DNA of 64,000 nt from Synechococcus elongatus PCC 11801 (GTDB taxonomy: Bacteria > Cyanobacteriota > Cyanobacteriia > Synechococcales > Synechococcaceae), in assembly GCF_003846445.2 (NCBI RefSeq), contig NZ_CP030139.2, positions 186,001-250,000 on the forward strand, in the 5' to 3' direction. Of this stretch, positions 1-64,000 are shown piece by piece (the first letter of the stretch is position 1; the number at the start of each line of letters is the position of its first letter). The notes below the pieces were generated by a model that did no database searches, had not been told where the DNA came from, and saw nothing but the letters and a program-made list of their open reading frames with translations. The position numbers were made by a program, and so were the translations under genes.

Positions 1-1327
1 GCTCGATACTGCGCAGGAGATCGACGGTCTCCACCGTTTGATGAGCATGTTGCTGCACGAATCGATGGATGGAAGCCCAGAACAGTTCTTCGCCGAGTTC
101 CGTCCGCAGCAGGTGATAGACGCAAGCCCCCTTCTCGTAAAGGTGGCGATCGTAGAGTTCGATCGCTTCGCGGTAGACGTGGGTGACGATTGGGCGGCGG
201 TAGCGATTGCGGTCTTCGTCGAGATAGCTACGTAGAGTCTGCAGACGGTAGTAAGCTGCCTCATCCGCGCCGTACTCATGGTCAATCCAGAGGCTTTCGG
301 AGTAGGTCGCCATCCCCTCCTTGATCCAGCCATGGGACCAGTGGCGAATCACCAGCAGGTCGCCGAACCATTGGTGTGCAAGTTCGTGGGCGACTAATGT
401 TTCCGAGCTGCGGTTATCGATCGCGGCCCGTTCATCCAGCAGGCAGCGATCGGTCAGGAGGGTGCAGGCGGTGTTTTCCATACCGCCGAAGATGAAGTCA
501 TCGACGCAGACTTGCGCGTACTGGACGAAGGGATAGCGATAGCCAAAAGTGCGGCTGAAGAACTCAACCATGCGCGGCGTTTTGCCCATGGTGCGCAGGC
601 CCTGGTCTTCGCGACCTTTTTCGACGTAGTAGCGGATGGGAATGCCATCCCAGCTATCCTCAAGCTCTGCAAAGTCACCCACTGCTAACGTCATCAGGTA
701 GGTGGGATGCGGCTCCGACTGCCGCCAGTGAAACTGTTGCTGATTGCCTAAATCCGTAACCGCGATCGCCTCGCCATTTGAGATGGCACGGTAGGGCTTG
801 GGCAGCGTCACCTTGAGTTCGCTTGTTGCCAGTTGCCCCGGATAGTCGAAGCAGGGGAACCAATAGCGCGAGTCTTCATCCTCGCCCTGCGTCCAAACCT
901 GAACAGGCTTATTTGGATAGTCCTCATCCGGCTGGATGAAGTAGAGCCCGCGCTGCGGGCGATCGAGTCGGTAGTGAATCGTAATTTCTAGCGATCGCCC
1001 TGCTTTGGTGGCATTGGGCAAGTAAATGCGCAGGCGCTCTCCGTCATAGTCAAATCGCGCCGATCGTCGCCCGACATTCACTGCTTCAATCTGCTGTTGA
1101 ACCGCATCCAATTCCAGCAGCTCAATGCCATCGCGCACCGGCTTGAGGCGAATCTGACAGGTTCCTGCCACTTGCTGCTGTTGCAAATCCAGCGTCAAAT
1201 CCAGCGCAATATGCTCCACCTGACCTGGGCGATCGGGCACGTAGTGTGGCTTGGCTCCAGGCAATTCAAAACTGGGGCGATCGCTGCCATCAAAACCAAG
1301 CGAGAAAAAGCGGTGATGCTGGGGCAT
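1..1327 (-). CDS. pepN: M1-family zinc aminopeptidase (partial, C-terminus outside window)
   Basis: The minus-strand frame is open from the left edge to an ATG at 1327, giving about 442 N-terminal residues (MPQHHRFFSLGFDG...). The peptidase M1 signatures are present: a GGMEN exopeptidase motif, then HELAH followed 18 residues later by the zinc-ligand glutamate in KEG. These zinc enzymes remove N-terminal amino acids from peptides in the cytosol. The beta-sandwich N-terminal domain (residues about 1-190) precedes the catalytic domain. The C-terminal part lies beyond the window, so total length and exact subfamily cannot be judged. The family call is secure; the symbol pepN is by family only. 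Confidence 0.93.
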   Translation of the reverse strand, partial: MPQHHRFFSLGFDGSDRPSFELPGAKPHYVPDRPGQVEHIALDLTLDLQQQQVAGTCQIRLKPVRDGIELLELDAVQQQIEAVNVGRRSARFDYDGERLRIYLPNATKAGRSLEITIHYRLDRPQRGLYFIQPDEDYPNKPVQVWTQGEDEDSRYWFPCFDYPGQLATSELKVTLPKPYRAISNGEAIAVTDLGNQQQFHWRQSEPHPTYLMTLAVGDFAELEDSWDGIPIRYYVEKGREDQGLRTMGKTPRMVEFFSRTFGYRYPFVQYAQVCVDDFIFGGMENTACTLLTDRCLLDERAAIDNRSSETLVAHELAHQWFGDLLVIRHWSHGWIKEGMATYSESLWIDHEYGADEAAYYRLQTLRSYLDEDRNRYRRPIVTHVYREAIELYDRHLYEKGACVYHLLRTELGEELFWASIHRFVQQHAHQTVETVDLLRSIE

Positions 1328-1418
1328 AGGACAACTCTGGCAGGCTCGGATCTACTCTAGTTCAGGGCTTGCCTCGCTCCGTTAAACTCTCCTCAACGCA
1401 GTTCTGAACCAGCCCAGC

Positions 1419-1937
1419 ATGGCGATCGCACCTTGGATTTTTGCCTATGGCTCACTGATTTGGCGGCCTGACTTTGCATGGCAAGATCGCCAGCCAGCAG
1501 TATTACGCGGATGGAAGCGCCGCTTTTGGCAACTGTCTACGGATCATCGCGGCACACCCAGCCAGCCCGGACGAGTTGTGACCTTAGTTCCAGATGCACA
1601 GGCAGAATGCGTGGGAGTGGCATTTCAGCTTGCTGGTGATGTGGAAGCGACGCTGGCTGCTCTCGACTATCGCGAGAAGGATGGCTACGACCGGCAGAAA
1701 CTTGCAATCGAACTGCAAGACCAGCGGCAAGTCACGGCGATCGTCTATGTGGCACAAGCTCAAAATCCACGCTTTGCAGGCCCTACTCCTGTGCCCACGA
1801 TCGCTGATCAGGTACGCCGTAGTCACGGGCCTAGCGGCAGCAATACCGAGTATGTGCTCCGGCTCGACCAAGCTCTGACGGCTCTGGGCTGGGAGGATCC
1901 CCATGTCAGAGCGATCGCCTCACTCATTGCCGCCTGA
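1419..1937 (+). CDS. ChaC-like gamma-glutamylcyclotransferase
   Basis: This 172-residue protein starts with the ChaC hallmark YGSLIW (residues about 10-15), the glycine loop that binds the gamma-glutamyl group. The probable catalytic glutamate is in LDYREKDGY. ChaC enzymes cleave glutathione to 5-oxoproline and Cys-Gly in the cytosol. The length fits bacterial ChaC. It is divergent from the aminopeptidase gene, with about 90 bp between them. The substrate is inferred from the family; activity on other gamma-glutamyl compounds is possible. Confidence 0.88.
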   Translation: MAIAPWIFAYGSLIWRPDFAWQDRQPAVLRGWKRRFWQLSTDHRGTPSQPGRVVTLVPDAQAECVGVAFQLAGDVEATLAALDYREKDGYDRQKLAIELQDQRQVTAIVYVAQAQNPRFAGPTPVPTIADQVRRSHGPSGSNTEYVLRLDQALTALGWEDPHVRAIASLIAA

Positions 1938-1990
1938 GCGTCACGAAACCTGAAGCTCCCATCCATATCCTTCCTTCTGAGCGCGAGAGT

Positions 1991-2845
1991 TCAGCGCTCG
2001 TGATGCCAAACCTGGTAGAGGGTGACCCCGATGAGGGTAAGCAGTAGATAGCTCAAAATGCCGATGGTAACGGACGGGATCGCTAGGGATGGATCTTGAT
2101 GAGCCAGCAGCAATGCCAATCCCGGATTTCGCATTGCTGTGACCACAGCCACAGTGGTCTGATGCGTAGTGTCGCGACCGGCAAGGCGCTGCCCTAAGCC
2201 AAGGGAGAGAGCAATGAGGACCAGCATTGTGATTAAGGCCACGCCATTGCCGCGAAAGAACTGCCAAATCAAGGGCGAAACCTTGAGCAGAATCAGCAGA
2301 CTGAGAACAATGACCATCCCTTGGGCGATCGCCACCACCCACGGATGCAGGCGTGTTGCCGTGGTGGGTGATAGGGACTTCCACAGCATCCCCAACAGGA
2401 CTGGCAGCACTTGCACCCCTAAGACTTGAATCGCCACGGTTAAGGGTGAGAGGGTCCAAACGCTAGCACCAAAAGTCGCGGTGTAGGCGTAGACAAACAC
2501 GGGAACCGTGACGATCGCCGCGATCGCGGCACTCAGTTGAATCCGCACAGCGAGGAGATGATTGCCACCAGCTTTGGCTGCTCGGAGCTGAGCTAGGGGT
2601 GCACTGGGGCAGACCACCATTAACGCGATCGCTACTTTTGCGGGGGGTTCCAAGAACGGCACCGCCAACGCCAGCAGTCCCGCTCCGATGAGGGGCAAGA
2701 GCACACTAGTACCCAGGAGCGATCGCAAAACAAGCGCTCTTTGGGCTTGGAGTTGAATCAAGGCTTGAAAGGAGATTTGTGAGCCAAGGCTGATCATCAT
2801 GGCGACGATCGAAGCCATGATCAGCAATTGAATGATTAAATCCAT
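1991..2845 (-). CDS. bile acid:sodium symporter (BASS)-family membrane transporter
   Basis: A 284-residue, very hydrophobic protein with about nine predicted membrane segments. It resembles the SBF/BASS fold: an N-terminal LGSQISFQALIQ stretch, a VVCPSAPLAQLRAAKAGGN segment and a C-terminal TAMRNPGLALLLA segment, as in sodium-coupled organic anion carriers. In cyanobacteria this superfamily includes SbtA-unrelated carriers of pyruvate and other organic anions. The substrate cannot be read from sequence. It is convergent with the ChaC-like gene, 53 bp apart. Confidence 0.75.
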   Translation of the reverse strand: MDLIIQLLIMASIVAMMISLGSQISFQALIQLQAQRALVLRSLLGTSVLLPLIGAGLLALAVPFLEPPAKVAIALMVVCPSAPLAQLRAAKAGGNHLLAVRIQLSAAIAAIVTVPVFVYAYTATFGASVWTLSPLTVAIQVLGVQVLPVLLGMLWKSLSPTTATRLHPWVVAIAQGMVIVLSLLILLKVSPLIWQFFRGNGVALITMLVLIALSLGLGQRLAGRDTTHQTTVAVVTAMRNPGLALLLAHQDPSLAIPSVTIGILSYLLLTLIGVTLYQVWHHER

Positions 2846-3132
2846 GTCCTCACCTTGATGAGCGATCGCCCCCAGTCACCTCTTTATCTTGTCGGGGATT
2901 GATCGGTAGAACCCTCAGAGCTGTCAAAAGAGTTCGGTTTGGTCCCCCAATCCATCCCTGAAATCACGCTTTCCTTAGGTCTTGTTCTAAAAAATGCAGG
3001 GTCAGACTGAACTTGGAGAGCTGTAGCGATGGGCAGCCATCTGTTCATGGAGGTGAGGCACACACCGGTTGGACCGCGATCGCGACCGGTAAAACGAGCC
3101 GGTATTGACCTTGGGGATAGGGTTTCGGTCAC

Positions 3133-4656
3133 TTACTCTGGAGTGGCGAGCAGCCGAGCCGCAAAGCTATTGCGTCCATGGTCTTTGACATGACGCACGG
3201 CTTGATTCGCTACCCGGAACAATTGCTCAGGCGTGTGTTGGGGCTGTGGAATGACGGAGCCAATGCCGAAGCTGAGGGTTGGCAAGACGGGTAATTGAGT
3301 AGTGTCACTTTGAGCCAAACGCTCTTGCAGCTTCGTCACCACAGCGATCGCGCCGTCGGTATCCGTATTGGGCAAGAGCACCACAAACTCTTCACCGCCA
3401 AACCGAGCAATAAAGTCCTGCTGCTGACGGATGCCAGTCTTGAGCGTCTGAGCTACATGCTTGAGACAGCGATCGCCCTGCTCATAGCCAAAGCGATCGT
3501 TGACGGTTTTGAAGAGATCGATATCCGCCACAATCAACGACAGCCATTGCTGGTGCAACAGGGCGGTTTGCCACAGCTCCGCAAAGGTTTCATCAAAAGC
3601 GCGACGGTTAGGAATTTGGGTCAGCGGATCGGTATAGGCCAACTGATGCAGCTCAAGGTTGGCCGCTTGCACCGATCGATAGAGCTGAGCCTGCTCAATG
3701 GCTAACCCCAACTGCACTGCCACTGATTCCAGCAAATCGATCTCATCGCTGGTCCAAGCATGACGACTGCTGTAGTGCGCTAAGGCAATTAAGCCATTGG
3801 CACGATCTTGGACCGAGGTTCGCACCAACAGCAGTGATTGGGGCGACTGTACTGCGGGAGCCTTCTCTGCTGGGTACTGATCAAACGCGATCGCCTGATC
3901 CTGCTGCAGCGCTTTCTCAGCGAGAGTGTCTGGCAAGTGCCACTGAATAGGGTGATGAATGTGCTCAGGCCGGACGTAATGCGACATCGAGCAAAGGGCA
4001 ACTGCCTCTGTGCAAAGACTGATGGAGCAGTGATCGATTTCCAAAGTCTCTCCCAGTTCTTGAGCGGCTAATTGGCAAATCTGATCGAGATCGAGACTAC
4101 TGCGCACCAAATTACCCAGTCGTCGTTTGAAGCGAGCCAAAGTCCAGCGATGGTCTGCAAGATACAGGGCACGACGCAGCTCCAGCTCCCGAATCACTTG
4201 ATGGCTCAAGGTTCGTAGCGCCAGTTGTTGGAGATCCGTCAGATGACGGGGTCGGCGATCGATCACGCAGAGCGTCCCAAGGATCTGCTGGTCATCGGTG
4301 ACCAGAGGAGAACCCGCATAGAAGCGCACATAGGGTTCCTCAGTGACAAAGGGGTTATCGGCAAAGCGCGGATCGGCTTGGGCATCCTCCACGATGAAGA
4401 GGCTGTCTTGATGGATGGCATGGCCACAAAATGAGGTCGATCGCGGCCCTGACTCGGCCTCAATGCCCACTTTTGACTTAAACCACTGGCGATCGCTGTC
4501 CACCAAACTGATCAACGCGATCGGTACGTCACAAATGGCGGCAATCAGCTGGGTCAGCTCATCAAAATACTGCTCGGGCGGTGTATCCAGAATGCTGTAG
4601 CGATAGAGCGCGGCCAGCCGCTGCTCTTCAAAACGGGTGGGAATGCACTGCAGCAT
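3133..4656 (-). CDS. GAF-GAF-GGDEF protein, probable diguanylate cyclase
   Basis: 507 residues: GAF domain about 20-155, second GAF about 185-325, GGDEF domain about 345-500. The active-site loop reads RFGGEEF (near residue 419), the GGEEF form compatible with making c-di-GMP from two GTP. No signal peptide or membrane segment is visible, so the protein is probably soluble and cytosolic, with the GAF domains sensing a small ligand or chromophore. The inhibitory I-site (RxxD just before GGEEF) is not canonical: the spacing is RQQQD. The second GAF has CSMSHYV around a cysteine, but I see no clear bilin-binding signature. ATG start at 4656. Confidence 0.88.
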   Translation of the reverse strand: MLQCIPTRFEEQRLAALYRYSILDTPPEQYFDELTQLIAAICDVPIALISLVDSDRQWFKSKVGIEAESGPRSTSFCGHAIHQDSLFIVEDAQADPRFADNPFVTEEPYVRFYAGSPLVTDDQQILGTLCVIDRRPRHLTDLQQLALRTLSHQVIRELELRRALYLADHRWTLARFKRRLGNLVRSSLDLDQICQLAAQELGETLEIDHCSISLCTEAVALCSMSHYVRPEHIHHPIQWHLPDTLAEKALQQDQAIAFDQYPAEKAPAVQSPQSLLLVRTSVQDRANGLIALAHYSSRHAWTSDEIDLLESVAVQLGLAIEQAQLYRSVQAANLELHQLAYTDPLTQIPNRRAFDETFAELWQTALLHQQWLSLIVADIDLFKTVNDRFGYEQGDRCLKHVAQTLKTGIRQQQDFIARFGGEEFVVLLPNTDTDGAIAVVTKLQERLAQSDTTQLPVLPTLSFGIGSVIPQPQHTPEQLFRVANQAVRHVKDHGRNSFAARLLATPE

Positions 4657-4894
4657 GAGAGGTGCTCGCCGGTTGCCAAGGGCGGGAGGGCTTCATTCAG
4701 GCAAGACAGACACTCGGGGTGATCCGGCCGCCTCATTTCAACCCTGAATTGAGCCTAGTTTCACCATCATCCTAGCGACGGTCAGGAAAGACACTTGCCT
4801 CTCTAGTTACCGACAGTGCAATCCGTTTGTGACTAACCCTGCATCCTGCGCTGAAAGGCACGGTTTGCTGGAACCGTAGTGTCACGCAGGGAGA

Positions 4895-5401
4895 TTAGGG
4901 CAGGACTTCCAAGGTCGTCGCTAAACCCAGACTGCTGAGGGACTGTTGGAGCTGATCAGCCCGTTGGCGATCGCGAAAAATACCGGCTTGCATGCGACCC
5001 TGTCCATCGGCAAAGGCGTCGGGGACTAAGCTCGCCAAACTCTGTTGCTCAGCGCTGTTGCGCACTTGTACGAGTAGGCGATAGCGCGGACCCGATGGTG
5101 CATTCAAGCCCTGCGGGGGCGGGGGCGGGTCGCCGCTGGCAGGGTTAAACGAGCGATCGCTGAGGACGAAGCGCGGTACGCCCGGATCCTCCGGTCGACT
5201 TGTGGGGATTGGCATACTGGGCACCGCTAAGCGATCGCGGGATCCCTCAGGAACAACGAAAGGGGGCGCAGCCTCAAGCGGCTGGAGGGCACGGATCGGA
5301 GGCGGAGGTTGATCGAGCCAGGCCGCATTGGGTTGGGCCCAGCCTGGTGCTGCTGGCAGGCTGAGGAGGGCAAGGGAGAAGAGCCAACCTGGAATTCGCA
5401 T
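4895..5401 (-). CDS. secreted Pro-rich protein with SPOR-like C-terminus
   Basis: 168 residues from the ATG at 5401. A signal peptide (LFSLALLSLPAAPGWA) is followed by a proline-rich low-complexity middle (about 30-105). The C-terminal ~60 residues (RYRLLVQVRN... GRMQAGIFRDRQRADQL) look like a SPOR repeat fold: beta strand, helix, then a GxF-R-A--L strand/helix. SPOR domains bind denuded peptidoglycan glycans in the periplasm. This match is weak and by pattern only. It is transcribed away from psb28. Confidence 0.6.
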   Translation of the reverse strand: MRIPGWLFSLALLSLPAAPGWAQPNAAWLDQPPPPIRALQPLEAAPPFVVPEGSRDRLAVPSMPIPTSRPEDPGVPRFVLSDRSFNPASGDPPPPPQGLNAPSGPRYRLLVQVRNSAEQQSLASLVPDAFADGQGRMQAGIFRDRQRADQLQQSLSSLGLATTLEVLP

Positions 5402-5584
5402 CACTCAATCAACAGGGGCACTTTAAGCTACCGCATTCTGTAGACGTGACAAGCAGGCCGAGGTTTCATGTCGTAACAGACTGTCAGATCAGGTATGGCC
5501 AGATTCAGGTATGGCGCTCCTCTGCGGGGATCCTTGGGATCGGCCTTGTATGATGAAGGAACCGTTCTGACACCTCCGACTTCT

Positions 5585-5923
5585 ATGCCCGCTGCGATCC
5601 AATTCACGCGAGGAATTGACGAGCCCGTCGTTCCTGATGTCCGTCTGACGCGATCGCGCGATGGTCAAAGCGGCACCGCTACCTTTTACTTTGATGAACC
5701 GCAGGCCCTCGTTGGTGAGGTTCGCCAAGACATCACAGGGATGTATTTGCTGGATGATGAAGGCGAACTGGCAACGCGGGAAGTCAAAGCCAAGTTTATC
5801 AATGGTCAGCCGGCAGGTCTTGAAGCGGTCTATCTAATGCGCAGCCCTGACGAGTGGGATCGCTTCATGCGCTTTATGCAGCGCTACGCAGAAGCCAACG
5901 GTTTGGGCTTCACCCAAGCATAG
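5585..5923 (+). CDS. psb28: Photosystem II assembly protein Psb28
   Basis: The ATG at 5585 gives 112 residues ([12 protein letters not shown]...), the usual Psb28 length; the frame is open 30 codons further upstream but that stretch is not Psb28-like. Core family features are seen: IQFTRGIDE, the YFDEP strand and [22 protein letters not shown] and [19 protein letters not shown]. Psb28 binds PSII assembly intermediates (CP47/RC47) on the cytoplasmic side of the thylakoid and is absent from mature PSII. It is a single-gene unit with a strong terminator downstream. Confidence 0.95.
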
Positions 5924-5939
5924 CCATCATCTGATGGCT
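5922..5939 (+). repeat. perfect 8-bp inverted repeat at psb28 stop codon
   Basis: AGCCATCA-TC-TGATGGCT overlaps the end of the psb28 stop codon. It has no T-run, so it is more likely a 3'-end stabilising hairpin than a terminator by itself. Confidence 0.5.
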
Positions 5940-5961
5940 GCCTTGCCCTGCTGATGAAACA

Positions 5962-6000
5962 ACGGGTGGATGATCACATGATCGTCCACCCGTGCTTTTT
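5962..6000 (+). terminator. Rho-independent terminator downstream of psb28
   Basis: ACGGGTGGA...TCCACCCGT forms a 9-bp GC-rich outer stem that extends inward (GATCA/TGATC), followed on the + strand by GCTTTTTG. It lies between psb28 and the convergent cysA and would end psb28 transcripts. The minus-strand side has no T-run. Confidence 0.8.
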
Positions 6001-6068
6001 GATTGAGTGTTTGTTCCTCGCGATCGCAGATCGACAAGCTCGTTGGGCGATCGCTTTTGATCTCAGTC

Positions 6069-7085
6069 CTAAATCGAGTAATTGAGCGGGAAAGATCGCG
6101 CCTGTTTAGGCCGCACAAAGACCTGTTGATCCGGCTCTAGTTGCAGATCCCGATAGCGATCGCGGGGAAGGTGGGCCACCAGCACCTGTCCATCCTGCAG
6201 ACGAACTTCGGCTTGGACCTCCCAGCCCAAGTGGACAATGCGATCAATCCGTGCAGGCACTGTCTCGGGAATCGGGTCGATCGCGATCTCAATATCGTGG
6301 GGTCGCAGGAAGACTTCGGGATGCGGTGTATCTAGGCCACCGGCTTGGAAGATATGGGAACTGTTGGGCAAGACGTTGACCGGCCCAATAAAGCTCATCA
6401 CAAACGGGGTGGCGGGGTTGTCGTAGATCTCGGCTGGCGATCCGACCTGCTCGACCTTGCCGTGGTTCATCACCACAATGCTATCGGCCACTTCCATCGC
6501 TTCTTCTTGGTCGTGGGTGACAAACACCGTCGTTACATGCACTTCGTCATGCAGCTTGCGCAGCCAGCTCCGCAGATCCTTACGAACCTTGGCATCCAAG
6601 GCACCAAACGGCTCATCCAAGAGCAACACTTGGGGCTGAACCGCCAAGGCTCGCGCCAAGGCCACCCGTTGCCGCTGCCCCCCCGACAACTGCGAGGGAT
6701 AGCGATCGCCCAACCCAGTCAGCTGCACCAGTTCCAACAATTCCTCGACTCGGGCGCGGACTTTCTCCTTGGACTGTTTGCGGAGTTCTAGGCCAAAGGC
6801 AATATTTTTGCGAACGGTCAAATGCTTAAACAGCGCGTAGTGCTGGAAAACAAAGCCAATCTGGCGATCGCGCACCGATTGATCGGTGGCATCACGCCCC
6901 GTTAGGAAAATGCGACCACTATCGGGCTGCTCTAAGCCGGCAATCAACCGCAGCAAGGTGGACTTTCCTGACCCCGATGGTCCCAGCAAGGCAACCAGGC
7001 TGCCGGTTTCCACCGTCAAATCCACATCCTTGACGGCTTGAAAGTTCCCAAACTGCTTATTGACCTGACTGACTTGGATACCCAC
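6069..7085 (-). CDS. cysA: Sulfate/thiosulfate ABC transporter ATP-binding protein CysA
   Basis: ABC ATPase with Walker [11 protein letters not shown]-loop FQHYALF, signature LSGGQRQR, Walker [12 protein letters not shown] and switch THDQEEA, then a C-terminal TOBE-like regulatory segment. It powers the CysT/CysW permeases that import sulfate or thiosulfate. I chose the GTG at 7085 (338 residues, [13 protein letters not shown]) because AAGGAT lies a few bases before it; a TTG at 7109 would add eight residues. It is divergent from sbpA over a shared 220-bp promoter region. It is the only ATPase in the two cys clusters, so it probably serves both. Confidence 0.95.
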
Positions 7086-7128
7086 AGCTTTATCCTTCGG
7101 CACGCGCAACGCGGACTGGCAACGAGAA

Positions 7129-7239
7129 ATCTCCGGTTTCTACAAGGAAAATCAGGAGAATTTAGTTGCACTGTATGTCTGGCATGATACACTGCGCACA
7201 GTGAAAAATCTACGGTATCCCCGAAAAAATACCGGAGAT
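7129..7239. promoter_or_regulatory. divergent cysA-sbpA control region with nested inverted repeats
   Basis: Between the divergent genes I see: TGTAT-N10-ATACA (7172-7191), CACTG-N4-CAGTG (7190-7203) and CGGTAT-N10-ATACCG (7213-7234). A distant inverted pair also flanks the whole set: ATCTCCGGT (7129-7137) and ACCGGAGAT (7231-7239). The two N10 repeats share arm spacing, as expected for a dimeric regulator. Sulfur-limitation control through the Crp-family protein CysR encoded nearby is a reasonable guess; no site for it is known to me. Confidence 0.5.
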
Positions 7240-7305
7240 TGCTTCCTCAAATGTATTCTTGCTCCCTGTTTCGGCTGATTGCCAGCCCCATTTCTCTAAG
7301 AACCC

Positions 7306-8358
7306 ATGAAGACTGCTTGGACTCGCCGCTCCTTCCTCCAATCTGCTGCACTGGCGACAGCCACCGTGCTCACCATCGCAGCCTGCGGCGGCAACAATCA
7401 ATCCTCTTCGGGGGGTGGCAGCCAACCTGTGGAAGTCACGCTGGTTTCCTATGCAGTGACTCAAGCTGCCTACGAGCAAATCATTCCTAAGTTCGCTGCG
7501 CAGTGGAAAGAAAAAACGGGCCAGGAAGTACGCTTCAACCAGAGCTACGGCGGCTCTGGCTCTCAAACCCGTGCTGTGATTGATGGGCTCGAGGCTGACG
7601 TTGTTGCGCTGGCTTTGGAATCTGACATCAATCAGATCGAAAAGGCAGGGCTCATCAAGTCTGGCTGGCAGCAACGAGTTCCCAACAACGGAATCATCAC
7701 CAATTCCGTTGTGGCCTTGGTGACCCAAGAAGGTAATCCCAAGGGCATTAAAGACTGGTCTGATTTGATTAAGCCCGATGTGCGTATCGTGACAGCGAAT
7801 CCGAAAACGTCTGGTGGTGCTCGCTGGAATTTCCTCGGTGCTTGGGGCTCAGTGACCCAAACTGGTGGAACACCAGAGAAAGCGCTGGAATTCACGACAG
7901 CTCTTTATAAAAATGTGCCGATTTTGGCCAAAGATGCACGGGAATCGACTGACGTCTTCACTAAAGGCCAAGCCGACGTTTTGCTTAACTATGAAAACGA
8001 GCTGATTCTGGCTCAACAGAAAGGCCAGCAAGTCGATTACGCAATTCCATCGGTCAATATCAATATCGAGGGCCCGGTAGCTGTCGTCGATACCTATGTC
8101 GACAAACGTGGTACCCGCGAAGTCAGTGAAGCCTTTGTGCAGTTCCTGTTCACCCCCGAAGCCCAAGCCGAGTTTGCCAAGGTTGGTTTTCGTCCTGCTG
8201 TTCCTGAGGGTGTTGACCCTAAGCTACTGGAAGCATTTCCGAAGATTCAAACCTGGTTTACCGTCGCGGATTTGGGCGGTTGGGCCAAGGTTCAACCGGA
8301 GTTCTTTGGTGACGGCGGCATCTTTGACAAAGTGCAACAGGCGGTCGCAGGTCGCTAG
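7306..8358 (+). CDS. sbpA: Sulfate/thiosulfate-binding lipoprotein SbpA
   Basis: 350 residues. The N-terminus has a twin-arginine-like start (TRRSFLQ) followed by a lipobox (TIAAC at about 23-27), so export as a lipoprotein is likely. The mature part is a class II periplasmic binding protein with the sulfate-binding family patterns VTLVSYAVTQAAY, FNQSYGGSGSQTRAVIDG, NPKTSGGARWNFL and DVLLNYENE. It delivers sulfate or thiosulfate to CysT/CysW. First gene of the sbpA-cysT-orf81-cysR-cysW run. Confidence 0.94.
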   Translation: MKTAWTRRSFLQSAALATATVLTIAACGGNNQSSSGGGSQPVEVTLVSYAVTQAAYEQIIPKFAAQWKEKTGQEVRFNQSYGGSGSQTRAVIDGLEADVVALALESDINQIEKAGLIKSGWQQRVPNNGIITNSVVALVTQEGNPKGIKDWSDLIKPDVRIVTANPKTSGGARWNFLGAWGSVTQTGGTPEKALEFTTALYKNVPILAKDARESTDVFTKGQADVLLNYENELILAQQKGQQVDYAIPSVNINIEGPVAVVDTYVDKRGTREVSEAFVQFLFTPEAQAEFAKVGFRPAVPEGVDPKLLEAFPKIQTWFTVADLGGWAKVQPEFFGDGGIFDKVQQAVAGR

Positions 8359-8427
8359 GGTTTCGGCCCTGCTCCGATCGCTTGGCTAGCGCCGTACTAT
8401 TACTCTTCTGTTTGTTAGCGTCGCCTC

Positions 8428-9264
8428 ATGTCCCTGCGTCTTCCCTCTCTTTCTCTGGCTTGGCTGACTCGTCTGAGTTGGTCTTGGCGGTTTACGTGGG
8501 TGTATCTCACCCTGATTTTGTTCGTGCCGGTCATTGCCTTATTCCTCAAGGCAGCTTCCCTGCCGATCGGGAGAATTTGGGAATTGGCGACGCAGCCCAT
8601 TGCCCTTGCGGCCTACCAAGTGACCTTTGGTCTGTCTTTGGCTGCAGCAGCGCTGAATGGCGTGTTTGGGGTGATCATCGCTTGGGTTCTTACCCGCTAT
8701 GACTTCCCGGGTAAAAAGCTCTTCGATAGCTTTATCGATCTCCCTTTTGCCCTGCCGACGGCGGTGGCAGGCCTCACCCTAGCCACGGTCTACAGCAGTG
8801 AGGGCTGGATTGGGCAGTTCTTTGAACCCTTTGGCGTTCAAATTGCCTTCACGCGCTGGGGCGTTCTCTTGGCAATGGTCTTCATCTCCTTACCCTTTGT
8901 GGTGCGGACGGTGGAGCCCTTGCTGCTGGAATTGGAAGTCGAAGCAGAAGAGGCAGCGGCATCCCTGGGCGCCAGCCCTGCCCAAACCTTCTGGCGCGTC
9001 ATTCTGCCGCCGATCCTGCCCGGGGTCCTGGCTGGGGTTGCCCAAGGCTTCTCGCGCGCTGTCGGTGAGTTTGGATCGGTGGTCATTATTTCGGGCAACC
9101 TGCCGTTTGACGACTTGATTGCTCCAGTTCTCATTTTCGAACGGCTAGAACAGTACGACTACGCAGGTGCGACGGTGATTGGCTCTGTCCTGCTGCTGTT
9201 TTCACTCGTGATTTTGTTTGTGATTAATGCGCTCCAAAACTGGAGCAGCCGCTACAACGGCTAA
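8428..9264 (+). CDS. cysT: Sulfate ABC transporter permease CysT
   Basis: 278 residues with six predicted membrane helices. It has the inner-membrane permease EAA loop (EAEEAAASLGASPAQTFWRVILPPILPG) that docks to CysA. The GEFGSVVIISGN segment is typical of sulfate CysT/CysU proteins. It pairs with CysW as a heterodimer in the plasma membrane. It starts 69 bp after sbpA. Confidence 0.94.
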   Translation: MSLRLPSLSLAWLTRLSWSWRFTWVYLTLILFVPVIALFLKAASLPIGRIWELATQPIALAAYQVTFGLSLAAAALNGVFGVIIAWVLTRYDFPGKKLFDSFIDLPFALPTAVAGLTLATVYSSEGWIGQFFEPFGVQIAFTRWGVLLAMVFISLPFVVRTVEPLLLELEVEAEEAAASLGASPAQTFWRVILPPILPGVLAGVAQGFSRAVGEFGSVVIISGNLPFDDLIAPVLIFERLEQYDYAGATVIGSVLLLFSLVILFVINALQNWSSRYNG

Positions 9265-9288
9265 CCCAACCGTGCGGAGGGTCTCGCG

Positions 9289-9534
9289 ATGGCAACGCTA
9301 CGAGTTCGACTGCAAGTCCCAAAGAAATATCGCGATCAGCCGTTGATGGGAGATGTGCTGGCGAGTTGTCAACTGCAATTCAACATTCTCGCGGCTCATT
9401 TAGGGCCGAACCGTGAGGAAGACGGCTGGTTTGACGTGCTGCTCACGGGGACTCCCGAGGATATTACCGCTGCACTTGCGGTCCTACGCGATCGCGAGGT
9501 GGAGCTTTGGTCGGATCCCGAAGACGAATTTTAA
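9289..9534 (+). CDS. small NIL-domain-like protein (orf81)
   Basis: 81 residues, no signal peptide or membrane segment. A beta-alpha-beta pattern (LRVRLQVPKKYRDQP...LQFNILAAHLG...GWFDVLLTGTPEDITAALAVLRDREVEL) resembles the ligand-binding NIL domain found at the C-terminus of some ABC importer ATPases, where it acts as a substrate-sensing regulatory module. GGAGG lies just before the ATG. An 81-codon ORF at this position is known in the S. elongatus cys cluster. A role as a trans-acting sensor for the transporter is inference. Confidence 0.75.
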   Translation: MATLRVRLQVPKKYRDQPLMGDVLASCQLQFNILAAHLGPNREEDGWFDVLLTGTPEDITAALAVLRDREVELWSDPEDEF

Positions 9535-9561
9535 GGCTTGCCGTTTTGCAGGAGAGATCCC

Positions 9562-10182
9562 ATGTCTAACAAACAGACCGCAACCCTACTGCCGCCCGTG
9601 ACTGCGGCGATCGCTACACCCCCGCGTTTGCTGATTGGCCGGCGGGGCATGGTGCCCACGGGGGCCGATACGATTTGGAAGATTCAGTCGGGCCTGGTGC
9701 GATCCTCGACTTGGGGCGAAGAGGGCGACATGATTAGCCTGGGGCTGTGGGGACCAGGTGATCTGATTGGTCGTCCTCTCAGCTGCTTGGATCCTTATGA
9801 ATTGGAGTGCTTGACAGCCGTTGAAGTAGTGGCTGTGACAGATCCTGCGCTGGAGTCCCACGAGTCTTTAGTCCGAAGTTTGCGCTATACCGAGCAACTG
9901 CTCAGCATTACGCGCCTCCGGCGAGCCGAGGCGAAACTTGCCAATTTGCTGAGCTGGATTGGGGAGCGATTTGGTCACCCCAGCGCCAATGGCTGGGAGA
10001 TTGATCTGCGGCGGATCCCACTGACCCATCAAGTAATTGCGGAGCTATCGGGGTCTACCCGCGTCACAACGACCCGTCTCTTGGGAGAATTTCGTCAGGC
10101 TGGGCGGATTAGCCGTCGCGATCGCGCCTTGATTGTGCGCTACCCCGAGGCGCTCTATCCACCGGCACGGCTCTCGGCCTAG
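9562..10182 (+). CDS. cysR: Crp/Fnr-family sulfur regulator CysR
   Basis: 206 residues from the ATG at 9562, chosen because AGGAGAG precedes it by a few bases. The N-terminal cyclic-nucleotide-binding-like beta-roll (about 20-105) is followed by a C-terminal winged helix whose recognition part reads LTHQVIAELSGSTRVTTTRLLGEF. CysR of S. elongatus is a Crp-type regulator encoded inside the sulfate transport cluster. The usual cAMP-contact residues are not obvious, so the effector may differ. Its position inside the operon it probably controls suggests autoregulation. Confidence 0.93.
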   Translation: MSNKQTATLLPPVTAAIATPPRLLIGRRGMVPTGADTIWKIQSGLVRSSTWGEEGDMISLGLWGPGDLIGRPLSCLDPYELECLTAVEVVAVTDPALESHESLVRSLRYTEQLLSITRLRRAEAKLANLLSWIGERFGHPSANGWEIDLRRIPLTHQVIAELSGSTRVTTTRLLGEFRQAGRISRRDRALIVRYPEALYPPARLSA

Positions 10183-10222
10183 ATCGGCTTTCTGTTTCCT
10201 GTCTTCTGTTCTGGCTACACCC

Positions 10223-11083
10223 ATGGTTGCTTTCGTCAAAGCCCGTCGCCAAATTGCCGGTGCCAAGGAGTCGAAATCGCTCCTGCCCCTGGTGTTGATT
10301 GGCTTATCTCTGTTCTACGTCGGTTTGATCATCATCATTCCGGCGGCTAATGTGGCCGTTCAAGCCTTTAGTGAAGGACTGAGTGGCTTCATCAAAAACT
10401 TGGGCGATCGCAACCTACAAGAGGCGATTCGACTCACCCTGTTGATGGGGGTGATCAGCGTTCCCCTCAACACCTTGTTTGGTCTTGCTGCTGCTTTTGC
10501 GATCGCCCGCAAGCAGTTTCCGGGCAAGTCCCTCCTGCTGAGCGTGATCGACCTGCCGTTTTCGATCTCGCCAGTGGTTGCTGGTCTGATGATTGTCTTG
10601 CTCTATGGCCGAAATGGCTGGCTAGGACCCTTCTTGGAAAGCAACAACATCAAAATTATTTTTGCTTGGCCGGGGATGGCTTTAGCCACAATCTTCGTCT
10701 CCATGCCCTTCGTTGCGCGGGAAGTGATTCCGAACCTCGAAGAGATTGGCACGGATGCAGAAGAAGCAGCGAGTACCCTCGGGGCTAATGGCTGGCAGAC
10801 GTTTTGGCGGGTCACTTTGCCCAGCATCAAGTGGAGCATGCTCTATGGTGTGGTGCTAACTACGGCGCGGGCCTTGGGTGAATTTGGTGCTGTTTCTGTC
10901 GTCTCGGGGAGCATCACGGGTAAAACTCAAACTCTGCCTCTTTTTGTCGAAGAGGCGTACAAACAATACCAGACCACCCTGTCCTACACGGCAGCGTTAC
11001 TGTTGGGTGGCATCTCCCTCGTAACGTTGGTTTTGAAGGCGATTTTAGAAGCACGCACAGGACGTCAGGGTCGATTGCATTAA
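10223..11083 (+). CDS. cysW: Sulfate ABC transporter permease CysW
   Basis: 286 residues from the ATG at 10223; the open frame extends 30 codons upstream over the cysR end but lacks family similarity there. Six membrane helices; EAA loop GTDAEEAASTLGANGWQTFWRVTLPS; GEFGAVSVVSGSI motif; C-terminal EEAYKQYQTTLSYTAA typical of CysW. It is the partner of CysT. Last gene of the first cluster, closed by a terminator at 11112-11150. Confidence 0.94.
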   Translation: MVAFVKARRQIAGAKESKSLLPLVLIGLSLFYVGLIIIIPAANVAVQAFSEGLSGFIKNLGDRNLQEAIRLTLLMGVISVPLNTLFGLAAAFAIARKQFPGKSLLLSVIDLPFSISPVVAGLMIVLLYGRNGWLGPFLESNNIKIIFAWPGMALATIFVSMPFVAREVIPNLEEIGTDAEEAASTLGANGWQTFWRVTLPSIKWSMLYGVVLTTARALGEFGAVSVVSGSITGKTQTLPLFVEEAYKQYQTTLSYTAALLLGGISLVTLVLKAILEARTGRQGRLH

Positions 11084-11098
11084 TCACAAAATTTGTGA
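11084..11098. repeat. 15-bp perfect palindrome after cysW
   Basis: TCACAAA-A-TTTGTGA, immediately after the cysW stop codon and before the terminator. It could be an operator for sbpA2 or a small hairpin; I cannot tell which. Confidence 0.4.
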
Positions 11099-11111
11099 CT
11101 CTCAGCGCGAA

Positions 11112-11150
11112 GGGATGATTGAGATTTTTCAGTCATCCCATTTCTTTTTT
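11112..11150 (+). terminator. Rho-independent terminator after cysW
   Basis: GGGATGA...TCATCCC (extended by TGA/TCA pairing around a short loop) followed by ATTTCTTTTTT. It separates the first cys operon from the second. Confidence 0.8.
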
Positions 11151-11245
11151 GACTGAATCTTTTTACGGAAATTGTCTTCTGGATTACAAGCCTTTGGATT
11201 CACTTTTGAACTAGCTTGCAAGAAGCTTTTACCGAATCAAATACT

Positions 11246-12271
11246 ATGAAAGTAACCCGCCGTGCCGTGCTGGCCTTGGCTGTTTTTGGCAGTCTTGTCG
11301 CCTTGCCACAACTGTCTCAATCCAAGGCGGATGCACAGTCGCGTCCTGTAGAACTCACCTTAGTTAGCTATGCTGTCGCCAAGCCAGTCTTTGAAAAGCT
11401 GATCCCCGAGTTCCAAAAGGAGTGGAAAGCAAAAACGGGTCAAACCGTGACATTTAAGGAGTCCTACGGAGCTTCGGGGGCGCAAACACGAGCTATTTTG
11501 GGTGGTTTAGAAGCTGATATTCTGGCCCAGAATATCACCAGCAATGTCACCCCGCTGGTTGATAAAGGGTTGGTACGCTCCAATTGGAATCAACGCCTGC
11601 CGAACAATGCCTCGCCAGCCACAACAGTCATGGGAATTATTGTGCGGCCGGGGAATCCTAAGAAGATTCAAACTTGGGCTGATCTTGCGAGACCGGGTGT
11701 CAGTCTTGTATCCCTCAACCCCAAAACTTCCGGGAATGCTCGCTGGGGTATCTTGGCCGGTTACGGCTCAATTTTGAAAGCACAAGGCGCGAATTCAGCC
11801 CGTACTTTCCTTTTTAACTTTGCTAAGAACATCACAACTCAAGTCAATTCTGGTCGGGAAGCCACAGATGCGTTCGTCAAGAACCGAGTTGGCGATGCAC
11901 TAATCAATTTTGAGAATGAGATTATTGTCACGAATGATGCGGTTCCAAGAGATTTTCCCTACATTGTTCCTTCAGCTAATGTGCGGGTCGATTTTCCGGT
12001 AACCGTCATCGATACGGTTGTTGATAAGCGTGGAACGCGGCGCGTGGCTGAGGCATTTACACAATTTCTGTTCACGCCTAAAGCTCAAGCGATCTACGCA
12101 GAAGCAGGCTATCGTCCCTTCGATCGCCAAGTTTTCCAACGCTATAGCAAGCAATTTAAGCCAGTGAAGCAGTTGCGAACGATCGCTGATTTTGGCGGCT
12201 GGCCAACCATTGACAAAACGCTCTATGCCGATGGAGCACTGTTCGATCAGGCGCAAAGAGCTGCTCGCTAA
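11246..12271 (+). CDS. second sulfate/thiosulfate-binding protein (SbpA paralogue)
   Basis: 341 residues from the ATG at 11246 (MKVTRRAVLALAVFG). The N-terminus is an ordinary cleavable signal peptide (cleavage likely after ADA), without a lipobox, unlike sbpA. The mature region carries the family patterns VELTLVSYAVAKPVF, FKESYGASGAQTRAI, NPKTSGNARWG and DALINFENE. It is clearly paralogous to sbpA but diverged. The stop codon overlaps the next start (TAATG), which indicates translational coupling with the second permease pair. Confidence 0.92.
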   Translation: MKVTRRAVLALAVFGSLVALPQLSQSKADAQSRPVELTLVSYAVAKPVFEKLIPEFQKEWKAKTGQTVTFKESYGASGAQTRAILGGLEADILAQNITSNVTPLVDKGLVRSNWNQRLPNNASPATTVMGIIVRPGNPKKIQTWADLARPGVSLVSLNPKTSGNARWGILAGYGSILKAQGANSARTFLFNFAKNITTQVNSGREATDAFVKNRVGDALINFENEIIVTNDAVPRDFPYIVPSANVRVDFPVTVIDTVVDKRGTRRVAEAFTQFLFTPKAQAIYAEAGYRPFDRQVFQRYSKQFKPVKQLRTIADFGGWPTIDKTLYADGALFDQAQRAAR

Positions 12272-13137
12272 TGCCAAAGTCGAGCCGTTGGGAACGATGG
12301 GGCGGGCGCAGTTTGATTCTGGCAATCGTCCTCTACGCTTTTGGGGTTGTGGGTTTTCCGCTGCTTGCACTGCTGCGGGCTGCTTGGTTGCAACCAGCGG
12401 ACGATCTCCGCACGTTGCTCACCCAAGAGCTAGCGATCGAGGCGTTCAAGCTCTCGTTAACGGCATCTGTGGGTGCAGCGATTTTCAACACCTTCTTGGG
12501 GTTGTTGCTAGCTTGGATTTTGGTGCGTTATCAATTTCCGGGTAAACGGCTGGCGGATGCCTTGATCGATCTCCCCTTTGCGATGTCGGGGGTGGTGGCT
12601 GGGATTGCCCTGTTTAGCCTCTATGGTCCCAATGGCACCATTGCCCAGATTTGGGCACCGGAGACCCCGTTGGGACGCCTACTCGCCCAGGTGGGGATCG
12701 AGGACTTTAATTTCACCGCCTCCCAACTGGGTGTCATCTTTGCCATGGTCTACGTGACACTGCCCTTTGTGGTGCGGACGGTGCAGCCCGTGCTGGCTGA
12801 ATTGGAGCCGGAGCTGGAGGAAGTGGCAGCTACGCTTGGGGCAACGCCGAGCCAGACGTTTTGGCGCGTGTTGTTTCCACAACTGATTCCTGCCTTAGTC
12901 ACGGGCTTTAGCTTGGCGCTGGCGCGGGGTCTGGGGGAATACGGCTTGGTCACCATCATCTCCGGCAATATCCCTTACAAGACCTTGGTGGCGACCGTCT
13001 ACGTCTATCAACGGTTTGAAGAGTTTGATATCAGCGGGGCAACGGCTGTTTCCCTCGTGCTGTTGGTGGTCTCCCTGCTGCTGCTCGCGATTACGAACAG
13101 CTTGGGCCTCTGGTTCCGTCTCTCCCACAAATATTGA
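12271..13137 (+). CDS. second CysT-type sulfate permease
   Basis: 288 residues, about six membrane helices. EAA loop LEEVAATLGATPSQTFWRVLFPQLIPA and GEYGLVTIISGN segment, matching CysT more than CysW. It overlaps the binding protein gene by 1 bp upstream and the CysW-type gene by 1 bp downstream (TGATG), a tightly coupled three-gene unit. No ATPase gene follows, so CysA (6069-7085) is the likely partner. Confidence 0.91.
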   Translation: MPKSSRWERWGGRSLILAIVLYAFGVVGFPLLALLRAAWLQPADDLRTLLTQELAIEAFKLSLTASVGAAIFNTFLGLLLAWILVRYQFPGKRLADALIDLPFAMSGVVAGIALFSLYGPNGTIAQIWAPETPLGRLLAQVGIEDFNFTASQLGVIFAMVYVTLPFVVRTVQPVLAELEPELEEVAATLGATPSQTFWRVLFPQLIPALVTGFSLALARGLGEYGLVTIISGNIPYKTLVATVYVYQRFEEFDISGATAVSLVLLVVSLLLLAITNSLGLWFRLSHKY

Positions 13138-13970
13138 TGGCTCCTTCTGTCTTTGTGCGATCGCCCGCCGTTACTGCATCGGCTTGGAAAGCCTATCTCT
13201 TGATCGGCACAGGGCTCACTTTTCTGGCCTTGATTATTCTGTTTCCACTGCTGGTCATCTTCTGGGGAGCCTTTGGCGAAGGACTCGGTGCCTACTGGCA
13301 AGGGATCAACCAACCCGAAGCCCTACATGCTATCCGTCTGACGTTGCTGATTACCGCGATCGCGATTCCTCTGAACACCGTCTTCGGTGTGGCGATCGCT
13401 TGGGTCTTGGCGCGGAAATCCTTTCCGGGGCAGGCGATCGTTCTGGCCTTGCTCGATCTGCCACTGTCGATTTCACCAGTCGTCGCAGGCTTCATGCTGA
13501 TCCTGCTCTACAGTCCTCAGATTGGCTGGCTGGCAGATTGGGTCAATCGCTGGGGGATCAAAATTGTCTTCGCCACACCGGGGTTAGTCCTAACGGTGAT
13601 GTTTGTGACGATCCCCTTTGTGGCGCGCGAGATTTTTCCGGTTCTGCAAACGGCCAGCCGAGAGGATGAAGAAGCAGCTCAAAGTCTGGGGGCCACGACT
13701 TGGCAAACCTTCTGGCGGGTGACGCTCCCTGCAATTCGTCCTGCGCTGCTCTATGGGATTGTGCTGAGTACCGCGCGGGCCATTGGGGAGTTTGGTGCCG
13801 TCTCCGTGGTCTCTGGCAAGATCATTGGCTCCACCAACACACTGACCCTCCATGTCGAGCGGGTCTACTTGGAATATCAAGCCACAGCTGCATTTGCCTG
13901 CGCTTCGCTCCTGGCGATCGTGGCGATTTTGACCTTGGCGCTCCAGAACTGGATTCAGAAGCAAGCGTAA
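13137..13970 (+). CDS. second CysW-type sulfate permease
   Basis: 277 residues from the ATG at 13137 (a TTG one codon earlier is also possible). Six membrane helices; EAA loop REDEEAAQSLGATTWQTFWRVTLPA; GEFGAVSVVSGKI segment and HVERVYLEYQATAAFA near the C-terminus, as in CysW. It forms the presumed heterodimer with the permease just upstream. Last gene of the second cluster. Confidence 0.91.
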   Translation: MAPSVFVRSPAVTASAWKAYLLIGTGLTFLALIILFPLLVIFWGAFGEGLGAYWQGINQPEALHAIRLTLLITAIAIPLNTVFGVAIAWVLARKSFPGQAIVLALLDLPLSISPVVAGFMLILLYSPQIGWLADWVNRWGIKIVFATPGLVLTVMFVTIPFVAREIFPVLQTASREDEEAAQSLGATTWQTFWRVTLPAIRPALLYGIVLSTARAIGEFGAVSVVSGKIIGSTNTLTLHVERVYLEYQATAAFACASLLAIVAILTLALQNWIQKQA

Positions 13971-14138
13971 AGGTGCGATCGCGGGTTGTCACTACTAGTC
14001 GTCCGATGACCCTCGTGAGCTGTAAGGAGGCAGGCGGAACGACAGGCTAGCACCAAGATTCCAGGGAGGCTGAAGTAAGCGTTCGGAAGCAGCCTGCGGA
14101 ATGCAGCGGTCTGATCCTCAGCCTCTGTTTCAATTGCC

Positions 14139-14291
14139 TCAGTGGTTGTGTTGATGGTTCTGCGGTGCCGGACAGGTTGTTTGCGTTTGACTTTTGGGGC
14201 AACTGGAAGCGGATTCTGCAAAGGCAGGGGCTACTGCTCCTAGGGCAATGGCGATCGCTAAACCAGCGTTGAGTACGTTCAATCGGATCAT
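14139..14291 (-). CDS. 50-residue secreted Cys/His peptide of the copper locus
   Basis: ATG at 14291, stop at 14139, preceded by GAGGAG at good spacing. A signal peptide (MIRLNVLNAGLAIAIALG...) probably ends at AFA, leaving about 25 residues with two cysteines and a C-terminal His cluster (NHQHNH). The gene lies 53 bp downstream of the His-rich DUF305 gene on the same strand, so it is probably the last gene of that unit. The composition suggests metal (copper) binding outside the cytoplasm; this is inference. I do not recognise a family. Confidence 0.65.
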   Translation of the reverse strand: MIRLNVLNAGLAIAIALGAVAPAFAESASSCPKSQTQTTCPAPQNHQHNH

Positions 14292-14344
14292 GATTGCTAT
14301 CTCCTCAGTGGATTTAAAAGAAGAGTGAGTCGACTAAAACCGCT

Positions 14345-14992
14345 TTAGAGCAGCCCCCGTAGGCGGCGGATTTCATCGCTTTGGGTACGAATGATGTCCC
14401 ACGAAATCGATCGCACAAACGAATCGCCAGATTTGGCCAGTGCATCTTCTGCCATCGCGATCGCCATCTCGTGGTGCAGAATCATCGCTGCTGCAAAGGC
14501 TTTGCCGCGATCGCCCATCATGTCCATCGTGCCGCTCATCCGCATTGCTACTTTATCGGCTTCGGTCATCGGTTTCAGCTGATTGAGCACAGTAGGCTGA
14601 CCCGGGGTGTAGCGCACGGGAGTGATCGGAGCATCGGGGAAACGGAGTCGCCGTTGCCTCAGCATGTTGGCGATTTCCCAAGACTGTGCCGAGATAATTT
14701 CGCTGGCGAGAGCACCTGCTCCGGGATGACCTTGGTTGATCGTGACCCTAGCCATCTCAATCGCGCCGTAGTGGTGCTGGATCATGGCATCGATGAAGCG
14801 CAGATCGTAGGTGGCGTCGGCAGGACCAACATCGTGCAGAGCGTGGCTGCCATGACTGCTGTGGTCGCCGCCTCCGTGCTGATGGTGATCGTGGTTGTGA
14901 TCCATCCCTGGCATCGCGATCGCAGGGGAGGTGAGTCCTAACAGGAGACCAAGGCTCAGACTACTGTTGACAAGGAGTGCAGAAAGTTTCAT
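14345..14992 (-). CDS. DUF305-family periplasmic protein, His-rich
   Basis: 215 residues from the ATG at 14992 (MKLSALLVNSS). A signal peptide (to about AIA) is followed by a Met/His-rich stretch (about 27-52, MDHNHDHHQHGGGDHSSHGSHALHD split by few other residues) and a DUF305 ferritin-like four-helix domain with the repeated motifs DAMIQHHYGAIEMA and AMILHHEMAIAMA. DUF305 proteins often sit beside copper resistance genes and are thought to bind metal in the periplasm. A MerR-type promoter element lies about 80 bp upstream (15069-15100). Confidence 0.88.
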   Translation of the reverse strand: MKLSALLVNSSLSLGLLLGLTSPAIAMPGMDHNHDHHQHGGGDHSSHGSHALHDVGPADATYDLRFIDAMIQHHYGAIEMARVTINQGHPGAGALASEIISAQSWEIANMLRQRRLRFPDAPITPVRYTPGQPTVLNQLKPMTEADKVAMRMSGTMDMMGDRGKAFAAAMILHHEMAIAMAEDALAKSGDSFVRSISWDIIRTQSDEIRRLRGLL

Positions 14993-15068
14993 GGCAGGTT
15001 GTCCAAATGGGCTGTACAAGGCTGAAGACGGGGCGGTCATAGAAGGAAAGGACGTCTTGGTTGCCTAC

Positions 15069-15100
15069 AGTCTCAACCCTTGAGCTAGCTGTAGAGTCAA
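15069..15100 (-). promoter_or_regulatory. MerR/CueR-type promoter element, copy 1 (DUF305 unit)
   Basis: Read on the minus strand: a TTGACT -35 box, 19-bp spacer (CTACAGCTAGCTCAAGGGT) holding an imperfect dyad (ACTCTACAG / ACCCTTGAG), then TGAGACT. The over-long spacer with an internal dyad is the design of MerR-family metal promoters. 28 of 32 positions are the same as the copy before the copper ATPase gene. Confidence 0.65.
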
Positions 15101-15144
15101 GTCCAATGGCCAAAAACTTGTGGGACTGTGATCGATGACTGCAG

Positions 15145-15663
15145 TCAGCTTGGGCTGGGCGTGACGGCAGGCCGAACCTCCAAAATGCCGCGAAACATTG
15201 CCATGCCACAGGTGAACTCGTACTGCCCCGGTTGCGCAGGGGTGAACTCGATCGCAGTGACCTGATTGATTGGCAGTTGCTGCGCAATCTGAAAGTCGGG
15301 GAAGCGCACCTCGTCGAGGCAGTGACTGGGATCGCGGCGATCGAAATTCAAACGCAGTTGCTGTCCGGCTTGCACAATTAGATGATTGGGAGTGTAGCCG
15401 CCATCAACCGTGATCGTCAGTTCTTGCCAGTTGCCCCGGCTCACGGCGGCTTGGGATTTTGTCCGATGGACCAAAAACCACCACAATTCCAGACCAATCA
15501 GGGCGAGTCCTGCACCGGTGACAGTGGTTTTCGCCCATGGCGGTTGTTCGACAGACTGAAAGGAGTGACGGGTTGCAATGACGGGCGCGGCGATCGCGAT
15601 GTCAGTGGGTACGGGATCAGTCACCGCTAGGAGTGTGGATAGGAAGACAGATTGAAAGGTCAT
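15145..15663 (-). CDS. membrane-anchored cupredoxin-domain protein
   Basis: 172 residues. One membrane segment (about 48-66, VTGAGLALIGLELWWFLV) precedes a C-terminal cupredoxin fold (about 78-165): LTITVDGGYTPNHLIVQAG, then a PSHCLDEVRFPDF strand and a final GQYEFTCGMAMFRG. His, Cys and Met in these motifs are plausible type-1-like copper ligands. This architecture commonly accompanies CPx-type copper ATPases. It begins 25 bp after the ATPase gene, so it is co-transcribed with it. A copper-handing role is inference. Confidence 0.82.
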   Translation of the reverse strand: MTFQSVFLSTLLAVTDPVPTDIAIAAPVIATRHSFQSVEQPPWAKTTVTGAGLALIGLELWWFLVHRTKSQAAVSRGNWQELTITVDGGYTPNHLIVQAGQQLRLNFDRRDPSHCLDEVRFPDFQIAQQLPINQVTAIEFTPAQPGQYEFTCGMAMFRGILEVRPAVTPSPS

Positions 15664-15688
15664 AGCTGGAAATCTCTAAAGGAAGGGC

Positions 15689-17950
15689 TTAGCGAATTGG
15701 AGCAGGGCGAAAACGCCGCAGTTGCAGGGCATTGGTTACAACTGAGACGGAGCTAAAGGCCATGGCGGCGCCGGCCAGCATGGGGCTGAGCAACCAACCC
15801 AGCAGCGGATAGAGGATGCCAGCGGCAATCGGAATGCCAGCCACGTTGTAGATGAAGGCGAAGAAGAGGTTCTGGCGAATGTTGGTCATCGTGGCGCGGG
15901 ACAACTGAATCGCCGTGACGATGCCTTGTAGGTCGCCGGAAATCAGCGTGATGTCACTGGCCGCGATCGCAACATCCGTGCCGGTGCCGATCGCAATGCC
16001 CACATCGGCCTGAGCCAGAGCGGGTGCGTCATTGATGCCATCGCCGACCATGGCGACGACCTGACCTCGGGCTTGCAGTTGTGCCACCTGCGCAGCTTTT
16101 TGATCGGGGCGTACTTCTGCGAGGACTTGGGTGATGCCAACGGCTTGGGCGATCGCTTCTGCGGTGCGGCGGTTATCGCCTGTCAGCATCACCACTTGCA
16201 GTCCCAGTCGCTGCAGCGATCGCACCACAGCAGCGGAGCTGGGTTTAAGGGCATCAGCAATGCTGAGGATGGCTTGCAGTTGACCATCTGCAGCTACCCC
16301 GACCACAGTTTTGCCAGCCGCTTCCCAAGCTTCCCATTGGCTTTGCAGTGCTGTTGTTTCAATGGTCAGTTCATTGAACCAGCGCTGGGTGCCAATCTGC
16401 AGCCAGATACCCTCGCCCTGACCCTGAACGCCGCTGCCCGGAATGGCTTCAAAGTCTGTGACCGTGGAGAGCGCGATGCCCCGAGTTTCGCTGTAGCGGA
16501 CAATGGCTTCCGCTAAGGGATGCTCAGAGTGGTTTTCGAGACTAGCTGCCCAACCGAGTAGAGCTTGCTGTTGGTCGCGATCGCCGAGAGCCAGAAAATC
16601 CGTGACGCTGGGCTGGCCTTGGGTGAGAGTGCCGGTTTTGTCGAGAACGACGGTCTGAATCTTTTGCGCCAGCTCTAGGCTTTCGGCACTTTTAATCAAA
16701 ATGCCGTACTCAGCTCCTTTCCCCGTCCCGACCATGATCGAAGTCGGGGTTGCTAAACCCAGCGCGCAGGGACAGGCAATAATCAGCACCCCAACGGCGG
16801 TCAGCAGGGCAAGGGTGATGTTGCCCACACTGTTGAACCAAAGCACGAAGGTGAGGATGGCGATCGCAATCACCGCTGGGACAAACCAGCCCGTGACCTG
16901 ATCGGCCAAGCGCTGAATCGGTGCTTTGGAGGCTTGGGCTTGCTGCACCAGTTGGACGATCTGCGCCAGAAAGGTTTCACGGCCAACGCGGGTGGCTCGC
17001 ACCGTCAAACTGCCGGTTTTGTTGAGGGTGGCACCAACCACTTCATCACCAGCTTGTTTTTCGACGGGCAGACTTTCGCCTGTGACCATGGCTTCATCCA
17101 CCGTCGATCGCCCATCGATCACCTCGCCATCAACCGGCACCTTCTCGCCGGGGCGAATGCGAACCACATCCCCGACTTGCACTTCGGTGATGGGCAGCGT
17201 GATTTCTTGGCCTTGGCGCAGGACCCGCGCGGTCTTGGGCTGCAAGCCAATCAACTGCCGAATAGCTGCAGAAGTTTGCCCTTTAGCGCGATCCTCTAGC
17301 GATCGCCCCAGTAGCAAGAGCGCGATGATGACTGCGATCGCTTCGTAGTAGACGTCCGGTGGCAATCCTTGGCTGGTCAGCCATTGGGGAACCAACGTGA
17401 CTGCTAAGGAATAGAGAAAGGCAGCGCCCGTGCCAACTGCCACCAAGGTATCCATCGTAGCTGTGTGTTGCCGTAATGCTTTCCAGGCATTGATGAAGAA
17501 GCTTCGGCCTGACCAGAACATCAGGGGTAAGGTCAAGACCAACTGCAGCCAAGGATTGTGCAGCCACATTGGGAAGCCCGGAATTGAGATGCCCAACATC
17601 ATGGGTAGGGAGCCAATCACCAACAGGCTGGCGATGAAGCAACTCACCCAGACTCGCTGCTCAAGTTGATGGCGATCGCGTGAACGGCGATGCTGCTCTT
17701 GGCTGTCGTCTTCTGCCTCCCAAGGGTCTTGCACGGGAAATGCTTGATAGCCAGCTGCATCCACGGCGGCTTGAATGGCCGCAATGCTGGTCTGGTCTGC
17801 GTCATAGCGAACGCTGGCTTGCTCGGCGGCAAAGTTGACGCTGCAAGCTTGAACACCCGGTACAGCTTGAAGGGCTGCTTCGACCCGACTGGCACAAGAG
17901 GCACAGCTCAGGCCGCGCAAGGCAAACAGTTGCTGATTAACCATGGTCAT
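15689..17950 (-). CDS. pacS: Copper-transporting P1B-type ATPase (PacS-like)
   Basis: 753 residues (751 from the second ATG at 17944, where PacS of PCC 7942 begins). N-terminal heavy-metal domain with GLSCASC; eight membrane helices; TGES actuator motif; CPC metal site in [13 protein letters not shown]; phosphorylation site DKTGTLTQG; hinge GDGINDAPA. These define Cu(I) P1B ATPases. In S. elongatus PacS sits in the thylakoid membrane and supplies copper to plastocyanin. The N-terminus (MVNQQ) and spacing match PacS, but many residues differ from the PCC 7942 protein as I recall it. Leads an operon with the cupredoxin gene. Confidence 0.93.
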
Positions 17951-17983
17951 TCTCGGGACAGGAGCGGAGCGGGAACTGCTCCT

Positions 17984-18015
17984 AGTCTCAAGTCTCGAGT
18001 TAGCTGTAGAGTCAA
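17984..18015 (-). promoter_or_regulatory. MerR/CueR-type promoter element, copy 2 (copper ATPase)
   Basis: On the minus strand TTGACT, a 19-bp spacer (CTACAGCTAACTCGAGACT), TGAGACT, ending about 34 bp before the ATPase start codon. Nearly the same as the element at 15069-15100. No merR-type gene is in the window, so the regulator must be encoded elsewhere. Confidence 0.68.
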
Positions 18016-18060
18016 GCCCGATCGCAAAATGTTTAAATTAGCGATCGCCCTTGCGACTCC

Positions 18061-19821
18061 TTACATTCGCTCTAGCACCGAAATCCCCAGCAGCGAGAGT
18101 CCCAGCTTGAGGGTGCGTGCCGTCAGATCACAGAGCAATAAGCGGCTTGTGCGCTGAGGTTCCTCAGCATTGAGAATCGGGCAGCGATCGTAGAACTGGT
18201 TGAAGGTTTGACTCAGTTCAAACAAATAGGTGCAGAGGCGATTCGGCAGGAGATCGCGGGCCACTTCATCAAGCACCTCGCCCAGTTGGAGGACTTGTTT
18301 CGCCAGCGATCGCTCGGTGGGTTCCGTTAACACTGCGGCAACAGGGTCAAGCTGTGAAAAATCAATGCCACCTTTGCGGGCAATACCTTGAATCCGCACG
18401 TAGGCATAGAGCAAGTAAGGAGCCGTATTCCCTTGCAACGCCAACATCTTGTCGAAGCTGAAGATGTAGTTGCTGTTGCGGTTCTGGCTGAGGTCAGCGT
18501 ATTTGACTGCGCCAAGACCTACCGCTGTTGCCACCGCTTCAACAAATTCCGGTGTCTCCGATCGCTCTTCGGCAGCAATACGAGTCGTCAGGTCTGTCCG
18601 AGCGCGATCCACTGCTTCATCTAAAAGGTCGCGCAAGCGCACCGTATCGCCAGCGCGAGTTTTCAGCTTCTTGCCGTCCTCCCCTTGCACCAAGCCAAAG
18701 GGAACGTGCTCAATGCGAGCTTCTACGGGGAGCCAGCCAGCGCGCTGCGCCACTTGGAAAACCTGGGCAAAGTGATTTGCCTGCCCTGCATCAGTGACGT
18801 AGATGATGCGTTGGGCTTGGTCCCGTCCAAGACGATAGCGGAGTGCTGCCAAGTCAGTCGTCGCATAGTTATAGCCGCCGTCGCTTTTCTGAACGATCAA
18901 CGGTAGGGGCTGGCCTTCTTTGTTTTGAAAGCCTTCCAGAAAGACGCACTGAGCGCCCTGATCCTCAACGAGTAATCCCAGTCGCCGTAGGTCTTCAACG
19001 ATCGCCGGTAGATAGGGGTTGTAGAAGCTCTCGCCCCGTTCTTCTAGCTGAATATCGAGGCGATCGTAGATTTTCTGAAACTCGCGCCGCGACTGATCGC
19101 AGAGCAACTGCCAAGCCTGACGGGCTGTGGCCTCGCCTGACTGCAGATCCACCACGCGCTGACGAGCTGTTTCTTGGAAGGATGGATCTGCATCAAAGTG
19201 CGCTTTGGCCTGCTTATAAAAAGCCACCAAGTCACTGATATCCAGTGCATCTGGCTGACTGAGAGCCTGAGGATATTGCTCCTGTAAGAAGGCGATCAGC
19301 ATGCCAAACTGGGTGCCCCAATCGCCGACGTGGTTGAGCCGCAGCACCTCATGGCCTTGGAACTCCAGCACCCGAGCAATGCTGTCGCCAATAATCGTCG
19401 ATCGCAGGTGACCGACATGCATTTCCTTGGCGATGTTGGGGCTAGAGAAATCGACAATTACCCGTTGAGGAGGACTTACGGGTTGAATTCCCAGACGTGC
19501 ATCCGTTTGGAGTTGTTGCAGTTGAGCAACAAGATAGGAGGGCTGCAAGGTGAGGTTGATGAAGCCTGGCCCAGCGATCGCGGCGGGCTCACAAAGATCG
19601 GTCAGGTTGAGATTTTTGACCAGGGTTTCAGCGATCGCCCGTGGTGGCTGCCCCAGTTGTTTCGCCAGAGACATTGCCACATTTGACTGGTAGTCACCAA
19701 ACTTGGGGTTTGTGGCTGGAACCAGCAGCGGGTCGATCCCTGCCCACTCAGGACCAAAGCTCGCAGCCAATGCCGCTTGAAAGCGATCGCGAAGTTGCGC
19801 GAGAGGGGCAGTCATCACCAA
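18061..19821 (-). CDS. argS: Arginyl-tRNA synthetase
   Basis: 586 residues. The N-terminal Add-1 tRNA-binding domain (about 1-90) is followed by a class I catalytic core with the HIGH motif as HVGH (in [16 protein letters not shown]) and a KMSKS-equivalent GKKLKTRAG region. The anticodon-binding DALR domain is C-terminal, ending in SVLERM as is usual for ArgRS. It charges tRNA-Arg in the cytosol. Monocistronic in appearance. Confidence 0.96.
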
Positions 19822-20065
19822 AATCTTGAGCGTTCTGAGGATAATCTCCCCATCATCTCACCGTTAAGTCGTCGGTGACTCCTGGGCGATCGGGGCCGAG
19901 GATAGCGTTACCAGCCGTCCTACAGCCTTGGCATCCGGGATTTGTCAGTGCCCATCCTGAGTGAGTCTGGGCGATCCGTCTCAGGATGGTCGGCAGCTCT
20001 CGATGGAGAGCGATCGCTTTCCTCCTGTTGGGTATGACGAGCAGTTCCTATTCCAGTCCAGCCAC
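19822..20065. other. intergenic stretch between argS and petF terminator
   Basis: No convincing gene. It contains one long-armed inverted repeat, CCATCCTGAG (19952-19961) with CTCAGGATGG (19980-19989), loop 18 bp, which could fold in RNA from either strand. The rest shows only a HIP1-like site. Confidence 0.4.
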
Positions 20066-20097
20066 AAAAAAGCGACCTTCAACATAGAAGGTCGCTA
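20066..20097 (-). terminator. Rho-independent terminator of petF
   Basis: Minus-strand AGCGACCTTC / GAAGGTCGCT stem of 10 bp followed by TTTTTTG, 42 bp after the petF stop codon. Confidence 0.88.
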
Positions 20098-20138
20098 TGA
20101 AATGCAGATTCTAAAAATTGAGACAGCTGAAGAGCAAC

Positions 20139-20618
<480 letters not shown>

Positions 20619-20686
20619 CTAGGGTTAATCGCGGCTTAAACTCAACTCGCTCCCAAAGAGCTGTCAAAGTTAAGCATTAGCGAGAT

Positions 20687-21586
20687 TTATCGTTCTGGCT
20701 GAAAATCAGCAACCAGACGGCACCAGTCCCCTTGGCTAGCCTGCCCACGAATCACCCAGCCATACTCCTCGAGCGTGGCGCTGACACTGTCCGCTTGGCT
20801 GGTCAGCAAACCACTGAAAATTGCCCAACTGCCAGGGCTCGCTAACTCCGAAAGCGTTGGCGTTAGGGCTTGGATGATGTGCGCCAAGATGTTGCACAAA
20901 AAGCCGTCAAACCGGACACCTTGGGCATGGAGAGGCTGGAGTTGATCAGCGCTACCAATCGCGGTCCAAAAGCGATCGCCTTCCAGATCATTTAAGGCGG
21001 CGTTGGACTGAGTCGCCCCCACAGCGAGAGGATCAGTATCCACCGCATAGACCTGTTTGGCCCCGAGCAGCAGAGCCCCGATCGCCAAAATCCCAGAGCC
21101 GCAGCCGACATCCGCAATCACTTTGTCAGCAACGGGAACCGTTTCCAGTCCCTCCAAACAAAGCTGAGTGGTGGGATGGGCTCCGGTGCCAAAGGCGGTG
21201 CCAGGATCGAGCCGCAGCAATAGGCGATCGCTCGGTTCTGGCTCCAGCCAAGCCGGCTGAATCAAGAAGCGATCGCCTAGTTCTTGGGGTTGCCAGTGGC
21301 GTTTCCAGCTCTCAGACCAATCCTCTTCATCGAGGGTCTGCCAGCTCAAACTGGGCGTGGGCAAGCCAAGATCTGCAGCATCAGCGCTGATTTCCTGCAG
21401 GAGGCGATCGCGAATCGTCTCCTCCCACAATTCCGCTGGAAAGTAGCTGTGAACCTGCAGCGTTTGGGCTTTGCTTTCACAGACAAAGCCCCGTCCGCCC
21501 GCCTCCGACAGCCGCCAGTAGAGCAGGTCTTCCAGTAGGGGATCGCAGCTGACCTCGACCTGCCACCAAGATTGACTGATCGGCAC
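20687..21586 (-). CDS. prmA: Ribosomal protein L11 methyltransferase PrmA
   Basis: 299 residues from a GTG at 21586. N-terminal substrate-recognition part (WWQVEVSC...WRLSEAGGRGF), then a class I SAM methyltransferase core with DVGCGSGILAIGALLLGA and the post-motif FLCNILAHI. It trimethylates L11 residues in the cytosol. The start overlaps the serA stop by 1 bp (TAGTG), so it is translationally coupled to serA, an arrangement common in cyanobacteria. Confidence 0.94.
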   Translation of the reverse strand: MPISQSWWQVEVSCDPLLEDLLYWRLSEAGGRGFVCESKAQTLQVHSYFPAELWEETIRDRLLQEISADAADLGLPTPSLSWQTLDEEDWSESWKRHWQPQELGDRFLIQPAWLEPEPSDRLLLRLDPGTAFGTGAHPTTQLCLEGLETVPVADKVIADVGCGSGILAIGALLLGAKQVYAVDTDPLAVGATQSNAALNDLEGDRFWTAIGSADQLQPLHAQGVRFDGFLCNILAHIIQALTPTLSELASPGSWAIFSGLLTSQADSVSATLEEYGWVIRGQASQGDWCRLVADFQPER

Positions 21587-23175
21587 TAGAGCACCACCGT
21601 GTAGGCGTCACTGATGCCGGCTACCTTGGTGATTTCCGCCAAGATGCCCTCGGGCAGCGGATCATCCAAGCTCAGCACCATGACCGCATCGCCACGCACA
21701 ATCCGGCGGCCGACTTGCATGCTGGCAATGTTGACGTTGAAGCTGCCGAGCAGTGAGCCAATTTTGCCGATGATGCCGGGCATATCACGGTGGCGCGTGA
21801 ACAGCATGTAGCGGCTGGGCGGCACGTTGACCGGGAACTCATCGACGTTGGTGATCCGAATTTCGCCATCGCCGAGCAGTGCACCCATGACGCGGTGTTC
21901 GCCGTTAGAGCCCGTTGCCATCAGCTGCAGCGAACCGCCTGCATAGTCATCACGCACCGATTCGTCGCGGGTTTCGATGATGCGAATGCCCCGCTCTTTG
22001 GCCTCGATCATGGCGTTGACGTAGTTGACCCGCTCGCGCAGGGCTTGGGTCAGCAACCCTTTGAGTGCTGCAATCACGATCGGCTGGCTCTGTTGTGCTG
22101 CCAGTTCCCCTTGCAGGCGTACCGTCAGTTGTTCCAAGCGACCGCCTGCCACTTGGCTGAGCAGATTGCCGAGGGTTTCTGCAAGCTGCAGGTAAGGGCG
22201 CAGTTTCTCGAGAACATCGGGATAGAGGCCGGGGATGTTGACCGCTGATCGCGCCGGCAGACCCAGCAACACATCACGGATTTGCTCCGCCACATCAACA
22301 GCAACATTGACTTGCGCTTCTGTGGTTGAAGCCCCAAGGTGCGGCGTCAGGATCAAGTCTTTGCCCAAGGCGCGCAATGGTGAATCGGCTTGCAGCGGTT
22401 CCTGTTCGAACACGTCGAGGGCGGCCCCACCAATTTTTCCAGCAGCGATCGCATCCGCTAGCGCTTGCTCATCGATCACACCGCCCCGAGCACAGTTGAT
22501 GATCCGAGTCGTCGGCTTCATCTTCGCCAAGGTCTCGGCGTTGATCAGGTTGGCGGTTTCCGGCGTTTTAGGGATGTGGAGGGTGATGTAGTCCGCTTCT
22601 TGGAAGAGGATGTCCAGCTCCACCAGCCGAGCGCCGATCTGCTCTGCCCGTTCCGCCGAAATGAAGGGGTCATAGGCCAGTAGTTTCATGCCCATGGCCT
22701 TGGCAACGGTGGCAACGTGGGAACCGATTTTGCCCAGACCAACGACGCCGAGGGTTTTCTTATAGACTTCGGTGCCGACGAAGCTCTTGCGATCCCAGAC
22801 GCCCGATTTGGTTGAAGCGTTGGCGTCGGGAATATGTCGCGACAGCGACAGCATCATCGCCAGGGTGTGTTCTGCTGCTGCGATCGTGTTGCCTTCCGGC
22901 GAGTTCACGACCACAATGCCGCGGCGAGTGGCAGCTGGCACATCGACGTTATCGACGCCAACCCCAGCTCGACCGATAATCCGCAGCTTTTGCCCCGCCT
23001 CGATCACTTCTGCGGTGACGCGGGTGCCCGATCGCAGCATCAGCGCGTCGTAGTCGCCAATAATCTGCGCCAGTTCGGACGGCGACAATCCCGTCTTGAC
23101 GTCTACTTGAGCGACTTGCGAGAGAATGTCGAGACCGACCTGATCGATTGGATCAGAGACCAGAACCTTGGGCAT
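21586..23175 (-). CDS. serA: D-3-phosphoglycerate dehydrogenase SerA (long form)
   Basis: 529 residues from the ATG at 23175 (MPKVLVSDPIDQVG); the frame is open 18 codons further but without family similarity. Residues about 1-310: D-isomer 2-hydroxyacid dehydrogenase with NAD site GLGKIGSHVA and the HLGAST catalytic histidine motif. About 315-450: intervening (ASB) domain. About 455-529: ACT domain (FTRHRDMPGIIGKIGSLLG). Catalyses the first step of serine synthesis; the ACT domain is the usual serine-feedback site. Confidence 0.95.
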   Translation of the reverse strand: MPKVLVSDPIDQVGLDILSQVAQVDVKTGLSPSELAQIIGDYDALMLRSGTRVTAEVIEAGQKLRIIGRAGVGVDNVDVPAATRRGIVVVNSPEGNTIAAAEHTLAMMLSLSRHIPDANASTKSGVWDRKSFVGTEVYKKTLGVVGLGKIGSHVATVAKAMGMKLLAYDPFISAERAEQIGARLVELDILFQEADYITLHIPKTPETANLINAETLAKMKPTTRIINCARGGVIDEQALADAIAAGKIGGAALDVFEQEPLQADSPLRALGKDLILTPHLGASTTEAQVNVAVDVAEQIRDVLLGLPARSAVNIPGLYPDVLEKLRPYLQLAETLGNLLSQVAGGRLEQLTVRLQGELAAQQSQPIVIAALKGLLTQALRERVNYVNAMIEAKERGIRIIETRDESVRDDYAGGSLQLMATGSNGEHRVMGALLGDGEIRITNVDEFPVNVPPSRYMLFTRHRDMPGIIGKIGSLLGSFNVNIASMQVGRRIVRGDAVMVLSLDDPLPEGILAEITKVAGISDAYTVVL

Positions 23176-23299
23176 GGCGAGACAACGAGCGACAGGGACG
23201 GGCGATCGCAGATCAGCCCAATCATTCATTCTATGAGTAGGTGGCCTTGCCGATGCCCCTGCTGTTGAAGAGTCCGCTGCTCCCTTGCTACTGAAACCT

Positions 23300-23812
23300 A
23301 TGACTTATCTCATTGCTGTCCTGCGCGATCGCTCTACCGTGGAAGCCGCCTGCGCTGCTTTGGCAGAAACCGGCTGGTCCAGTGACTTCTGGAGCGTGGT
23401 TGGCGAAGGCTGGGAGAGTAGCGATCGCTTTGGTCTGCTCAACCCCAAAGAGCGATCGCGGCAACGGGTGCGTTGGATGGCAACGTGGCTCGTGCCCTTT
23501 GGCTTTGCGGGCGGCTTGGTCTTTAGCAAGATCACGGGTTTGGAAACCTTTGCTTGGGCAGGTCCGGTCGGCAATGACTTGGTGGGTGGCGTCTTGGGTG
23601 CCCTATCGGGCTTGATGGGTAGCGCCTTTATCGGCGGTGGCTTCGGCGTGGGTAACTTGTCGGGCTTTGACCCGCTACCGTTCCGCAACCGACTAGAAGA
23701 AGGCAAATTTGTGCTGATTTTGCGGGGCAATGATGCCGTGACCACCCAAGCGTGGCGCCTATTGCGATCGGTCGATCCGGAGTCCTTACAAACCGTCGAG
23801 GAGAGTCTGTAG
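23300..23812 (+). CDS. conserved small membrane protein of unknown function
   Basis: 170 residues from the ATG at 23300. Two Gly/Ala-rich hydrophobic segments in the middle (about 70-90 and 100-125, WLVPFGFAGGLVF and VGGVLGALSGLMGSAFIGGGFGVG) look like a pair of membrane helices; the ends are soluble. The N-terminus YLIAVLRDRSTVEAACAALAETGW suggests a small alpha/beta domain. I do not recognise a named family. It ends immediately before the S4-domain gene, so the two are probably one operon. Confidence 0.75.
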   Translation: MTYLIAVLRDRSTVEAACAALAETGWSSDFWSVVGEGWESSDRFGLLNPKERSRQRVRWMATWLVPFGFAGGLVFSKITGLETFAWAGPVGNDLVGGVLGALSGLMGSAFIGGGFGVGNLSGFDPLPFRNRLEEGKFVLILRGNDAVTTQAWRLLRSVDPESLQTVEESL

Positions 23813-24592
23813 ATGTTGCCGCGTCAAGAGTTGCTCGCTGGGGCTGACAATCGCGATTGTTTAGCGCGGTTGATTGACCTAGCTGAACAATCGATTCGAA
23901 CTTGGGAACCGGCGATCAGTGATTTTCTCTCACCGCCCGAGTTGGCTGAAGCGCAAGAACGACTGGGACGACTGACGGAATTACAGCTATTGCCTTGGGG
24001 CGGCTATCCGCAGGCGGAACGGCAGCGCTTGGCGATCGCTCGTAGCGAAATGCCCTTGGAAGTTGAGCAAATTGCGATCGCGGCTGTAGAAATCGCTGGC
24101 AACTTCCTGTTCGACCCGGCTAGCCATCGTGACTTTTTGGGGTCTTTGCTCGGCACAGGTCTTGTCCGCGAAAAAGTGGGCGACATCCTCGTCTTGGGCG
24201 ATCGCGGTGCCCAAGCCTTAGTCATGCCAGAACTGGTTGAATTTCTGGGCCTGCACCTGACTCAAGTTCGCAGCGTGCCGGTCAAGGTGCGTGAAATTCC
24301 GCTGGCAGAGCTGCGAGTACCGGCCCCGCGTGTCAAGCAGCTGACAACGGTGGAAGCCTCCCTGCGGCTAGATGCGATCGCCTCTGCAGGCTTTGGCCTC
24401 TCACGCAGCAAAATGGTCGACTTGATTAGTGGCGGCGATGTGCGCGTCAACTGGAAGTCTGTGACTCAGCCCAGTACACAACTGAAAAGTGGCGATTTAG
24501 TGACGGTGCGCGGCAAGGGGCGCCTCAGTGTTGGCGAGATTCAAGTCACCAAGAAAGAACGCTATCGCCTTGAACTAACGCGCTACGTTTAG
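23813..24592 (+). CDS. S4-domain RNA-binding protein (YlmH-like, PSII-linked family)
   Basis: 259 residues. An N-terminal YlmH-like domain (about 1-175) precedes a C-terminal S4 domain (about 180-250): RLDAIASAGFGLSRSKMVDLISGGDVRVNW. Cyanobacterial members of this family are annotated as photosystem II S4-domain proteins; the S4 fold binds structured RNA. No space separates it from the gene before (TAG then ATG), indicating coupling. Its RNA target is unknown. Confidence 0.88.
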   Translation: MLPRQELLAGADNRDCLARLIDLAEQSIRTWEPAISDFLSPPELAEAQERLGRLTELQLLPWGGYPQAERQRLAIARSEMPLEVEQIAIAAVEIAGNFLFDPASHRDFLGSLLGTGLVREKVGDILVLGDRGAQALVMPELVEFLGLHLTQVRSVPVKVREIPLAELRVPAPRVKQLTTVEASLRLDAIASAGFGLSRSKMVDLISGGDVRVNWKSVTQPSTQLKSGDLVTVRGKGRLSVGEIQVTKKERYRLELTRYV

Positions 24593-24960
24593 AACTCGAT
24601 CAATCAGCACTGCTACTGGATGATTCGTAGTAATTGCAGATTGAACAGTCGTTGCTCCACCTCCTGCCACCCAACAAGTCCCTGTGACAGGTGAGGCTTG
24701 ACTACTGGTTAAAAGCTTGTAGGTCTTATCAAAACCAATTAATTATTTGACTGCGGGTAAAAACCTCGCTGCTAACGTGACCGTTATTTCACATTTAATA
24801 CGATTTCTCTACAAGCACTGCACCTCAATCAAGCTTGGTGAATACTAAGGCTCAAGCTTGAAGTTAATGATTCATCGCCAAGATATGTCTTGCCGACCTC
24901 ATCTTGGCTCACTGTCTTCATCGGTTGAATATTGATAAGCCCTTGAGAAGGAGTGATTGA
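24593..24960. other. AT-rich intergenic region upstream of the DUF2252 gene
   Basis: No gene seen on either strand. It ends with a good ribosome site, AAGGAG at 24948-24953, seven bases before the ATG at 24961. A CAAGCTT sequence recurs (near 24831 and 24853). Nothing else stands out. Confidence 0.4.
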
Positions 24961-26349
24961 ATGCCTGGCAAGGATAAAGAAGATAGCTTAGCAGTAGCTC
25001 AGTTTCATGTACGGGCCGAACGAATTGCTGCAGGGAAGACAATTCGGAAAAAGCTTCCTCGTGCCGATCACGCGGACTGGAAAATCACCAATAATCGGCG
25101 TGATCCGATCGCAATCCTAGAGGAATCTAACCAAGGGCGTATGCCGGAGTTGATTCCCATTCGTTATGGGCGAATGCTGCGCAGTCCTTTCACCTTTTTA
25201 AGAGGATCTGCAGCAATCATGGCTCATGATTTGGCAACAACTCCCAATACTGGCATTCATGTACAAGCCTGTGGTGATTGTCACCTGTTAAATTTTGGCT
25301 TCTTCGCAACACCAGAGCGAAACCTTGTTTTTGATATCAATGATTTTGACGAGACCCATCCAGCGCCTTGGGAATGGGACATTAAGCGTCTTGTTGCGAG
25401 CTTCATTCTCGCCGGGAGAGACAATCAAATTACAGACAAGGACTCGCAATCAATTGCTGCTGCTTGTGTCCGCTCCTATCGAGAACATCTGCGGGCTTAT
25501 TCGCGCATGAGCCCCTTAGAGGTTTGGTATAAGCGCATCGATGTTAAAGAACTGATTGCAATGTCTCCAAATGAGAAAATCAAAAAATATCGAGAGAATT
25601 TAGCCGAACGAGCTCGCAAGCGGGTGATTGAGTATTTGTTCCCCAAAATTGTCACCATTAAAAATGGGAAGCATCAATTTGTCGATCAGCCCCCGATTCT
25701 CTTTCATGTCCCTGATGAGGATATTCAACAACGCGTGATGAGTGGTCTTGAGACCTATCGTCAAACCCTGTCTGAAGAGCGCCGTGTGCTTTTTGATCGC
25801 TATCAATTAGAAGACTACGCAATGAAAGTTGTGGGGATCGGCAGTGTTGGAACTCACTGTAGTATTGCTCTCTTATTTTCTGAAGAGAATCATCCATTGA
25901 TTTTGCAAGTGAAAGAAGCACGTCGATCCGTCCTAGAGCCTTATACGCAGCCCTGTCGCTATGAGAATCAAGGACAGAGAGTGGTTGTTGGCCAGCGGTT
26001 AATGCAGTCTTCGAGTGACATCTTTTTAGGCTGGGCGCGATCGGAACGGGGCCGCGACTACTATGTTCGCCAACTACGGGATATGAAGCTCTCCTTACCA
26101 ATCACGGGGATTGCCGCGGATCAACTCTATCGATATGCCGAGTTCTGCGGTTGGAGTCTGGCTCGTTCCCACGCAAAGGCTGGTGATGCAGCAACGATCA
26201 GTGGCTATCTCGGTAAGGGAGACTCCTTTGATCAGGCGCTGGCAAAGTTTGCCTTAGCTTACGCAGATCAGACGGAGAAAGACTACGACGCTTTGGTACA
26301 GGCTGTCACAAGCGGCAGGATTGAGGCGATCGTCGAAGAGGACCTTTGA
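24961..26349 (+). CDS. DUF2252-family protein
   Basis: 462 residues, soluble. Family patterns include RYGRMLRSPFTFLRGSAAIMAHDL, VQACGDCHLLNFGFF and VFDINDFDETHPAPWEWDIKRL, with HAKAGDAA near the C-terminus. DUF2252 proteins have a kinase-like (aminoglycoside phosphotransferase-related) fold; the D-x-N-D-F-D sequence could be part of a nucleotide or metal site. Function is unknown. The start is set by AAGGAG. Monocistronic, convergent with tatC. Confidence 0.88.
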   Translation: MPGKDKEDSLAVAQFHVRAERIAAGKTIRKKLPRADHADWKITNNRRDPIAILEESNQGRMPELIPIRYGRMLRSPFTFLRGSAAIMAHDLATTPNTGIHVQACGDCHLLNFGFFATPERNLVFDINDFDETHPAPWEWDIKRLVASFILAGRDNQITDKDSQSIAAACVRSYREHLRAYSRMSPLEVWYKRIDVKELIAMSPNEKIKKYRENLAERARKRVIEYLFPKIVTIKNGKHQFVDQPPILFHVPDEDIQQRVMSGLETYRQTLSEERRVLFDRYQLEDYAMKVVGIGSVGTHCSIALLFSEENHPLILQVKEARRSVLEPYTQPCRYENQGQRVVVGQRLMQSSSDIFLGWARSERGRDYYVRQLRDMKLSLPITGIAADQLYRYAEFCGWSLARSHAKAGDAATISGYLGKGDSFDQALAKFALAYADQTEKDYDALVQAVTSGRIEAIVEEDL

Positions 26350-26447
26350 ACGCTCTCTTGCCGATCCTCACGATAGACAGAGTTCTCAAAACTCTTGAGC
26401 GTTTCCTGTCTTATTGGATCTCGGATCTGGCTGACCTGTAGTGATTT

Positions 26448-27293
26448 TTAGACCTCTGTTGAAACCTCTTCCTCAGAGCGATCGCCACACCAAAGCTTGA
26501 CGAGGAGCGTGCCAAACAAATACAACGCCGTCACCGCACCGGCCAGCAAACTCTGTGTCAGAGGATCTGTCGAGGGGGTGAGCACGGCACCCAAGACTAC
26601 GGCCGCTAGCAGGACATAGCGCCAGCCTGCCAACATCTGCTGGGCATCAATAATCCCGAGCGCTCCCAAAATGAGCTGCACCACGGGCACTTGAAAGGCC
26701 AGTCCCGTACTGAACAGCAGCAGCAACACAAACTCGAAGTAGCGTTCGATTGACCAGATCTGCTCAACCACATCAGCGCCATAGCTGGCAAAGAAGTTGA
26801 GCGCTGCCGGAATGAGCAGCCAGTAGGCAAAGCCCAGCCCCGCCCAAAACAGTACCGAGGACCCCAAGATCACAGGAGTCACAATGCGTCGTTCGCGTCG
26901 CGTCAGCCCCGGTAAAACAAAGCGAATGACGTGATAGAGAATAATCGGGCTGGCCAGCAGCAGGCCGCTATAGCCCGCTACCTTGAGCGAGACAAAGAAG
27001 AATTCACCCGGCGACAGTTGCAGGAAGCGAATCCCTTGGGCAGGGCGCTCCAAAAAAGCGACGAGAGGACGTACGCCCGCAAAGCAAGCGATCGCGCTGA
27101 CAACCACTGCAGCCAGGCTATAGAACAGACGCTGCCGCAGTTCTTCTAGGTGATCGAACAGCGACATTTCCACATCGTCTTCGGGCAGCGAGTCTGAATC
27201 TGGCTCGAGTCCCGGCTCAGGGGTCGGTGGCTCTGAGGGACGATAGAGAGTCGGCGCTGCCGAAGCTTCCAGGTCGGATGGGGGTGGCGTCAT
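26448..27293 (-). CDS. tatC: Twin-arginine translocase subunit TatC
   Basis: 281 residues. A Pro/acid-rich N-terminal extension of about 40 residues precedes the conserved [16 protein letters not shown], then six membrane helices, with [12 protein letters not shown] between helices 2 and 3. TatC recognises the twin-arginine signal and with TatA/B exports folded proteins across plasma and thylakoid membranes. The long N-terminus is unusual in length but common in cyanobacterial TatC. Several binding proteins in this window carry twin-arginine-like signals. Confidence 0.95.
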
Positions 27294-27376
27294 GGTTCAC
27301 CAGCGCAGCAGTCTTATCCATTGTGAAGTACCTCGCCACAATGCGAGAGACCTGCTTGTAAGGGGGCGATCGCGGC

Positions 27377-28057
27377 TTAAAAACCCAAATGCGTCAGTAG
27401 GGCGAACAGAACGGCATGGTTACTGGGACAGCGATCGCTCCCAGCCAAGATTTGCTCAGCCGATTGAATGAAGGGAGCCGGACGCAGATCCGCTGCTGCC
27501 GCTTGGGTGATGGTCGCGAGTGCGTCGGGGGTCATTTCCAGATGACACTGCAGCCCCAGAATGCGATCGCCCCAGAGGAAGCCCTGTTGAGGACAGACGG
27601 CACTTTGCGCCAGGGGGATAGCGGCTGGTGGCAATGAAAATTGATCGCCATGCCAATGAAACGCCATCAATTCTGGAGGGATGCCGGCGATCGCTTGGGC
27701 TTGAGCACTGAACTGAATCGGAAACCAGCCGATTTCTGGTTCGGGGCCGGGGGCAACGGTCGCTCCCAAGGCTTGAGCCAAGAGTTGGGCCCCCAAGCAA
27801 ATGCCGACCAGCGTTTTATTCGCTGCGATCGCAGTTTTTAACCACTGCTTTTCGGTCAGCAGCCAGGGATACGCCTCGATCTGATCGACATTCATCGGCC
27901 CGCCCATCAAAATGGCCGCGTCGCGATCGCGCCAGTCGGGCAGTGGATCACCAGCAGTCAGCAGGGTTGTCGAGAGCATATGACCGCGCTCGATTAGCCA
28001 AGGAGCGATCGCAGCTGCTCCCTCAAAGTCAATGTGTTGAACAATTTCAATCCGCAT
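27377..28057 (-). CDS. class I glutamine amidotransferase-like protein
   Basis: 226 residues from the ATG at 28057 ([14 protein letters not shown]). Nucleophile elbow [15 protein letters not shown] carries the catalytic Cys; the His-x-Glu partner is in [12 protein letters not shown]. This is the stand-alone GATase1 type related to GuaA N-domains. Which amidated product it serves is unknown; no synthetase partner is next to it. Its 5' end overlaps the rbcX 3' end by 11 bp, so the two may be co-expressed. Confidence 0.85.
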
Positions 28058-28478
28058 GGGAGGCATTAGGAGCGTCGTCAGCAGTCGCTGCATCAGTGGG
28101 GCGATCGACATCCTCGGATGAGGGCAAGCTGGGCTCAGCCCCCAGACGGGTCAACCGTTCCAACAAGGCACGGCGATGATTAATATTCGCCTCATGAATC
28201 TGGGCGATCGTCATCTCCGGTAGGTAATCGAGAATATGTTCGGCCAGATGCTCACGCACCGTCATCACCCGCAGTGCCAATTCGCGATCGTGGTCTAGCA
28301 AAGCAGTGAGGTAGGCTTCACCATCTTGAAACGAGAACTCAGCCGAAAAGACCTGCAGCCGATACGCACCGGCTGGATTCGTTTCGGCCAGTTGATCGCG
28401 GATAACGCACACGGCCTGATAGGTCAGATAGTTGACCAACATCCGGGCCGTATCGCGGCTGATGCGGGGCATCTCCAT
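28047..28478 (-). CDS. rbcX: Rubisco assembly chaperone RbcX
   Basis: 143 residues from the ATG at 28478, preceded by GAGGG at 8 bp. RbcX features seen: [47 protein letters not shown] and [27 protein letters not shown]. RbcX dimers clamp the C-terminal tail of RbcL during Rubisco assembly in the cytosol. rbcL/rbcS are not next to it. The C-terminal ~30 residues are acidic and low-complexity. A longer start at 28502 is possible. Confidence 0.9.
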
Positions 28479-28637
28479 CGGCTTCGCCCTCTGCGTTGAC
28501 GCCATCCTAAAGGCTGCACCCTCAAATTGCAGCAACGCCGCTGCCCACGGAGTCGAGCGATCGCAGTGAACGACAGGATGGGTTAGCTCAACCTCTGCCG
28601 GATAGAAGGGTGAGTAGCCAGTGGCGAAAAAGTTTAG

Positions 28638-29399
28638 TTAGCTGTTTTGCCAGCGGGCCTGCCAGTATTGGCGTTGCATGCGACTGATCCAGTCAGCAGA
28701 AATTTCCTTGGGGCAAACCGCCTGACATTCCAAGAGGCTGCTACAGCTCCCAAACCCTTCGGCTTCCATCTGCATCACTAGGCGCAGCACTCGTTGCGAT
28801 TGTTCGGGTTGACCTTGGGGCAGGAGAGAGAGATGCGCCAGTTTCGCTGCGGTAAACAAACTGGCTGAAGCATTTTTGCAGGCTGCGACACAAGCACCAC
28901 AACCAATACAAACCGCGGCATCAAAGGCCTGTGCAGCCTCTGCCTGACTGATCAGAATTGCATTGGCTTCAGGAGCATTCCCAGTGTTTACCGAGCAGTA
29001 GCCACCGGCTTGAATAATGCGATCGAGGGCACTGCGATCGACGACTAAGTCTTTAACGAGGGGAAAGGCTTGGGCTCGCCAAGGTTCCAGCGTCAGACAG
29101 TCTCCCGATCGAAAATGACGCAGATAGAGTTGGCAGACACTCGTTCCAGCCAGAGGGCCGTGGGCTTGACCGTTGACTAAAAAACCACAGGAGCCACAGA
29201 TGCCTTCCCGACAGTCATGGTCGAAGGCGATCGGCTCTTCTCCTTGAATAATCAGCTGCTCATTCAGGGCATCCAAGGCTTCCAGCAACGACAGATCTGC
29301 CGAGACTTGCTGGAGTGTATAGGTCTGGAACTGGCCGGGAGCTTCAGCGGAGGCTTGCCGCCAAATTTTAAAGTTCAGGTCGAGAACGGCACTGGGCAT
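28638..29399 (-). CDS. sdhB: Succinate dehydrogenase/fumarate reductase iron-sulfur protein
   Basis: 253 residues. N-terminal [2Fe-2S] ligands in CREGICGSC with a later C in TSVCQLY; C-terminal [4Fe-4S] site [11 protein letters not shown]; [3Fe-4S]-type site [13 protein letters not shown]. This is the electron-transfer subunit of succinate dehydrogenase, which reduces plastoquinone in cyanobacterial thylakoids. No sdhA or membrane anchor gene is adjacent, which is normal for cyanobacteria. Confidence 0.92.
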
Positions 29400-29459
29400 G
29401 GGAGCGATCGCCGGTAATACAGTCCCGCTGAAGAAGGACGGCAGGGAGTCTGAGTCGTT

Positions 29460-30116
29460 CTAGCGTAAGGCTTGCCAAGCATTGACAGCAACAACACCGC
29501 AGTAGGCTGTGCAGAGAATAATCACAGTCCAGAACCAAGCCTCTTGGGTTTGTCCGGCTTCTACAGCAAAGTAGATGGCCATGGGCATGGTTTGTGTTTG
29601 GCCAGGAATATTGCCTGCCACCATCAATGTGGCGCCAAACTCCCCAAGTGCCCGCGCAAATGACAGGACTGTGCCTGCCAAAATTCCGGGCATGGCAGCT
29701 GGCAGTGCAATACAAAAAAAGACTTCCATTTCAGAAGCGCCATCGAGTCGGGCTGCATCCAAAAGCAGTCCGTCAATTTGCTCAAAGGCACCGAGTGCAG
29801 AGCGATACATCAGTGGAAAGGCAACAATACTGGCGGCGATCGCAGCACCAACGGGTGTAAAAACAATTTGCAAGTCATATTGCGCTAGAAGCTGTCCGAT
29901 CGCGCTGTTCTTCCCCAAAAGCATCAAGAGGATAAAACCGACGACTGTCGGCGGCATAATCAACGGCGCAATTAGACAGCTTTCAATGAGCGATCGCGCC
30001 TTGCCGCGATAGTGACTCATCTGGTAGGCAGCCACGGTACCCAACCCCAGCACCACCAGGGTCGCTGAGAGCGAAATATTGAGCGAAACCCAGATCGGCG
30101 AGCCAAGATCAAACAT
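29460..30116 (-). CDS. modB: Molybdate ABC transporter permease ModB
   Basis: 218 residues, five to six membrane helices, with EAA loop LLDAARLDGASEMEVFFCIALPAAMPG and the following ARALGEFGATLMVAGNIPG, diagnostic of ModB. It imports molybdate together with ModA, from which it is separated by only 5 bp. No ModC ATPase gene follows; sdhB is next. The length fits a pure permease, not a ModB-ModC fusion. Confidence 0.92.
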   Translation of the reverse strand: MFDLGSPIWVSLNISLSATLVVLGLGTVAAYQMSHYRGKARSLIESCLIAPLIMPPTVVGFILLMLLGKNSAIGQLLAQYDLQIVFTPVGAAIAASIVAFPLMYRSALGAFEQIDGLLLDAARLDGASEMEVFFCIALPAAMPGILAGTVLSFARALGEFGATLMVAGNIPGQTQTMPMAIYFAVEAGQTQEAWFWTVIILCTAYCGVVAVNAWQALR

Positions 30117-30121
30117 CGGCG

Positions 30122-30934
30122 TTAGGCTGCTGGCCGACCAAAACCATAGCGTTGAAAGATGGTTTGGGCTGGCTCACGCTTGAGAAATTCCAGATATTGC
30201 TGAGCCTGAGGTAGCGATCGGCTCGAGCGGACAATGGCTATCGGATAAACAATTGGGGAGTGCAGCGAGCGATCGGCAACACCCACAACCGCAACCTTGC
30301 TCGACGCTTGAGCATCCGTCCAATAGACAATGCCAGCATCGACATTACCCGTTTCCACCGCCGTCAAGACGGCTTTCACATTATTGCTAAGCACGAACTT
30401 GGGTCGTACCTGATCTAGAATCCCAAGATTTTGCAGCACTTCGAGGGCATAGTGACCCGCTGGAACGCTTCGCGGTTCGCCAATGGCCAGTCGTTTGATC
30501 TGGGGTTGGACTAAATCTTGAAAGCGAGCCACAGATGAAAGTGCTGTCTTCGGGACAACCAGCACCAGTTGGTTGGTCAGTAGATTCGATCGCGTGTCCG
30601 TCAGAATTAACCCTTGATCTTGAAGCGCCTGCATTTGCTTTTCTGCAGCGGCAATCAAAATATCAATCGGTGCCCCCTGCTCGATTTGCCGTTGTAAAAC
30701 GCCAGAAGCCGCAAACGTATAGCGAATGGAGACATTGGCCAGGTCGGGAGAGTCGAGCGCCGCGATCGCCTGCAGTGGATTTTGCAAACTCGCCGCCGCC
30801 GCCACCAGCAGGGATGAGGAGGGCTGGGAAGAAGACTGAGGGGTCAGCCGTGGCCCCATCAGCTGCAATCCCAAGATGACAGCGATCGCACTCAGCCCTA
30901 TCAGCAGCCCATAGTGCCACTGCCTCCTGCTCAT
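30122..30934 (-). CDS. modA: Molybdate-binding periplasmic protein ModA
   Basis: 270 residues. An N-terminal membrane segment/signal (YGLLIGLSAIAVILGLQL), then the ModA fold: VAAAASLQNPLQAIA, FAASGVLQRQIEQGAPIDILIAA, LAIGEPRSVPAGHYA and VETGNVDAGIVYWTDA. These Ser and Tyr regions line the oxyanion site. Supplies molybdate for nitrate reductase and other molybdoenzymes. Operon with modB. Confidence 0.93.
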   Translation of the reverse strand: MSRRQWHYGLLIGLSAIAVILGLQLMGPRLTPQSSSQPSSSLLVAAAASLQNPLQAIAALDSPDLANVSIRYTFAASGVLQRQIEQGAPIDILIAAAEKQMQALQDQGLILTDTRSNLLTNQLVLVVPKTALSSVARFQDLVQPQIKRLAIGEPRSVPAGHYALEVLQNLGILDQVRPKFVLSNNVKAVLTAVETGNVDAGIVYWTDAQASSKVAVVGVADRSLHSPIVYPIAIVRSSRSLPQAQQYLEFLKREPAQTIFQRYGFGRPAA

Positions 30935-30969
30935 CTGCCGTAAAGACTCACTGAATCAGGCATCGTCGT

Positions 30970-31989
30970 TTAGATAATCAGCGCTTGGCGATGCACCTCG
31001 ACCTGCTGCCGAAGATCCGCGATCGCCTCTGGACGAATCGGGTCAGTCTGCCAAGCTTGGAGCCAGGCTGCCGCGATCGCCTCAGCCGAGTCCGGAATAT
31101 CCGGCAAATCCCAGCCCGGTTGCTCCAGCGCATCCAAGAAACGGCGCACTTTGGGGTCATAGCTGAGGCCAAAACAGCGATTCCCCGCCGCTGCTGCCAT
31201 CACGAGCCCGTGGAAGCGCATCGCGATCGTCAATCGGACGGACTGGAAATAACTCAAGAGCTGACGCGGGTGCTGCCAATCCACCACCTGCGCTTGGGGA
31301 ATGACGCTTGCCCAAGCTTCTGCGAGGGGTCGATCTTGCTGATGGTGAAAGGGAATCAGCAGCACAGGTGCTTGGGTTTGTGCTTGCAGCGCAATCAAGG
31401 CTGTTTTCAGGCGATCGCTGCGTTCAGGCGTCAAATCTGCATGGGGGCGTAGACAAACCGCGATCGCTTCTTGGCTGGATAACGGTTGATCCAGCGGCAG
31501 AGGGTCCAAAGCCCAGACGGGATCAGGGGCGATCGCAGCGGCAATCCCCCAGTCTTCTAGCAAGGCTGCCGAGCCGCGATCGCGCACCGTGATGCGATCG
31601 CAATGCTGGAAGGTTTTCCGCGCGAGCCAGCGGGTACGTTTGCGCTGCAACGGCCCAATTCCCTGGGCCCAAGCGATCGTCTTCAGCCCCATTTGTTGGG
31701 CCAGCCCCATCAGCCCGCAGTAATAGAGCGGACTCGTCCAGCTCGTGACATCTTGAATCAAGCTACCGCCCCCAAAGATAAAGACATCACTGCGCCGCAG
31801 GGCTTGCCACACCGCCATTCCAGAGCGGCGATCGCAGGCTTCGACGCCGTAGCAAGCTTGGGTTGCAGCAGGATTCCCCGAGAGCACCAACGGTTCTAGG
31901 GTCGGCGGCAAGAGTTGCAGGAGCGCCGCTAGCAGCGCTTCATCGCCGCCGTTTCCCTCTCCGTAGTAGCCACAGAGCAACGCCCGCAT
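30970..31989 (-). CDS. csaB: Polysaccharide pyruvyl transferase CsaB
   Basis: 339 residues. N-terminal GYYGEGNGGDEALL, FGGGSLIQDVTSW and WAQGIGPLQR motifs, and C-terminal RFHGLVMAAAAGNRCFGLSYDPKVRRFLDAL, are typical of CsaB. The family transfers pyruvate onto cell-wall polysaccharide; in cyanobacteria this is thought to help anchor SLH-domain outer-membrane proteins. It is 35 bp upstream of modA on the same strand but unrelated in role. Confidence 0.88.
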   Translation of the reverse strand: MRALLCGYYGEGNGGDEALLAALLQLLPPTLEPLVLSGNPAATQACYGVEACDRRSGMAVWQALRRSDVFIFGGGSLIQDVTSWTSPLYYCGLMGLAQQMGLKTIAWAQGIGPLQRKRTRWLARKTFQHCDRITVRDRGSAALLEDWGIAAAIAPDPVWALDPLPLDQPLSSQEAIAVCLRPHADLTPERSDRLKTALIALQAQTQAPVLLIPFHHQQDRPLAEAWASVIPQAQVVDWQHPRQLLSYFQSVRLTIAMRFHGLVMAAAAGNRCFGLSYDPKVRRFLDALEQPGWDLPDIPDSAEAIAAAWLQAWQTDPIRPEAIADLRQQVEVHRQALII

Positions 31990-32045
31990 GCTGTCCTCGC
32001 CCTTTTTGCCCTCCTACAATACTGGAGAGCCTTTCCTGCTGGTTC

Positions 32046-32372
32046 ATGCACGCTCTATCCCTTCCCACCTGGGTCATCCACATTTCCAGTGTCTTGGAAT
32101 GGGTGCTGGCCATTTTCTACCTCTGGCGGCTGGGAGAACAGGGCGATCGCCGTTGGTTTGGCCTAGCTGCCGCCATGCTCCCGGCCCTAATCAGCGCTCT
32201 CTGCGCCTGTACTTGGCACTACTTTGACAATGCACCCAAGCTGGAGTGGCTGGTCACCCTCCAGGCTGCTACGACACTCTTGGGCAACTGCACGCTGATG
32301 CTGGCCGCCTATTGGCTCTGGCGACCGACTGCATCGGTTACCCCATCAGCAGCGCCAACCAAGCAGCGCTAG
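32046..32372 (+). CDS. Ycf49-like membrane protein (DUF2499)
   Basis: 108 residues from the ATG at 32046 (MHALSLPTWVIHISSVLEW). The upstream extension of this frame runs over csaB and is not used. Three hydrophobic segments: VLEWVLAIFYLW, ALISALCACTWHYF and LLGNCTLMLAAYWLW. WVIHxSSVxEW and CACTWHYFDN are conserved in Ycf49/DUF2499 proteins of cyanobacteria and algal plastids. Function unknown. Confidence 0.8.
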   Translation: MHALSLPTWVIHISSVLEWVLAIFYLWRLGEQGDRRWFGLAAAMLPALISALCACTWHYFDNAPKLEWLVTLQAATTLLGNCTLMLAAYWLWRPTASVTPSAAPTKQR

Positions 32373-32456
32373 GACGAGTCTCGGCCGCAAGCGTGGCAAC
32401 GTCAGGAGATTCCTTCGATGGCTGCTGAGCAGCATGACTGACCTCACGCCCTTGCC

Positions 32457-33473
32457 TCAGCTAGGTTCTTCGAGCAGGGCTTGCACAGCCTGACGAATGA
32501 AGGCTTCATCCTCAGGATTTTGGCTAGGGTTGCCAGCCCGATGTCCCCAGATCGAGGGAATGGGGTGGTAGCGGGCGTAGGGAATCAATCGCGCTTCGGC
32601 CTCGCAATCCTCGGGGGTGAAATAGAGATCCGTGGTAGAGGGCATCACCAGCGTCCGAGCAGTAATACAGCCCAGCGCCTTCGCTAAATCCCCCCCAAAA
32701 GCGGGGCGATCGCTGACATCACAGCGGATCCAAGTGTCAATCATCGCCAGTAAATCATGGGGATCCCGCTGGCGGTAGTTCGCTTCCCAGCCCCGTTCCA
32801 GATAGTCCTCCAGCGAGGTGTAGCCCTGCTGCCGGTAGATGCCAGCGCGATAAAAAGCTTGGGAGGCAGCCCAACTGGCATAAATTCGAGCAAAGGCTTT
32901 GTAGCCGCGATCGGGGACTGACTGAAAACGTTGGCCGTCCCAAGCCGGATCTGCGGTCAAGGCTGCCCGCAAGCTTTCTAGAAAGAGACGATTGTGCTCG
33001 GTGGTTTTGGCGGTGCCACAGAGGGCAGCAACCCGCTGCACCCGATCGGGATAGGCGATCGCCCAGTGATAGGCCTGCTGTGCCCCCATCGACCAGCCGT
33101 AGATCAAGGCGAGCTGTTCAATGCCCAGGACTTGGCTGAGCAACGCTTGCTGGGCGCGGACGTTATCCCAATGACTGAACCAAAAGCCCTGTTCGATCAG
33201 TCCGCAAGCGAGATCGTTACTGGGGGAACTTGAGAGCCCGTTGCCAAACTGGTTGACGATCACGATGAACCAGTGATCGGGATCGAGGATGCGATCGCGC
33301 CCAATCAGCCAGTCGATTGTTGAATGCTGTGCCCCATAGGAGGTGGGGTAGAGAATCGCGTTGCTGCGATCGCGGTTGAGCTGACCATAGGTCGCGTAGA
33401 CGAGCCGTGCCTCGGGCAGAACCGCGCCACAGTCCAATTCAAATTGAGGCAGCGTCCAATGGCCGACTGTCAT
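32457..33473 (-). CDS. MetX-like alpha/beta hydrolase (homoserine O-acetyltransferase family)
   Basis: 338 residues from the ATG at 33473. Nucleophile elbow YGWSMGAQQAYHWA; YPTSYGAQHSTIDWLIG oxyanion region; C-terminal catalytic Asp/His region with STTDLYFTPEDCE and SIWGHRAGNPSQN. It resembles homoserine O-acetyltransferases but also uncharacterised hydrolases of that fold. It overlaps the upstream desaturase gene by 4 bp, so it is translationally coupled to it. The substrate is not certain. Confidence 0.75.
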   Translation of the reverse strand: MTVGHWTLPQFELDCGAVLPEARLVYATYGQLNRDRSNAILYPTSYGAQHSTIDWLIGRDRILDPDHWFIVIVNQFGNGLSSSPSNDLACGLIEQGFWFSHWDNVRAQQALLSQVLGIEQLALIYGWSMGAQQAYHWAIAYPDRVQRVAALCGTAKTTEHNRLFLESLRAALTADPAWDGQRFQSVPDRGYKAFARIYASWAASQAFYRAGIYRQQGYTSLEDYLERGWEANYRQRDPHDLLAMIDTWIRCDVSDRPAFGGDLAKALGCITARTLVMPSTTDLYFTPEDCEAEARLIPYARYHPIPSIWGHRAGNPSQNPEDEAFIRQAVQALLEEPS

Positions 33474-34372
33474 GCCTGCCCAAAGCGAGCAACCAATGCA
33501 CGGTTGACGGCAAGGTAACCGCGATCGAGATGTGCCCAGTGTGAAGCCAGTTTCCCATGGGCCACAGGTAGAGCATGGAAGGGAATCGAGGCACAGAAAT
33601 GGTGCTCGGCGTGGAAGGGCATGTTCCACATCAGCCAGCGCAGCGGCGCCCAAGTGAGGGTGGTGCGAGTGTTGGTCAGTGAGTTGTCATCCTCGCTGCA
33701 GCCGGAGTGCTCTGCCAGCAGAATGGCGCGCAGAATAGGTTGCCCTACCGCCAGCGGCAGCAGCCAAACTGTCAGGAAGAGCGGCTGCTTTAGCCCGATC
33801 GAGAGAGCAATCAAGGCTCCGTAGACTGCGAGTTGCCCCCAGAGCGATCGCTGTACTTCTGCCCGGGCTTCAGTTGGAATGTAGGGATAGTCTGCGAATT
33901 GGCCCGTTGCCACTCGAAAGTGGGTGCGAAGTTTGCCCAGCCACCAAGGCAGCCCACTGAGTTCCAGGAGATACTGCGGCCAGGTTTGTGGTTTAGGGTC
34001 ATCCAGCTCTGGATCTTTACCCGGAATTTGGGTGAAGCGGTGGTGCCACTTGTGATAGCGCCGGTAGAAGCTGCTGTTGTAGAAGGACAGCAGTCCTGCG
34101 ATCCAAGCGATGGCATCGTTGGTGTGATTGCTGGCAAAGGCTGTGCGGTGGACGCATTCATGCACTGCCGCGAACATTGCTGCTAGTCCAAAGCCGTAGA
34201 TCACCAATGCCGGCAGGCGAACGGCCCAGCCACCCCAACCACTCAGCCAGAGTCCGCCACTGACGGCTAACAATGCAATGTGCCCGAGGAATTGCATCCA
34301 GCCCTTGGCATCCGATCGCTGGTTGAGAACAGCGAGTTCCTGAGGGGTCAATAGCTTCGGCACAGTAGTCAT
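33470..34372 (-). CDS. membrane fatty-acid-desaturase-superfamily protein
   Basis: 300 residues from the ATG at 34372. The di-iron histidine boxes are complete: HECVH, HKWHH and HAEHH, between four likely membrane helices. This is the integral-membrane desaturase/hydroxylase superfamily. It lacks the carotene hydroxylase (CrtR) box spacing I know, so fatty acid, carotenoid or other lipid substrates are all open. The stop codon overlaps the start of the MetX-like gene. Confidence 0.82.
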   Translation of the reverse strand: MTTVPKLLTPQELAVLNQRSDAKGWMQFLGHIALLAVSGGLWLSGWGGWAVRLPALVIYGFGLAAMFAAVHECVHRTAFASNHTNDAIAWIAGLLSFYNSSFYRRYHKWHHRFTQIPGKDPELDDPKPQTWPQYLLELSGLPWWLGKLRTHFRVATGQFADYPYIPTEARAEVQRSLWGQLAVYGALIALSIGLKQPLFLTVWLLPLAVGQPILRAILLAEHSGCSEDDNSLTNTRTTLTWAPLRWLMWNMPFHAEHHFCASIPFHALPVAHGKLASHWAHLDRGYLAVNRALVARFGQA

Positions 34373-34533
34373 GGCGGCAGGAATGACAGAATGCGATCGC
34401 ACAGAATCCCTTTTTAACCAATCTTTTCTCGGTTGATCGGTGCTGTAGCGATCGCTACTTGCCTCTCACTGAGGTGGAGCTGGCTGGTTGCTGCTGTTCA
34501 GTGCAGGGGCTGGCGGCCGAGGACAAGAGGCCC

Positions 34534-35082
34534 TCAGCTGAAGCGGACGGTGGCTCGCGGACGGAAGGGAGTTTGGAGGGCGGTGCAGGCATCAATGAAG
34601 GCGGCCAGGATCGTCACTAGCAAGATGAATTCGCGATCGCGGCTGTTGATCGTGACGCTGTGTTCGTTGAAGACCTGCTCGAGCGGTTGCCAGAGCGGGT
34701 TTTTGCGGGCTTCTTGGTAGGCCTTGGCTAAGCGTTTTTGGTGGCGGGCTTCGCTGAGGCTGGTGTCACCGGCGCTGTGGGCGAAGTCGTTGCGCACGGA
34801 ACGAATGCTGTTGAGCGCTTTTTCGACGGTGGGGTCGAGGAGGCCGAGTCGTGCGGCAAGGGTAATTTTGGCAGCGAAGCTTCCGAGGGAGCGATCGGGG
34901 ATGAAGAGCGTATCTTCCTCGTCGCCAAGGGGCATCATGACGGATTGCAAGAGGCGTTCGAGGGCGAGATCGAGACGGGCTGCTCCGACCAGAACAACGC
35001 CGCGCCCTCGTTCGGCCATCATCTGTAAGACGAGGGCTTGGGCTGCGGCTGCAATTTGGGAGGAGTCGAAGTTTGGGGGCAT
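34534..35082 (-). CDS. MltR-like protein
   Basis: 182 residues, soluble and helical. The stretch VVLVGAARLDLALERLLQS...GSFAAKITLAARLGLLD...LNSIRSVRNDFAHS matches the MltR (mannitol operon repressor) fold. RNxFAH is the hallmark shared with other small helical families that often lie beside restriction systems. It follows hsdR on the same strand after about 230 bp. No sugar operon is near, so a mannitol role is unlikely; a role in defence is possible. Confidence 0.65.
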   Translation of the reverse strand: MPPNFDSSQIAAAAQALVLQMMAERGRGVVLVGAARLDLALERLLQSVMMPLGDEEDTLFIPDRSLGSFAAKITLAARLGLLDPTVEKALNSIRSVRNDFAHSAGDTSLSEARHQKRLAKAYQEARKNPLWQPLEQVFNEHSVTINSRDREFILLVTILAAFIDACTALQTPFRPRATVRFS

Positions 35083-35137
35083 AAGTGCTGCAGGGGATGA
35101 AAGCGAGAAGTTGGTGGAGAGGCGAACAGCCGGGTTT

Positions 35138-35192
35138 GTGGGGGTGATTGCGCACCCCCACGCCCACGCACTGGGGGACTCGACTCCCCCAG
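35138..35192. repeat. two adjacent GC-rich perfect hairpins
   Basis: GTGGGGGTG-N6-CACCCCCAC (35138-35161) and CTGGGGGA-N6-TCCCCCAG (35171-35192), nine bases apart, between hsdR and the MltR-like gene. Neither has a T-run. They could block or stabilise the hsdR transcript, or be a dispersed repeat. Confidence 0.6.
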
Positions 35193-35313
35193 ACCCCCCG
35201 CAACAGGATGGTCGGTGGGATACTACCGGTGGGAGTCAAACATCACAATTAGTCGACTTGCTGAGGCGGAAATATCGTCTGGGTAGCAATATCACTTCCC
35301 TAAGAAAGGAAGG

Positions 35314-38300
35314 CTAGGCGGCCTGCGATCGCAACTCTTCATAGAGGCCGGTGTTGTTGAGCAGGATGTCGCGGATGCCGTTTTGCACCTCCATGGAGTT
35401 GAGGGCTTGGCGGCTCATGCTTTGGTGGGCGTCGAAGGCACTGATGATCGCTTCTTGCAGGGCAGGGAAGAAGTCGGGCGAGATCGCGAATTGTTCTTTG
35501 CTGTTGGCTTTGGCTTGCCGAACCAATGTCGGTGATTCGAGGAGTTTGCTGCGAATTACGGTACCGACGTAGTGAACCTGATCGGCGTCGCTAACGTCGA
35601 CAAAGAGGGCGTTGAGCTTGGTGATCAGTTCGGAGAGCCAGACTTTTTGTTGATCTTGGACGATGCCGCGACCGGGTTGGAAGCCGGGGATGGCGGGAGT
35701 TTCGCCGTCGCTGAGGTTGAGGTTGCGCTGGCCCAGTTTGCGGATTTGGTGGTGGGTGAGGATGACTTTGGAGAGGTCGACGCGGCCGGATTCGCGTTCA
35801 AATTCCAACAGGGGGATGAGCCGCCGGAAGAAGAGGGCGCGTTTTTCGTAGGCGGTGTTGGCGTAGTCGAAAATCTGCGCGAGGAAGGTGTAGAAGCGGA
35901 CGTAGGTGCCGAGGTCACTGCGGAAGAGAGTGAGGGCAGCCAGTTCGTCTTTGGCAGCTTTGAGGGCAGCGGCATCGTTGCTGGCTTCGGCGTCGCGGGC
36001 GGCTTGGCGAGCGTTGCGGTACTGCGTCATCAAGCGATCGGCGACGGGTTCAAGGGCTTTCTGCAGATCGCTTTGTTTGTAGCTGGGGTCGAGCAACGCT
36101 TTGACGACGCGATCGATTTCGTATTCGTCGTAGTGATTTTGGGCGTCAAGCTTGAGTTTGAGGTCGAGGATGATGTTGGGATCGGTGGCTGAGGCTAGGT
36201 TGGCGGTGGTGTAGTAAGTCTTGAAGGCAGCCAAGATTTCAGCAGGGTCATTGGCGAAATCAACGATGTAGGTGGTGTCTTTGCCGGTATGGCAGCGGTT
36301 GAGGCGAGAGAGGGTTTGGACGGCTTGAATCCCCGCTAAGCGGCGATCGACGTACATTCCACAGAGCAAGGGCTGATCGAAGCCGGTTTGGAATTTGTTG
36401 GCGACCAGCAGGATTTGATAGTCATCGCTTTTGAAGGTTTCGCGGATATCGCCTTTGAGCTGGGGGTTGAGGCTGGGACTGCGCTCACTGAGGGCTCCAG
36501 GGCCAGATTCAGGATCGCTGACCTCGCCGCTGAAAGCAACCAAGGTGCCGAGATCGTAGTGTTTGTCGGCAATGTAGCGATCGATCGCCAATTTCCAGCG
36601 CACGGCTTCTTTGCGGGAGCCGACGACGATCATTGCTTTGGCTTTGCCCTCCAGCAGCGGTGCGACGTACTGCCGGAAGTGCTCGACCACAATTTCAACT
36701 TTCTGGGCGATGTTGTGGGGATGCAGCTTGACCCAGCCCATCAGCTTTTTGAGGGCAGTATTACGCTCCACTTCTTGATCGCTGAGGGTTTCGCCCTGTT
36801 GCGCCAGCCGGAAAGCGACTTTGTAGCTGGTGTAGTTCTGGAGAACATCAAGGATGAAGCCTTCCTCGATCGCCTGCCGCATCGAATAGACGTGAAAAGG
36901 CGCAGGCAGATTGTCGGGGCCCGCCGGTCGATTCGGATCAGGGCGAGTCCCAAATAGTTCGAGCGTCTTTGCCTTGGGCGTTGCGGTGAAAGCAACGTAG
37001 GTAATGCCGCTTTCGCGGGCGCGATCGCTCATTTGAGCAGCGAGAACGGCTTCCATATCCACGTCCCCGCCATCTTCGAGATCCGCGGCTTCGCTGGCGG
37101 AGAGAACTTGCTTGAGTTTGCTGGCAACTTCGCCAGTTTGCGAGCTGTGGGCTTCGTCGGCAATGACGGCAAAGCGTTTGCCTTGGGTGGCGGCTAATTC
37201 GCGGACGGCTTGTAGAGCAAAGGGAAAGGTCTGGATGGTGCAGACAACGACTTTTTTATCGCCCTTGAGGGCTTCGGCCAGTTGGGCACTTTTACTGCCG
37301 TCGTCGCGGGTGATGGTGGCGACGACGCCTTTGCGGCGTTCAAAGGCTTCGATCGCTTCCTGGAGTTGGGTATCGATGACGGTGCGATCGCTAACAACGA
37401 TGACGGAATCAAAGACTTTGCGGTTGTCGGCGTCGTGGAGTTCGCTGAAGAAGTGCGCGGTCCAAGCGATCGAGTTGGTTTTGCCGGAGCCTGCCGAATG
37501 CTGAATCAGGTACTTTTGGCCGGGGCCATCACGCAGAACGGCTTGTTGCAGCAGCCGCGTGGCGACGAGTTGGTGATAGCGCGGGAAGAGTAGGCGTTGG
37601 ATTTGCTGCTTCTTGTTGCGTTCGGCAATGCAGTAGCGCCCTAGAATTTCTAGCCAACTGTCCCGCTGCCAGACTTCTTGCCAGAGATAGGCGGTGCGAT
37701 GGCCGTTATCATCACCCTCGGGAACAGGATTGCCGGCACCACAATCGGCAGCGTTGGGATGGCTGCCGCGATTGAAGGGCAGGAACACGGTTTTGAAGCC
37801 TGCCAGTCGCGTGGTCATTTGCACTTCGCGATTGCTGACGGCGAAATGCACGATCGCACCATTGGGAAAGCTGAGGAGCGGTTCTGGCGATCGCCCTGCG
37901 GTTTGGGGATTGCGATCGCTTTTGTATTGATAGATTGCGTCGGCGATGTTCTGGGTGTTGTCGGTTTTGATTTCTGCGGTGGCAACTGGAATGCCGTTGA
38001 GAAACAGGACTAAATCCAAACAGTTCTGGTTGTGGACGGAGTAGCGCACCTGCCGCACTACCCGCAGACGATTGGCTTGGTAGCGAGCCAGAATTTCGGG
38101 ATTGGTGGCAAAGGCGGGTTTGAATTGGGCGAGCCGCAGCGATCCCGATAGCCCCAGCACCTCTAGGCCATTGCGCAGTAGATTCAGCGTCCCCAACAGG
38201 TCGAGCTGCTGGCGTACCCGTTTGAGCAATAGGTCTGCTGCCGCTGCCCCATGTTTTTTCTGGAGCGTCTCCCAAGCTTCGGGCTGAGTTTCCTGAATCC

Positions 38301-38436
38301 AAGCGATTAAGTCGGGCGGATAGAGTGCCAAAGCGCGATCGTAGTGGGCGGCATCGCCCGCTTCATAGAGCCAACCCTGCTGCGCGAGGTCTTCGCAAAT
38401 TTCCGCCTCAAACGCACTTTCGAGGTAGACGCTCAT
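35314..38436 (-). CDS. hsdR: Type I restriction enzyme, restriction/translocase subunit HsdR
   Basis: 1040 residues. N-terminal nuclease domain (about 100-185) with NGIPVATAEIKTDN, the D/ExK active site of the PD-(D/E)xK type. SF2 helicase/translocase motifs follow: QHSAGSGKTNSIAW (Walker A), VIADEAHSSQ (DEAH), TYVAFTATPKAKT (motif III region) and QTLSRLNR (motif VI). It works with HsdM and HsdS to cut unmodified foreign DNA. The start overlaps the hsdS stop by 4 bp. Confidence 0.95.
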   Translation of the reverse strand: MSVYLESAFEAEICEDLAQQGWLYEAGDAAHYDRALALYPPDLIAWIQETQPEAWETLQKKHGAAAADLLLKRVRQQLDLLGTLNLLRNGLEVLGLSGSLRLAQFKPAFATNPEILARYQANRLRVVRQVRYSVHNQNCLDLVLFLNGIPVATAEIKTDNTQNIADAIYQYKSDRNPQTAGRSPEPLLSFPNGAIVHFAVSNREVQMTTRLAGFKTVFLPFNRGSHPNAADCGAGNPVPEGDDNGHRTAYLWQEVWQRDSWLEILGRYCIAERNKKQQIQRLLFPRYHQLVATRLLQQAVLRDGPGQKYLIQHSAGSGKTNSIAWTAHFFSELHDADNRKVFDSVIVVSDRTVIDTQLQEAIEAFERRKGVVATITRDDGSKSAQLAEALKGDKKVVVCTIQTFPFALQAVRELAATQGKRFAVIADEAHSSQTGEVASKLKQVLSASEAADLEDGGDVDMEAVLAAQMSDRARESGITYVAFTATPKAKTLELFGTRPDPNRPAGPDNLPAPFHVYSMRQAIEEGFILDVLQNYTSYKVAFRLAQQGETLSDQEVERNTALKKLMGWVKLHPHNIAQKVEIVVEHFRQYVAPLLEGKAKAMIVVGSRKEAVRWKLAIDRYIADKHYDLGTLVAFSGEVSDPESGPGALSERSPSLNPQLKGDIRETFKSDDYQILLVANKFQTGFDQPLLCGMYVDRRLAGIQAVQTLSRLNRCHTGKDTTYIVDFANDPAEILAAFKTYYTTANLASATDPNIILDLKLKLDAQNHYDEYEIDRVVKALLDPSYKQSDLQKALEPVADRLMTQYRNARQAARDAEASNDAAALKAAKDELAALTLFRSDLGTYVRFYTFLAQIFDYANTAYEKRALFFRRLIPLLEFERESGRVDLSKVILTHHQIRKLGQRNLNLSDGETPAIPGFQPGRGIVQDQQKVWLSELITKLNALFVDVSDADQVHYVGTVIRSKLLESPTLVRQAKANSKEQFAISPDFFPALQEAIISAFDAHQSMSRQALNSMEVQNGIRDILLNNTGLYEELRSQAA

Positions 38437-39770
38437 GCCACCGCCTCCGCCAATCCCCGCACGTCAATTTGCCCTGTCACCGCCGCCGAAATCAACGCCG
38501 ATCGCCGCTCTTGCAGAAGTGAAATAACGCTCAGTGATTCCTCGGTAAGTAATTCATATTTAGATGTTCTCATTCGCAAAAATTCTGCAATCTCCTTTTG
38601 TTCATCAAAGGGCGGCTGTGCGACCGTCAGCTCTTGCAATATTGGAACACTGATATTGACTTGAGCTGTGCCCCATCCTTCTAAGCGAAAGTAGTCTTGC
38701 ACGGAAGTACTGTTGAGGAGGTAAGTGTAAAAATTGCCATCTTGGCTTGGTAATAATGTTGTTATCAACATAGTGAAGCATTGACATCCATCGAAACTTT
38801 CAGGAACTAATGCAGTCACCCCTGCATTCCCAGTTCTAACAGTTACCAGATCACCTGCTCGAATTTTTTTTGACTCGCGTTCAGATGCATATTCAGGATC
38901 AACATAGAGTATTTCTCCTTGTATTTTTCCAGCACGAATATTTGTAGATCTGAGGATTGGAATACCCTCATCGCAATATGCATGAGTTGCTGCTTCTGCA
39001 ATCCCAACAACAACTCTTGACGCACACCTTTTTAAGGGCTTGACTGACCAATGAGCGGGGACTTGGCCGAGCCACTCAACGCCAGAGTCTTTCATTGGCG
39101 CGTCTGAGTTGAGTCCTTTGGTGACGGCGTGGGAAATGACCGCTTGGCGCTTTTCTTGCAGCAGTTCAATCAGTCGCTGCTGCTCGGCAATCAGCGCATC
39201 AATTTTTTTTGTCTCGCGATCGAGGAAACAAACAATATCATGCTGATCACTCAAAGGAGGAAGTGCTAATTTAATCTTTGGAATATCATCCATGCTGATA
39301 TTCTTCTGCGTGTTAGATGTGCATAAAAGCTCGATTTGATGCTGTGACTCAATTGACTTAAGACAGTATTCGCAGAAAGCAGGAGTTATATGATCACTAC
39401 TGACTCTTATCAATGCCAGTGGAGACCAAATGCTAAATTCTAAATCTGTTTTGATCCTTGCAATTTTTCCTGTTGAAGCTGCTTTACCCATTAATATGTC
39501 ATCTTTCTGAGGCTTAGCTTTTTTGCTGTACTCTTCGTGTGCTGTATGAGATATATATCTACAGCCACTAAAAACTAATTCACCTTCTTGAATGCCATCG
39601 ACTGATAAAAATGGAACTCCTTCTTCAACAAATTCAGGAGTTGTATGAGGTCCATCTGTGATTTTTTTTGCTAACAAATTCTTGAGTCTTACCTCGTGCC
39701 AGTCCGAGGGAATTTCCCTAAGCCATTCATGATCAGCTTTTCTATAAGCTGGATACTTTGGGAAACTCAC
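38433..39770 (-). CDS. hsdS: Type I restriction enzyme specificity subunit HsdS
   Basis: 445 residues from a GTG at 39770. Two target-recognition domains (about 10-180 and 225-390) each end in a helical spacer: RETKKIDALIAEQQRLIELLQEKRQAVISHAV and the repeat-like ISLLQERRSALISAAVTGQIDV. These set the bipartite DNA target. HsdS bridges HsdM and HsdR. The recognition domains are more AT-rich than the neighbours, as expected for exchanged specificity parts. The paired hsdM lies about 2.5 kb upstream. Confidence 0.94.
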   Translation of the reverse strand: MSFPKYPAYRKADHEWLREIPSDWHEVRLKNLLAKKITDGPHTTPEFVEEGVPFLSVDGIQEGELVFSGCRYISHTAHEEYSKKAKPQKDDILMGKAASTGKIARIKTDLEFSIWSPLALIRVSSDHITPAFCEYCLKSIESQHQIELLCTSNTQKNISMDDIPKIKLALPPLSDQHDIVCFLDRETKKIDALIAEQQRLIELLQEKRQAVISHAVTKGLNSDAPMKDSGVEWLGQVPAHWSVKPLKRCASRVVVGIAEAATHAYCDEGIPILRSTNIRAGKIQGEILYVDPEYASERESKKIRAGDLVTVRTGNAGVTALVPESFDGCQCFTMLITTLLPSQDGNFYTYLLNSTSVQDYFRLEGWGTAQVNISVPILQELTVAQPPFDEQKEIAEFLRMRTSKYELLTEESLSVISLLQERRSALISAAVTGQIDVRGLAEAVA

Positions 39771-40186
39771 TGCGATTGATCTCCAGCCCTACTGCACCGC
39801 TCACCATTACCCACACCTGCACACTGCAGATTTAGGCCTTGCCCTAGCTTAGCCCGCGCCATTCCTTCTCCGCGAAACAATCCATCGGCAATCCTCATAG
39901 AGAATTACTGCCAACCCATTCGCAAAGCCGAAATTCTCTCAACAGCCCAGCCCATTTATCGACCTCGGGCAATGGCATTTGCTGCAAATCAACCTGCCTG
40001 AACTTCTGCAAGCGATCCAACCGCTCCTAGAAGCTGAGTCAGAAGGATGAAGGCGATCGGCTGACTGCTTGAGGATAGGCAACAACGGGCTTAAGCCCCT
40101 CGTTTTAGAATCGTTCTGGCTTGGGAGAGAACCAACCGATCGACTCTTCAAGAAAGCAACAAATGCGCTGCCCGCGATCGCGGCCT
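39771..40186. other. gene-poor stretch between brnA and hsdS
   Basis: No complete gene. On the + strand a frame of 49 codons without a start (39901-40050) ends in QWHLLQINLPELLQAIQPLLEAE, which looks protein-like and may be the tail of a lost gene. Repeated HIP1 sites occur around 40050-40190. Confidence 0.3.
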
Positions 40187-40516
40187 TTACTGCGGATGCG
40201 TTGCCAACCACTCCCGTAGGGCAGCATTCATCCGAGTTTGCCAGCCGGGGCCGCCTGACCGAAAGGCCTCAACAACATCGCGATCGAGCCGAATTGCAAT
40301 CTGCGTTTTAGGATTCAGACTCGGCGGTCTGCCCCGTCTTTGCTGCAATGCTGCTCGCATCAGTTCAGTGGCATCGGGGGAGTCTTCATCCGGCTCTGGG
40401 TCTGCGCCTGCTTGAACCTGCTGCCGAACCCGTTCCCAGTCACTTTCATCTTGTCCTTGGGCGATCGCATTCTGCATTTCTTCAAGCGTCATGCGGGTTC
40501 GTTTCGAGCCACTCAT
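40187..40516 (-). CDS. brnA: BrnA-family antitoxin
   Basis: 109 residues from the ATG at 40516 (MSGSKRTRMTLEEMQ). The acidic middle (GADPEPDEDSPDATE) precedes a C-terminal ribbon-helix-helix-like part: KTQIAIRLDRDVVEAFRSGGPGWQTRMNAALREWL, matching BrnA antitoxins. BrnA binds the BrnT RNase and represses its own operon. Its start lies inside the end of the brnT remnant, the normal brnT-brnA overlap. Confidence 0.85.
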   Translation of the reverse strand: MSGSKRTRMTLEEMQNAIAQGQDESDWERVRQQVQAGADPEPDEDSPDATELMRAALQQRRGRPPSLNPKTQIAIRLDRDVVEAFRSGGPGWQTRMNAALREWLATHPQ

Positions 40517-40688
40517 AATAAACCTCCCGTTCAGTCCGGCTAGCAGGACGAAAGCTAATAATTCGCGGGATCTCCCCCGGTCGATAGACAACCGTGAGCA
40601 CCGCTAAGACTTGCAAGACGTAAGCAAAGGATTGGATGCGCTGTTCCTGATTGCGTTCCGTGCAGATATCGAAGCGATAACGATCGCC
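40482..40688 (-). pseudogene. BrnT-type toxin remnant (N-terminus missing)
   Basis: An open stretch of 68 codons with the BrnT C-terminal signature VVYRPGEIPRIISFRPASRTEREVYYEWL. Immediately upstream and in the same frame is a TAG stop (40689-40691), and the N-terminal 30-40 residues of BrnT, which contain catalytic residues, are not present before it. There is no ATG start. The toxin is therefore probably dead while its antitoxin gene is intact. Confidence 0.75.
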
Positions 40689-40796
40689 CTACTTTCCCGC
40701 AGTCCCAAACAGCAACCCTAGCAACCGGCGGCGGCGCTTCCGTTGTTGCTCCTGCTCCGCATTCTTTGGCGGTTCCTTCGGCTGCATCTCGCTCAT
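40689..40796 (-). CDS. 35-residue basic ORF before the brnT remnant
   Basis: ATG at 40796, stop at 40689; begins MSEMQPKEPPKNAEQ and ends in an arginine run followed by LLGLLFGTAGK. TTAGG lies close to the ATG. It sits in frame with the brnT remnant, separated only by the TAG. It may be a small protein or a chance frame left by the event that cut brnT. I do not recognise it. Confidence 0.3.
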   Translation of the reverse strand: MSEMQPKEPPKNAEQEQQRKRRRRLLGLLFGTAGK

Positions 40797-40819
40797 CCTA
40801 AGTGTTCGGCGATTGCCCC

Positions 40820-41038
40820 TCAACCCTCTTGCTGACTCAGCCAAGCTTCTAAATCTTGGATGCTGGCAAAGTCCAACAAAGCATCTGATAAACCTTCGAG
40901 TTGTTCAAGAGAGAGGGCTTGCACTTGCACCAATAGATTGGGCGAAAGTTTGCCACAACGTCGAGCAAGCTGGCGAAGCACTAAGACAATGGCTTGTTCT
41001 TGTCTTCCAATTCGCTCAATGCTGGTGATGTAGGGCAT
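40820..41038 (-). CDS. stand-alone DUF4351/Rpn C-terminal module, copy 3
   Basis: 72 residues (MPYITSIERIGRQEQA). It aligns along its whole length with the last 75 residues of the Rpn-family protein at 41328-42278, ending ASIQDLEAWLSQQEG. About 20 bp before its start (TCGGCCTATAAGCAGGAGCG) nearly match the Rpn gene at the same place, so it arose by copying the 3' end of that gene. AGGAG lies six bases before the ATG. A role as inhibitor of the full-length protein is inferred from Rpn biology. Confidence 0.75.
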   Translation of the reverse strand: MPYITSIERIGRQEQAIVLVLRQLARRCGKLSPNLLVQVQALSLEQLEGLSDALLDFASIQDLEAWLSQQEG

Positions 41039-41068
41039 ACGTCGCTCCTGCTTATAGGCCGACCAACT

Positions 41069-41314
41069 CTACTCAACTGACTGCTTGTTCAGCCACGCAT
41101 CCAAATCAGCAACCGTCTTAAAATCCAACAGTGATTCACTCAGCTCCTCAACTCGTTCAAGGGTTAATCCCTGAATTTGAGCGGTTTGAGCAGGGCTTAA
41201 TGAACCCAAGCAACGGTTCAATAGACGCAGCACCACAGCAACTTCACCTTGTTGAATTCCTTGTTGAATTCCCTTTTGGAGCCCAATGCGTTCCACGCTC
41301 GTAACGTACGGCAT
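41069..41314 (-). CDS. stand-alone DUF4351/Rpn C-terminal module, copy 2
   Basis: 81 residues (MPYVTSVERIGLQKG), paralogous to the Rpn C-terminus with a small insertion: the sequence GIQQ is repeated (QKGIQQGIQQGEVAVVLR). It starts 13 bp after the Rpn stop codon, preceded by AGGAGCGTCGT, the same leader as the other two modules. Conserved IQGLTLE-VEELSESLLDF. Confidence 0.75.
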   Translation of the reverse strand: MPYVTSVERIGLQKGIQQGIQQGEVAVVLRLLNRCLGSLSPAQTAQIQGLTLERVEELSESLLDFKTVADLDAWLNKQSVE

Positions 41315-41327
41315 ACGACGCTCCTAG

Positions 41328-41555
41328 CTACTGCTGCTGGCTCAACCAAGATTCCAAGTCAGTCACTGATGCAAAATCTAATAGTGATTCACTCAACTCC
41401 TCAACTTGCTCAAGGGTTAATCCCTGAATTTGAGCGGTTTGAGCAGCGCTTAATTGGCCCAAGCGACGACTCAACTGTCGTAGCACCACAGCAACTTCTC
41501 CTTGATGAAACCCTTCCTTCCTACCAATTCGCTCAATGCTAGTGATGTAGGGCAT
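41328..41555 (-). CDS. predicted internal-start product of the Rpn gene (RpnS-like)
   Basis: In frame inside the Rpn gene, an ATG at 41555 is preceded by AGGAGCGACGT, a strong ribosome site at ideal spacing. It would give a 75-residue protein, MPYITSIERIG..., equal to the DUF4351 module. The same leader and start are conserved in the two stand-alone copies downstream, which argues that the internal start is used. Confidence 0.6.
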   Translation of the reverse strand: MPYITSIERIGRKEGFHQGEVAVVLRQLSRRLGQLSAAQTAQIQGLTLEQVEELSESLLDFASVTDLESWLSQQQ

Positions 41556-42278
41556 ACGTCGCTCCTGCTCATAGGCCGACAGCTCACTCCTGAACTCTAG
41601 CTCAAGACCTTCGGGAAGGCTCAAGAGCCAATCGATGAACTTAAAGAGGCCAACAATCCGCTCTCGGCTTAGTCCTCGCTCATACAGCAGTTTCAGTAGT
41701 TCCAGCTTCCACTGCTTGCGCAGTTGCCGATCTTGTTTCGTCTGAATCGCCCGCAAATGCGCCGCGATCGCGATCGCAAATGGATTCTCATCCTCTAGGA
41801 GCTGATCCATGCGATCGAGGTAATCCAGCAACTTAATGCTGACAAACTCACTGCGATCGCTGCTGCCCCAAAGCCCAGTCTCAAACGTGATTGGCCGCCA
41901 TGAGGGTGACTCATCCGCCAAAATCGCAACGCTGGCGATCGGCACGGCAAAGCGATCGTAAATGCGATAGCGATAGACATACATTCGCTCCGCAAAGTTA
42001 GATTCTTGCGCGCCCTGCACCTCAATGTGTACGAGTACCCAAGCCTCTTGACCCGCGATCGTCCAGACCTTGACCAGCTTGTCGGCATAGCGACGCCCCA
42101 CTTCTGCATCAGCCGTAATCTGCTGCAGTTCCTTATCCAGAAATTCGTAGCCGCGCTCCCAATCAATCTCCGGATCGGCAACAGGCAAGAAAAAACGAAT
42201 GAACTCCGGAAAGAACGCCTCAATCAGCTCCTTCCAAGGCGAATCACTCTCTGTGGGTGGCAGCGCAGAATCCGTCAT
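41328..42278 (-). CDS. Rpn-family (PD-(D/E)xK nuclease-like) protein with DUF4351
   Basis: 316 residues. The N-terminal PD-(D/E)xK-like nuclease domain (about 15-150) has EIDWERGYEFLDKEL and the VHIEVQG core (D...ExQ form of the Rpn family). A helical middle follows, then the DUF4351 module (about 242-316). Rpn proteins cut DNA and, in E. coli, are toxic antiphage proteins held by a short protein made from an internal start. The same arrangement is visible here. It lies 47 bp downstream of hsdM. Confidence 0.85.
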   Translation of the reverse strand: MTDSALPPTESDSPWKELIEAFFPEFIRFFLPVADPEIDWERGYEFLDKELQQITADAEVGRRYADKLVKVWTIAGQEAWVLVHIEVQGAQESNFAERMYVYRYRIYDRFAVPIASVAILADESPSWRPITFETGLWGSSDRSEFVSIKLLDYLDRMDQLLEDENPFAIAIAAHLRAIQTKQDRQLRKQWKLELLKLLYERGLSRERIVGLFKFIDWLLSLPEGLELEFRSELSAYEQERRMPYITSIERIGRKEGFHQGEVAVVLRQLSRRLGQLSAAQTAQIQGLTLEQVEELSESLLDFASVTDLESWLSQQQ

Positions 42279-42325
42279 TTCCTATGGCTTGCGATCGCTC
42301 TAATAGCTGTCATACCTTCCCTCCT

Positions 42326-44353
42326 TTAGTGGGAGAGTCCACCCAACATGGTCAAGATGCGATCGGTGACTTGCTGCAACTCCGCATCAATTTCCTCAAG
42401 AGGGCGCGGCGGTGTGAACATATAAAAATGTCGATTAAACGGGATTTCATAACCGACCTTGGTTTTCTCAGGGTCAATCCAAGCATCGGGCACATGTGGC
42501 AGCACCTCCCGCTGAAAATAGGTCTCCACATCTTCCGTCAGCGGTACATTCTCGGTATCCCGCAAGCTGGCATCGGCAACCAGCTGTCCCTTCGCCTTGC
42601 CACGCGTTGCCAACACAATCTTCCCTGCCTCATCCCGCTGGGGCCGCTCCACCGTAATGGTGCGATAGCCAAAATCCTCATTCCGAAAGATTTTGCTGAC
42701 CGGCTTACCCTCTTGTTCAGCCACTTCAAAATTGCCAAAGAGTTTTGTAATTGCATCGATATGCTCATCGCTTAACTCTTTCCGTTTACTGCCCAAGCTC
42801 TTGCGCATCTTCTGCCAAAAGCCACTGGCATCAATCAGCTGTACCTTGCCCTTCCGAATCTCCGGCTTCCGATTGCTCAGGATCCAGATATAGGTACTGA
42901 TGCCCGTGTTGTAGAACATATCCGTGGGTAACGCGATAATCGCCTCAACCAGATCGTTCTCAAGAACATAGCGGCGAATTTCACTTTCGCCAGAACCAGC
43001 ACCGCCCGTAAACAAGGGCGATCCATTCAAGACAATTCCTAGTCGGCTGCCGCCCTCACTCGCAGGCCGCATCTTAGAAATCAAATGCAGCAGGAATAGC
43101 AACGACCCGTCACTGACACGAGGCAAGCCAGGGCCAAAGCGGCCGCTATAACCGAGCTGCTCCGCCTCTCGCTGAACCTCTTTCTGAATCTTCTTCCATT
43201 CCACCCCAAAAGGCGGATTCGACAACATATAGTCGTATTTAGCATCTGGTAACTTGTCATCGGAGAGCGTGTTGCCAAAGCAAATGTTCTGAATATCCTG
43301 CCCCTTAATCAGCATGTCTGCTTTGCAGATTGCATAGGATTCCGGATTTAATTCCTGCCCCGACAACACCAATCGCGCTGTGGGATTTAACTCCGTCAAG
43401 TGTTCCTCCGCCACGCTGAGCATCCCGCCCGTGCCGGCCGTCGGATCGTAGAGACTCCGGACAATTCCGGCCTGAGTCAGGGCTGCATCATCTTCGATAA
43501 ACAGCAAATTCACCATCAACCGAATCACTTCGCGGGGCGTGAAGTGTTCTCCAGCCGTTTCATTCGAGAGTTCTGCAAACTTGCGAATTAACTCTTCAAA
43601 CACCAGCCCCATTTCTGCATTGCTCACCGTATCGGGATGCAGGTCAATCTGGGTAAACCGCTCCGTCACCATGTACAGCAAGCCTGCTTTCTCGAGGCGA
43701 TCGATTTGCAGGTGAAACTCAAAGCTGTCAAAAATATCCCGTACTGCCGACGTAAAGCCTCGAATATAAGCGCGGAGATTCTCACCAATATTGTCCGTGT
43801 CGCCCAGCAACTGCTTGAGATCGAGGGGCGAGGTATTGCAAAAGTTTTGCCCTGACTTTCGTAGCAAAAACGGCTCCGGTGCCAGTCCTTGACTTTCGCG
43901 TAGAGCCTTTTCTTCAAGAACCGCTGCTTTGGTCGGCGCTAGCACGCAGTCCAACCGGCGCAACACCGTAAACGGCAGGATGATTTTGCCGTAGTCACTC
44001 TGTTTGTAGTCACCCCGCAACAGGTCAGCCACACTCCAAATGAAGGCTGAAAGATTCTGTCGTCCCGTGGGTTGCGGTTCGATTGGGGTTGCTGTTTGAG
44101 AGGCTGGCGGAGAAGCGATCGCAGCTCCTTGGCTCTCCGTTAGGGTGATCGATCCTCCTCGACCCCGACCTGCTTGAATCTGCCCTTGAAGCATGAGTTC
44201 TGCTTTGATCGACTCATAGCAAGCGTCATCCCAATCCAGTAACTGTTGCAACTTGCCATTGCCTGCCGAGCCACCGAGGGTGTGGAGTGCCCCGAGAAAC
44301 TCCGCTTGGAGCGTGCTGATTTCGATCGCTGGCTGGGAGGATTCAATCGTCAT
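42326..44353 (-). CDS. hsdM: Type I DNA methyltransferase subunit HsdM
   Basis: 675 residues from the ATG at 44353. An extra N-terminal domain (about 1-90, including a winged-helix-like [21 protein letters not shown]) precedes HsdM_N (about 100-240, [20 protein letters not shown]). The N6-adenine methylase domain follows, with SAM motif [15 protein letters not shown] and catalytic NPPFGVEW. It methylates adenines in the HsdS target and protects host DNA. It is separated from hsdS by the Rpn and BrnTA genes. Confidence 0.95.
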
Positions 44354-44552
44354 AGTGAATGAAGGCAAAGTAGTGTGGGGGCTCTGCCTATGGCAGCAAG
44401 GTGATCAAGATGAATTGAAGCCTGATGTATTGTCTTTTCGCGGCTAGAGACCTTGCAACGCTATGACGATGCGCAACAGAACTACCAAGGAGAGTACACC
44501 AAGCATCTGGCGTGGCTGCTGAGGTGATGTGGCTATTCCTAAAGTCCTGCAG

Positions 44553-44780
44553 CTAGTAATCCCAGCGGTCAGCGCTCATCTGAGCAACAGCATTCGCTAA
44601 CTCAGGTTCAAAGATGTAGTCGTAAGCAGTTTGGACGAGCCAGCGTTGCGTCTCAAGGTTGTAGCTGATGTATGCCTCGCGATCGCGACAGTAGGCGGCA
44701 TACAAACGAGGACTGACGGTGCGGAGGCCAGCTTTTGGGAAAAACTGCTGTACGGCACGGAGGAATTCACGATCTGTCAC
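44553..44780 (-). CDS. small protein of unknown function, paralogue A
   Basis: 75 residues from a GTG at 44780. The sequence is about 65-70% identical to the protein at 45344-45583 over 70 residues: REFLRAVQQFFPKAGLRT, AYCRDREAYISYN, ETQRWLVQTAYDYIFEPELA. No signal peptide or membrane segment. I do not recognise a family. It lies beyond hsdM at the island edge. Confidence 0.6.
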   Translation of the reverse strand: MTDREFLRAVQQFFPKAGLRTVSPRLYAAYCRDREAYISYNLETQRWLVQTAYDYIFEPELANAVAQMSADRWDY

Positions 44781-45256
44781 ATCACATCTCAGAAATTGCA
44801 GGAATCAATACCTGGTGGCATCAAAAGCCTGTGAACATAGTTGCAAGGTAACTAATAATTGGTAGCCTACGTTACATGCCTTAACGCCACAAAAGATAAC
44901 TGCACTTTGCAGGCTATCCCTCACTCCATTCATTACGGCGTGGATTCAACGACTTGATAGCGTCAAAGGGGTACACAGCTAGACATAGCACTCTCTCTAT
45001 TTGCTTTTATCTGCCTAGAGAAAACGGAATTAATCGTACGCTAAGGGTAAGAGGAGGCTGGGACCCCGCAATACAGTGCAGTGTTCAATCAGAGCCTGAA
45101 CACTCTCGCAGCTCACGGTGCCGGTCAGGACTTGAGCGGTCAGTTTTAAGAACAGTTTTCGAGAATTGCCAAGCCTTGATTGGACGTAACTTACCCTAGG
45201 CCGGAGCAGGGTCTCAAAAAACTCCGTTTTCAAGCATGAGACTAGCCCTGCCATTC
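44781..45256. other. intergenic stretch between the two small paralogues
   Basis: No supported gene. A 74-codon minus-strand frame (45030-45254) shows no recognisable motifs. The stretch lacks HIP1 sites and is more AT-rich at its left end. Confidence 0.3.
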
Positions 45257-45282
45257 CAGCCAGCAGTCTTGACTGCTGGCTG
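45257..45282. repeat. 12-bp perfect hairpin
   Basis: CAGCCAGCAGTC-TT-GACTGCTGGCTG. It is downstream of paralogue B (minus strand) and could act as a 3'-end structure; there is no T-run on either side. Confidence 0.6.
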
Positions 45283-45343
45283 AACGGACAGTTCCTACTG
45301 CTGTCGCTTCAGATCACTCCGGCCCACCAGCCTACAAAGGACT

Positions 45344-45583
45344 CTAGACCAGCGCTAGAGCACCCTGCCGGCGGGTAGTCATCTGGGAAACAGCCTTTGC
45401 TAACTCAGCTTCAAAGATGTAGTCATAGGCAGTCTCAACCAGCCAGCGTTGGGTCTCAAAGTTGTAGCAGATGAATGCTTCGTGTTCCCGACAATAGGCG
45501 GCGTGCTGTCGCGGGCTAGCAGTGCGAAGGCCAGCACTGGGAAAGAACTGTCGAACGTCGCGGAGGAAATCACGAGCTGTCAT
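45344..45583 (-). CDS. small protein of unknown function, paralogue B
   Basis: 79 residues from the ATG at 45583, with GGAG eight bases upstream. It has the same fold pattern as the protein at 44553-44780: RDFLRDVRQFFPSAGLRT, AYCREHEAFICYNFETQRWLVETAYDYIFEAELA, then a different tail (RRQGALALV). The two genes form a direct duplication about 0.8 kb apart. Confidence 0.65.
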   Translation of the reverse strand: MTARDFLRDVRQFFPSAGLRTASPRQHAAYCREHEAFICYNFETQRWLVETAYDYIFEAELAKAVSQMTTRRQGALALV

Positions 45584-45939
45584 AGTCAATTCTCCGACAC
45601 TGCAGTAGTCAATGCTCTGTAAAGGTGTTCAGACTCCCTACTCTAGTTTCAGATTCAATAATTTCCAGTGTCGTAAGTAACATTACTCAGGAACATTCAA
45701 GGCTATGGTTCTGGGTCGCCGAGTTTCGACCCGCTTTCTTCAGGGCTGGGAAGATATCAAGCGAACGGGGGATAGCCCTTGGCCTCTAGGTACTTCAGCC
45801 CCTCCCGACCCTGATCTCCGTCTTGGCAAACGATTGTTCCCACTCCGCTGTCTGGGGGGACCCCTAGTCAGAAAAGGACTGACACTGGGTTTTGATGCTC
45901 TGGATGCTGTGGGATTCTCTACATCCCTTCAGGAGCGAC
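45584..45939. other. intergenic stretch, no supported gene
   Basis: A + strand frame of 87 codons from 45705 has only a weak AAGG before it and no recognisable motif. I see no repeats or promoters of note. Confidence 0.3.
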
Positions 45940-46221
45940 TTACAACTTTTCCTCGCTCTTGGGATTAGCGAGCGCTGCAATCACTTGCATGGAGGTCACT
46001 GTGCCAGGGTCAGCCTCACGAGATGCTTCCACCTTGGCAAGTAACTTGATGGCCTGAACCAGCACGCCATTGTCGATGGTCGCTAGCTCATCTTGGGGCG
46101 TGGCAGTGAGTCGCTCGGCGATCGCTAGGGTCGCTCGGGCAGCTTCTTGAGCTTCATTGGCCAACAGCGGTGTGGTTGGCATATCGAGTACGGCATCAAA
46201 CGGGCTAGGAACCTCGGTCAT
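45940..46221 (-). CDS. small hypothetical protein
   Basis: 93 residues from the ATG at 46221 (MTEVPSPFDAVLDMPTTP). Mostly helical and acidic: QEAARATLAIAERLTATPQDELATIDNGVLVQAIKLLAKVEASREAD. No signal or membrane segment. No family recognised. Confidence 0.45.
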   Translation of the reverse strand: MTEVPSPFDAVLDMPTTPLLANEAQEAARATLAIAERLTATPQDELATIDNGVLVQAIKLLAKVEASREADPGTVTSMQVIAALANPKSEEKL

Positions 46222-46404
46222 TGTTCTGTTTGAGTTGGTTTTAAGGGCAATGCAGTGGGTGCGCCGACCTATATTAACTAGATAAGACAATAGGTCTTAC
46301 TTGTAGTTGCGAACTGAAGACTCAAGTTGAATCTGTTGCTTGTTGTCGAGAGCCGCTGAGGGGATGTCCTCTCCTTTCTGTAGGAGAGGGTCTAGGGTTA
46401 GGGC

Positions 46405-46563
46405 TTAACGCTTGCTGCCGGTGAGGTGAATCGGGATGCTGGTCGCTACGGAACCGAGGATTTCGGACGGGGCATCGGGTAACTGTGTGTGGACCTCCTT
46501 CAACGCATCCGCCCAGAGTGTGGCTAACCCCTTCGGTGTTTATGGCGCTTGCAGCTCAGCCAT
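46405..46563 (-). pseudogene. short decayed ORF with internal stop
   Basis: MAELQAP, then a TAA, then 44 in-frame codons that read like real protein (LATLWADALKEVHTQLPDAPSEILGSVATSIPIHL). It is either a fragment of a lost gene or chance. No family recognised. Confidence 0.25.
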
Positions 46564-46653
46564 TGCTCAACTTCTAGTCACCCTGAATGACAGCACGGCC
46601 GATTCTATGCTTGCCAGCTGAACCTGATTTAAGCTACTTAAATTGCTTTTCTT

Positions 46654-47611
46654 CTAGAAACGAATTTGGAGCCCGAGCTGCAGCCCTGTTTGACTGATAT
46701 CAAAGCCAGTTGAGAGCTCATCTGTATTTTCTAATTTTAAGCGGAGCGTTCGATAGGCCAAATTAAGGCTCGTCGAGTTCCCTAGCTTAATATCAGCCCC
46801 AATAATGCCATTAGCGCTCAAGTTTTGGCCCCCTCCAAGCCCAAGCCCACCAACATCTCCTCTTGCAAAAAGAGAAAAATCAGGCATCAGAATCAACTTG
46901 AGTCTGAGATGCACTCAGCACTCGTTCACTAGCTAGCTCTCTTCGCCCTGTACTCGAGACTTATAAATTAATGGATGTTGCAACATCTACAACCCGCACC
47001 CCCAAATAGGGCGAGACAGATAGAACTAAGCCCCCTTTCGGATCAGGGCGATCGCTTCCGAAGCGATATTGAGCAGCTAAATCATACATTCCTTGACTGG
47101 TATTGACAGTTGCAGTTGCATCAATCGTACGAGTTTGTCCTCTTGGTTCTTCCAACACATTAATTGAGCGTAGACCACTGCCTTGCAAGTCAACATAGTA
47201 CAGATCCGTGAAGAGGGCAAAGTTACCCTTTTCAAGTCGAGATCTTGCTGCGGCTACAAAAGAGAGAACTTCTAGAATTTAGCCTAGATTTGAGTCGATA
47301 TTCCTCGTGATGCCGCGAACTGTAATCGGACCTTGGACTCGGAGTGGTGCAAAAGCGCAAGGCTCTAGGCTAAAACGCCAGGAGTCTGATGAATCTGAAT
47401 TACTAGAGGCATTCGGTTGAGACACTTCTGGCTCAGCAGAATCTACTGAATCAGGCACTGCAACTTCTGCTTTTTGATCCCTAATTTCAAAGAGTGATTC
47501 AGCACGACTATCAGGTGCTGTGGCTAATGTGATGAGGCTAAGACAGGCAACAGATAATAAAAGGTTTTTCAAGCTCACAGCCACGAGGTTATCGCTAAAT
47601 GGATCGCCCAT
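46654..47611 (-). pseudogene. decayed outer-membrane beta-barrel protein gene
   Basis: Reading on the minus strand: a signal peptide (LLLSVACLSLITLATAPDSRA), then WRFSLEPCAFAPLRVQGPITVRG, then an in-frame TAA at 47279-47281. The same frame continues with alternating beta-strand sequence (TATVNTSQGMYDLAAQYRFG...VSPYLGVRVVDVATS) to a second stop at 46961. After a frameshift or small deletion, the last strands follow (ADIKLGNSTSLNLAYRTLRLKL ... QLGLQIRF), ending in F as barrels do. At least two lesions, so it is non-functional. Confidence 0.75.
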
Positions 47612-48018
47612 AATAAAGAGCGAGATAGTCCCAGTAAAGCCCTCTCAACAAAACTCTTTTATAACTCCTTTGCTCTTGCATGGGCACTCAGGATACAGAA
47701 TTATTTGAAGCTAGTGCTCAATCATGAGACTGGCTCTCGACCTCAATTAGCAGTTCAGATGCCATATCAATTTGCTCTCTACCCGCACCGAGGTTCCCCC
47801 GCTTGCTCCTGACTCAAGCAAAAAGGAACGAAGCGACAAAGTACCTGTCACTCAAGATCTTAATCAGCGACTGAATCTGACTTCACATAGAGTTTTCTAG
47901 TTCTTGAAACAACACTAAATAAAAACTTTTTATGAGCTTAGAAAGTGACCGCCTAACCGGAGATGGGCAGACTGCATTACGTGCGCTTGCGTTCTAATTC
48001 TGCACATGGAGGGACTAT
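47612..48018. other. intergenic region upstream of the DUF1254 gene
   Basis: AT-rich, without a gene I can support. The ribosome site GGAGGG (about 48008-48013) precedes the ATG at 48019. No clear operator seen. Confidence 0.35.
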
Positions 48019-49431
48019 ATGAAACGTATTCTGTCTGCCGCAATGATTGGAGGAGCAACTGTGCTGGCCAGCGGGGCACCAATGCCATTGCCGGCGCAGG
48101 CGCAGATAAGCGAGCAAGCAGCTCGTACTATCGGCGTCGATGCCTACCTCTATTTCTATCCGCTCGTAACCATGGACATTACTCGCCGGCAGCTCAGCAA
48201 TGCTCCGGCCGGTGCGAGCGACTTTGCTGGGCCGCCGAACACGTTCGTGAACGTGAAGACCTATCCACCGGCTGACTTCAAGGGCGTGGTGCGGCCAAAC
48301 TTCGACACGCTCTATTCGTCCGCTTGGCTCGACCTGACGAAGGAGCCAATGGTTGTCTCAGTCCCGAATACCAACGGCCGGTATTACCTCCTGCCGATGC
48401 TCGATATGTGGTCTGACGTGTTCGCCTCGCCGGGCTGGCGGACGACGGGCACACAAGCCCAAGACTTTCTCCTTGCTCCGCCAGGCTGGTCCGGTACCGT
48501 ACCCTCTAAAGTCACCCGGATCAATGCGCCGACGCCGTTCGTCTGGATTATTGGTCGGACACAAACGAACGGGACTGACGACTACGCTGCAGTTCATAAA
48601 ATCCAGTCTGGCTACAAAATCACGCCACTGTCGCAGTGGGGCCGCACGGTAACCTCTCCACCGTTTGTGCCGGACACCACCATCGACATGAAAACCCCAC
48701 CGAAGGAACAGGTGGATGGTATGGATGCTGCCACTTTCTTTGCCTACGCTGCAGAGCTACTAAAGGTGAACCCGCCGCACATTACCGACCAACCGCTCAT
48801 TGCGCAGCTGAAGCGCCTTGGTTTCGAAGCGGGTAAGAGCTTTGACCTGAAGTCGGCTGCACCTGAGGTGCAGAAGGCATTTGCAACTGTGCCGCAGGAT
48901 GCACAAAAGCTGATGGCGTGGAAGATTCCGACACTCGCGACGGTCACTAACGGCTGGTCGATGAACACTTCGACGATGGGTGTTTACGGCAACTACTACC
49001 TGAAGCGGGCCATCATTGCTCAGGTTGGACTTGGGGCAAACTTGCCAGAGGACGCGATCTACCCGCTCAATATTGCCGACAGCACTGGGAAACCACTCGA
49101 CGGAGTTAACACCTACAAGCTGCGCTTTACCAAGGAGAACCTGCCGCCGGTGGGCGCATTCTGGTCGGTGACCTTGTATGACCAAGCCGGGTTCCAAGTG
49201 GCGAATCCACTGAACCGATTTGCTGTCAGCAGTTGGATGCCGTTTGTCTACAACTCCGATGGTTCTCTCGACCTCTACATCCAGAATGAAAGCCCTGGGA
49301 AGGATAAGGAGGCAAATTGGCTACCTGCACCCAAGGGACCCTTTAACCTGACAATGCGCCTCTACGCGCCAGCCTCCCAAGCGATCAACGGTGAATGGAA
49401 CCCTCCACCTGTCCTTCGGACGGGTAACTAA
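48019..49431 (+). CDS. secreted DUF1254/DUF1214 domain protein
   Basis: 470 residues. Signal peptide (to about AQAQ at 29), then DUF1254 (about 40-170: GVDAYLYFYPLVTMDITRRQ, PNFDTLYSSAWLDL, YLLPMLDMWSDVFASPG) and C-terminal DUF1214 (about 345-460: YKLRFTKENLPPVGAFWSVTLYD). This periplasmic family is of unknown function. No GCGATCGC (HIP1) site occurs in its 1.4 kb, and codon choice looks different from neighbours, suggesting acquisition. Confidence 0.92.
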   Translation: MKRILSAAMIGGATVLASGAPMPLPAQAQISEQAARTIGVDAYLYFYPLVTMDITRRQLSNAPAGASDFAGPPNTFVNVKTYPPADFKGVVRPNFDTLYSSAWLDLTKEPMVVSVPNTNGRYYLLPMLDMWSDVFASPGWRTTGTQAQDFLLAPPGWSGTVPSKVTRINAPTPFVWIIGRTQTNGTDDYAAVHKIQSGYKITPLSQWGRTVTSPPFVPDTTIDMKTPPKEQVDGMDAATFFAYAAELLKVNPPHITDQPLIAQLKRLGFEAGKSFDLKSAAPEVQKAFATVPQDAQKLMAWKIPTLATVTNGWSMNTSTMGVYGNYYLKRAIIAQVGLGANLPEDAIYPLNIADSTGKPLDGVNTYKLRFTKENLPPVGAFWSVTLYDQAGFQVANPLNRFAVSSWMPFVYNSDGSLDLYIQNESPGKDKEANWLPAPKGPFNLTMRLYAPASQAINGEWNPPPVLRTGN

Positions 49432-49463
49432 CCTGTCTTGAGTCACGGTGTCTGATCAAGGGT

Positions 49464-49490
49464 GAGGCTAGAGTGTTCTCTGGCCTCTTT
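49464..49490 (+). terminator. probable terminator after the DUF1254 gene
   Basis: GAGGC-TA-GAG / CTC-TG-GCCTC stem around a TGTT loop, followed by TTTG, about 35 bp after the stop codon. Confidence 0.55.
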
Positions 49491-49724
49491 GTTGCTAATC
49501 ATTGCCTCAGATCGAGCCGCCAGAGGACTGTGGTTGAAAAAGCGGCTGTTGAGGAGATGACTCAGGCGATTGTGTCTGTTGAGCCGGCATCCGGCAGAAT
49601 CGGGGGAAGTGGCTGAAGGCGTCTTCTTCAGTCAAGTAACTGGACACAGTGACAGAGGAGCAGTTTTCGGCGGCGCTGCGACCAGTCTCAGTGATGCAGA
49701 GTGATCACTGAAGTCTTTCTATTT
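49491..49724. other. intergenic stretch, no supported gene
   Basis: Convergent spacer between the DUF1254 gene and the monooxygenase gene. A short + strand frame (VVEKAAVEEMTQAIVSVEP) may be chance. Nothing else seen. Confidence 0.3.
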
Positions 49725-50945
49725 CTAACTATAGAAACTTGGCTGAGGCAGTTGATTATTCAATGCCCATTTACCAATTTCTTGAACTTTGTAGTCGATA
49801 GAGTCATGGAGAGTAAAGGTTCTGAGATTACGCCAGTAGCGATCAAACCCATATCGACTGTTTGTTGATCGAGCACCCATTACTTCAAAGATTCGATTAG
49901 TAATTCTTAAGCCTGTTTTAGCTGCTGTCACTTTAGCAGCGGCGATCGCGATCGCACATTGTCCCCGTTCTTCCTCGCTGAGAGCAATCTCTTTATCCCA
50001 AGCAGATTGGAGAAGAATTGCAGCCCGTTCTGTTAAATGAATAACAGCTTGAAGCTCTACCCACATCTCTCCATAGTGTTGAAGGATATAGGGATCCTCA
50101 GCTGTTTGATTTACTGTAGATGTCAGCCACGGTCGTGTTTCAGTGAGCGTGTAGTGCTTTGCTGCAGTTAATGCACCTTCAGTGATTCCAAGATAGATGT
50201 GCGCTAGATTAAGTTGGGTCAGGCAAGCACGAATTGTCCGAAAAGGGATATCAGTTTGAGTTCGATCGCCAAAAACTTCTTCAGGATAGACCCTCACATT
50301 TTCAAAATGAATACTTCCACTATCGGTTTGGCGCTGACCAATGTTATCCCAATCATGGTTAATTTTGATTCCTAGTCGATTAGATGGAATTGCAAGGATA
50401 ATAATTGCTTGAGTCTCAGAATTTACTGCAGTAATTGGCAGGACATCAGAGTCATGGGAGCCAGAGCAGAAGCTTTTAGCACCATTCAATATAAAGTAAT
50501 CCTGATGGGGAGTTAGGACAAGACTACGATCGAGGGGATTGAGTGCATTGCACCACCACCACTGGTTTTGAATAGTCTTAGTATAGAACTGCTCTTTCTG
50601 AGATTCTGAGCCGAAAATATGGGGAATTGTGACCCCAAGATGGTGATAGGAGTAAACATGAGCAAGAGAGCTATCCACTTTGGCAAACTCTCGAGAGATT
50701 TGGAAGGCAGTAATCCAATTCTCTCCGGCACCACCATACTGTTTGGGAATTACCAAGGAAAGTAAGCCGCTGGAACGGATGCGATCGCGCTCTGCTTGTG
50801 GAGTTCCTCCTTGCTTATCCCGTTCAATTGCTGTTTTTGCAAATTCTTGAGCTAGGTCTTTTGCAATCTGCAAATAGTCTTTCGATTGAACTTGAAGCTC
50901 AGGACTCAATACTGAAGTCTGGCTCAACTTTAAAGACTGTCCCAT
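49725..50945 (-). CDS. acyl-CoA-dehydrogenase-fold flavin monooxygenase (DszC/SfnB-like)
   Basis: 406 residues. The fold of acyl-CoA dehydrogenases is clear: N-terminal helices (IAKDLAQEFAKTAIERD), SLVIPKQYGGAGENW, HHLGVTIPHIFGSESQKEQFY, beta domain with LNGAKSFCSGSHDSD, and C-terminal ITNRIFEVMGARST. The DszC/SfnB branch uses reduced FMN to oxidise organosulfur compounds such as sulfones and sulfides. The position in a sulfonate transport operon supports that. The exact substrate is unknown. Last gene of a minus-strand unit with transporter genes. Confidence 0.85.
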   Translation of the reverse strand: MGQSLKLSQTSVLSPELQVQSKDYLQIAKDLAQEFAKTAIERDKQGGTPQAERDRIRSSGLLSLVIPKQYGGAGENWITAFQISREFAKVDSSLAHVYSYHHLGVTIPHIFGSESQKEQFYTKTIQNQWWWCNALNPLDRSLVLTPHQDYFILNGAKSFCSGSHDSDVLPITAVNSETQAIIILAIPSNRLGIKINHDWDNIGQRQTDSGSIHFENVRVYPEEVFGDRTQTDIPFRTIRACLTQLNLAHIYLGITEGALTAAKHYTLTETRPWLTSTVNQTAEDPYILQHYGEMWVELQAVIHLTERAAILLQSAWDKEIALSEEERGQCAIAIAAAKVTAAKTGLRITNRIFEVMGARSTNSRYGFDRYWRNLRTFTLHDSIDYKVQEIGKWALNNQLPQPSFYS

Positions 50946-50985
50946 AAGGTATGTAAATCCAGTATCGTCGTTCAGATTGAGGAGG

Positions 50986-51813
50986 CTATGCCTTAAAGCC
51001 TAGATAGACAGTGATCGGAATATCTTCTACAAAGACTCCTGAGGGCTCTGAAGCGAGCAAAGCAGCTCGAATATCTGCTTCAAATGCCGGGATGTCACTG
51101 ATATAGTCTCGTCGGCAATAGGCTGTTGAATAGAGATAGCCGATGAAGGTATCAACTGTCCATTGTTTTTGGAAGTCAATTGTGTGCTTTTCAATTTGCT
51201 TATAGGGAGAAGCTTCCAAAATCTCGAGATCAGATTGATACAGAAGAGGAACAGTTGTACTCCCAACCCGTCTTTTCTCTCCCAACCATTTTTTGATTAC
51301 AGTCAGAACGTTCTGTGCCCACTCAGAATCATTTGACCAAATATCTTTTTCAGTTTGGATGATTGCAATTCCAGACTTAGAAGAGTCCGTCAAATGTAAA
51401 GAGTCTAATCGCTCATAACTCCGTTGGAGAACGGTGGGCTTATCCATCCAATGAAAAGCACGACCAATCGTGACTAAGCGAAAAGAGCCTAAGTCATCTG
51501 TAATCTCTTCTGCAAGTCCTTGCTTCCAGGTAATTTTTTGAGCGTTCTGTTGTTCAGACTCTTGAATCGCAACCCTTAGCATCTCTGGATCTGGATCAAT
51601 GCCTATAACTTCCTCGAACTGCGCTTCGAGGGTGAGAGCAACAAGACCAATTCCACAGCCTAGATCAAGGAGACGACCTCGTCCATCCAGATGGAATGAC
51701 TCTTGAATCAGTCGGTAGACCGCTTCAGGATAACGAGGACGATAGTCGACATAGTAAGGAATTGCGCCTTGAAAGAGTGTGGGATCGTAGGCAGGAAGCA
51801 GTTTGGTAATCAT
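50986..51813 (-). CDS. class I SAM-dependent methyltransferase
   Basis: 275 residues. Motif I LLDLGCGIGLVALTLEAQFEEVIGIDPDPEML, post-motif GRAFHWMDKPTVLQRSYERL, and N-terminal YVDYRPRYPEAVYRLI, typical of ubiquinone/menaquinone or small-molecule methyltransferases of the type-11 group. It lies 6 bp after ssuB-type gene, so it is in the same operon. A role in modifying or detoxifying a sulfur compound is inference. Confidence 0.83.
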   Translation of the reverse strand: MITKLLPAYDPTLFQGAIPYYVDYRPRYPEAVYRLIQESFHLDGRGRLLDLGCGIGLVALTLEAQFEEVIGIDPDPEMLRVAIQESEQQNAQKITWKQGLAEEITDDLGSFRLVTIGRAFHWMDKPTVLQRSYERLDSLHLTDSSKSGIAIIQTEKDIWSNDSEWAQNVLTVIKKWLGEKRRVGSTTVPLLYQSDLEILEASPYKQIEKHTIDFQKQWTVDTFIGYLYSTAYCRRDYISDIPAFEADIRAALLASEPSGVFVEDIPITVYLGFKA

Positions 51814-51819
51814 GGCAAG

Positions 51820-52572
51820 CTAAACCTTAGCTGGAACAAAGTGGGTGTCAGAAAGATCCAAGGCACTCAGTAGTTTCTCTTTCCAACGCTGAAATTCAGA
51901 ATCGCTGCGTTTACGGGGTCGAGGCAGATCTAACGTAATCTCTTGATGAATTCTGCCTGGGTTTCCTCGCATCACAATAATGCGATCGCTCAAAACGAGT
52001 GCTTCTTCCACGTCATGGGTGACTAGAATTAGCGTTGGGCGATCGTATTCCCAAATCTCTAATAGACGGTTTTGAAGTTTAAGCCTCGTGAAGGAGTCTA
52101 GTGCGCTAAAAGGTTCATCTAATAAGAGAATTGAGAGATTAGTAACAAGGGCTCGAGCGATCGCAACCCGTTGTGCCATCCCACCTGAAAGCTGATGAGG
52201 CAAACATTGGGCAAAGTTACTTAGACCCACTTTTGCTAAGGCTTCACTGGCAAGCTGGCGACGTTGATTGCGAGGTAAATGGTGAAGACCAAATTGAACA
52301 TTTTCAAGAACATTGAGCCAAGGCATTAGACGGGGCTCTTGAAAAATAACCCCAATCTCCGGATGGGGCTCTTCAATTCTGAGGTGGTCAATTCTTACTT
52401 CACCTTGGGTCGCTTGTTCAAGCCCAGCGATCGTTCGTAGGAGAGTGCTTTTTCCACAACCGCTTGTCCCAATTAAAGTGACGATTTCATGGCGCTGAAT
52501 GGCTAAACTAATAGACTCTAAACCAACATAGCCATTCTTGAATTGTTTGTACAAATTCTCAATGATTAACAT
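51820..52572 (-). CDS. ABC transporter ATPase, SsuB/TauB type (cluster 1)
   Basis: 250 residues. Walker A GTSGCGKST, Q-loop FQEPRLMPW, signature LSGGMAQRVAIARAL, Walker B LLLDEPFSALD, switch VTHDVEEAL. The short length without a C-terminal domain and the EPRLMPW Q-loop fit the nitrate/sulfonate/taurine group. It energises the permease encoded just upstream. Confidence 0.9.
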   Translation of the reverse strand: MLIIENLYKQFKNGYVGLESISLAIQRHEIVTLIGTSGCGKSTLLRTIAGLEQATQGEVRIDHLRIEEPHPEIGVIFQEPRLMPWLNVLENVQFGLHHLPRNQRRQLASEALAKVGLSNFAQCLPHQLSGGMAQRVAIARALVTNLSILLLDEPFSALDSFTRLKLQNRLLEIWEYDRPTLILVTHDVEEALVLSDRIIVMRGNPGRIHQEITLDLPRPRKRSDSEFQRWKEKLLSALDLSDTHFVPAKV

Positions 52573-52607
52573 TTTTTCCTCATGGGGAATTGCAAGTTTT
52601 TAATCAG

Positions 52608-53435
52608 CTATGCTTTGGCGATATAACTATCTTGCCAATTTAAGAAACGGCTAGAAAGAAGCACGACTAATGAATCTGTTAGTTTGCCGAAAATTGCAAA
52701 GAGCAAAATACTGGCGATCGTAATAGCAGGACGGCCAGTGGATTGGCCGTCCACTAAGAGAAAGCCCAGCCCTTGACTGGCTCCCATTAGCTCAGCAGCA
52801 ACTACAAACATCCAGCCGAGTCCTAAACCACTCCGAACCCCAACAACATAAGCTGGAAGTGTTGCAGGTAGAAAAACACGTACAATTAATTGCCAGTTTT
52901 TGAGTCGATAGATTTTGCCAACCTCGATCAGTTTCCGATCGACATCTCGAATCCCACTCATCAGGCTGAGATAAATCGGAAAGAAGACCCCAACCGCAAC
53001 TAACGTTACTTTGGAGGTTTCCTGAATTCCTAACCAAAGAATGAATAGAGGTACCCAAGCAAGTGAGGGGATACTGCGTAAAGATTGAATCAACGGGTCT
53101 AAGAATGCATGAACAATCTTTGAATAACCTGTTAATCTGCCGAGGATGGTTGCTGAAATGGCACCTACTAAAAACCCTAAAAAGACTCGATATAGAGTGA
53201 TGCCAATGTGCTGCCAAAGCTCTCCCTTACTGGCAAGTTCCCAAATCGTTGATAAGACAGTTGAAGGGGCAGGTAATAGGTTAGGAGCGACCCAGCCCAG
53301 CTGAGCCGCACTTTCCCAAGCTACAAGAATGAAGGCGGGAATTACCAATCCTTGCAGTTGTGGAAAACGTTTAAGGACTGTTTTCAGACTTTTATTAGGA
53401 GGCTTAAAAGTCGCGATCGCGAGTTTTTGTGTCAT
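52608..53435 (-). CDS. ABC transporter permease, SsuC/TauC type (cluster 1)
   Basis: 275 residues from the ATG at 53435 (MTQKLAIATF). Six membrane helices; EAA-type loop in LIEVGKIYRLKNWQLIVRVFLPATLPAYVVGVRSGLGLGWM, as in SsuC. HIGITLYRVFLGFLVGAISATILGRL near the N-terminus is typical of the family. Works with the ATPase at 51820-52572. Confidence 0.9.
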   Translation of the reverse strand: MTQKLAIATFKPPNKSLKTVLKRFPQLQGLVIPAFILVAWESAAQLGWVAPNLLPAPSTVLSTIWELASKGELWQHIGITLYRVFLGFLVGAISATILGRLTGYSKIVHAFLDPLIQSLRSIPSLAWVPLFILWLGIQETSKVTLVAVGVFFPIYLSLMSGIRDVDRKLIEVGKIYRLKNWQLIVRVFLPATLPAYVVGVRSGLGLGWMFVVAAELMGASQGLGFLLVDGQSTGRPAITIASILLFAIFGKLTDSLVVLLSSRFLNWQDSYIAKA

Positions 53436-53462
53436 AGCAGCTTTCCCTCTAATCCTCAAGAA

Positions 53463-54491
53463 TTAGGGTTTAACAACTTTATTGACGTATTGTGGGTCAA
53501 TTAAAGTGTTGACCACTTCAGTGACATTGATGGATTCAGGAATAATACCGCTGCTTTTAAGAACTGTTCCTGCTGCAGTGATCACTTGTTTTTGCTCATC
53601 GCCAATGACTGGCTCTGTAAGATTCGTCCGCTCTTTGAGCTGCTTTTGAGCCACGGGTTCTGAGAGCTTGGCCTCCTCAATCACAATTTTCTGAAGTTCA
53701 TCAGGGTTGGCGATCGCCCATTGACGGGCTTTTTCATAGGCAGTTAGCACTTGCAAAACTTGATTGGGATATTGCTGTGCGAATGATTCTCGAACGTTAA
53801 GGAAGCCTTGGCTAATGAATTGAGGGTTGCGATAGAAAAGCTTAGAATTCTTTTCAACTTCAGTTTGTGCCATGAAGGGATCAAGCCCTGCCCAAGCATC
53901 TACATCGCCTTTTTCTAGTGCTGCTTTTCCGTCTGCATGTTGAAGCGGGACAATTTCAACCTCTTTATCTGATAGACCTGCCTCATTGAGTGCTCGCAAG
54001 AGGAAGATAAAGGGATCTGTTCCTCGAGTTGCAGCAATTCGTTTGCCTTTGAGATCGGCAACACTGTTAATCGGCGAATTTGCTGGAACAACTAAAGCCG
54101 TCCACTCCGGCTTGGAATAGATATAGATAGACTTGATGGGGTTCCCATTAGCTTTACCGACTAAGGCAGAAGCGCCAGAAGTTGATCCAAAGTCAATACT
54201 GCTGCTGTTCAGAAACTCAAGGGCTTTGTTACTGCCTTGGCTGAGTACCCATTCAACTTTGATGTTTGACTTCTGTAATTCTTCTTCTAGCCAACCTTTT
54301 TTCTTGAGGACAAGGCTGACTGGATTGTAGTAAGCGTAATCGAGGCGGACAACTTGCGGTGCGTTTGCACTGCTGGGAGTTTAGCTAGAGGTCTGTTGAT
54401 TGCTGCAAGCATTCAGCGATCCAACTGTGATCACTCCCAAGGCAAATAGCGAGAGAAATTTACGGCGGGTTGATTGGAAGAATTGAGGCAT
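53463..54491 (-). pseudogene. sulfonate-type binding protein interrupted by one stop codon (cluster 1)
   Basis: From the ATG at 54491 the frame codes for a lipoprotein signal (STRRKFLSLFALGVITVG, lipobox LNAC) and then meets TAA at 54381-54383, codon 37. After it the same frame is open for over 300 codons (VVRLDYAYYNPVSLVLKKKGW...GSTSGASALVGKANG...ATRGTDPFIFLLRALNEAG), a complete SsuA/TauA-type binding protein ending at 53463. No ATG or GTG follows the stop until deep in the protein, so re-initiation with a signal peptide is impossible. Length (342 codons) is otherwise normal. Confidence 0.85.
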
Positions 54492-54555
54492 GATGGAACT
54501 CAAGGCAAACAGCAAATTGGAAGTGAGCAGTAAGAACGAATAGCTCAAATTAGAT

Positions 54556-55614
54556 TTAGCGCTGCGATCGAGGCCGCCAAACAGCGTCAGAAACTTTGAT
54601 TTTCTTGGGAATGAGACCAGCTGCTAAGAACGTATCCGCGATCTGTTGCTGCTCTGCGATCGCTTCTGCAGTGATATTGCTTGTCCGATAACGTCCCACT
54701 CGTCTCCGTTCAGAGACTTCTAAGATATCGACGTTAATCTTGGTCTTGTCAGCTAGAAATTCTGCTGATTTTTGGCGATTAGCGATCGCCCAATTACCTA
54801 AGGCACGCAATTCCTGAATAATCACAGGGATAAGGTCAGGATTGTTATTAGCAAACTTACGATCTGCTAAATAGAACTCACGGAAGGGTGTTAGTCCTTT
54901 TCCATTAATAAGCAGTCTTGCTTTTGCATCTCGTTCAGCTGCTGCAAAAAAGGGATCCCAGATTGCCCAAGCATCGATAGCACCCCGTTCAAAAGCTGCA
55001 CGAGCATCTGGGGGTTGGAGATAAACTGGCGTTACATCTTTCAGTGAGAGTTTTGCTGTTGCTAATGCTCTGACAATAAAGTAGTGAGCGCTAGAGCCCT
55101 TTGCAAAAGCAACTTTTTTACCTTTGAGCTGAGCAATTGATCGGATTGAGGAGTTTTGTGGCACTAGGATGCCAACACTGTCTGGACTCTTGTCAGACTG
55201 ACCAATGTAGACGATGCCATCACCCTTTGCTTGAGCAAAGACAGGTGGTGCATCTCCGGTTTGGCCAAGATCAATGCTACCTGCAGCGAGGGCTTCCAGA
55301 AGAGGTGGGCCAGATGTAAATTCTGACCAAGTGACAGCAACACCTAAAGCTTTTAATCGCTTCTCAAAGTTACCGCGATGACGCAAAAGGTTGAAGGACC
55401 CTGACTTTTGATAGCCCACTCGGAGTGTTCTACGTTGCGCAAGCAGTAAATCTGAAACTGATGATTGTGATGCTCCAGCGTGACTCCCCAGACTAGCACT
55501 TAGGCTTAATCCAAGCATTGCAAAGGAGAGGTTCTTGAGCAGCGATCGCCGACTGAGAAACGAGCGATTAAAGCGAGATTTCTCGTCATAAAGCTCATGC
55601 CTATCGTTGGTCAC
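54556..55614 (-). CDS. aliphatic sulfonate-binding protein, SsuA type (cluster 1)
   Basis: 352 residues from the GTG at 55614, chosen because AGGAG lies 11 bp upstream; an in-frame GTG at 55662 is further out. A twin-arginine-type signal (SRRSLLKNLSFAMLGLSLS) is followed by the SsuA fold: LRVGYQKSGSFNLLR, WSEFTSGPPLLEALAAGSIDLGQTGDAPPVFAQ, FAKGSSAHYFIVRAL and WAIWDPFFAAAE. It binds sulfonates in the periplasm and probably serves the permease in this cluster now that its sister gene is broken. Confidence 0.88.
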   Translation of the reverse strand: MTNDRHELYDEKSRFNRSFLSRRSLLKNLSFAMLGLSLSASLGSHAGASQSSVSDLLLAQRRTLRVGYQKSGSFNLLRHRGNFEKRLKALGVAVTWSEFTSGPPLLEALAAGSIDLGQTGDAPPVFAQAKGDGIVYIGQSDKSPDSVGILVPQNSSIRSIAQLKGKKVAFAKGSSAHYFIVRALATAKLSLKDVTPVYLQPPDARAAFERGAIDAWAIWDPFFAAAERDAKARLLINGKGLTPFREFYLADRKFANNNPDLIPVIIQELRALGNWAIANRQKSAEFLADKTKINVDILEVSERRRVGRYRTSNITAEAIAEQQQIADTFLAAGLIPKKIKVSDAVWRPRSQR

Positions 55615-55642
55615 GGCACTCAATTCTCCTGAAAATCTATCG

Positions 55643-55705
55643 GGTATAGCGGGTGTTTTCACACAGCTTTAAGATATACCACAAAAAGCCTACCGACTTG
55701 TCGGT
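55643..55705. promoter_or_regulatory. control region between ssuA-type gene and sulfatase-maturase gene
   Basis: GGTATA (55643-55648) pairs with TATACC (55675-55680), and a perfect palindrome ACCGAC-TT-GTCGGT sits at 55692-55705, in the space between divergent genes. GGTAT/ATACC half-sites also occur before sbpA (7213-7234). A shared sulfur regulator is possible. Confidence 0.4.
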
Positions 55706-55842
55706 GTTTAAGTCAAATTATGGTTCTTGATGGATGATCTTGACTCAGTTATTGATGGGTCAATAGACAGGCATCAATCCTCGACCTTGGCATTAGGTTT
55801 AATTTTTTGTCATGACGGTAACAATCTAAGAATTGTAAGGTT

Positions 55843-57111
55843 ATGGGTTGGTCTTTGTTTGATTCTTTAGCTCTTGAAGTCAGAACTGAAAGACCCCGAA
55901 AAATACCGAATACCAGACAGCGAATGGCTCATTTTCACGTGATGGCGAAGCCAACCGGCCCAATTTGCAATCTCGATTGCGAATATTGTTTCTATCTTGA
56001 GCAAGAGCAAAGCTATCCCCAAGACCATTCGTTTCAGATATCAGAGGATAAGCTAGAGCGCTATATCCAGAACTACATCGCTTCTCAGTCTGGAGATGAG
56101 ATTAATTTTGCCTGGCAAGGTGGAGAGCCAACGCTACTGGGCGTCAAGTTTTTTGAGAAAGTGATTGCTCTGCAAAAACGATATGCCCAAGGTAAAACCA
56201 TCTCTAACTCTATTCAGACCAATGGAACATTACTGAACGATCGCTGGGGCAAGTTTCTGAAAGAGCATCACTTTTTGGTTGGGCTAAGCTTAGATGGAAC
56301 TCGGGAATTGCACGATCGCTACCGTGTTGATAAAAAGGCTAAGCCAAGCTTTGATCGAGTGATGAAGGGGCTTGCTATCCTTCGCAAATATCAGATTGAG
56401 TTCAATCTTCTTTGTGTTGTACATCGCCATAATGCTCAACATCCTGAACAGGTCTATTCTTTTTTTAAAGGAATTGGAGCTCACTTCATCCAGTTCATCC
56501 CTCTTGTTGATCAAGTGAACGGTCAAGTTGCCGATTGGAGTGTCAGACCTCAAGACTATGGAAACTTTCTTATCCGGATTTTTGATCAGTGGATTCGAAC
56601 TGATATTGGCAAGGTTTTTGTTCAGATTTTTGATGTTTCCTTAGGGAATTGGATGGGGCTTGGCTCTAGTTTATGTCTGTTTGCAGAAACCTGTGGACGC
56701 GCGATCGCATTGGAGCATGATGGCAAAGTCTACAGTTGCGATCACTACGTCACCCCACATCATCAAATTGGTGATATCGAGCAGCACAGCTTTTTAGAAA
56801 TGCTGACGTCTGAACAGCAGATTCAGTTTGGCCAAGCCAAACAGACAAGTTTGCCTCAATACTGTCGAAAGTGTGAGGTGAAATTTGCCTGTCAGGGAGA
56901 ATGTCCCCGCAATCGCTTTGCCACAACTCCAGAGGGTGAGCCAGGGTTAAATTATCTCTGCGAAGGATACCGAGCCTTTTTTAATTACATCGATCCCTAC
57001 ATGCAGGTGATGGCAGCACTCTTAAAAGCAGGGCGACCCGCTGCTGACCTGATGTCGATGGTCACCCCAACAGGATTTAATCCACTGTTGCTTCAATCAC
57101 AGAGACGATAG
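55843..57111 (+). CDS. anaerobic sulfatase-maturating enzyme (radical SAM, SPASM)
   Basis: 422 residues. Radical SAM [4Fe-4S] motif CNLDCEYC (about 47-54), with WQGGEPTLLGVKFF and QTNGTLL, the anSME signatures. The C-terminal SPASM cluster cysteines are in CGRAIALEHDGKVYSCDHYV and CRKCEVKFACQGECPRNRF. anSMEs oxidise the active-site Cys of sulfatases to formylglycine. The arylsulfatase 0.7 kb away has the required C-x-P-x-R site. The true start may be the second Met (MAHFHVMAKP, 55924). Confidence 0.92.
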   Translation: MGWSLFDSLALEVRTERPRKIPNTRQRMAHFHVMAKPTGPICNLDCEYCFYLEQEQSYPQDHSFQISEDKLERYIQNYIASQSGDEINFAWQGGEPTLLGVKFFEKVIALQKRYAQGKTISNSIQTNGTLLNDRWGKFLKEHHFLVGLSLDGTRELHDRYRVDKKAKPSFDRVMKGLAILRKYQIEFNLLCVVHRHNAQHPEQVYSFFKGIGAHFIQFIPLVDQVNGQVADWSVRPQDYGNFLIRIFDQWIRTDIGKVFVQIFDVSLGNWMGLGSSLCLFAETCGRAIALEHDGKVYSCDHYVTPHHQIGDIEQHSFLEMLTSEQQIQFGQAKQTSLPQYCRKCEVKFACQGECPRNRFATTPEGEPGLNYLCEGYRAFFNYIDPYMQVMAALLKAGRPAADLMSMVTPTGFNPLLLQSQRR

Positions 57112-57808
57112 AGAGGGGAATTTCGGTTTCAAAGGTCATCTCGATAATGCCTGCTGCTGCCAGCTGGCGGACATGCGCTAGCAGGTGGGCGTCGGTGCGA
57201 CCCTCACGCACTGGAAAGAACTCAACGGTTTGTCGCGCCAGTTCACGGACGTTGCTGTAGTTCTCGGCTAGGGCTTGGCGCGCTTTGGCTACGTTGGACC
57301 AGTGAGGGAGGAGCAGCAGCAGCTTACCCCCAAGACGGATCCGAGACTTTGCTTCCACAATCGAGCGGATCACCAGCTCTGAGCCATCACTCCCGCCATT
57401 GGTGGCGATCGTAATACCAGAAGACAGACCCCAATCGGCATCGTTGGGATAGGGGACAGCTGGTGGATGCACCGTGATGGTGTCAAATTGCGCTTCGTCA
57501 AAGGCGCTGTAGAGATTGCTGGCGACGACTTCAATTGCAACCTGGTTGCGGGCAGCATTGCGACGCGCAGCCCCAAGGGCCGCTTCATTGATGTCGGAAA
57601 CCACAACTCGACTACCAGGCACATAGCGAGCGATGGCAATTCCCACCACGCCACTGCCTGTGCAGGCATCGAGGATGCGATCGCCGGGCTGACTCTGGGC
57701 GATCGCTTGTTCGGCCAGCAGCAAACTCGCGGGTTTGGGTGCGTAGACCTCGGCATCGAGGGTGTCAAAAGCGAGATCTTTCCAAAGGATCGGGGCAGTT
57801 TGGGTCAT
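57077..57808 (-). CDS. HemK/PrmC-like methyltransferase with variant NPPY motif
   Basis: 243 residues. Motif I ILDACTGSGVVGIAIARYVPGSRVVVSDINEAAL is that of the HemK/RsmC branch. The catalytic NPPY is replaced by HPPAVPY (in TITVHPPAVPYPND), so its substrate chemistry may differ from N5-glutamine methylation. Its 3' end overlaps the convergent anSME gene by 35 bp. It follows the sulfatase gene on the same strand. Confidence 0.78.
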   Translation of the reverse strand: MTQTAPILWKDLAFDTLDAEVYAPKPASLLLAEQAIAQSQPGDRILDACTGSGVVGIAIARYVPGSRVVVSDINEAALGAARRNAARNQVAIEVVASNLYSAFDEAQFDTITVHPPAVPYPNDADWGLSSGITIATNGGSDGSELVIRSIVEAKSRIRLGGKLLLLLPHWSNVAKARQALAENYSNVRELARQTVEFFPVREGRTDAHLLAHVRQLAAAGIIEMTFETEIPLSIVSVIEATVD

Positions 57809-57857
57809 GGAAATTGTGGGGGATGGGATGGGTGTTCGTTGAGAAGATGACCGTGAC

Positions 57858-59252
57858 TCAAGGCGTGCTCACGGTGGTGGGGTCGAAGCGACCCTTGGTT
57901 CCTTCGGGAATGGCGGGATAGTGCTGGAGACTGTCTTGGAACTGACGAATGGCAGCAAGGCAGCGATCGATGACCCAGGTATTGCGCAGAGTCTCTTCGG
58001 GATACTCTTCTTTGGGATCGGTGGTGAGGTTGAAGAGTTTGGGCAGGGTCAGTTTGCTGGGGGTACTGAACCAATCGCGGGTTTCTTCGTAGAAGGCGAG
58101 CTTCCAGTTCCGCCATTTGACGGCTTCGAGGCGATCGGCCACAAAGGCCAGTACTGTTTCGCGATTGGACTGGGACTGCTGCCCCAGCAGAAATGCCGTC
58201 TGGTCAACCCCATCGATGGCGCGATCGCTCGGCAGCTCAGCCCCGACGAGGTGACTCAGGGTGGTGAACAGATCGACTTGGTGGACGATTTCATTGCTGA
58301 CGCGACCGGCAGGAATACGGCCGGGCCAGCGAATCAGGAAGGGAACGCGTAACGAGCCTTCCATGTGAGTGAAGTAGTAGCCGCGCCAAGGGCCAGCGGA
58401 ACCTTGCCACGGCCACGTGGGGTCGGGGCCGTTGTCACTGGTAAAGATGACGATTGTGTTGTCGCTAATCTGAAGGCGATCGAGGGTATCGAGGATTTGC
58501 CCCAGTCGATGGTCGGTTTCGACAACGGAGTCTGCAAAGTCACCGTTCCCCGTACTGCCTGCAAAGTCGGGATGTGGCAGGGTGGGCAGGTGAACTTGGG
58601 TGAGGGGAACGTAGGCGAAGAAGGGACTTCCTGCTTGGACGCTGCGCTCGATGAAGTCGATCGTGCGACGGGTAATTTCAGCATCCAGGTGCGATCGCTG
58701 CTCGAGGTCGTAGACCGCAAGTCGTTGGGTGGGTTCGCCTTTTTTTCCTTCCAAAATGTACTGGGGCTCGACGCCTGAATTGGCGAAGCCAGGGCTATCC
58801 GGCCAGAAGACTTCGTCGGTGGTGCGGGGAATTCCCCACCATTCGTCGAAGCCGTGGTTGGTTGGGAACCGTCCTTCGACACTGCCGAGGTGCCATTTGC
58901 CGTAGTGAGCAGTTTTGTAGCCCTTGTCTGAAAGCACAGAGGCAAGGGTGATCTCCCAAGGATTGAGTCCTTGCGCTTCCGGCTCCCCGATCGCGGGGTT
59001 GCCGATGGGAACCGTCAAGGTGCCAGACCGATAGGCATAGCGACCCGTTAAGAGCGCTGAACGGCTGGGGGTACATTGGGCCTCGACGTTGAAATTGGTG
59101 AGGCGTAGGCCTTCGGCAGCGAGTTGATCGGCACGGGGGGTCGGCGCTCCCCGCAGCTCCCCGCCGCCGTAGCAGCCCAGTTCGCCGTAGCCAAGGTTAT
59201 CGGTCAGGATCAGAACAATGTTGGGGCGGTTGGTTGAGGTTTCTATCGACAT
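57858..59252 (-). CDS. Cys-type arylsulfatase
   Basis: 464 residues of the alkaline phosphatase/sulfatase superfamily. The formylglycine site is CTPSRSALLTG (about residue 61). Metal and substrate regions: LILTDNLGYGELGCYGG, TSDNGPDP and GYKTAHYGKWHLG. The usual first metal Asp of DDxG reads TDN here. No signal peptide is visible, so it is probably cytosolic. It hydrolyses sulfate esters; the substrate is unknown. The maturase at 55843-57111 is its likely partner. It is followed 13 bp upstream by ssuB. Confidence 0.9.
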   Translation of the reverse strand: MSIETSTNRPNIVLILTDNLGYGELGCYGGGELRGAPTPRADQLAAEGLRLTNFNVEAQCTPSRSALLTGRYAYRSGTLTVPIGNPAIGEPEAQGLNPWEITLASVLSDKGYKTAHYGKWHLGSVEGRFPTNHGFDEWWGIPRTTDEVFWPDSPGFANSGVEPQYILEGKKGEPTQRLAVYDLEQRSHLDAEITRRTIDFIERSVQAGSPFFAYVPLTQVHLPTLPHPDFAGSTGNGDFADSVVETDHRLGQILDTLDRLQISDNTIVIFTSDNGPDPTWPWQGSAGPWRGYYFTHMEGSLRVPFLIRWPGRIPAGRVSNEIVHQVDLFTTLSHLVGAELPSDRAIDGVDQTAFLLGQQSQSNRETVLAFVADRLEAVKWRNWKLAFYEETRDWFSTPSKLTLPKLFNLTTDPKEEYPEETLRNTWVIDRCLAAIRQFQDSLQHYPAIPEGTKGRFDPTTVSTP

Positions 59253-59265
59253 AGCGGGAGAAAGA

Positions 59266-60066
59266 CTAGGCGGTCAGTTCGATTTCAAGGGCTGGATGGC
59301 TGAGGGTTGGGGCGATCGCAGACCGCTGCGGTGGGTTGTTGCCGCTGAGGATGCCTTCGAGGATGTCTTCGGCCAGACGGGCGAACTCTGGATTGCCGCG
59401 ATGGCGGGGCCGAGGGAGCTGGATGGGGATATCGCGGACAACGCCACCGTCTTCGAGGACCAAGATGCGATCGGCGAGAGCAACGGCTTCTTCGACATCG
59501 TGGGTGACGAGCAGTGTGGTGAAGCCTTGATCGAGCCAGAGGCCTTCAATCAGCCGCTGCATTTCGACGCGGGTGAGGGCATCGAGAGCCCCGAGGGGTT
59601 CATCGAGGAGCAGCAGTTTGGGTTGGGTGATCAGCGCTTTGGCGAGGGCGACGCGCTGCTTTTGCCCACCGGATAACCGAGCTGTCCATTCCTGCGATCG
59701 CTCCAGTAGACCTACTTGCTTGAGAACCTGTTCTGCTCTGGGTTTCCAGTTGCCCTTCAGCCCAAGGCCAACATTGTTGATCACGTTTTTCCAAGGGAGA
59801 AGTCGCCCATCTTGGAACATGACCCGCGCCAAGCGGTTCAGGCCCTTCAGGGGCTGTCCATCGATGAGGATGCCGCCCGCACTGGCCTGCTCGAGACCAC
59901 TGATCAAGCGCAACAGGGTGGACTTGCCGCAACCACTGCGCCCAATCACAGCAACAAAGCTCCCAGCGGCGATCGTCAGTTCTAGCTGCTGGAGCACAGG
60001 ACGCCCCGCATAGGCTTTGGTCAGTCCCAGCAAATCAATACGGGTCCCTTCGGTCTGGCGGGTCAT
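59266..60066 (-). CDS. ssuB: Sulfonate ABC transporter ATPase SsuB (cluster 2)
   Basis: 266 residues. Walker [11 protein letters not shown]-loop FQDGRLLPW, signature [15 protein letters not shown], Walker [12 protein letters not shown], switch [18 protein letters not shown] is typical of SsuB. Operon order ssuA-ssuD-ssuC-ssuB supports the name. Confidence 0.92.
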
Positions 60067-60095
60067 CAGTGTTTCCTCTGGGTCATCAATGGGCT

Positions 60096-60920
60096 TCAGA
60101 CTTTGGCAACGGGATAGGTGTCCTTGCTACCGGACTGAAAGTTGGGATGCCATTGCAAGAGTTGGAACTCTAGGGTCTTGGCAATGCCGTCGGACAATTT
60201 GCCCAGCAGGGCATAGAGCAGAATGCTGAAGACGATGATGTCGGTTTGCATAAACTCCCGAGCATTCATGGCCATGTAGCCCAGACCGCTGTCGGTGGCG
60301 ATCGTTTCGCTGACAATCAGCGTGATCCAGGCAATGCCTAAGGAGAAGCGAACTCCCACCAAGATGGACGGCAGTGCACCGGGCAGGATGATGTTGGTGA
60401 TCAGTTGGAGGCGGTTGAGCCCGTAGACGCGCCCCATTTCCAGCAGGCTGGGGTCGATGTTGCGAATGCCGTGGAAGGTGTTGAGATAGACAGGGAAAAA
60501 GACCCCGAGCATAACCAGAAAAATCTTGGCCTCTTCACCAATGCCAAACCAGAGGATGACCAGCGGAATGAGCGCGAGGTTGGGGATGTTGCGCAGCATC
60601 TGCAGCGAGGAATCGAGCAGGGTCTCGGCGATCGGCAAAATGCCGTTGATAAAGCCGAGGGTGAGCCCGAGGGAAGCCCCAATGAAAAAGCCGGTGGCGG
60701 CCCGTGCAGCGCTGATGCCGAGGTGGGACCACAGCTCACCCGATTGAGCCAGCTGGATGCCGGCCCAGAAGATCGCGCTGGGAGCAGGCAGAATTCGGAC
60801 AGGAATCCAACCGATATCGGCAAGGATTTCCCAAACGATGATGAGGGCGATCGGAACGATCCAAGGCAGAATCCAGCGCTGGAGCTGGGCTCGGTGGAAG
60901 CGAAGCACAGAGACTGTCAT
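60096..60920 (-). CDS. ssuC: Sulfonate ABC transporter permease SsuC (cluster 2)
   Basis: 274 residues, six membrane helices. [25 protein letters not shown] and [43 protein letters not shown] match SsuC. It lies directly after ssuD (5 bp) and before ssuB (29 bp). Confidence 0.92.
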
Positions 60921-60925
60921 GGTCG

Positions 60926-62062
60926 TTAACCGGCCACCGTAGGGACTTTGTCGTTGGCGATAATTTCGCCAAAGGGCGCAAAGAGGACATCCCCTTGCAG
61001 GCGATGAGTCTGTTGGAGGGGCAATTTGGGGAAGAGCAGTTCTGCGACTCGATAGGCCTCTTCGAGGTGGGGATAGCCGGAGAGAATGAAATGCTCGATG
61101 CCGAGGTCGGCATATTCTTGCAGGCGGGCCGCAACGGTTTCGGGATCTCCCACGAGCGCCGTTCCGGCACCGCCACGCACCAGTCCAATGCCCGTCCAGA
61201 GATTGGGACTGATTTCGAGAGCTTGAGTACTCCCCCCGTGGAGCTGGCTCATGCGAGCTTGGCCAACGGAATCCATGCGCCGGTACACCGCTTGAGCCGC
61301 ATCAATGGTCTCTTGATCGACATAACGAATCAGGTCGTTAGCGGCATCCCAAGCGGCTTGGGTCGTTTCGCGGACGATGATGTGTAGGCGAATGCCGTAC
61401 TGGAGCTGACGACCCGCTTGAGCCGCCTTCGCTCTCACGGCGGCAATTTTTTCTGCGACTTGAGCGGGGGGCTCTCCCCAAGTGAGATAGGTATCGACTT
61501 GGCGAGCCGCGATCGCTTGTCCTACCTCGGAAGACCCGCCAAACCACAGCGGCGGGTGGGGACGCTGGACGCCTTTGAGGAGAACATTCCCTTCTTGGAT
61601 ATCGAGGTACTTGCCCTTGAAAGTTGTTTTCTGGCCTTGAATGATCTGTTTCCAGACCGTCAAGAATTCATCGGTGAGTTCATAGCGTTCCGCGTGATTG
61701 AGATGGAGTCCATCTCCAGCCAGCTCCACGGGGTCGCCCCCAGTGACGACATTGATCAGCAAGCGGCCGTTGCTGAGCCAGTCGAAGCTGGCGGCCATGC
61801 GGGCCGCGACGCTCGGCGACATCAGCCCAGGGCGGACTGCAACGAGGAACTTGAGCCGTTCGGTGGAACTCGCCAGCATGGAGGCTGCTACCCAGGCATC
61901 GTGGCAGGAGCGGCCGGTGGGGAGAAGAACCCCCGGATAGCCAAGGTCTTCGGCGGCTTTGGCAATTTGCTGGATGTAGGGGAGGGTGATCTGTCGCCCT
62001 CCGGTAGCAGTCCCGAGATAGCGGCTATCACCGTGAAGGGGGATGAACCAAAAAAGCTGCAT
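60926..62062 (-). CDS. ssuD: FMNH2-dependent alkanesulfonate monooxygenase SsuD
   Basis: 378 residues of the bacterial luciferase fold. SsuD patterns: [71 protein letters not shown] and a C-terminal [20 protein letters not shown]. It uses reduced FMN and oxygen to release sulfite from alkanesulfonates in the cytosol. The flavin reductase SsuE is not in the window. Confidence 0.95.
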
Positions 62063-62135
62063 GGCAGGAGACGCGGAAGGACAAAAAGCAGTGTTGCGAT
62101 CGGCAGAGAGTGGCGTTGTTGGGGGGCACCCGTCA

Positions 62136-63137
62136 CTATTTCCAAATCCAAACGGCGTCTTTGACCTTGATCGATTTAGGGATGAGATTTAGCGCGCGGA
62201 AGGTGTCTGCAATTTCTTGCTGTTTTTGAATGACGGGGTTGGTGATGGGTAAGACATCGTGGGTGCGACGGTTTTCAGCGATGAGCAAGGTCTTAGGACT
62301 GATACCCGTGGCTGAGGAAAGAAGATTGGCCGCCTTCGTTTTGTCTTTGTTGAGCAGTTGGGCTTCCTGCTTGAATTCCTTGAGGACGGTCTTGAGAGTC
62401 TCTGGATATTTCTTGATGAACGAGGCAGAAGCGAGATAGTAGCCGCGGTTGGGCGCTAGCCCTTGGGCATTGGTCAGTAGACGACCACCGGCTTCCACTT
62501 CGCCAGCGGCGAGGAAAGGATCCCAGACGACCCACGCATCGACATCCCGACGCTCGAAGGCAGCTCGGCCATCAGAGGGCTTGAGGTAAGAGATTTTGAC
62601 GTCGCTGGGTTTGAGATTGGCCGATTTCAGCGCACTGATTAATAGGTAGTGGGTGTTGGAGCCTTTTTGGACCGCAATCCGCTTCCCTTTCAGGTCTGAC
62701 AGTTTTTTGATGGGAGAGTTGCGATGAACAAGGATGCCTTCGGCCTTCGGCCCAAAGGGATCGTAGGCAACATAGCGAGTCACAGAGCCAGAGGCAGCTT
62801 GCGCAAAGATGGGCGGGGCTTCGCCAACGTAGGCAATATCGATCGCGCCAGCATTCAGAGCCTCGACCATCGGCAGACCGGCAGTAAATTCTGACCAAGT
62901 GGCAGAACTACCGGTTTTTTTGAGGGTTTTCTCTAGCGTTTTCTTGGCATTGACAGAGATAAGAACAGGGCCGGCTTTTTGGAAGCCGATGCGCACCTGG
63001 ACTTTTTCTTCTGGCTTGGCTGTAACGGGGGCGGAGTTCCCAAAAACTGTCACGGCTGTCGTCGCGGTGGCAGCAACGGCAACGCCCGCTAGCAAGGCTT
63101 TGACTTTGCGGCGGCCTAGAGCAGTTTTGAGAGCCAC
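62136..63137 (-). CDS. ssuA: Aliphatic sulfonate-binding protein SsuA (cluster 2)
   Basis: 333 residues from a GTG at 63137, with AGAGGA about 10 bp before it. Signal peptide ([20 protein letters not shown]), then [70 protein letters not shown] and [12 protein letters not shown]. It is paralogous to the protein at 54556-55614 (same motifs, diverged). First gene of the ssuADCB operon. Confidence 0.92.
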
Positions 63138-63684
63138 AGGTACTCGATCCTCTTATCTACAAAATCTCCATGTAATTACCGTATTTTTGAAAAATAATGC
63201 CATCAAGTCTCTAGGAAGCTTGACAAAGTTCTGGTTTTAGCCTGTAGCTTTCCAATACTGCTTTCAGCCTTAGGAGTTGACGGTCAATTGCTACTAAGAC
63301 TGGCTTTCAGGAAGACAACGAGCTTGGAAGGATAAACGCGATCGCCTGCACTAGAGGATCGCGGGAGTAGGAACCGCTCCGCAGTTTGACTATGAACCAG
63401 CCAATGGACAGTGGTGCTGTCGATTGGTTTGGCAGGAGCAAGCGTTTGAGGCGATCGCTTCCTCAAAAGTGAGGGCAAGGGAGCTGGCTGCGCTGATGGT
63501 GCTGAAGGGAATTTGTTTGGTTAAGTGATCGGGCGATCACTTAACTCTAATATTTAGTCTTTAACATTAAGGTTTGAGAATATAAATCAGCCGTAGTTAT
63601 TTTCTATGACTAGAATTTATTTGACTGTCTTGACTGCTCAAAAAACAAATACTCTAGTGCTAACCCAATAACGAGGATCATGAA
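63138..63684. other. intergenic region between ssuA and the TIR gene
   Basis: No gene I can support. It holds a 15-bp palindrome TATTTTT-G-AAAAATA (63182-63196) in the probable ssuA promoter, and a perfect 10-bp-arm inverted repeat TTAAGTGATC-GGGC-GATCACTTAA (63531-63554). The region after 63540 is AT-rich and probably holds the promoter of the TIR gene. Confidence 0.45.
63531..63554. repeat. 24-bp inverted repeat upstream of TIR gene
   Basis: TTAAGTGATC-GGGC-GATCACTTAA, perfect 10-bp arms. It is followed by AT-rich sequence, not a T-run, so it looks more like an operator than a terminator. About 130 bp before the GTG at 63685. Confidence 0.6.
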
Positions 63685-64000
63685 GTGGCCAAATGCACGG
63701 CTCCTCGAGAGGGCCATCGCTCAGCGAGCGCTGCTGCGAACTGCCCTGTATGCGGTGGTCGCTATAGACGCAATCAAGGCTACGGAACGTCTTTGTCCTA
63801 CTCTTCTTTGGGGAGCATCGAGGGCAGTCAGGGCAACAGTACAAGGCCCCATTGGTCTCCGGCCAGATCCTCTGTCGTCTACACTCCTACAGAAATACGA
63901 GCACTGACACCGATTTACAACAGTGTTGAGAAGCTAGCGACACTACCAAGCCTTTGGGATGTTTTCCTTTGCCACGCATGGGACGACCGTCAGGGCGCAG
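63685..64000 (+). CDS. TIR-domain protein with N-terminal Cys/His motif (partial)
   Basis: GTG at 63685 with GAGG eight bases upstream; 105 codons then the window ends. The N-terminus reads AKCTAPREGHRSASAAANCPVCGGR: Cys at 4, His at 11, CxxC at 20-23, a possible zinc site. After a Ser-rich linker comes VEKLATLPSLWDVFLCHAWDDR, the opening strand and SHA-type motif of a TIR domain. TIR proteins in bacteria often degrade NAD in antiphage defence. The catalytic glutamate would lie beyond the edge. A competing frame at 63680 has no motif. Confidence 0.75.
   Translation, partial: MAKCTAPREGHRSASAAANCPVCGGRYRRNQGYGTSLSYSSLGSIEGSQGNSTRPHWSPARSSVVYTPTEIRALTPIYNSVEKLATLPSLWDVFLCHAWDDRQGA

Follow-up and report, generated by a model that had tools for sequence, protein, structure and literature searches.

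The locus described here raises a simple question: Why is a gene of the Rpn kind, which would already encode its own inhibitor, followed by two short genes resembling its C-terminal end, and on which proteins would these genes act? The locus is found in a stretch of 64,000 nt from Synechococcus elongatus PCC 11801 (contig NZ_CP030139.2, positions 186,001 to 250,000), which we call the window. All positions given without a genome or contig name are those of the window.

The fused gene is an open reading frame of 316 amino acids, RpnL (41328..42278, minus strand). Residues 1-241 correspond to a putative nuclease-type domain and residues 242-316 to a DUF4351 module. An internal reading frame, RpnS (41328..41555, minus strand, 75 aa), starts at ATG 41555 and codes for the module alone; it is defined by the conservation of its start. 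Its ribosome-binding leader, AGGAGCGACGT (41556..41566, minus strand), is recognized by its sequence and by a preference for GAG codons. Module 2 (41069..41314, minus strand, 81 aa) begins 13 nt after the rpn stop, with its own AGGAG at 41321-41325, and module 3 (40820..41038, minus strand, 72 aa) follows after another 30 nt. Both have AGGAGCG[T/A]CGT immediately 5' of the ATG: Like ypaA, they are separate module genes which follow an rpn gene and have a ribosome site of their own. The scores with Pfam DUF4351 (PF14261) are 74 bits for the fused module, 76 for module 2 and 81 for module 3, all above the curated cut-off of 25 bits. The leader repeats in the array are in direct orientation, with a size of 24–28 nt. 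A remnant of the parent's coding leader is found 5' of module 3 (41039..41063, minus strand), with 24 of 25 nt identical; copy 2 keeps only about 11 nt of the parental coding sequence. The initial annotation had described the coordinates, lengths and leaders of the three modules, the AGGAG before ATG 41555 and about 20 bp of parental sequence in copy 3, all of which we have confirmed. Neither a sigma-70 promoter consensus nor a terminator consensus has been found in the surroundings of the array; a cyanobacterial internal promoter is possible.

The rpn gene and both stand-alone modules are part of a type I restriction-modification operon, in which they separate hsdM from hsdS. The methyltransferase gene hsdM (42326..44368, minus strand; Pfam N6_Mtase and HsdM_N, PADLOC MTase_I) is directly upstream of rpn. 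The specificity subunit gene hsdS (38433..39770, minus strand; Pfam Methylase_S, PADLOC Specificity_I) is found downstream, followed by a 1040-aa ORF (35314-38436) which is a putative hsdR, judging from its position and length. The neighborhood of defense genes which is typical of the Rpn family is thus present, and it is also found in a plasmid relative: In an S. elongatus plasmid (L020, NZ_CP143860.1) the neighbor of the rpn gene is drmA, a DISARM gene, and a stand-alone module is present in decayed form, with its 30-nt leader still kept. Other small features are found around the array. A basic micro-ORF of 35 aa, MSEMQPKEPPKNAEQEQQRKRRRRLLGLLFGTAGK, follows module 3 (40689-40796, minus strand) and is also conserved in G001, the sister genome, in an equivalent position (MSQTKLDPPQSSTEQGQQRKRRRKLLGMLFGAAGK). 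Beyond it there is what looks like the remnant of a BrnT toxin gene, which lacks a start codon (about 40482-40688, minus strand) and is named by position and appearance; it adjoins a BrnA antitoxin gene which seems intact (about 40187-40516, minus strand).

The nuclease-type domain gives weak matches with family models. TIGR01784 matches RpnL with E 1e-6 and 29 bits, below its cut-off of 52, and Transposase_31 (E 0.003) is also below its cut-off. Residues D66, E86 and Q88 are invariant in seven aligned relatives. They align with the D...ExQ core of E. coli RpnC and RpnE, in a profile match which is non-significant with hhalign. The AlphaFold model of RpnL has a mean pLDDT of 77. A Foldseek search with this model gives nothing at E ≤0.001, with PD-(D/E)XK nucleases in most of the top rows. 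Such nucleases, including EndoMS, PaqCI, BspD6I and McrC, are the nearest structures to the model, with Z values of 5–7, which are not a proof alone. The fused module has no relative among solved structures in a sequence comparison. With moderate confidence, RpnL may be assigned to the nucleases of Rpn type.

An in-frame internal start with a ribosome-binding site at the C-terminal module, as expected for the Rpn family, is found in 97 of 97 relatives. This set includes 97 genes of the same N-domain subfamily, which correspond to cyanobacteria plus one Blastocatellia and one Caldilineales contig; an earlier first set contained 35 genes. The codon at the internal start is ATG in 82 of them and GTG in the other 15. 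All 97 internal starts are preceded by a Shine-Dalgarno match of 4 nt or more, compared with 73 of the 492 Met codons found elsewhere inside these genes; for matches of at least 5 nt the figures are 83 of 97 and 13 of 492 (p ~1e-71). Codon usage shows the same effect. The ratio of GAG to GAA among Glu codons is 59:2 at position -4 (p 1e-20) and 70:17 at position -5 (p 2e-13), compared with 785:1156 in the rest of the genes. Amino acids alone cannot account for this pattern, so the ribosome site itself has been selected, and the internal start is under selection across the subfamily. The conservation which the initial annotation had claimed for this start is therefore general, with ATG or GTG and a Shine-Dalgarno sequence in every member. 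Control by a gene within a gene would extend beyond E. coli and C. difficile to a cyanobacterial subfamily and to single members of Acidobacteriota and Chloroflexota type.

A second constraint is found further upstream. In six S. elongatus-type genes, synonymous conservation has a peak between about -78 and -18 from the internal ATG. Within this block (41573..41633, minus strand) the fraction of identical codons is 0.7–0.87, compared with about 0.5 elsewhere. It is a candidate either for a promoter of a short transcript or for a recombination anchor. E. coli rpn genes possess a promoter for a short transcript (PMC10327210).

Hypervariable four-residue repeats soon after the internal start are another feature of the Rpn family which is present here. 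In ten S. elongatus-type modules, the spacer between ERI and VLR has 10, 14, 18 or 22 residues, always in steps of four. The spacer has 14 residues in the fused module of the window, 18 in module 2 and 10 in module 3; in the G001 array the fused module has 10 and the stand-alone modules 14 and 22. In E. coli, RpnC_S with one added repeat does not inhibit RpnC_L, and inhibition is restored when the repeat is added to both (PMC10327210). Since a mismatch of one repeat abolished inhibition in the case of RpnC, we would not expect modules 2 and 3 to inhibit the neighboring RpnL, by analogy with a rule which is based on one E. coli protein. The suggestion in the initial annotation of one toxin with three potential inhibitors does not agree with this prediction. 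The same mismatch is found in tandem rpnE loci from E. coli, where the repeat number of the stand-alone copy differs from that of the fused module in 12 of the 12 loci we have fetched. We have rejected the mismatch as a statistical signal, because the observed spread of repeat numbers already accounts for it: The estimated chance of a neighbor mismatch is about 0.3 for the four S. elongatus comparisons and near certainty in E. coli. The mismatch is nevertheless relevant for function.

The same locus is found in the sister genome G001 (S. elongatus-type, 2,696,255 bp), which contains hsdM, a 66-aa ORF (L015 2531-2731), rpn and two stand-alone modules. Only a short remnant of the 66-aa ORF is found in the window (42276-42325, minus strand). 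An Rpn-type gene followed by modules which share its leader, as originally proposed, is thus an arrangement which both genomes have behind hsdM, and not a product of chance. All four chromosomal stand-alone frames, two in each genome, are intact, each with AGGAG and a start, and the arrays do not correspond one to one between both genomes. Relatives are also found on four plasmids of S. elongatus strains. Two of these plasmids have a decayed stand-alone module behind the gene: In IITB7 and UTEX 3055 it is interrupted or shortened by stops. We examined another 90 subfamily loci whose downstream sequence is long enough: 89 have no stand-alone module and one (L080) has a decayed leader copy. A search for leader plus module in other cyanobacteria, which the initial annotation had suggested, has thus recovered the same array in G001 and only one decayed leader among these 90 loci. 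In 32 other mostly complete cyanobacterial genomes inspected by eye, most of the short DUF4351 frames are tails or fragments which belong to other Rpn subfamilies. Within this N-domain subfamily, it is thus the S. elongatus group which tends to have stand-alone modules in arrays, as the other loci gave a single decayed leader copy. The modules are dispensable in many settings, because two of them have decayed in plasmids and 89 of the 90 other loci have none.

We should also note some other arrangements of these genes. The same Rpn N-domain is found twice more, in decayed form, in the window's genome (L017 and L018, at G000:C1:2020581-2021225 and 261865-262132), and one of these copies keeps the SAYEQERRM leader. 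Other cyanobacteria have tandem arrays of whole Rpn genes, with up to ten genes (G057:C1:2101532-2110057, G043:C1:1435186-1441212 and L161). In L109 (G135:C66:26000-29500) there are two tandem short DUF4351 frames of 131 and 118 aa, which share the N-terminal stretch of another Rpn subfamily and are possibly a parallel case.

Where do the stand-alone modules come from? Module 2 has 72% amino acid identity with the fused module and module 3 has 63%. Part of module 2 is nearly identical to the fused module, with a common core. The module tree contains three lineages. Lineage alpha includes the fused module of the window, the fused module of IITB6 plasmid 1 and module 2 of the window (support 100/99). 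Lineage beta includes the fused modules of G001 and UTEX 3055, module 3 of the window and modules 2 and 3 of G001 (89/91), while lineage gamma corresponds to two plasmids (99/98). G001 module 2 is nearest to the module fused in the rpn gene of the S. elongatus UTEX 3055 plasmid, with 85% identity and a spacer of equal length. The initial annotation considered both genes as diverged copies of just the fused module, duplicated twice from the rpn gene. The first description is loosely valid for copy 2 and fails for copy 3. A derivation from the upstream gene is found in neither case: Module 3 belongs to another lineage, and the fused module of an S. elongatus plasmid is at least as close to the window's fused module as module 2 is.

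The two parts of the fused gene also have different histories. Between the window and G001, the N-domains have 92% amino acid identity with dS 0.91, and the fused modules 57% with saturated dS. Between the window and the IITB6 plasmid, the N-domains have 83% identity with saturated dS, and the fused modules 81% with dS 0.74. The N-domain tree groups the window with G001 and UTEX 3055, in conflict with the module tree. A maximum-chi breakpoint is placed 16 to 4 nt 5' of the internal ATG, with none of 2000 permutations as high. Comparison of the sequences thus demonstrates that the fused module in the window's lineage has been exchanged at the leader of the internal start. The simplest history would be a replacement of a fused beta module by an alpha module in the window's line, because the nearest N-domains, those of G001 and UTEX 3055, have beta modules fused. 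Module 3, a beta module, may then represent this displaced end, or else a stand-alone copy of older origin.

Exchange is not limited to S. elongatus. In the wider subfamily, five module types require 15 changes on the N-domain tree, with a minimum of 4; types A and B, and B and D, are perhaps remotely related (hhalign ~80%), so these changes of type include deep divergence. Types were set by four seed profiles, with one type assigned by eye. Clustering with phmmer --max was dropped, as the repeats joined everything. The cleanest swaps appear to be those between near-identical N-domains. In one genome, two rpn genes have N-domains with 93–100% nucleotide identity and different module cores; a third near copy has an unrelated short module, and identity collapses about 30–60 nt past the internal ATG. 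The three Rpn genes L129, L130 and L093 of genome G229 each have a different module, although their N-domains are near-identical or similar; this is a very recent module replacement.

The explanation towards which we lean, on the whole, is that of a gene-within-gene Rpn toxin-antitoxin unit, whose module is swapped at the internal start and which is accompanied by spare rpnS genes of other specificities. RpnS, which is translated from ATG 41555 and identical to the C-terminal module of RpnL, would keep RpnL inactive through a like-with-like pairing of modules which we infer from E. coli RpnA and RpnC. Because the internal ribosome site and start lie at the boundary of the module, any module which is replaced or copied would still be translatable, and free-standing rpnS genes would arise by exchange or duplication. 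Modules 2 and 3 would be such extra rpnS genes, with spacers of 18 and 10 residues instead of 14. They would spare their own neighbor and bind Rpn proteins with matching modules, for example those of S. elongatus plasmids; they may also act as spare ends. The guess in the initial annotation that the modules may match diverged Rpn partners is supported as a possibility by these comparisons. Among the roles of stand-alone modules we place protection against foreign Rpn proteins first, followed by added inhibition of the neighboring RpnL, then by a use as spare ends and finally by mere decay. A more specific proposal, which we make only tentatively, is that the leader is a fixed recombination point where Rpn toxins exchange an end which determines both specificity and inhibition, and that displaced ends form a translated, intracellular array of orphan immunity genes against the Rpn toxins of other plasmids or strains.

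Other explanations should be considered. Modules 2 and 3 might merely supply more inhibitor of the neighboring RpnL, which is mainly how the initial annotation interpreted them. The operon, leader and start are common to all the modules, the frames are intact, module 2 has the core of the fused module, and a second RpnS behind rpnE is produced in E. coli (PMC10327210). Nevertheless, such a dosage effect appears unlikely in view of the repeat number of both spacers and the RpnC result, the different lineage of module 3 and the mismatches in tandem rpnE loci. Stand-alone modules might also be functionless remains left by recombination at the leader, whether expressed or silent, and in the process of decay. 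In fact, those of the IITB7 and UTEX 3055 plasmids are broken by stops, arrays differ between S. elongatus genomes, and further decayed Rpn copies are found elsewhere in the window's genome. On the other hand, the four chromosomal frames are intact and have kept AGGAG and the start in the absence of coding constraint. In simulations of neutral evolution, only about 10% of the frames are still open after 0.2 substitutions per site. Pairs of stand-alone modules have dN/dS of about 0.07, although much of this divergence may predate stand-alone life. We consider it improbable that they are simple leftovers.

The direct leader repeats and the breakpoints at the leader suggest still another role, a reserve of stored ends: Deletion between identical leaders would fuse a downstream module to the N-domain and switch its specificity. 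Single-copy rpnE genes of E. coli (Z226-5, clone D i2 and O169) bear the tail which is stand-alone in tandem strains, and fusion of the N-domain to a downstream module is mentioned in PMC10327210. This reserve would neither need nor explain the translation of stand-alone modules, and we have found no strain with a downstream module of the window or G001 in the fused place, which makes it quite unlikely as the main function. Finally, the whole family of DUF4351 Rpn-like proteins might have a role other than toxicity, with the short form as a structural subunit. RpnL is below the cut-offs of the models for Rpn nucleases, and cyanobacterial members have no known phenotype. We regard this as very unlikely, given the invariant catalytic-type residues, the resemblance of the model to PD-(D/E)XK nucleases and the strong conservation of the internal start and the four-residue repeats, as in E. 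coli Rpn.

If a swapped gene-within-gene unit with spare rpnS genes is the right explanation, it would account for the fast variation of Rpn C-terminal ends while toxin and antitoxin remain matched, as both are coded by the same DNA. The puzzling stand-alone DUF4351 or rpnS genes would gain a role, protection against foreign Rpn proteins. Spare modules should then inhibit the repeat-matched Rpn proteins of related plasmids, and not their own neighbor, which is a precise prediction in a model cyanobacterium that can be transformed.

Several known systems may be compared with this locus. In Rhs and other polymorphic toxins, a variable C-terminal end is also exchanged behind a conserved part, and immunity genes without a cognate effector are said to protect against the toxins of others (for example PMC10539506 and PMC3967940). 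Unlike them, the system in the window would be intracellular, with a single module acting as the end of the toxin and as its inhibitor; the likeness is an analogy, not a relationship. The rpnE-ypaA locus of E. coli K-12 is closer: The leader AAAAGGAGAGATTAATGACTATTGCTGAACGGCT is repeated, a stand-alone copy is found directly behind the gene, and its repeat number differs, with four more residues. On the other hand, there is one copy, it belongs to the same module lineage, and K-12 RpnE is annotated as inactive.

The closest system is RpnL/RpnS of E. coli, described by Zhong et al. 2023 (PMC10327210). Both have a variable C-terminal module with four-residue repeats, behind an N-domain which is probably of the nuclease type in the window, an internal Shine-Dalgarno sequence and start at the module, separate module genes and a defense setting. 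RpnS is sometimes a separate gene, annotated as DUF4351 in some species; rpnE is followed by ypaA, and rpnC by a second rpnC_S (PMC10327210). Separate rpnS genes and single second copies are thus already published and our locus belongs to that kind, so its consideration as an undescribed form in the initial annotation was too strong. This locus differs in its remote N-domain subfamily and its DUF4351 module. Four of its features do not appear in the main text of PMC10327210 and may be considered as new: two tandem stand-alone modules instead of one, the mixture of module lineages in an array, an exchange at the leader revealed by a breakpoint and by phylogenetic conflict, and the selection of the internal start in the whole subfamily.
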